The position numbers were made by a program, and so were the translations under genes. Positions 1-28,239 of a stretch of DNA of 28,239 nt are shown piece by piece. The notes beneath the pieces were generated by a model. The model saw only the letters and a program-made list of their open reading frames with translations, ran no database searches and was not told where the DNA came from. Origin of the DNA: Saccoglossus kowalevskii (Eukaryota > Hemichordata > Enteropneusta > Harrimaniidae); the NCBI RefSeq assembly GCF_000003605.2, contig NW_003147771.1:122194-150432 (forward strand), read 5' to 3'. How positions within the stretch are numbered: the stretch's first letter is position 1; each line of letters starts with the position of its first letter.

Positions 1-126
1 TGGGTGCGACTCAAAATTTGTATGTTGGCTCCAAAATTAGGGTACATTTCCATGAAAAAAATTGAAGAGTATGAGAAAAAAGTGCGAAAAAATTTGGGCG
101 AGAAAGTCTGGTGGTGAAAAGGTTAA
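1..126. mobile_element. MITE family 3, copy cut by the window edge
   Basis: Bases 17-126 match 23130-23245 closely: a CAAAATTAGGGT block, an AAAATTTGGGCGA block, and an end reading CTGGTGGTGAAAAGGTTAA. The terminal TTAA is at 123-126. The other end lies left of base 1. It is in the NF-YC intron downstream of exon 313-173. Confidence 0.7.
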
Positions 127-172
127 ACAAACAAGTTAATATAGTGTGTGTATTTCAATGTATATTACTCAC

Positions 173-313
173 AGGTATGTGTTGTATCTCTCCGGTATTT
201 GTGATAACTTGTTGAATTGTTGTGGGCTGCACTTGTACCTGTCCTGCCTGTGATTGTATCATCTGAGTGGGCTGACTTTCTGTCATCCCGGCTGTTACAA
301 CAGTCATCTGACC
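173..313 (-). CDS. NFYC: NF-YC coding exon, Gln-rich domain, last exon inside window
   Basis: A 141-nt exon between TTTTCACAG and GTGAGT encodes 47 residues. It ends [17 protein letters not shown], close to the [13 protein letters not shown] motif of vertebrate NF-YC. At least one more exon must lie beyond the left edge. Confidence 0.94.
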
Positions 314-3300
314 CTGTGAAAACAAATATACAAGTATTAGATTTAGTGACCATATTAAAATGATTATAGAAAATGGTTAGTGACCTATAGGCATTATAAC
401 ATAAAACATAAACATAAACATAAAGATGCAACAAATACAAAATGTTTGTTTCACTCAGACAATACTGTAAAATACTTTATTCTTGCTGGAATTAATTTTT
501 TAATTAACAAGTTGAATGTAGAATATAGGAACAAGCAGTCTGTCGGCTGAGACAGATCCACTGTTAGCAATGCACATTTCAATTAAAGAACTGAAGATAT
601 CATTAGAAAATGAAGAATATATATACAATGTAGTATCAAAGCAATCGGACTGTTTTTTTTCAACAAGAATTTGAAAATATTACTTTTTACCAAAAATGAA
701 AAAAATATTCATTAAAATTAGATAATTAAAGATATCATCACAAAATGAACAAATCTGAGAGAGGTCCACATGTAGTACATATATATGTAGTATCAAAGCA
801 ATTGGACATGCGGTTTTTAACAAGAAGCCAAAAATACCACTTTTTACCAAAAATGAAAAAAATATTCACCAAAATTAGAGAATTGAAGATATCATCATGA
901 AATGAACAAATCTAAGAGAGGTCTACCCAAGGTACATATACACCAAGTATCAAAGCATTCAGACTTGTAGTTTTCAAGAAGAAGTCGAAAAAGTAAAACA
1001 TTGATACGAACGACTTTGGTCAATTACTCATATGATAAGCCCTGATCGACAAAGTCGACAGCGAAGCTAAAAAAAGTATATTTGGTGGATTTTATTTTCA
1101 CTTAATCATTCCTTCAGCGAAAATAGCAAAAGTTAATTCCAAGCAAAAAAAAAGTATTCTACAGTACTGGTTCCTGATGACAGTTCTTTTATCAAAGTGA
1201 GCTACTTATCCCAGGAGCTCATTTAAAGGGTGGTGGTCATCGGGCCTTGTTCTAATCGATATGGGACTCAAAGCGAAGTACACAATGAAATACATAATGT
1301 GAAATACATTGTTTGTTTACATGAAATTCCAAAATGCACTGATGAGCACCCCCCTTTATTCTCGCAAGCCATCATACGTTTATTTGCAAATATTTGTTTG
1401 ATTCATCAAAGTTTGAATGAAATGACATTGTTTTTATAATAGTTTTTTTATTTTATGAGATATGGTTCTGAAATAAGAATTAGGTACTTCAAAAATAATA
1501 ATTATATGTAGAGTGGAGTATAAGATGTCCAGTACATGATACAATGCAGGTGTGTTTGCAAGCATGTTGACATATGGTGTTCAAAAAAATATGATCAATG
1601 GATGAATAATAAAAGAATTAATATGCTACCAAAATGAGGGATGTGAAAGCATTAAATACAACACCCCATGGTGCAAATGAGCAAACTTCCAGTTTGAAAA
1701 CAATCATATCATATACCATGTACATGTATGTGGTGAACTACAAATGGATATGTACTATAGCTCCTTACCGATACATTAGCTGGCTGCGTTTGGGACACTT
1801 GTATCTGTTGTATTCCTGGTATTTGTTGACCAGGTTGTGCCTGTATCAGTTGTACTTGTTGACCTCCAATTGTGATTACCTGAGATTTAAACAGAGAAAT
1901 GTTGAAATCAATTTTAAAACATACTGTAGAATTTTGATTATGTTGCTGGATTTTATTTTTACTCATTTGTTTTACTTTTTATTTATCTCTGAGTAGAATT
2001 ATATTCTACACATAGTTTCACTTTGTGATGTCAGAGATTGGAATTGGGAATGTCAAACAAGTCATTGAATGAAACATTAATATTACAACACAGGGTACAG
2101 TGGTGTGTACTGCGTACATTACATTTTAATTTTTTGTTGATTGATGATGAAGATGACAACTTACCTGTCCTGGTTGCCCAGTAACCACTTGTCCCTGTAC
2201 TTGCGATGCAACAGTTGTAGGCACAGGAACTTGTGCTGCAGCTGGCTGTGTTGTAGCTGCAGTGGCAGCTGCAGGCTGCTGAAGTTGATGAGCAAGCTGA
2301 AAGTAGTACTGCACTTGGTCTGGCATCATAGCTGTTTGCCGCACTTGTTCATCCTATGCAGAAAAGATCAATATCACAGAAAAGTTTTGAGTTATAGTGC
2401 AATCAGTTGGTTTCTGTGCAAGAATGGAAGTTTGATTTCTAGCTTGGGCAACTTATTCACTGATTTCCCTGGATCCTGGTGTTCTGATGAGATATCGAAT
2501 GTTTACGTTGCATAATCATTCCCCAATGCAGATGAAACTGGAAAGTTTTTACACCAGAGAGTGCAAGTTTCTAAGGTAACAATGGAACTTAAAACTTATT
2601 TTACTTGATTCAGAAAGGTGAACATGCTACATTTACAATAAAGCATAGTGCCAATCTTGTTCTAGAGTGACATGACAAGCAGCACCTCATACGTCATGCT
2701 AATTTTCAAACAAGTCGGTCACACTGGAATCACATCCAACACAGACGATAGACACTAAATTGTACGTGAACTAGTTGTATTTAAATTTTTCATATTTTAT
2801 GCATGTTGTAAACAAACTATGGTAATCATATACCAGTTGTACATTACATGGTACAATGGCACTGAAATGCATTATTCAACTGGCTATTTTGGTTTTAAAT
2901 ATTCTAGAAAGTGTTCTTGGAGGCATTTATAAGCATGGGAATTGTTTACGCAAGATGGCAAATTTGGCTGAATTTAGTGAGTACCGGTAGATAGAGTATA
3001 CCGTAAAATAACTAATTTTCACTGGGTTTAAATTTCACTGATTTACCATTTCAGGCATATTCAGTGGGTTTTAAATTCAGGGTTTTATCATTTAGATAAT
3101 GTGTTCTATGCTAAATTTTATATATTCACTGGGTTTTAATTTAGCACATTTTCCAGTCAGCGAAATAAGCAAAATTAAAACACAGTGAATAATTACCCCC
3201 TTTACAGTAGTTTGCCTTACAGATCATTTGAATGAAAAAGTTTAGCATATTTTTGCTGGGTGATTTTTTCCATAAATTGCGTTCAGTGAGAATTCAAGAT

Positions 3301-6300
3301 TATGATTGCCATACAGTAACTATCATATTTTTTGCTGTATCAGTAACACGTGTGCTTACATAAGTTAATGAAGTGTTTCTATGGTCAAAATAAGTAACAT
3401 TTTAATGTTTAAGTACACGACCAACATGACGTTTGGTTTATATGCGCCATAAATATTTTGGTAGACTGACACAGTCTAGGCGATTTATTTCTCTTTAAGT
3501 TTAAAATTAAATAAAAAAAAATAGCGAAATGGAGGTGTTAACGCGAAATCCCCTGTAATCACGAAATGTTTCGCGTTCACCCCACCTTTCGCAAAACTAT
3601 ATTTTTCCATTTTTTTTTAAAAAATCACCACAGCTTGGCCAGTCTAATATTTTGGTTTATATACTACCGGTATTCCTATAAATTGTACCCTCTAGCGGTG
3701 GGAAACTTCCATGACACAAAAATTACTTCTAGGGGTGACAACAATGTTATTTGAATCGATACCAATGATGATTGTGAAATAGTTCTACATCTAGAATATA
3801 GTAAAATCCATGGAATACATAATCTTCATTGGGAAACGACAACAGATCAAAACGATATCAACACTTCATATGGACTTTCCGTCACCTTCTTACATCATAG
3901 AAATGCTATGCCACTAGAGGGCGCAATTTATAGGAAAGGTGTATTGAAGATAAAAATAGAGATCTAATAGAGCCGGCGAATTCGGTACTGATGAAATAGT
4001 TGTATTTATTATTGTCATTTGCAAACCTGAGTGCAATAACTCACCTGTCTCTTTGGCGGTTTCAGTTCATCCCTAGGAACAATATCAATCAGGAAATCAA
4101 ACTGGTCAAACTTTGTAATTGCCATAGCAATGTCATTCCGCTGAAATAAAAACAATTTAAATAATGAAAATATGCATTTATTTCAAAAAAATCGCAATGA
4201 TATGTGTAAATCATAAAGGTTAAGTACTTTCCTGATTTTAACCCCGGGGAACTGAACATGTAAAATTGGGAAAATAAGGGGATGGGCTAAAATTTTAACC
4301 ACCTTTCCAACGACAAAATTTATTTTCGTTCACAGCGCCGGTCTCAGAGAAATATTACGTCTTTTTAAGGAAAAAAATGCTGTGTCGTACAGACGAAGTT
4401 GTCTGATTATTGAAGTTGAAATTTTTTCAACGTAATGCGGAAGTGAATTAACGGTACTGCGATGTTAAAATGCGATCTGTTAGTGATTTTTACTCCCTAA
4501 AGGTAAACTGAGGGTGGTAAACATTTCACGGTCGCAAACAAGGCATGTCAAAGACTAGTTTGCTTGTTCACACCCCATTCACGATGGTCTCAATGGACAC
4601 GATTATTTGGAAAAGTAAAGTAATGTTTTTTGACCAAGTTTTTCGCGACTAAACAATCCCATTTTCAGTGTTTCAAAAACTACTACCGTATTCGACCGCG
4701 TTAGCACCCATGCCCAGGCAAGCGCCCACCCCCACTTTTGCGCACTTTTTATATTTGGGGTCACATTTGGCAAAGCGCCCATCCCTTCAAAATGCAACTA
4801 ATTTAAAACTTGGTCTTGCGTAACGAATTTTGGTAATCGTTTTTATATGATACAGTGTGGATATCGACTGCTGTGAATATGTTGTGAATGTGTAGACCAT
4901 GGTAATCGTGCGTAAACTACGCTTTGACAATGATCTGCTAATACAAGTGAAATGCAGTAAATATTTCATGCCATATTCAGTTTACCTATCAAAAATTTTT
5001 TGGAAAAACCAAGTCGTTTATTTACTGAAATCAATTACAACAGATCGTACTTCGACATTGATATTTCACATCCGCATTGCGGTACCGGAAAGTCTTCGGG
5101 AATTTCCGAAGAATTGCGTCGGTACATCACAGCATTCTGATTGGTTAATAACCAACTTGACCCATTAGGTCAAAGGACGCTGCTGCAGGTCAAATCTGCA
5201 AATGCATCATGGCAGAAAGTGACTTTCATCGAGAGTTTGCGTACGATCCAACACCTTTGTCAGTGGAGATAATGATGAGAATTTTGACTTTGACCGTGTT
5301 CCAACAGACTCTAATGTTTTTAATTCTGTAAATTCTGGCGGTACATAATTAATATTGTAATAAAATGTGCATATTTTTTGTGATCATTTCTGTTTCTTCA
5401 TTGTGAAAATTGATTTTCCCTCAAAGACATAATCTGTCACATGTCACGCGTTTTTTCGAGTTGAGGCCCCTGGGCGGTAACGCAGTCTAGTACGGTACTC
5501 AAAAGAAACATGGATTACTTCAGTATTGCAGCATCAGGGTTCATTCTGAGTAAATAACAGTATAGAAAGATGCCATGCACTCTGAAATTAATGTCAATTA
5601 AGTTTTCTCGTAAAAGCAGGAACCAAACTACCATACCAATCATGACTTTTACGCAATGACACTTTTTACATGCATATTTTAACAAATGCCATCAACGCCC
5701 AGTAAAAACACCCTGGGTCTATACTCAGGGATGCCCTCAACTCATTTAAATTCTAAAAACAGAGGGGTGGGCTTATTGCATGCTATTAACATACCTGTAA
5801 AGTTCTTCTTTTGTTATCCTCTGTATGAATCCAAGCTCTGAGAGACAACTCACTAATAAATATCTCAGCAGCTTTAGAAAACAATACTGGTGCTTCAGCA
5901 CTGATCATCTGCAAATAACAATGATATATGCAGCTCACTTTATACAGGTACTATTTACTCTGTTAATAGCTTATGTTTCACTCTAGGAAAATGCTTCTAA
6001 AGATTAATACCTAATTACAATGCAATATGGTAATTGTCATTGTTGTGCTCACTGTTGTGGCAATGACCCAATCAATAATATAGAATATTGGACCACTACT
6101 CTGTTATGCTTTGATAAGAAGCCTGGTAGAATGTGCGCTTACATAATGACAGATAAAATAGGTCAGATTGTAATGATCAGCATATAATTGAAATGCACAA
6201 TCCTTATAAGGTTGCATAACATCTGTTATTATACATCTGTCAGCATAATGCAATAAGTTACAGTGTGCTGTAATTTTGCAGTATTGTACGGGGTATTTTC

Positions 6301-9300
6301 ATCCTACCATATTAGGAAATGCGAATTCCAAATATGGAATGACTACGCGCGTAAGCGTCCTCCGATCATAAAAAACAAAAACATGGCACCCCTGAGTTTG
6401 ACCAAACCTAATACAAAGAAGTTCGTTAAATCTGTTTTAAAATTTTTTAAAACAAACTCTTGAAATTCATATTTCTTAATATAGTAAGATGAAAGCACCC
6501 CATAAAATACCACAAAATTACGGCACGCTGTAACTTATGGCGTTACGGTGACAGACGTATAACAATACACATTATTAAACATCTGCCATTGTATTGCGAA
6601 AAGTTACAACATGCCATAATTTTGTGGTAATGCATCGAATATCAGCATTCTACTATATTAGGAAAAGCACATTTCAAATAGGGATGGATTATGCAGTATT
6701 TCCAAAATAAACACTTTTTTTTTCTATTTGTAATGCACAAATTTTAATAAATATTACAATTTTTTTTGACTCTGAATGCTTCAACTGAAACAGTTATCCT
6801 TTCCCTCGGAGCTTAGTGGAATGTAAGAAATCGTGACGTATGGCTCAAATTGGCTCTTGGTTACAGGCTTTTAAAATCAGGATTCATAGCAATTTATTTT
6901 GTTCGCGTCCTATAGAAAGTGGTCGGTTGTTTAATAAGAATATAATAAGATTATAATAAGGATACCACAAAGTATACATTCAGACAGTACCATCTCTTTC
7001 TGGTATCCTCGCAATAACCTCTGATTATACATGCCATGCAAAGCAATGCTTACCTTTACATCCTCATCCATCTTCATAATCTTCTTTATCCTGGCTAGCG
7101 GTAACTCCTGTTGTTTAAAATGATCCTAATTTAAAGAGAGAAAATACAGAATCAATATTCACATTAGTACCATGTTTTAGACGCTTAATCAGTCATATCT
7201 GCATATCGGCTAGACCCAGTTGCATTCAAAGATATGAGACACCTAAATTTAGTATGAACTAATGTAATCCACACATGCACACACAAAATATTACCATATA
7301 TGGTACTTCGTTGGGGAATTGAGATTATGACCTTTATTTAACCTCTTTGAACACCAAAATAAATTTTAATCCCTATTCATGCGATTACCAGTAAATATAT
7401 GTAGGGGGCTGGTTGTCGCGCTTTTTAAAGTTAGAATGCTACTCACAAGTTTTTTACGCATATTTCAGTGCATATGGCAGTAGCAATATTTTGTGTCAAA
7501 TTATGACAACAATTAATTTAATATTAGTCATCAGTATGTGAACTATTTTTTGATTCACTGTCAACCTGATTTTTTTGAGAAAATGGTAAAATAATGTGCA
7601 TAAAATGCAATTTTAGCAGTGATGGACCACAATAAAAACACATTTTTTTTTATAAAAAAAATACATATTTTGTCAATTTTTTAATACTTCCAGACATCAA
7701 AAAGTACCATGTAAGTGAATTTAATTTGTTTTCACCATATGCCACAGAACAAAGTTTTGAGATGTTGAGATACATGTATATCTGTTCGATAGAAAACATA
7801 AATCTTTTATTCCATATGAAATATCAAATATGTGAAAATAACAATATTTCTGTGTAGCATTCTACCTACAGTATTTGTGGATTTGTGATGTGAACTGGTG
7901 GTGAAAAGATTAAATAGTGAGCTACTGAAATTAACAGCACATAGAACAATTGATCATGCTACAAGGTCTTCACAATTGATCATGCTACAAGGTCTTCACA
8001 ATTGATCATCCTACAAGGTCTTCACAATTGATCATGGTACAAGGTCTTCAAGAGTTGCGAGAAAATTATGAAAACATTCAAAACTAAAAATCATATATAA
8101 AAAAAATTATAATAAAATTATGTTCTACTCACAGATTTTAGATTCCTAATGTCATTTATTTGTTTTGCCCAGAATGATGCTAGTTGTGACTGTGCTTCAG
8201 TTTGTACTGTATTGCCAGCTGGCTGGGCAGCCGCTGCTTGGAAAGTAGTCTCAGACATATTGCAAAGTTATTTTTCAACCTGTATACACACAAGAAAACT
8301 GTGTAAAAAGTTATACAGCCTAATATATGCTAAGGGTGAACATCCAGACATTTTTATTGCCTGACAACCATCATCGTTTAAACAATTGTTGAAAACTCTC
8401 AGAGAACTTTGGGCTAGTTGTTAAAAATCTCCTGACAAGTATAACAAATACCCCTACAAGTGCAACGTATACGTGCTGTTTTTTTTATTTTAACGGTTTT
8501 TGACTGCCTCTTCGACCAACGTTTTACGTACAAATACTTGATACATGTCCAAGCAGCATAGAAGGTTCTATGATATAACATCACCTCAAAAAGAGCATAG
8601 TTTTCAATATGCCAAACACAGCCTTTACATGTAATTGGCCAGTTGACCCCATGGCAGTCAACTACTGTAAAAGGGTTAATTATTCACTGGGTTTAAATTT
8701 GGCTTATTTCGCTGACTAAAAAATGCGCTAAACTAAAACCTAGTGAATATGTAAAATTTAGCATAGAACACATTATCTAAATGATAAAACCGTGAATTTA
8801 AAACCCACTGAATATGCCTGAAATGGTAAATCAGAGAAATTTAAACCCAGTGAAAACTAGTCATTTTACAGTAGTTAAAATGGCATATAGTTAATGTTAT
8901 AGGGAAAAATTATATTTCTTTAAAAGGCACCAAGACAAACTTATAGGGCATCAAGGCAATTGTCTTTAAGTTTGATGCTTTCATAACATTCAAGCAATGC
9001 TATACTGTTGAAGGGTTTGAACTTTAGAGTTGAGATGGCATCCAATGATAAAAATGTCTCGGTGAATAGGAATAGCATATAGGAAAAGTATCTATTTTTA
9101 AAGGGGCAAATTGCCTCATTGGAGTTCAAGTCATAATGAGTATAAAACAATCCTTGTTTGAAAAATACTTGTAAACAGACATTTTCACACAATAATAATC
9201 GTAAACTTAAATCTTATATTTGACGATGTAACAAACTAGTAAAGTGCATTGGGCTGTAATTACTGAACTATAATTCATCAAGCAAACAATATGTTGCAAA

Positions 9301-11788
9301 AACATTGTTCTTTACGTGAATTTCATAACAGCATGACCATCTTGTATCAAATATTTATAAAACATTTGAATTCAAAGAAGACACTTTTATTGGATATAAA
9401 AGCCATTTGACAACACCTATTACCCACAATCCTTTGCAGGTTGCCTTAAATCATTGGCTGCTTTGCTATAATGCAAATAAAAGATACTATATATACTGTA
9501 ATTGGTCAAGTTGTTTTCAACCGCCACTTACAATTTTCAAAACAATTATGAATATTTATATAAAAAAAATGCATGCAATCAGGAAATTCACACTGCATCA
9601 AACAAAAATATTTACATTGATCAAAACATTATATGGAAACACACAAAAAAAAAGAAAATTAAAATATGAACTGGATTTTATTTTTTAGACATTTTGGCCT
9701 GAAACAAATATTTACAAATTGGAAATTCTTTAAGCACTTAATTTTGCTCCTTGAGACTATTTTCAAAAGACCATAAGTGAGCAATATAGCATGGATGTGC
9801 CACAAATTCTTACTACTCATTGTCAACAGGTACCTATACTATAACTTCTCAAATTAGAATTCAGACAGATTTGTTAAAAAAGATACAAGCCAACTGAATT
9901 GAGAAAAAAATAGTCAATTTCAGAAAGACTGTCCATTGCACCTCTTACCCTAATTTAAACCCTAAATATAGGGGAGGGTAAGGTAGAATTAAATAGGGGT
10001 ACAATTAAAAGTCATTTTGCAATTTCTTCAAAATATCCTTAATATCAAGTTGTAAACACCTGAATCTGAATCACTTAGACACAATCCCAGTCTACACAAG
10101 AGTTGAGAGTTTTGGCAAGGCAACATAACTTTTGGAAAAAAACAAACAAAGATTCAGATTTCCTTTGTGTTTTATTCCACAGAGATCTTGAAAAAACTAA
10201 TCAGAACTGTTTTAATTATTTGGATGCACAATATGAAATTGAAGATGACAAAAAACAATAAACCATGATGCAACTCCCCATTCTGGATCACAAACCCAAG
10301 AGGAACACTCAAATTTGAGCATCAGTGCCAATGCTTGAACCTGGTATTTTTTATACATACATTTGTAAAAACATGTCAAAAGCAAACCCTATTTCTGAGA
10401 TGATTCCTCATAATTCTGAACTTTATATATGATGGGATACAGAATCATCCCGGAGATTCGCTGGTTGGTTCGCCAGACAATTCACAAAAAACATTAAAGC
10501 ATAAGGATTGAAAATAACAATCTCTTTGCATTTATCTCATCATTTTAAAAAAATATGCCCCTTTTTTTATTTTAATAACCCTAAACATTTATTAACGTGA
10601 CTATCTGTTTGAAAACTACACATAATATGCGTATTAGTGTTCCTATTCTAGTGCCCCTTCTGGTATCTAACACTAACAGGAAGGTATAATGTTAGCCTTG
10701 GTTTCCATTTAATCCTGGTAGTAGTAGAAAAAGCTATCTGATCTTAAGTAGTAGCAAGAACCCCTTTATTTTTGGTAATGTTTGATGACACAGTCAAAGC
10801 ACAAGAATATTAACTGGTCAAAAAATCATATTGTGAAATCCAATTACCCCATATTGGTAGTCGGATTTGGGTTGGTAGCTTGACATTCCTGTCTTAACCA
10901 AGATGTAGTTCACTCAATTGTCAGTGCAAAAGTGGTAGTAATTTTTAGTTTGACAGTTCATAGTGTAGATGTTTATCTGGACTCCCCTGGCGGTATGCTG
11001 GAGTCAACCCCCTCTCCCCCACACGGGTAATATTCAATGGGAATTGTAAAAACATTGTGGGTGTTGAAAATAATCAGCCAACACGTAGAATAAATACTGC
11101 AATTGATAAGTAAGTTTTATCTCTAAACAAGTTCACAAAATGAACGTAATCGTATGGTGAAATCGGCTACGAAATCATCACCCAAATCACAGTCCCTCTA
11201 CCCCAAACAAAGCACAAAGGCATTTCCAGTGACATGACAAAAGACGATGGATATGTAGATAGTAACACACATTTCTCAGTACGATACAGTGTTTCTTCTG
11301 GATTATAAATTGTAAAGAGTTTTGTTAGAAGAAATCGTACCCGGTTTTGAAGAGCAAATTTCCAGAATTTTGTAGCTGATCGACATCATGATCGAATTTC
11401 TTCGTGAATTCTTTGCTCGAGTATCAGCAAAATGACGATCGTAAACCCTGCGATTTGTGGCAGAATTCTTCGTGAAATCTTTATCAAACTTCCCAGCTGA
11501 AGTAATGTTTAGTTTGGGCGCAAACTGGGGTAGTTTTCACGTGTTCTAGGTGGGCTGGAAGGTTTTGAATCGTGTGACCTGGGATGCTCTCCAATCTGGA
11601 CCAATTAGAAAATGGCGTTGTCTGCGCCAATCAGACAACTACGCCGCAACCAATGAGAACAAAGACACACAAAATAATATAATACCTCAAATATCAAAAG
11701 AATTCTAGCTTGGAAGCAATGAAACTAAAACGAACTTGCCACAACGAATGGAACGCAGGTCAAATTAAATCGGTAGAAATAGCTTACC
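173..11788 (-). CDS. NFYC: NF-YC, CCAAT-binding transcription factor subunit gamma (3' end outside window)
   Basis: NF-YC pairs with NF-YB through a histone fold, and the dimer recruits NF-YA to bind CCAAT boxes in promoters in the nucleus. Seven coding exons can be joined on the minus strand: 8258-8133, 7125-7054, 5908-5795, 4140-4045, 2353-2165, 1879-1769 and 313-173. They encode 42+24+38+32+63+37+47 = 283 residues in frame, with GT/AG borders and all introns phase 0. Residues about 28-135 hold the conserved NF-YC core: [12 protein letters not shown], then [45 protein letters not shown] and [12 protein letters not shown]. The part after residue 137 is rich in Gln, Ala and Thr, as in the NF-YC activation domain, and exon 313-173 ends in the family motif [11 protein letters not shown] donor at 172 shows that the gene continues beyond base 1. 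The start ATG (8258-8256) sits at the usual distance from the core. An untranslated first exon is likely near 11.8 kb. Identification is from recalled family sequence; the splice model is mine. Confidence 0.96.
585..990. repeat. Degenerate tandem repeat, about 157-bp unit, 2-3 copies, in an NF-YC intron
   Basis: CTTTTTACCAAAAATGAAAA recurs at 683 and 840. GAAGATATCAT... blocks recur near 592, 730 and 885, and GTAGTATCAAAGCA recurs near 631 and 787 with a weaker third copy near 944. It is AT-rich and has no coding potential that I can see. Confidence 0.6.
1769..1879 (-). CDS. NFYC: NF-YC coding exon, Gln-rich domain
   Basis: A 111-nt exon between CTCAG and GTAAGG encodes 37 residues starting [19 protein letters not shown] and ending QTQPANVS. 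The QVQ-IQAQPGQ pattern is typical of the NF-YC activation domain. Confidence 0.92.
2165..2353 (-). CDS. NFYC: NF-YC coding exon, start of Gln-rich activation domain
   Basis: A 189-nt exon between ATAG and GTAAGT encodes 63 residues. It begins [20 protein letters not shown], where VQYYF is the family motif, and continues as an Ala/Thr/Gln/Val-rich stretch ending TGQPGQ. The opposite strand also reads open here, but only as a shadow. Confidence 0.94.
2995..3212 (-). mobile_element. MITE family A, copy 1
   Basis: This is about 215 bp and is the near-complete reverse complement of 8660-8876. The right end TTTACAGTAGTT (3201-3212) matches the inverted terminal repeat of the other copy; the left end (near TATACCGTAAAAT) has diverged. 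Internally, ATTCACTGGGTTTTAA-type motifs recur in both orientations. It lies in the NF-YC intron between exons 4140-4045 and 2353-2165. Confidence 0.75.
3670..3941. mobile_element. MITE family D with CTCF-like motif in its inverted ends
   Basis: The left end (3671-3698, TATTCCTATAAATTG then CCCTCTAGCGG) is an imperfect inverted copy of the right end (3911-3938, CCACTAGAGGGCGC then AATTTATAGG). It is about 270 bp with no ORF. A shorter relative in opposite orientation lies near 24860-25005. It is in an NF-YC intron. Confidence 0.65.
4045..4140 (-). CDS. NFYC: NF-YC coding exon, C-terminal histone-fold helix
   Basis: A 96-nt exon between TTTCAG and GTGAGT encodes 32 residues, [20 protein letters not shown] followed by [12 protein letters not shown]. 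It covers alpha-3 and alpha-C, a region known in this family to contact DNA-bound NF-YA. Confidence 0.97.
5795..5908 (-). CDS. NFYC: NF-YC coding exon, central histone-fold helix
   Basis: A 114-nt exon between TTGCAG and GTATGT encodes 38 residues starting [20 protein letters not shown] and ending [13 protein letters not shown]. This is the alpha-2 helix and following loop of NF-YC, nearly invariant in animals. Confidence 0.97.
6249..6540. mobile_element. Long-inverted-repeat element (about 80-bp arms) plus extra arm
   Basis: Bases 6249-6331 (AAGTTACAGTGTGCTGTAAT, then ...ATATTAGGAAAT) are about 80% identical by eye to the reverse complement of 6461-6540. A further direct copy of the same arm lies at 6599-6680. 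The short reading frames inside are not credible genes. It lies in the NF-YC intron between exons 7125-7054 and 5908-5795. Confidence 0.65.
6599..6680 (+). repeat. Additional copy of the 6249-6331 repeat arm
   Basis: It is a direct, diverged copy of 6249-6331: AAAGTTACAACATGCCATAA ... CTATATTAGGAAA. It lies 59 bp right of the inverted arm, giving a direct-inverted-direct layout. Confidence 0.6.
7054..7125 (-). CDS. NFYC: NF-YC coding exon, start of histone fold
   Basis: A 72-nt exon flanked by TTAG (acceptor) and GTAAGC (donor) encodes 24 residues, [20 protein letters not shown] then [19 protein letters not shown] is the alpha-1 region of the NF-YC histone fold. Confidence 0.97.
7338..7913. 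mobile_element. Possible MITE family 3, long copy
   Basis: The right end (ATTTGTGATGTGAACTGGTG then GTGAAAAGATTAA, ending 7913) is the reverse complement of the left end of the copy at 23053. The proposed left end (TTAACCTCTTTGAACACCA at 7338) is a weaker match. Both ends carry TTAA. The interior is AT-rich with no ORF. It is in the NF-YC intron between exons 8280-8133 and 7125-7054. Confidence 0.45.
7946..8049. repeat. 26-bp tandem repeat, exactly four copies
   Basis: The unit ACAATTGATCATGCTACAAG + GTCTTC repeats at 7946, 7972, 7998 and 8024. Changes are confined to one or two bases after GATCAT. It lies 84 bp downstream (in gene sense) of the NF-YC start exon. It has no spacers and is therefore not a CRISPR array. 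Confidence 0.95.
8133..8280 (-). CDS. NFYC: NF-YC exon with start codon (exon 2 of the model)
   Basis: The acceptor AG lies at 8282-8281, followed by 22 nt of 5'UTR. The ATG is at 8258-8256 and 42 codons run to donor GTGAGT at 8132. The residues begin [15 protein letters not shown] and end [15 protein letters not shown], matching the SFW...EIRNL segment before the histone fold of animal NF-YC. The N-terminus is shorter and more Ala-rich than the vertebrate one as I recall it. Confidence 0.93.
8660..8876 (+). mobile_element. MITE family A, copy 2 (13-bp perfect inverted ends)
   Basis: AACTACTGTAAAA at 8660-8672 is the exact reverse complement of TTTTACAGTAGTT at 8864-8876. The interior contains repeated CACTGGGTTTAAA blocks and no ORF. 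A second copy in reverse orientation lies at 2995-3212. It sits in NF-YC intron 1. Confidence 0.8.
11591..11654. promoter_or_regulatory. Cluster of four CCAAT boxes next to the NF-YC start
   Basis: CCAAT occurs at 11591-11595, 11601-11605, 11627-11631 (as CCAATCAG) and 11650-11654 (as AACCAATGAG). All are in plus orientation within 64 bp, and the last two have consensus flanks. NF-Y binds CCAAT in either orientation. The cluster lies 135-200 bp inside the candidate NF-YC intron 1, or 60-100 bp upstream of a possible alternative start near 11.5 kb. It could let NF-Y regulate its own subunit gene. Confidence 0.5.
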
Positions 11789-11850
11789 TCAGAATTCCGG
11801 AAAAAAATTACAATTTTTCGACCAAAATGGCGGCTTCGATGCTGGGGTAT
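11788..11850 (-). promoter_or_regulatory. NFYC: Candidate NF-YC untranslated first exon and start region
   Basis: On the minus strand a strong 5' splice site (GAG followed by GTAAGC) ends at 11788. It can pair in the 5'UTR with the acceptor at 8281, giving a 3.5-kb intron 1. The upstream boundary at 11850 is arbitrary. The stretch contains AAAATGGCGGC at 11824-11834, a good match to the YY1 site that often sits just inside transcription starts. The plus-strand reading of this motif (ATGGCGGCTTCG...) opens only a 15-codon frame, so I read it as a regulatory motif rather than a start codon. Confidence 0.5.
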
Positions 11851-12510
11851 TCTGGAATCGACTATTATTCATAAAGACGCAGGGGGTATGTTGTCAACAT
11901 ATCCATATTATTTGATATACCACGACGGTCAGAGTGAGACCAATATTGCCAAGTACATTGTAAGATAGAGATTATTGAATTAATTGTTTATTTTTTTACG
12001 TAGCTATTTCAATGTAATTCTCACTACAGAAAGATACATTCATTACCTAGTTTACCGAAAAATAATGGTTTCGCCCTATAAGTCTCGTGGATTCTCGAGT
12101 GCCTGTAAAGGTCTCGCGAGTGCAGCGCCTCTATTATTGCGCTACATGTATAGCTGGCCAAGTATAGTGAGGTAAAATAGTAAAAGGCGCTTTCCCATGG
12201 CCGAAACTAAGTACGTTTATACCATTACATCCATTTATTCAGAACCTACTCGATGTACTTGAATTTCCGAAGCTGCAGTTTAAAACGATAGATCATTACC
12301 TAGTACTCGCGTGCGGGCGCTGTACCAATGTACTTACGTCCAGCTTGTTTGAACGCGTGGATGACCTTCACCAGGGACCACTTCATAATTAATGCATATA
12401 CATCATATATTACTACAACTTTATCGAAACTATAATTTGGTTTATATAAGTGTGAAATACAGAGCTAGTGTAGTCATTTTGCCATATGACACTTAAGTTT
12501 CTTAAATTGC
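11851..12510. other. Intergenic, no feature recognised
   Basis: It separates the NF-YC start region from a retrotransposon remnant. A 63-codon plus-strand frame at 11984-12175 has no recognisable features. It is somewhat CpG-rich around 12090-12360, as expected close to a promoter. Confidence 0.4.
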
Positions 12511-12518
12511 CTACTTTA

Positions 12519-12808
12519 GTGTATAGACGGTTACGTGGAACCATGATACAAAATTATAACATACAACCCACCAATATTTAGTTACATTACATGGACCATC
12601 TATAACTAGAGGCCATGACTTTAAATTAAGAAAATTTGGGTCACGTGTGGATGTCAGAAAATACTCTTTCAGTAATAGAGTTGTAAATATTTGGAACACT
12701 TTACCCAATAATGTTGTTTCAGCACTAACAGTGGACTCTTTTAAAGCAAGATTGGATAGACACTGGATTAATTTAACATTGAAATACAATTACCGTGTTG
12801 ATTACTAA
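12519..12808 (+). pseudogene. 3' coding remnant of a non-LTR retrotransposon (C-terminus of the RT ORF)
   Basis: One plus-strand frame ending at TAA 12806-12808 reads ITRGHDFKLRKFGSRVDVRK, YSFSNRVVNIWNTLPNNVV, then SALTVDSFKARLDRHW. This TRGH..KL / R-FS-RVV--WN-LP--VV-A-TVD-FK-RLD--W pattern is the conserved extreme C-terminus of CR1/L2/jockey-like reverse transcriptase ORFs. In-frame stops just upstream (near 12546) and the absence of the RT core show a dead, 5'-truncated copy. The overlapping minus-strand frame at 12511-12789 is a shadow. Confidence 0.7.
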
Positions 12809-13207
12809 TACTTTTTATCAAACGTTATATTATATAAGTATAAGTATCAATAACCATTCATTTTGAAAAAAACAAAGAATAATATAAGGAAAATTAAATA
12901 AAAGTGTCCCGATCGCGTAAGTTCTCAATTTGCTCCTTCTCCTTTACAGAATGGGGTTAAGCGCATTATTGTTAACACGAATTATACGGTAGTCGTTTCT
13001 CCAAAGTTGGCAGTGAGAATCAATGGTTAGAGCGCCCTCTATGTGAAGTTGTAGTATTTTATTTCAAAATTAGTGTTTTTTTTATAGAAATTCAGAGTAA
13101 ACACGATAGTTGCAATATATAAGTTGGAAGTAACATTAACTAAAGTGCAAATGTAGAATTTTATCTCATCATTATTTATTGTCTTAGTAGATCATATGAA
13201 GAATTAA
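12809..13207. other. Intergenic, with one CTCF-like motif
   Basis: Probable 3' tail of the upstream LINE remnant, then unique AT-rich DNA. It contains the reverse complement of CACATAGAGGGCGCT at 13031-13045. No gene is seen. Confidence 0.4.
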
Positions 13208-13376
13208 TCGCAATTCCAAATTTTAGTGCGTTGTGGGATAGTTGCACGAGAGGACGCGATTTGTGATTGATGCTTTCACGGTTACCACGGTTTAGTAACC
13301 ATGATAGAGTCGTGTTCGATCAGAGATTCGATTCGGTCAAAACTATCCCACAATGCAATGAAATTCGAACTTGCGA
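13208..13376. mobile_element. MITE family E (about 35-bp imperfect inverted ends)
   Basis: The left arm TCGCAATTCCAAATTTTAGT then GCGTTGTGGGATAGTT is matched by the inverse of the right arm AACTATCCCACAATGCAATG then AAATTCGAACTTGCGA. It is 169 bp long and non-coding. I see only one copy in the window. Confidence 0.65.
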
Positions 13377-15024
13377 TATGGTCTAATGTGACAATAACGT
13401 AGAAATACACGAGCAGCCACTAGGGGAGCTTACGTATCCAATTCGTACATATACCTACGGAATCGTCACGGTCACCCAGTGTCGTCGATCTTTATGTATA
13501 TTATAAATTAAAATAACTCACGATAACCCAATTCTACACAACCATTATACTAAATTTATCAGAATTGTTTAGTTTGGTTGAAAGTTTGTAAATACATTAA
13601 ATTTCAAGTTGTAAATAAAATTGTCCGACAAAAACACTAATGCCCACAACAGAACGCGATCACACTGAAACTAATTTTGTTTATTATATATTTAAGTGGA
13701 TTTATGCAAATTAGGAAGGGAGCATAAACAATTGTTGTCGGTTAGAATTTTGAGGGGTTTATCCAAGACATTAAAGGTCTTGAAGTAGTAAGATTATTAA
13801 AAGTTACAGGGAGGTCTGTGAAACCTTCTGTTATGCCTACGGTGACCTGCGCGCTAAATAAAGTACTAATAGATATAAACAAACTTGGAGAAACATTTAT
13901 GTATTTATGGTTTGGCTATCTAATTCAAGTCTGGAAAATCTTATTTTGTGGAAAATCTTATTTTATTTAGGTTCGAATCCCAAACGCTTCTATTATATGG
14001 GATTGTTACTTCAACAAATACTCGGTACACTCTCAGGGTCGTACACATTTAAAAAAAAAAGTTTTTACAATTCAATTTAAAGATTCATATTTGTATGTTT
14101 TACAGTTTTCATTCATTAACTGTTTTAAAAGCCTTCAATACTGGTTAACAAAATGAAACTTTTATGACAATAAATTTGCAAAAATAAAAAATAAACAAAT
14201 AATTGAACGAATCATTATTTGTCAGTAAAATCACTTATATAAAAAGTAGCACTCTCATAGTGATATCTCCTTAGTATTCCGTAATCACCTTCCTAACATT
14301 ACATGGTAATTTATTTACGTCTTTTCAAAATTCTAGCATATCACAATAATAGTGGAGCAAATTCATATTTATTTCTGCAAAAAATTAAGAACACTAAATG
14401 GTTTCAATAATGTTTACGACCCATGACAATTTCATTGAATTATTGACACTTTCTAAATCGGACATTTTCTTAATTTGATGTTTATTGCCTCTCCAGAAAA
14501 AATTAAAAAACTATCAATGCTATGTTATCAATGCACAGAGATTGAGTTCAGGGAATAAAACTAATTTGAAACACCAATTGACTTTACCAAAACAACTGAT
14601 TTTCACATATTTAATTTAACTCGAATTTATCTATTTTTTAATGAACTTATAACATGAACATTACTTAGTTGTTTAGTTGCATGTTTTCATCTTATCATGA
14701 CCAATTATACTGGCTCAATACTGGCTCAGTTGTATGTTTTACAGTTTTAGGCTCGTTCGAAGTTGTTTTTTTACCGGCGTGCAGTGCGTTCAAAATCACC
14801 GCTTAGTTAACACCCAAATGTACACCAAGATAATATCCACTGATTATGTAATGTCTCATATAAAATATTAACTAAAATAGTGACTGCCCTTCATTATTCG
14901 TTCTTTGACAATACTCACTGTTTCTTGCAACAGAAATGAGCCTAACCGATTTCGCGGAATATCTCAGTCACTAATAAATATGTTTAGGATTATAATGTAT
15001 TTTGATCATCGTTTCAATTGAGAT
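13377..15024. other. Intergenic, AT-rich, nothing coding
   Basis: It contains a CTCF-like CCACTAGGGGAGCT at 13417-13430 and an isolated tRNA-B-box-like GGTTCGAATCC at about 13971-13981 without a convincing A box. TTTTAGGCTCGTTCGAAG near 14743 recurs near 24047, suggesting another dispersed repeat. Confidence 0.4.
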
Positions 15025-15480
15025 CCCCGGGAGTGCTTAAAAAAATATTGACAGGGGTGTGTAGCTGGTTTATCAGACAGAAATAAACTCAAATTGCCTA
15101 CCCCTTTTCAGACACACTGTGGATATTTGACACCCCTTTCCAGACAGTAAGCATAAATAGTACCAAGGGAAAAGCAGGTGGACTCCCGGGGATGGACTTT
15201 GACGATCAAAATGAAGTTACAGACGAAAGAAAAAATCAGCTTCATTCTCCTGATTGTTGGATCACTCAAGCTCTAAGAACAGTCTTTGGAAAATACGGAC
15301 CCTTTTCCGACAGAAATAATGAAAAAAGGATAGCCATTTTCAAACAGACAGGGTAAAATAACATAATTCTTTTCAGACGGAAGTGGTGAATTTGGGACCC
15401 CTTTTGGCGCACATATAGATACATGTATAGCACTTCAATGTGAGTAACCCCCCCCCCCGGATTGAGACCCATGTTGAAGA
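15025..15480. repeat. Degenerate repeat region with CCCCGGGAGT / ACTCCCGGGG ends
   Basis: CCCCGGGAGT (15025-15034) is inverted exactly at 15182-15191. Variants of CCCCTTTTCAGACAG occur near 15103, 15136, 15301, 15337 and 15370, and CCCCTTTTGG near 15399. An 11-bp C run follows at 15448-15458. It looks like nested, decayed transposon DNA next to the LINE 3' end. Confidence 0.45.
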
Positions 15481-15511
15481 CAATTTGTTTCCCCCCAATA
15501 GGCCGTGACAC

Positions 15512-15538
15512 AATAATAATAATAATAATAATAATAAT
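15512..15538. repeat. (AAT)9 microsatellite, LINE 3' tail
   Basis: There are nine perfect AAT units on the plus strand (ATT on the LINE sense strand), directly after the element's AATAAA. Confidence 0.95.
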
Positions 15539-15639
15539 CAAATTTTATTGCATCCTTAGAAATTACAATATTTCTTTTGGTAAAAAGCAATAAATATATC
15601 CGTACACAACACAATTACAATACAATATAAATAGATACG

Positions 15640-16107
15640 TTAAAGTTTTCTGTATTCCATGGCTTTAAGTAGATAGGTCCCCATACATTTAATTGCCTTG
15701 GAGTCCTTGTTGCTCATCAAAAATATAAAATTACTCAATTTATCTCCTGCATTAGTTAATGTAATTTCTGTGAGCAATTCATGTCTAATATGTTTGTACC
15801 GATCACATTCTAAAAGGAAGTGAACTTCATCTTCTATTTTATTTTGGGAACATAAATTACAAATTCTTTTTTCAATGGGAGTTTTTGGCTGTGTGTGCCT
15901 TCCTTTTTCAATAGCCAAACAATGGTTACTTGTTCGGAAGCGTGACATGCAGACTTGATGTTTTTTCGGAAGACAATTTAAGTATGACTCAAAATTATAA
16001 GTGTTTTTGAATTTTGCATATGTTCTTAGTTTTGTGTTTTCTTGATTGACATTCTGTTTCCAAAATGTAATATAGTTTTCTTTTAAAGTCTTATCAATGT
16101 TTATCAA
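15640..16107 (-). pseudogene. LINE ORF C-terminal region, frameshifted from the RT
   Basis: 155 codons continue the LINE protein after a frameshift at about 16106. The frame is opened by TTG and an in-frame stop lies just upstream, so it is not an independent gene. Residues about 83-101 give CNLC-(9)-H-(4)-C inside RICNLCSQNKIEDEVHFLLE, then CDRY. This CCHC-like motif is typical of the C-terminus of many LINE proteins. It ends in AMEYRKL before the untranslated tail. Confidence 0.8.
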
Positions 16108-17105
16108 CTAGTTTGAATTCTTGAGTCAATAACTAAATTCTGAACCGATGAACACCATGGTAAATTGAATTTCATTTGTTCATAATATGCTTGTTTTGTA
16201 AGACATTTATCTGGAAGCCCTTGTATGCGTAACCAATACTTGATAAGGTTTTTCTTGGTGTCTATTAGTAATGGGAAACAGCCCAACTCTGCCCTACAAG
16301 CTAAATTTGCACCAAATTTATTTAGGCCTAGAATATTTCTACAGAATTTCAAATGTAGTTTTTCACTTGTAGTTTTGTCCCATTTGTTTTCATCCAAAAC
16401 TTCAATTCCCCAAATTTCTGAACCATAAATGAGTACCGGAAGAATACATGTTCTGAACAGATAGATAAATGTTTTACAGTCGCATTCAGGTGGAATGTGT
16501 CTTAACATTGCATATAAGGCTCTGTTGGCTTTATCTGCCATGTTTTGTCTGGCTTCAGTAAATTTCCCATTGGACTGCATTGTAACACCTAAGTAATTAT
16601 AGGAGTTAACACAGTTGATATGATTTCCAAGATATAGAAATTTATCATGTGTTTTTAANNNNNNNNNNNNNNNNNNNNNNNNNNNNNNNNNNNNNNNNNN
16701 NNNNNNNNNNNNNNNNNNNNNNNNNNNNNNNNNNNNNNNNNNNNNNNNNNNNNNNNNNNNNNNNNNNNNNNNNNNNNTTGTTTGTTGTGGAAGTAAAACT
16801 AGGTCATCTGCGTAGAAGAGTGAGCTAATTTTAGTGTCATTTAGTGAAACATGGTCTATTGAACTATCCTGTAATACATCATTTAAGTCATTAATATAGA
16901 TGTTAAAAAGCATAGGGCTGATTACACAGCCTTGTTTTACTCCCTTAGTTGTCTCAAAAACAGAAGAAGTCTTGTTTCCAAATCGTATGCAGGCCTTTGT
17001 ATTTAAGTACATATATTTAATAATATTATAAATTTTCCCGTCTATACCACTGTTCAGAAGTTTGTAAAATAAACCATTTCTCCAAATAGTATCGAATATG
17101 ACCAT
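16104..17105 (-). pseudogene. LINE reverse transcriptase fragment (contains assembly gap)
   Basis: The 333-codon frame contains the RT core: FDTIWRNGLFYKLLNSGIDG (residues about 4-23), GVKQGCVISPMLFNIYINDL (55-74) and the catalytic YADD in SLFYADDLVLL (98-101). After the gap come YNYLGVTM and the thumb-like segment CILPVLIYGSEIWG. The first residues replace the usual KAFDT with VIFDT, so the frame begins mid-domain. It ends at a TGA (16106-16104), where the reading continues in another frame. Residues about 110-149 are unknown because of the N run. It is a dead copy; its function in life would be copying element RNA into DNA. Confidence 0.88.
16659..16777. other. Assembly gap, 119 N
   Basis: 119 unknown bases lie inside the LINE reverse transcriptase. 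The protein on both sides is in the same frame if the stated length is correct. Confidence 1.
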
Positions 17106-17881
17106 CTGTTATCGCCAACATTTTGCATATCATTGTCAGATACTAGTGGGTGTCAGTATTGACGAGTGGTCATTGAGCATAATCCAATTCACATTAAGAA
17201 TTTATAGTAACAACGTGTCACGATGACGTCATAACGCATCCTCATCACGAGAGACATGTTTTCGAAAAAAATAAATCGGTTTATGTTACGTGTAATCCTT
17301 GTCTAGGTTACCCCATAACGGCGCAGCCGAAGACGTCAACCCAGAAGGAATTCCATATGATACATGAACTCCCGTTCTATCGCAATCAAACACGCCGAAC
17401 ACAAATCCCATAATCCTCTGTAACGAATCCAATGAAACATAGTTTCTGCACGATCTGATCACATAGCTATTGACCACGTGACACCACGCATAATTCTAAT
17501 GACATCACCACAGACAAAAAAGACGGAACAAATATTTTCAAACAACCACCCTTTTATTTATGACTAATTTATTATATTTTATTACAGAAAAATTAGTTTA
17601 ACTCAGGTAAGAGACATCATTCAGCTCTTACAATGCCATATAAAATGTAAATACTGATTTCACTGCAAATACCGGAATAAATATAATTATCTTGAATTTA
17701 TCATTAGAGTCTTTAGATCGTGCAATATAACTTGCGGAATTATGAAAGCATTTTTTAACCAATTAGCAAACTGAAACGGTCTTCATAACGTTACCCATAC
17801 TGCGTTCTAGAGGGCGTAGTATATGAGTCTATAACTTCAATGTGTTCCTTTTTCAGCCATCGGTTGATCTGTGCAACAATA
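17106..17881. other. Intergenic, no gene supported
   Basis: A 63-codon minus-strand frame at 17286-17477 has more balanced composition than its surroundings but no recognisable domain, and no splice partners that I can support. A TGACGTCA palindrome lies near 17224 and a CTCF-like TTCTAGAGGGCGTAG at about 17805-17819. Confidence 0.4.
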
Positions 17882-18043
17882 TTAAAACGGGGGAGCGCAT
17901 GCGTCAGATGGCCATAGCGTGTCATTGTTTACAAACAAGCGTCTCCCAAAGGGCATTTGCGTTTTTAGCATGCATATGTGTTGTTATCGTCGCTTGGGAC
18001 TCAATTCCCGCGCGTGCGCAGGTGACGACACTCTCGCTTTGAA
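17882..18043 (+). mobile_element. MITE family 1, copy 1 (TTAA-type)
   Basis: About 162 bp. It starts TTAAAACGGGGGAG and ends CTCTCGCTTTGAA, and is closely similar throughout to 26416-26578 in the same orientation (shared GCGTCAGATGGCCATAGCGT and GTCGCTTGGGACTCAATTCC). The ends are slightly decayed. The 66-codon frame over it is chance. Confidence 0.8.
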
Positions 18044-19900
18044 ATCATTGTTTTGAAATCTTATATGTTAACAGGCCGTATATGTTTAAATGCATGTTAC
18101 ACGTTTAATACATATTGCGAGCACGGATTCTTAAAAATTGTTACTTGACCAAGCGCGCTATTATGTGTAATGATTGTACAACATGCGGTAATCTTTGTAA
18201 ATTTCATAGTATACGCTACGACCTAGACAGAGTGACCACAGATGTGCGCGAATATAAACTAGTAGTTCTCGTTGTTGTAAATATAAAATAACGCCATTCC
18301 CTAAAGAGTCATTGGTAAAACTTAATTTATTTGCCTGTCAAACTTTCTGGACCTAAACCCATGCGAAGGTGAAGCTCGCCAATAGCAAAATCGCCAAAAT
18401 GCGCCCAAATCGCGGGATTTAGGGCTGTGGCGCCCGGGTAGCGCCTCGTCAATCCATTTCAAATGAAAATAACATTCACTTGCGTACATATAAATCTGCT
18501 TGATGGGATGACCAGCGTACCTATGGATTGATTTTAATGTAATTGCTAGTTTTGACATTGCACTTTAGGTCATGATTTCTCTAATGGTGGACCATTAGGA
18601 ACTGTGGGAGGGCCGATGGTGAACAAAATGTTGTTTTTATTTTGTGCCATTTTTTATTTCCATGATGAATTTGTTGTTTTTATAATGTTATCTTGTGTTT
18701 TCGCAAACAACAACGCCGACGCCATTATCATAACACTACGACATTATCAGAAAACTACGCCAATATCATCTATGACACACAAAAACGCGGTCCTTGAGTC
18801 TACCATTGAGCAAACATTGTCAATAATCGTTTGAAGCCAGACAAGACAAGTGCGTACTACTTTTGTAATTACTTCCGTTAATCTACAAAACAGAAGAGGA
18901 TGACATCGGCTGATGAAACTATTGTCGTACGAACTAGTTTTTCATGTTGCCGCCAGTGACAGTAATCCTCCACAGTGCTGTATTTACGCAGTGTCAGTTT
19001 TCAGCATGAGTGTTCGTCAAAGGATGTGCAACTACTTGTTGTTATTAAACGTGCGTTAATAATCCCACAATCCCACACATTTCGGCAAGAGGTACGGGCG
19101 ATGCAGTAGACTACAAAGTACAATGCCCTGCAACGGATTTATATGGTGTTCCATTATATTGTCAGCCCCGTGTTATCTTGCCACTATTCAGTTAGACAGC
19201 AAATGTTTGTTAAAATGTCCTAATCGCTTACTGTCTTCCAGATAACGGGCTATTTCCTGCACATTTGCAATATAGGTAATATTACGCGAAGTGCGGGCGC
19301 CATGCTCACTAGTATCTATTGCGCGCTCTTCCAGACATGTATATTTAATGCATTTACTCAATTAAATTATATTATTTGCCCCGTTTGTACTTCTCACAGT
19401 AAAGCACGACTGAGTACTCGCGGCATATATTAAATGGGATACCCTTCAAAGCGCCATCTACGTCGTACCGCGTCGTGTTCGATATGATTCCCATACGATG
19501 TATACAACGCGTGTAAAATTGATGTACATTGGTTCGTTTACACAGAACCATCTTAAATTTTCAAGATGAATATTTCCGGCGAAGCACTCGTAGAAAGGGG
19601 AATGTCCGAACGGAACAACACCGCCCTTTGCTGCGTCGACACGTCACGTACATGGACCCCTGAAATCTGAGATGGTTGCGCACATAGATATGACGTAATT
19701 CTATTAGAAAATATCTCCAAATTATCCGCAACATATTATGATATTTCATACACAAACATTTATGTTGTCAACTGATTGCAGTAGCAGCTGCTGTGAATTG
19801 GAAAGAAATGGATGGGATGTACCAACACCTGGAATTGAAAAGCATGATAATACTTATATCTTCAGTTATTGGTGTGCATTCTGTGAATGCCAACTAAGCT
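18044..19900. other. Intergenic upstream of the lectin gene, no gene supported
   Basis: AT-rich DNA with CpG-rich patches (18350-18450, 19290-19330, 19430-19510). The 76-codon plus frame at 18604-18834 begins with a hydrophobic stretch that could pass for a signal peptide, but it has neither a recognisable domain nor splice support, so I do not call it. Confidence 0.4.
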
Positions 19901-19905
19901 GCTTA

Positions 19906-20025
19906 TGACGTCACGAATACATTAAAAGCACGTCATTTATTTAAGTGATGTTTAAGTACGATGTACTATCCTGTCTGCCACAATCTAGACAAGTGATCGC
20001 AAGAGAGGAGCATTTCGACGAAAGA
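19906..20025 (+). promoter_or_regulatory. Candidate promoter and untranslated first exon of the lectin gene
   Basis: A perfect CRE palindrome TGACGTCA (19906-19913) is followed by a CGTCA half site (19931-19935) and a TATA-like TATTTAAG (19938-19945). A 5' splice site (AGA then GTAAGT, donor at 20026) lies 80 bp on. Its partner would be the acceptor TATATTTTCAG ending at 20647, giving a 5'UTR of two exons. This suggests cAMP/CREB- or AP-1-type control. It is inferred from motifs only. Confidence 0.4.
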
Positions 20026-20695
20026 GTAAGTATAGTTTTTTTTGTTCGTCTTCATTCATGACTTAGGTAATAATTAATGCTTTCACGGCGTACTTTATAC
20101 CTCAGTACATTCTGTACGACCAATTATACAACGAGAAGTATTTCCCCACCAAACATATGTCGTGGAGTTGGAAGAAATCACATATCACAAAAGTAACAAT
20201 GACCGACACATCAAATCAAATCTTCAACAAATCTTCAAACAACAAGTGGGATGAACACGAATTGGGATGAACACGAATCAACAGTATAGTAGATTGTCGG
20301 CCCAAATGTATAAATTACACGAAAAAAATCATCGTGGGCGAGTGAGTGGACTGAATTTATTGCCCAGAAAGCCTTGAAAAGAGGTGCGTATATTCAATCC
20401 CACTAGCGGCCAACCAAAGACTTTTTTGTCGATGATTAAACGTTTTTTTTCATTTCATTCCGTTTCGAGGAGCTTCCCATCTCATTATTATCGAACACAT
20501 AAGATAACACAATAGTATACAGATCTCAAACAATAGAAAAAAGATGAAACGAGCTGTTAAATAAACACAGCCCATCACACCCTTGTCCATATATGAATTT
20601 GAGACATACGCTATAGTTAGTTAGTTCACAGTCCTTTTATATTTTCAGGTCCCACCAACAAATTATAAAGCGTCACGAGTACTGACTTACTTGGA

Positions 20696-20762
20696 ATGGA
20701 GATTAAGAAGACATTTACGTTGGTGATGTGCATGGCATCACTGGTGCACGTATGCTATTCAG
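20696..20762 (+). CDS. Lectin exon 1: signal peptide
   Basis: It encodes MEIKKTFTLVMCMASLVHVC followed by YS and one base of Gly. There is a short basic n-region (K4, K5), a hydrophobic core and a likely cleavage near CYS/G. The exon ends TTCAG before GTATGT at 20763. Its last 52 bp, with the donor, form the first unit of a tandem array reaching 21172. Confidence 0.9.
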
Positions 20763-23700
20763 GTATGTACTATACATTTACGTTGGCGATGTGCATGGCA
20801 TCACTGGTGCACGTATGCTATTCAGGTATGTTCCAGACATTTACGATGGTGATGTACATGGCATCACAGGTGCACGTATGCTATTCAGGTATGTTCCAGA
20901 CATTTACGATGGTGATGTACATGGCATCACAGGTGCACGTATGCTATTCAGGTATGTTCCAGACATTTACGTTGGTGATGTGCATGGCATCACAGGTGCA
21001 GTATGTTGTTCAGGTATGTACGAGACATTTACGTTGGTGATGTGCATGGCATCACAGGTGCAGTATGCTGTTCAGGTATGTACGAGACATTTACGTTGGT
21101 GATGTGCATGACATCACAGGTGCACGTATGCTGTTCAGGTATGTTCCAGACATTTACGTTGGTGATGTGCATCAAATCTCTATTGTCAATATTACATACT
21201 TTCATATTGTCCTTTCACGTCCAAACTGTTTTTATTATTGGGGATAGTACACAGCAAATAAGATTATGTTATTGTTACCTATCTTACCAAACATTTCACA
21301 TTTAGTATAGAATAACTCTCTTTTCTGTCGGCGACGCTCAAAATACACCGGTTAATGTGTACCTGTTTAAAATAGTATTTTGAAAATCAACTTTTTTCCT
21401 GGTATTTTGTTCTATTTAAATTATATTCTAAATTGACAGCCCATGGAATCCAAAAAATTGTTGCTACGGGGTAAGCATTGGAGCATCCAAACGAAATAGA
21501 ATTTGTACCCCACCCCAAATAGGAAAACAGTACTCATCAAGACGTGGGCGGCAATATTGTATATGATGCATAAGTATTGCTATACATTGCGCTTTATAGT
21601 ATTATAGAAAGCTCAAAGCTTTAACACTATGAGAAGGTTTTATCATGGGAACGAGGCTGCCATGCCGAAATATTCTATATATCATCGTGTTGTAAACATA
21701 GTAGTGTATTAGTAGTTATCACCTTAACATTTTCTGTTGTGTTGTCATAGTAGCATACTAGTAATAAATGGATTGTAAGTGGCATTTGCAATTTGCAATT
21801 AAAACAGTGATTTTCAATTAACTTTACCACACAGGTTTGTGCGAGTTAGCGGAAGACACAGTAGCAACACAAAGCAGTACCCTCGAGGATGCATCAGCAG
21901 AACGAGCCATCGACGGAAATGACGTCAACATTTATAATATGGGCAGCTGTACTCAAACTTCCGCCGAACACCAACCATGGTGGATGGTGGATTTAGGCAG
22001 ATCGCAGATAGTACACCATGTTGTTGTAACCAATCGTGGGGACTGTTGCGGTAAGAATACATTAATATAACAATGATATTTTTGATACAATTAGCTAAAT
22101 TAAAGGACGGTGGTCGTCGCGCCACGCATGCGCGAGATATGGGTCTCATATAAACAAAGATGGCGACTTTGACTGTTGCGCAGATCAACAAATACAAACT
22201 GAGAGTTTTAATTAGGGATTTTTAGATGATTGGAAGTATCGAAAGAGTCGCCGTCGGTATAATTAGTGCAATTAGTGAAATATCAGGGGGAAAACTTTCT
22301 TCTCCTCTGGGTTCTCCACACGTGTCAGGGGGGAATATCGTCTCGTCTCTCTATTGCGTCCCCTTGAGGTGCGGGATCGGGAAAGTCACTTATTAAGCTT
22401 TTACAGTCAAATAGACGCACACAACAAAATACGTTTCAACTCTCGTCTTAGTTGGTCAGTCGAGTGCTCTATAAGACACAGCGCCCTGGGGAAAAGTCCC
22501 CAAGACTATCGCAAGGCTGACCCAAGACTCGCCCAAAACTACATCTCAAGACTGCCTCAAGACTGCCCCAAGACTGCGTCTCTCCTCGTGTACTCGCCAA
22601 GACCAACTAAAATAACTTTATTCACCTTCAAAACCTTAACCAATTACAAAGCAGTTTAAAGACTCTAGGGCGTAACTTTCAATCATACAGCCAATCACAC
22701 TAAGTACTGAACACGTCATATCTTTTGATTAATTGTTCACCACATTAGTAACTGGGAATACCAACTGTCAGAAATAGTAGTCCGAATAGCGACGGTTATC
22801 TCGTAATTAGTTCCAAATCACTGAGTCGAGTTCCGTCCTGGACCTCGCATGGGCCTAAACGATGACAGACATAACACAGCCATTCGCTAGTAATCAGCTA
22901 ATTAAGTCGATTAACAGATACACGCAAACAATTTCATCATAGAAAACTCATACTTGTCATTTCCATTAGAAGAGCGCATTGGTTTGTGGGAGAAATCAAT
23001 GCTTAGTATCAACACAAATATCGCACATGCGCGGCGCAACGACCACCACCCTTTAATCTTTTCACCACCAGTTCTTTCTTTTCATCACAAATTCACAAAT
23101 TAGTCCTATTTATAGTCTGTACTTTCCTTTAGAAGATTTTGTCTTTTGGCTTCAAAATTAGGGTCTATTTCCAGAAATATTGAAGAATATAAGAAAACAA
23201 GTGCAGAAAAATTTGGGCGAAAATATCTGGTTGTGAAAAGATTAAGATTCTGTCACGGTTAATTCACGTATTGAGTCAAATTCGCTGAAATGAAAACAAT
23301 GTGTTTGTTTGTTATTTTATCAGAGAAACGTCTCGATGGCGCTGTTGTAACCGTTGGCGACACTGCCGATCATCTTGCCAATCCGCAATGTGGAAATCAG
23401 GTAGACTTTGAGAAACAGAGCTATGATTCAAAAATAAAATTCCTCTGCGATGAAAACCAGGTTGGAAGATACGTCGGGGTTTACCTAAAGGACCGCCATG
23501 GTCCACTCACTTTGTGTGAGGTTGAAGTATACGGTAAATACATTTCTTGTTTGTTAATACTTTGTTATATTGTAGAGCACAGTCACGGTAAATAAAATGC
23601 CTTGTCTAATGTTGCAATGACGCTGAAAACACTGACTATTTCTTATTCACTTGCAGGTGGCAAAAAAGTTGGAGGTATAGTACATATTATCACTCTGTTT

Positions 23701-26208
23701 AACCATGCATGCATGTATATCGTGGTTTATAAATATAATTTCAAAAGTTGAAAATATTATAAATATACTGCGATATAAATGTGGAATATAAGTAAGCAAG
23801 ATAATAGGGACATTGTGGGTGGGCGTGGTTCAGTTCAGTGCATCGATTGCGGATATTTCCAGAGTTTAATCGGGAATGCACATTGCATCTAATGGGGTGA
23901 ACCAATTGTATACATCAAACTGCCCGAATGTGAAAATGTAAAACAACCATTAGTTGCTTGTTATTTATTCGACGAAATGTAATGTCACAAGTGAAGATAT
24001 TGTGGATCTCTGCTGGACGGGGTACTATCTGAGTAATCCAGCAACTTTTAGGCTCGTTCGAAGCTCATAATGTTAATGGCTCGTATATAAAATAAATCGT
24101 GCGATTCGATATGTTTCCAATCAAACATTTGCCTGTCGTATGGTGTATAGATCGTTGGTGGGCTGGTTTTGCGTATATTTGACGTGACGCTGAAACTAAT
24201 TTACATTTAACGACGCCACAGGTTGCCTTTTATGGACAAATTGGATGAATAATAATGACAAATCTGGAAATGTGGACAACGAAACCATCTCGGCGTCCTT
24301 AGCTACGTATCCAGATACAATGTGTGAAAATCCTACTGGGATAGAAGCCAGAACGGTTGGAAGTCGCATACCAGCTGAGTCTTCTAATCAAGTATTTGCT
24401 GAATATAACCTAGAAGAAGGTTTTCTGTGTCGTAGCGCAGATCAAGCACAGGGCCAGAACTGCTTTGACTACGAAGTACGATACTGCTGCGCAGGGGGTA
24501 CGTGTTCAAATTGTCATACCACTATATAATTGATTAGTCTTAGCGTTGTTTGAAATTGTCAAACGATAACAATCAGGGTAATTATGCATGTTTAGTGATA
24601 ACAATGTCATTTACGTTACCCTGGGTAATGTTGATGATCATACCGAGAAGCCAATGTGTCTATATTTTGATATATGCTTTTCCGTAAACACGTTGTCATA
24701 GAAATAATGTACTACAACAACTGAGCATGCTCATTGGAATTACATATAGGTGTATATGTACGGGCAAATGACGAACATATAAACACGCACACACAAGATT
24801 CGAACTCATGATGGCAGCCACTGTGAACAAGCGCGATTCTATGACTTAAACGGGTGACACAGTCATTGATATCGTTTTGATCTGTTCTCGCGGGATTTCA
24901 CCATATTGTAGATGGCAAACGACTATACAACCACATTTGTCAATCTGAACGACATATTGACGTCACAGATTCACCCATCACTTGAGGGCGCGATTTATAT
25001 TTATCTGTGAACATCTCGAAATTCTTGTGACTCCAAATCAAATCCGTCATCGGATTTATTTCCAGTTAGATGCTCTTACCTTAGATTAAATATATAGTGT
25101 ATCTAAATGATTTGAAGATATTAAGTATATTTTGACTGAGCCGCTTTTCTAGATCAACAATTGTCGCCTGAGTTGCGCCCTCCGCGGTGCTCTAAACCCA
25201 ACACAAGTAGGGCCTGATGCCGTTTGACTGGCGAGAGCGCCATTCATTGAAAAGTGATAATTCCCATTACAGGTGGAAATAACGCAGTAGTGATTGCAGA
25301 GAAGGTTTCCCATAGCGAGGCTGTCGGGAAGTGTGAATCAAAGGGAATGTCGATGTACAAGGTTCATGATAAAACGAGTTTAGCCCACGCACTCTCCACT
25401 ATCAACCAAAGTGGTATTGCCGCTAATAATTTCTGGATTGATGGGACATTCGGAAAAAATAGACGTATTAACTTCAACGAAGGCACGCATGCATCTTTGG
25501 AGGACATGAAACCATTGTTCCATAGGGGTGAACCAAATGGAAGTGGTGATTGCCTGCACTTCTGGTGAGTCGTCCATACATGTGTTTACGACCACGTTGT
25601 TCGCTCACAACAGTAAAGTCATACACATATTTTATAATAACCGAATATAATTGTAGATATTTAGAAAAAAATACTTTCTGTAATCACGAAACCCTCAATA
25701 TGCTTTGCTAATTAAATTGGTATTATTTTCAAAGTGTGGTGGTCGTCGCGCCACGCATGCGCGAGATATGGGTCTCATTTGAACTGAAAGATGGCGACTT
25801 TGTTTTTTTGCGCAGACCAACGAGTAAAAATTGAGACGTTACCAAGCATTAATTAGGCAATTTCAATGATGATTGGAAGATATCGAAGAGTCATCGATGG
25901 TACTTAATGCATGTTGCGACCAGTTCAAAGCGCATTGAATTGTGGGAAATCAATGTTTATCAACATAAATGTCGCACATGCGCGGCGTGACGACTGCCGC
26001 CCTTTAAAAATAATACCAAATTAGTTAGCAAAACATACATCCTGTACATACACTAACGGATACCATTTTTTTATTTCTATAACTCACATACTATTGTGAT
26101 TTAAACAAATAAAATTCATTCATCTCTTACAGGTATCGATCTGGGTCAGGGTTGTCCTTAGACGATGGTGACTGTGATGTAAATCAATATTATTTGTGTA
26201 TGCACTAA
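20696..26208 (+). CDS. Secreted lectin: F-type lectin + mucin WxxW + C-type lectin domains
   Basis: Seven exons join exactly into 384 codons plus stop: 20696-20762, 21835-22050, 23324-23533, 23657-23674, 24222-24497, 25273-25564 and 26133-26208. All borders are GT/AG; introns 1-5 are phase 1 and intron 6 is phase 2. Order: signal peptide (1-22); F-type fucose-lectin domain (about 25-164, with CTQT, PWWMVDLG, NRGDCCEKRLDG and LTLCEVEVYG); a short linker (165-170); a Mucin2 WxxW/CysD-like domain (172-260, WTNW at 175-178, ending CFDYEVRYCC); and a C-type lectin domain (about 268-384, FWIDG, EPN at 349-351, cysteines 283, 356, 374 and 382). Such lectins are secreted and bind sugars on microbes or mucus. 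This particular combination I do not recognise as a named protein. The start has a good Kozak context (GGA before ATGG), and no earlier ATG lies in its exon. Confidence 0.93.
20711..21172 (+). repeat. Tandem repeat of signal-peptide exon plus 5' splice site (63/62 bp, about 7.4 copies)
   Basis: The unit runs from GTATGT through ACATTTACG(T/A)TGG and TGCATGGCATCACAGGTGCA to TTCAG. Copies follow the donors at 20763, 20826, 20889, 20952, 21014, 21076 and 21139 (spacing 63, 63, 63, 62, 62, 63). The copies at 20826 and 20889 are identical. Every unit keeps the TTCAG/GTATGT splice-site sequence. The first four donors are in the same phase. The 62-bp units lack one base (GCAGTATG instead of GCACGTATG). 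Unspliced, the array reads openly to a stop at 21040. Confidence 0.97.
21835..22050 (+). CDS. Lectin exon 2: F-type lectin domain, first half
   Basis: 216 nt, phase 1-1, between CCACACAG and GTAAGA; residues 23-94. It contains ATQSST, AIDGN, SCTQT (60-64), HQPWWMVDLG and VVVTNRGDCC (85-94). In F-type lectins the CTHT histidine and the RGD arginine contact fucose. Here the histidine position is Gln63, 26 residues before Arg90, the usual spacing. Confidence 0.95.
22100..23056. mobile_element. MITE family 2, long copy (TTAA-type) in lectin intron 2
   Basis: The ends TTAAAGGACGGTGGTCGTCG then CGCCACGCATGCGCGA, and the inverse of TCGCACATGCGCGGCG then CAACGACCACCACCCTTTAA, form inverted repeats of more than 30 bp with TTAA at both ends. 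It is 957 bp against about 279 bp for the copy at 25729. The extra 700 bp (about 22260-22960) looks inserted and has no coding signal that I recognise (the 101-codon frame at 22354-22659 is unsupported). Confidence 0.8.
23053..23245. mobile_element. MITE family 3, complete copy in lectin intron 2
   Basis: TTAATCTTTTCACCACCAG (left) is inverted at the right as CTGGTTGTGAAAAGATTAA, with one mismatch. It is 193 bp, with TTAA at 23053-23056 and 23242-23245. The left TTAA is shared with the end of the family 2 element at 22100-23056. It ends 78 bp before exon 3. Confidence 0.85.
23324..23533 (+). CDS. Lectin exon 3: F-type lectin domain, second half
   Basis: 210 nt, phase 1-1, between TTTATCAG and GTAAAT; residues 95-164. 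EKRLDGAVVTVGD completes the RGD-x4-R motif (Arg97). NPQCGN, FLCDENQVGRYVGV and LTLCEVEVY follow, as expected for the C-terminal half of the F-type jellyroll. Confidence 0.95.
23657..23674 (+). CDS. Lectin exon 4: 18-nt microexon, linker
   Basis: It lies between CACTTGCAG and GTATAG and is phase 1-1. It encodes the linker GGKKVG (165-170) between the F-type lectin and WxxW domains. Skipping it would keep the frame. It is supported by splice sites and frame only. Confidence 0.7.
24222..24497 (+). CDS. Lectin exon 5: Mucin2 WxxW / CysD-like domain
   Basis: 276 nt, phase 1-1, between GCCACAG and GTACGT; residues 171-262. It starts GCLLWTNWMNNND with the WxxW motif, a known C-mannosylation signal. 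CENPTGIEAR, EEGFLCRSADQ and CFDYEVRYCC follow, with six cysteines (172, 205, 240, 251, 259, 260). One whole domain on one symmetric exon fits exon shuffling. Confidence 0.92.
24860..25005. mobile_element. Fragment of MITE family D
   Basis: It shares TTGATATCGTTTTGATCTGT with the reverse complement of 3843-3862 and ends in CACTTGAGGGCGCGATTTATA, like the inverted end of the copy at 3670-3941. One end is missing. It lies in intron 5 of the lectin gene. Confidence 0.5.
25273..25564 (+). CDS. Lectin exon 6: C-type lectin domain, main part
   Basis: 292 nt, phase 1-2, between CCATTACAG and GTGAGT; residues 263-360. It contains EKVSHSEAVGKCESKGMSMY, FWIDGTF (the WIGL-like strand), the EPN motif (mannose-type calcium/sugar site in C-type lectins) and GDCLHFW. 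Confidence 0.94.
25729..26007. mobile_element. MITE family 2, short copy in lectin intron 6
   Basis: The left end GTGGTGGTCGTCGCGCCACG and the block GCGAGATATGGGTCTCAT match 22107-22150. The right end TCGCACATGCGCGGCGTGAC ... CCCTTTAA matches 23023-23056. The left TTAA has decayed to TTCAA. It is 279 bp and non-coding. Confidence 0.82.
26133..26208 (+). CDS. Lectin exon 7: end of C-type lectin domain and stop
   Basis: It follows CTCTTACAG and encodes YRSGSGLSLDDGDCDVNQYY then LCMH, stop TAA 26206-26208. LDD (369-371) stands where WND is usual. The final two cysteines (374, 382) complete the domain disulfides. A GTGAGT donor follows three bases after the stop. Confidence 0.93.
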
Positions 26209-26415
26209 ACGGTGAGTGAATAATTTTATATATCACGATAATTGTATGTAATAAAGCATGGTTATAATGATGTATGAATAAAAAAACTTTATATACTTCA
26301 ATCAGTCTGGTTTCAGAGAGAAGAGGAGTACAGCTGACGATTTATTTTCAAATCGGTCATTGAATGCTTCTATGTTTCTCGTTATAAAAGGGGCGCGAAA
26401 TTATTTCACTTTACC

Positions 26416-26578
26416 TTAAAGCGGGGGAGTCGTCACTTGTACATGCGTCAGATGGCCATAGCGTGTCATTGTTTACAACAAGCATCTACCCACGAGCCTT
26501 TGCGTTTTAGCGTGTGTTGTTATCGTCGCTTGGGACTCAATTCCTGCGCGTGCGCAGGTGACGACTCTCCCGCTTTAA
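26416..26578 (+). mobile_element. MITE family 1, copy 2 (TTAA-type, inverted ends of about 21 bp)
   Basis: TTAAAGCGGGGGAGTCGTCAC at the left is inverted at the right as GTGACGACTCTCCCGCTTTAA, with one mismatch. Each end carries TTAA, the target favoured by piggyBac-type transposases. It is 163 bp and non-coding, and lies in the 3'UTR intron of the lectin gene. Confidence 0.85.
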
Positions 26579-26689
26579 TGCATTATCATAGGAAACAGTT
26601 ATTTGAACACGCTTAAAACAGGTTAGCTACAAAGTCCTTTCGAACAAATAAAATGTAATATAATTATGATATAACTAATTGTATTTCAG

Positions 26690-26915
26690 ATGATAAAACG
26701 ACATTTATTCCCTGAAGTTGACTATAAAGATATGGAATTGCTATATGCATATTAATCACTCTCATTTCCATTCATGGATAAATCGGAAAACTCCCAAAGG
26801 GAAGTAGAATCGCTTTAACATATCCTTCATCCCGTACTGTGGTTAGGTAGTTGGTAATATGCTCGTGTAACAGTTATTCGTATTGATGTTTAAATAAAAT
26901 CGTATTCAATATTCT
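26690..26915 (+). other. Candidate 3'UTR exon of the lectin gene with poly(A) signals
   Basis: The donor at 26212 (ACG then GTGAGT) and the acceptor TTGTATTTCAG ending at 26689 define a 478-bp 3'UTR intron containing a MITE. AATAAA occurs at 26893-26898 and again near 26932. The 3' limit is approximate. Confidence 0.5.
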
Positions 26916-26929
26916 TGCTTGCAAATAAA

Positions 26930-28239
26930 CGTCATTGTTTCTCTTTGCATGAACGGTGGAATGTGATGGTAAATACTAAGTACCTAATTTGTGTTTCAAA
27001 GATAACTTATAGAATAAATAAAATATTATCCTCCGGGTGAAAAGACTGATGTACAATAGGAAGGATACCGGAATTTATCATATTGGTTTCGTCACAAAAT
27101 TATACTGGCTTAAATTTGTACGGACGAAAAAAGAATGTATAGAAATGATTTGACATGATAGATGATCATCACCTGTCTTTGAATATGTTACAAACTGGTA
27201 CATGGAATTGGGTTCGACGATGTATGTAAAGGGAAGACAGAGCGGCAACAGACTATGATCTCACTTACTGCACACATGTCAAAGAATTTGTAATCTAAGT
27301 ACTTTCAAATGCTGCATGGATGACATTGTGTGACTTCTAGTATGGTATCGATAATTGTATGGTAGTGTACAGTATGTATACTGTATTTTTTTTATTCAAG
27401 GGTAAAACAAAAACCCTAACATTTATTGATCATTCAACAAGTGGGCAGGTCAATCACCTGGTTCTCACTGCAATATTTTACGACCCCCCCCCCTCCCCCC
27501 GAATTCAAAGACAAATTAAAAAAAAAAAACGTAACGTGTTGTGTAATTATACAAACAATTTTCAATTTTTTAATTTGTTTTTTTATTGGCTCACCGTACA
27601 ATGGTCCGTTTGGGTTAATTTCTTCCAGTTTCAGTATTTTATACGTGGGAAGATTACCATGATTGCATGCACACGTTCAATGAGTTTTTTCATTGCACCG
27701 CTACATTAATAACCACTACATTTGTTCTACTGTTTCGCAGACAAAGAACACAGACCGTGAATCATTGGCGTTAACTGAACATGCAGATAGATGGTTGACG
27801 AATTTTTAAAATAAACCATTTATTCACACTTATTTGTTTATAATGTTTAAGGTTTTCCTCAGAGCTAGAAACGACAACTGCAGCCAACATATTTTTACAA
27901 TATTCTAGGAAATAACAAAATGTTATAGTTGATAAGAAAACATTCTCACAAAGTTTAACAATACATTTTAGTAGATGAAATACAATAAAGTAAAATTAAA
28001 AGTATTATATTCTTGATCTTCCAAATATTACATATAAATACATAGCTAAGAATATTTCTTTGAATGTAATCCATACTTATACAACGCTGTTGACGATTGT
28101 TGGGAATATTTGAACACGTTTATTATAAACAACATAGTATCTACATCTCAAAATATTTTAATTTGTAGATACTTTTCAGAAAACACAGACTTATTACTTA
28201 TTTAAACTTCGTTCCTATATTTTACGCCAGGAGATTCTG
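26930..28239. other. Downstream region, low complexity, one weak exon candidate
   Basis: It holds a C-rich run (27484-27500) and an A12 run (27518-27529). A short palindrome TACAGTATGTATACTGTA lies near 27368. After acceptor-like CTGTTTCGCAG (ending 27740), an open 22-codon stretch ends TAA at 27807-27809 and is followed at once by AATAAA (27810-27815). This could be an alternative last exon, or chance. I see no domain. Confidence 0.3.

Follow-up and report, generated by a model that had tools for sequence, protein, structure and literature searches.

What does a gene gain, if anything, when the end of one of its exons is multiplied, splice donor included, into a tandem repeat? The question is raised by a predicted lectin gene of the hemichordate Saccoglossus kowalevskii, within a stretch of 28,239 nucleotides of contig NW_003147771.1 (the whole of which is hereafter called the window). 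Seven donors identical over nine bases, spaced in 62-63-nt steps, there face one predicted acceptor, so that the locus amounts to a natural test of the choice among equal donors, and the frame of each donor's product is directly readable from the sequence. The initial annotation left two readings side by side: a ladder of splice sites by which leader length is controlled, and a neutral minisatellite that arose out of a coding exon. We conclude that repeat growth, with the array as its by-product, is a likelier account than a designed switch.

A minisatellite across an exon end

Tandem Repeats Finder reports an array of period 63, 7.4 copies and 94% matches on the + strand at 20709-21172 (464 bp). 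This is a minisatellite by the usual definition of head-to-tail copies of a 10-100 bp unit, a size range taken from the accessible part of PMC11506328, which is concerned with transposons. Each unit consists of 54 nt of leader exon (53 in units 5 and 6) and 9 nt of intron 1, and the unit lengths run, in order, 63, 63, 63, 63, 62, 62 and 63, followed by a terminal eighth copy reduced to a 25-nt fragment. Repeat finding and unit alignment thus both bear out the earlier description of seven repeats, in 63/62-bp steps, of the end of the leader exon with its donor. All seven complete units end TTCAG/GTATGT (the slash marks the exon end), as had been claimed, the donor CAG/GTATGT being alike in all over its nine bases. 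The + strand of the window contains TTCAGGTATGT seven times, and none was listed for the - strand. The last exon bases of the seven donors are 20762, 20825, 20888, 20951, 21013, 21075 and 21138; the positions given previously for the first four (20763, 20826, 20889 and 20952) are correct, and denote the first base of GT, one above the last exon base.

The 54-nt unit pattern, at up to 3 mismatches, matched 3 copies in the window and none in 100 dinucleotide shuffles. Away from the lectin gene the window holds two further tandem arrays, at 7946-8050 (26 bp x 4.0) and 621-991 (157 bp x 2.4), so tandem growth is not confined to the donor array.

The predicted host gene

Splice sites and phases yield a gene model of seven predicted coding exons (Table 1) and a protein of 384 aa, ordered as a hydrophobic leader, an F-type lectin domain, Mucin2_WxxW and a C-type lectin domain. 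All three domains of the predicted protein exceed their Pfam cut-offs, the F-type lectin domain as PF22633 with 61.3 bits against a cut-off of 27.8; a near-identical stretch resembling exon 3 found no Pfam match when searched alone, nor did the open frame at exon 6. Among proteins of known structure, the predicted protein best matches the F-type lectin FBP32 (E 5.5e-49). The fucose motif of F-type lectins is H-X24-RXDX4(R/K), from which some F-type domains deviate, according to the portion of PMC5712786 at hand. In the predicted lectin RXDX4R is kept (RGDCCEKR), extending into exon 3, and the motif His of 1k12 (GSCTH) aligns to Gln (GSCTQ) in 21942-22050 of exon 2, for which reason sugar specificity may differ; given that deviating F-type domains exist, the protein is classed by domain and not by fucose binding.

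The first ATG of the leader exon lies at 20696 and the exon encodes MEIKKTFTLVMCMASLVHVCYS, a leader by hydropathy only. An acceptor-like TTTTCAG at 20642-20648, preceded by a tract of 72% pyrimidine, would open the exon; a TATA-like stretch, recognised by eye, overlaps this site, which makes the 5' end uncertain, a transcript start near 20649 being the alternative to an acceptor there. On this predicted gene model and the Pfam matches, the anatomy first proposed for the locus (exon end, donor, phases and lectin identity) was right.

Table 1. Features of the donor array and of the predicted lectin gene, in window positions
Feature	Position	Strand	Basis
Minisatellite, 63-bp unit x 7.4	20709..21172	+	Tandem Repeats Finder, unit alignment
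Leader exon (predicted, first coding), ends at donor 1	20649..20762	+	splice sites, frame, hydropathy
Donor 1, taken as native exon end, phase 0	20763..20768	+	motif, frame, U1 pairing
Donor 2, in phase, +21 residues	20826..20831	+	motif, frame, U1 pairing
Donor 3, in phase, +42 residues	20889..20894	+	motif, frame, U1 pairing
Donor 4, in phase, +63 residues	20952..20957	+	motif, frame, U1 pairing
Donor 5, frame shift 2, premature stop within exon 2	21014..21019	+	motif, frame, U1 pairing
Donor 6, frame shift 1, first-ATG frame ends within array	21076..21081	+	motif, frame, U1 pairing
Donor 7, frame shift 1, first-ATG frame ends within array	21139..21144	+	motif, frame, U1 pairing
Exon 2 (predicted), F-type lectin first half	21835..22050	+	splice sites, Pfam
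Exon 3 (predicted), F-type lectin second half	23324..23533	+	splice sites, Pfam on whole protein, alignment to 1k12
Exon 4 (predicted), 18-nt linker microexon	23657..23674	+	splice sites and phase only
Exon 5 (predicted), Mucin2_WxxW	24222..24497	+	splice sites, Pfam
Exon 6 (predicted), most of C-type lectin domain	25273..25564	+	splice sites, Pfam on whole protein
Exon 7 (predicted), coding part: C-type lectin end and stop codon	26133..26208	+	splice sites, frame

Introns 2 and 6 of the lectin model hold one element each (22099-23057 and 25700-26036) with imperfect terminal inverted repeats, of 46 nt at 83% and 68 nt at 82% respectively, both carrying GGTGGTCGTCGCGCCACGCATGCGCGA near one end; they look like small DNA-transposon derivatives. 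Elsewhere in the window, a retroelement reverse-transcriptase frame on the - strand (15643-17108; RVT_1 E 1e-14 for the piece 16779-17108) is broken at 16659-16777 by an assembly gap of 119 bases. Glutamine-rich exon-like frames, also on the - strand, occupy 158-2353; presumably they resemble NF-YC, three pieces having no Pfam match and the one piece compared with PDB reaching a best E of 0.82.

Seven equal donors and their products

Predicted pairing with U1 is -8.0 kcal/mol at all seven donors, within the range of -5.5 to -9.1 kcal/mol spanned by the six further donor sites that were evaluated in the lectin gene, one of which lies past the stop. Only 20 of the 1657 + strand GT sites in the window pair this well or better, and 7 of the 20 are the array donors; with the array excluded, no 400-bp stretch of the + strand starting at such a strong site has more than two of them.

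Joining the donors to predicted exon 2 (21835), with translation from ATG 20696, gives lectins of 384, 405, 426 and 447 aa for donors 1-4, as expected from the shared phase and the 0, 21, 42 or 63 extra residues first noted, while the shifts anticipated for donors 5-7 turn out to be of 2, 1 and 1 nt. The first-ATG products of these last three are 110, 114 and 114 aa long and never enter the lectin frame. In their messages the stop precedes five or six exon junctions, and decay is expected of a message with a stop so placed. The suggestion that each unit offers in-frame ATGs for shortened leaders holds in part: leader-like ATGs are available for donors 1-4 and for donor 7, which would use ATG 21078, and the ATGs in frame with donors 5 and 6 begin another peptide (MLFRYV...). 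The first in-frame ATGs for donors 5, 6 and 7 are preceded by 3, 21 and 21 other ATGs.

A rival reading of these products would be a silent intronic minisatellite, in which donor 1 alone is used and the other copies are spliced out without effect. Donor 1 does give the shortest leader exon (114 nt, against 177-490 nt via the others, if the start is 20649) and the simplest leader, and the donors past the fourth are out of frame. Seven identical donors of equal predicted U1 pairing would nonetheless require an extra rule for exclusive use of the first, and the human IFI6 array, from what could be seen of the work on it, uses more than one of its repeats, which by analogy would speak against such exclusivity. 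We regard exclusive use of donor 1 as rather unlikely, if still worth serious consideration.

Variation among units and tests of constraint

The unit alignment has 11 variable columns out of 63. No difference separates units 3 and 4, which accounts for the two identical adjacent units already remarked upon, and units 5 and 6 differ by one base and have in common a frame-breaking 1-nt deletion. Neighbouring units differ by 3.5 bases on average and distant ones by 5.4, an arrangement equalled or bettered by 240 of the 5040 possible orders (p 0.048). Such likeness of adjacent units is a mark of local copying and suggests turnover of the array.

Tandem arrays are often mis-sized in draft assemblies. 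The array could accordingly be mis-assembled, or the true allele could have another copy number, and the window does contain an assembly gap, the reverse-transcriptase interruption described above. That gap is the window's only one and lies ~4 kb off; the array is only 464 bp long, its 11 variable columns distinguish most copies (not units 3 and 4), and an error would affect the number of copies and not the existence of the array. An assembly artefact is in our view extremely improbable.

Were the added segments useful as protein, one would expect a surplus of silent changes among the units. We find that 10 of the 11 between-unit base changes alter a residue and one is silent, the possible single changes in a unit being silent in 37 of 189 cases. 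The lone silent change sits past the unit 5 deletion and was scored in the consensus frame; another change counts as a stop when set against the consensus but in its real place gives TAT, since the next unit also differs. With no excess of silent changes, the added segments show no sign of mattering as protein, and we see no sign of protein constraint on the units, in counts too small to prove its absence. The reading frame is open through units 1-4 and lost afterwards, the unit length being a multiple of 3. At the junction of units 1 and 2 a TAT stands in place of the TAG that the bases usually found next would make. It is the only spot where a stop is avoided, and this open junction could point to donors 2-4 being used.

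Of the 63 eleven-column windows of the unit, the donor block (columns 50-60) alone has no variable site; the chance of this is ~0.10, at which level we make no claim of selection on the block. RNA structure was also considered and rejected as a special feature: the region 20649-21200 folds less stably than its shuffles (z 2.35), 100 of 100 of which were at least as stable. Units 3-7 contain CACAG/GT, from which microexons of 18-19 nt could run to the unit's own donor, and these too are unlikely, the upstream tract being poor at 44% pyrimidines against 50-78% at the seven gene-model acceptors.

The array in the genome

The 572-Mb assembly (4830 contigs) was searched with the array, the leader exon and the lectin exons. 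The array has one match, itself, and the leader exon has eight, all in the array (the exon itself, six other units and the 25-nt fragment), in searches whose first pass scored one candidate region and in which distant copies could be missed. Viral contigs gave no match to the array unit, and prokaryote genome contigs none to the inverted-repeat element. The F-type lectin exons have at least 126 matches, two of them from the array-bearing gene, and the next best F-type exon by E-value among the matches listed has 53-54% identity. Dense clusters of F-type lectin exons occur on contigs C4257, C352, C2403 and C3226, some matches having internal stops, and the WxxW and C-type lectin part has 58 matches, three from the array-bearing gene. 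The genome therefore holds a large F-type lectin family.

Related loci were sampled as the best 28 of the at least 124 other F-type matches (L004-L031), with ~1.5 kb on each side, which overlap to form 14 separate stretches of 67,391 bases. No recognisable relative of the leader was found in these 28 loci (42 rows from tblastn with the 27-residue leader as query, the lowest E being 0.44), nor any donor-bearing tandem array, by a scan for five donor hexamers on both strands that recovers the array in the host gene's own loci (L001 and L002). One sampled locus has a minisatellite of its own (L020:1-715, 28 bp x 25.9) upstream of a related F-type lectin exon, with none of the five donor hexamers in its unit. 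As far as tested, in the parts of the genome examined, the donor array is private to the host lectin gene.

A regulated ladder, in which donors 1-4 set leader length, and with it secretion or membrane retention, and donors 5-7 act as an off switch via decay, can be weighed against this whole body of evidence. It would draw on the four in-phase donors, the open units, the leader-like hydrophobic segment in each added unit, the invariant donor block (p about 0.10) and the stop avoided at the unit 1/2 junction. Silent changes are not in excess (1 of 11), however, the frame is broken in units 5-6, the 14 stretches (67 kb) around related lectin exons yielded no donor array, and there is no special RNA fold. 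Such regulation appears improbable, and very improbable in its full working form, a graded series of lectins with leaders of one to four hydrophobic segments whose secreted, membrane-bound and discarded shares would be set by the choice of U1 site. If the ladder were true, changes in array copy number would tune the lectin between individuals. Between the two original alternatives, the evidence (10 of 11 changes altering the protein, two frame-breaking units, no second array found in the parts of the genome examined) fits the minisatellite better; in the tests made here neither regulation nor membrane retention gains support.

Probable origin and use of the array

We favour, with reasonable though by no means full confidence, a minisatellite of passive origin by duplication across the exon-intron boundary, with leaky use of its donors. 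A 63-bp stretch running from the last part of the leader exon into intron 1 would have been duplicated in tandem, and the array would then have expanded and been partly homogenised via slippage or unequal exchange. The unit straddles the boundary, as a boundary-crossing duplication would have it, and because it contains both exon end and donor the same U1-binding site is present in every copy. Each copy would bring its own U1 site, for seven equal predicted donors within 376 nt and one acceptor at 21834. Splicing most likely relies chiefly on donor 1 or on another donor near the start of the array. Leaky donors 2-4 would yield leaders with one to three added copies of a 21-residue hydrophobic segment, and donors 5-7 early-stop messages that are probably degraded; alternative donor use is probably low-level.

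Some observations sit less easily with this passive, leaky minisatellite: the donor block is invariant, though with a chance of ~0.10, the unit is a multiple of 3, units 1-4 are open and a stop is avoided between units 1 and 2. In other systems SR proteins favour intron-proximal donors, as stated in the part of PMC5585400 available, and such a preference would here favour the damaging donor 7, which counts against our reading. The same source, to the same extent, describes two competing donors of which SRSF1 favours the intron-proximal and hnRNP A1 the intron-distal, an opposition by which the balance of donors here would, in principle, be tunable. If donors 2-4 are used, the array would show an easy way for new protein N-termini to evolve.

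Comparison with known systems

The nearest precedent for the lectin donor array is human IFI6; the structure is real, and its kind already known. What the animal lectin adds is an exon edge turned into a repeat in a different gene. The unit of the human minisatellite is 12 bp and its inserts, also in phase and near the leader, add 4 residues per step, in contrast to the 63 bp and 21 residues of the lectin array, where the frame is kept at donors 1-4 and broken at 3 of 7 (donors 5-7). The two host proteins seem to be unrelated. In both cases a minisatellite supplies several donors to one transcript, two downstream repeat units of IFI6 (6-16, G1P3) serving as donors for three mRNA species in the part of PMC4526556 (2015) available; the lectin array has the donor in 7 of 7 complete units. 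Donor use is thus reported for IFI6, and predicted for the lectin. The IFI6 / G1P3 / 6-16 minisatellite is reportedly the subject of Turri, Cuin and Porter (1995, Nucleic Acids Res 23:1854). Several other texts refer, in the parts seen, to IFI6 or to competing donors (PMC2572611, PMC3796505, PMC8724738, PMC3618361, PMC2915984). Within the searched open-licence literature, as far as its texts were accessible, no donor minisatellite besides IFI6 was found, and we claim no absence elsewhere. In the available portions of two further papers, PMC3039753 has a minisatellite that holds the transcript start, with splice donors apparently in the exon downstream, and PMC12783039 has intronic repeats with no mention of donors.

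Tandem duplication also copies splice signals in the Rogers model of intron gain, for which the accessible part of PMC4974935 gives potato RdRp and fission-yeast cases, among the latter an intron extending over four 24-bp repeat copies in one gene and over two copies in another. A new intron is made under that model, whereas here one donor is multiplied in an intron predicted to pre-exist, and the duplication is not predicted to supply both 5' and 3' splice sites, the predicted acceptor (21834) being separate. Variable minisatellites of human segmental duplications (30-bp units, mean four copies) modify exons and introns, and repeats at exon-intron boundaries may form new introns, in many cases alongside a transcript that retains the repeat, as far as the consulted section of PMC2812944 goes; those cases rest on paralogues and RNAs, while the lectin array is one locus and multiplies an existing donor. 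Finally, products of oyster bindin, itself an F-type lectin, vary via recombination and alternative splicing (PMC5712786, in the part at hand). There it is lectin repeats that vary in number and sequence, whereas in the Saccoglossus gene the end of the leader is repeated ahead of a single F-type domain.
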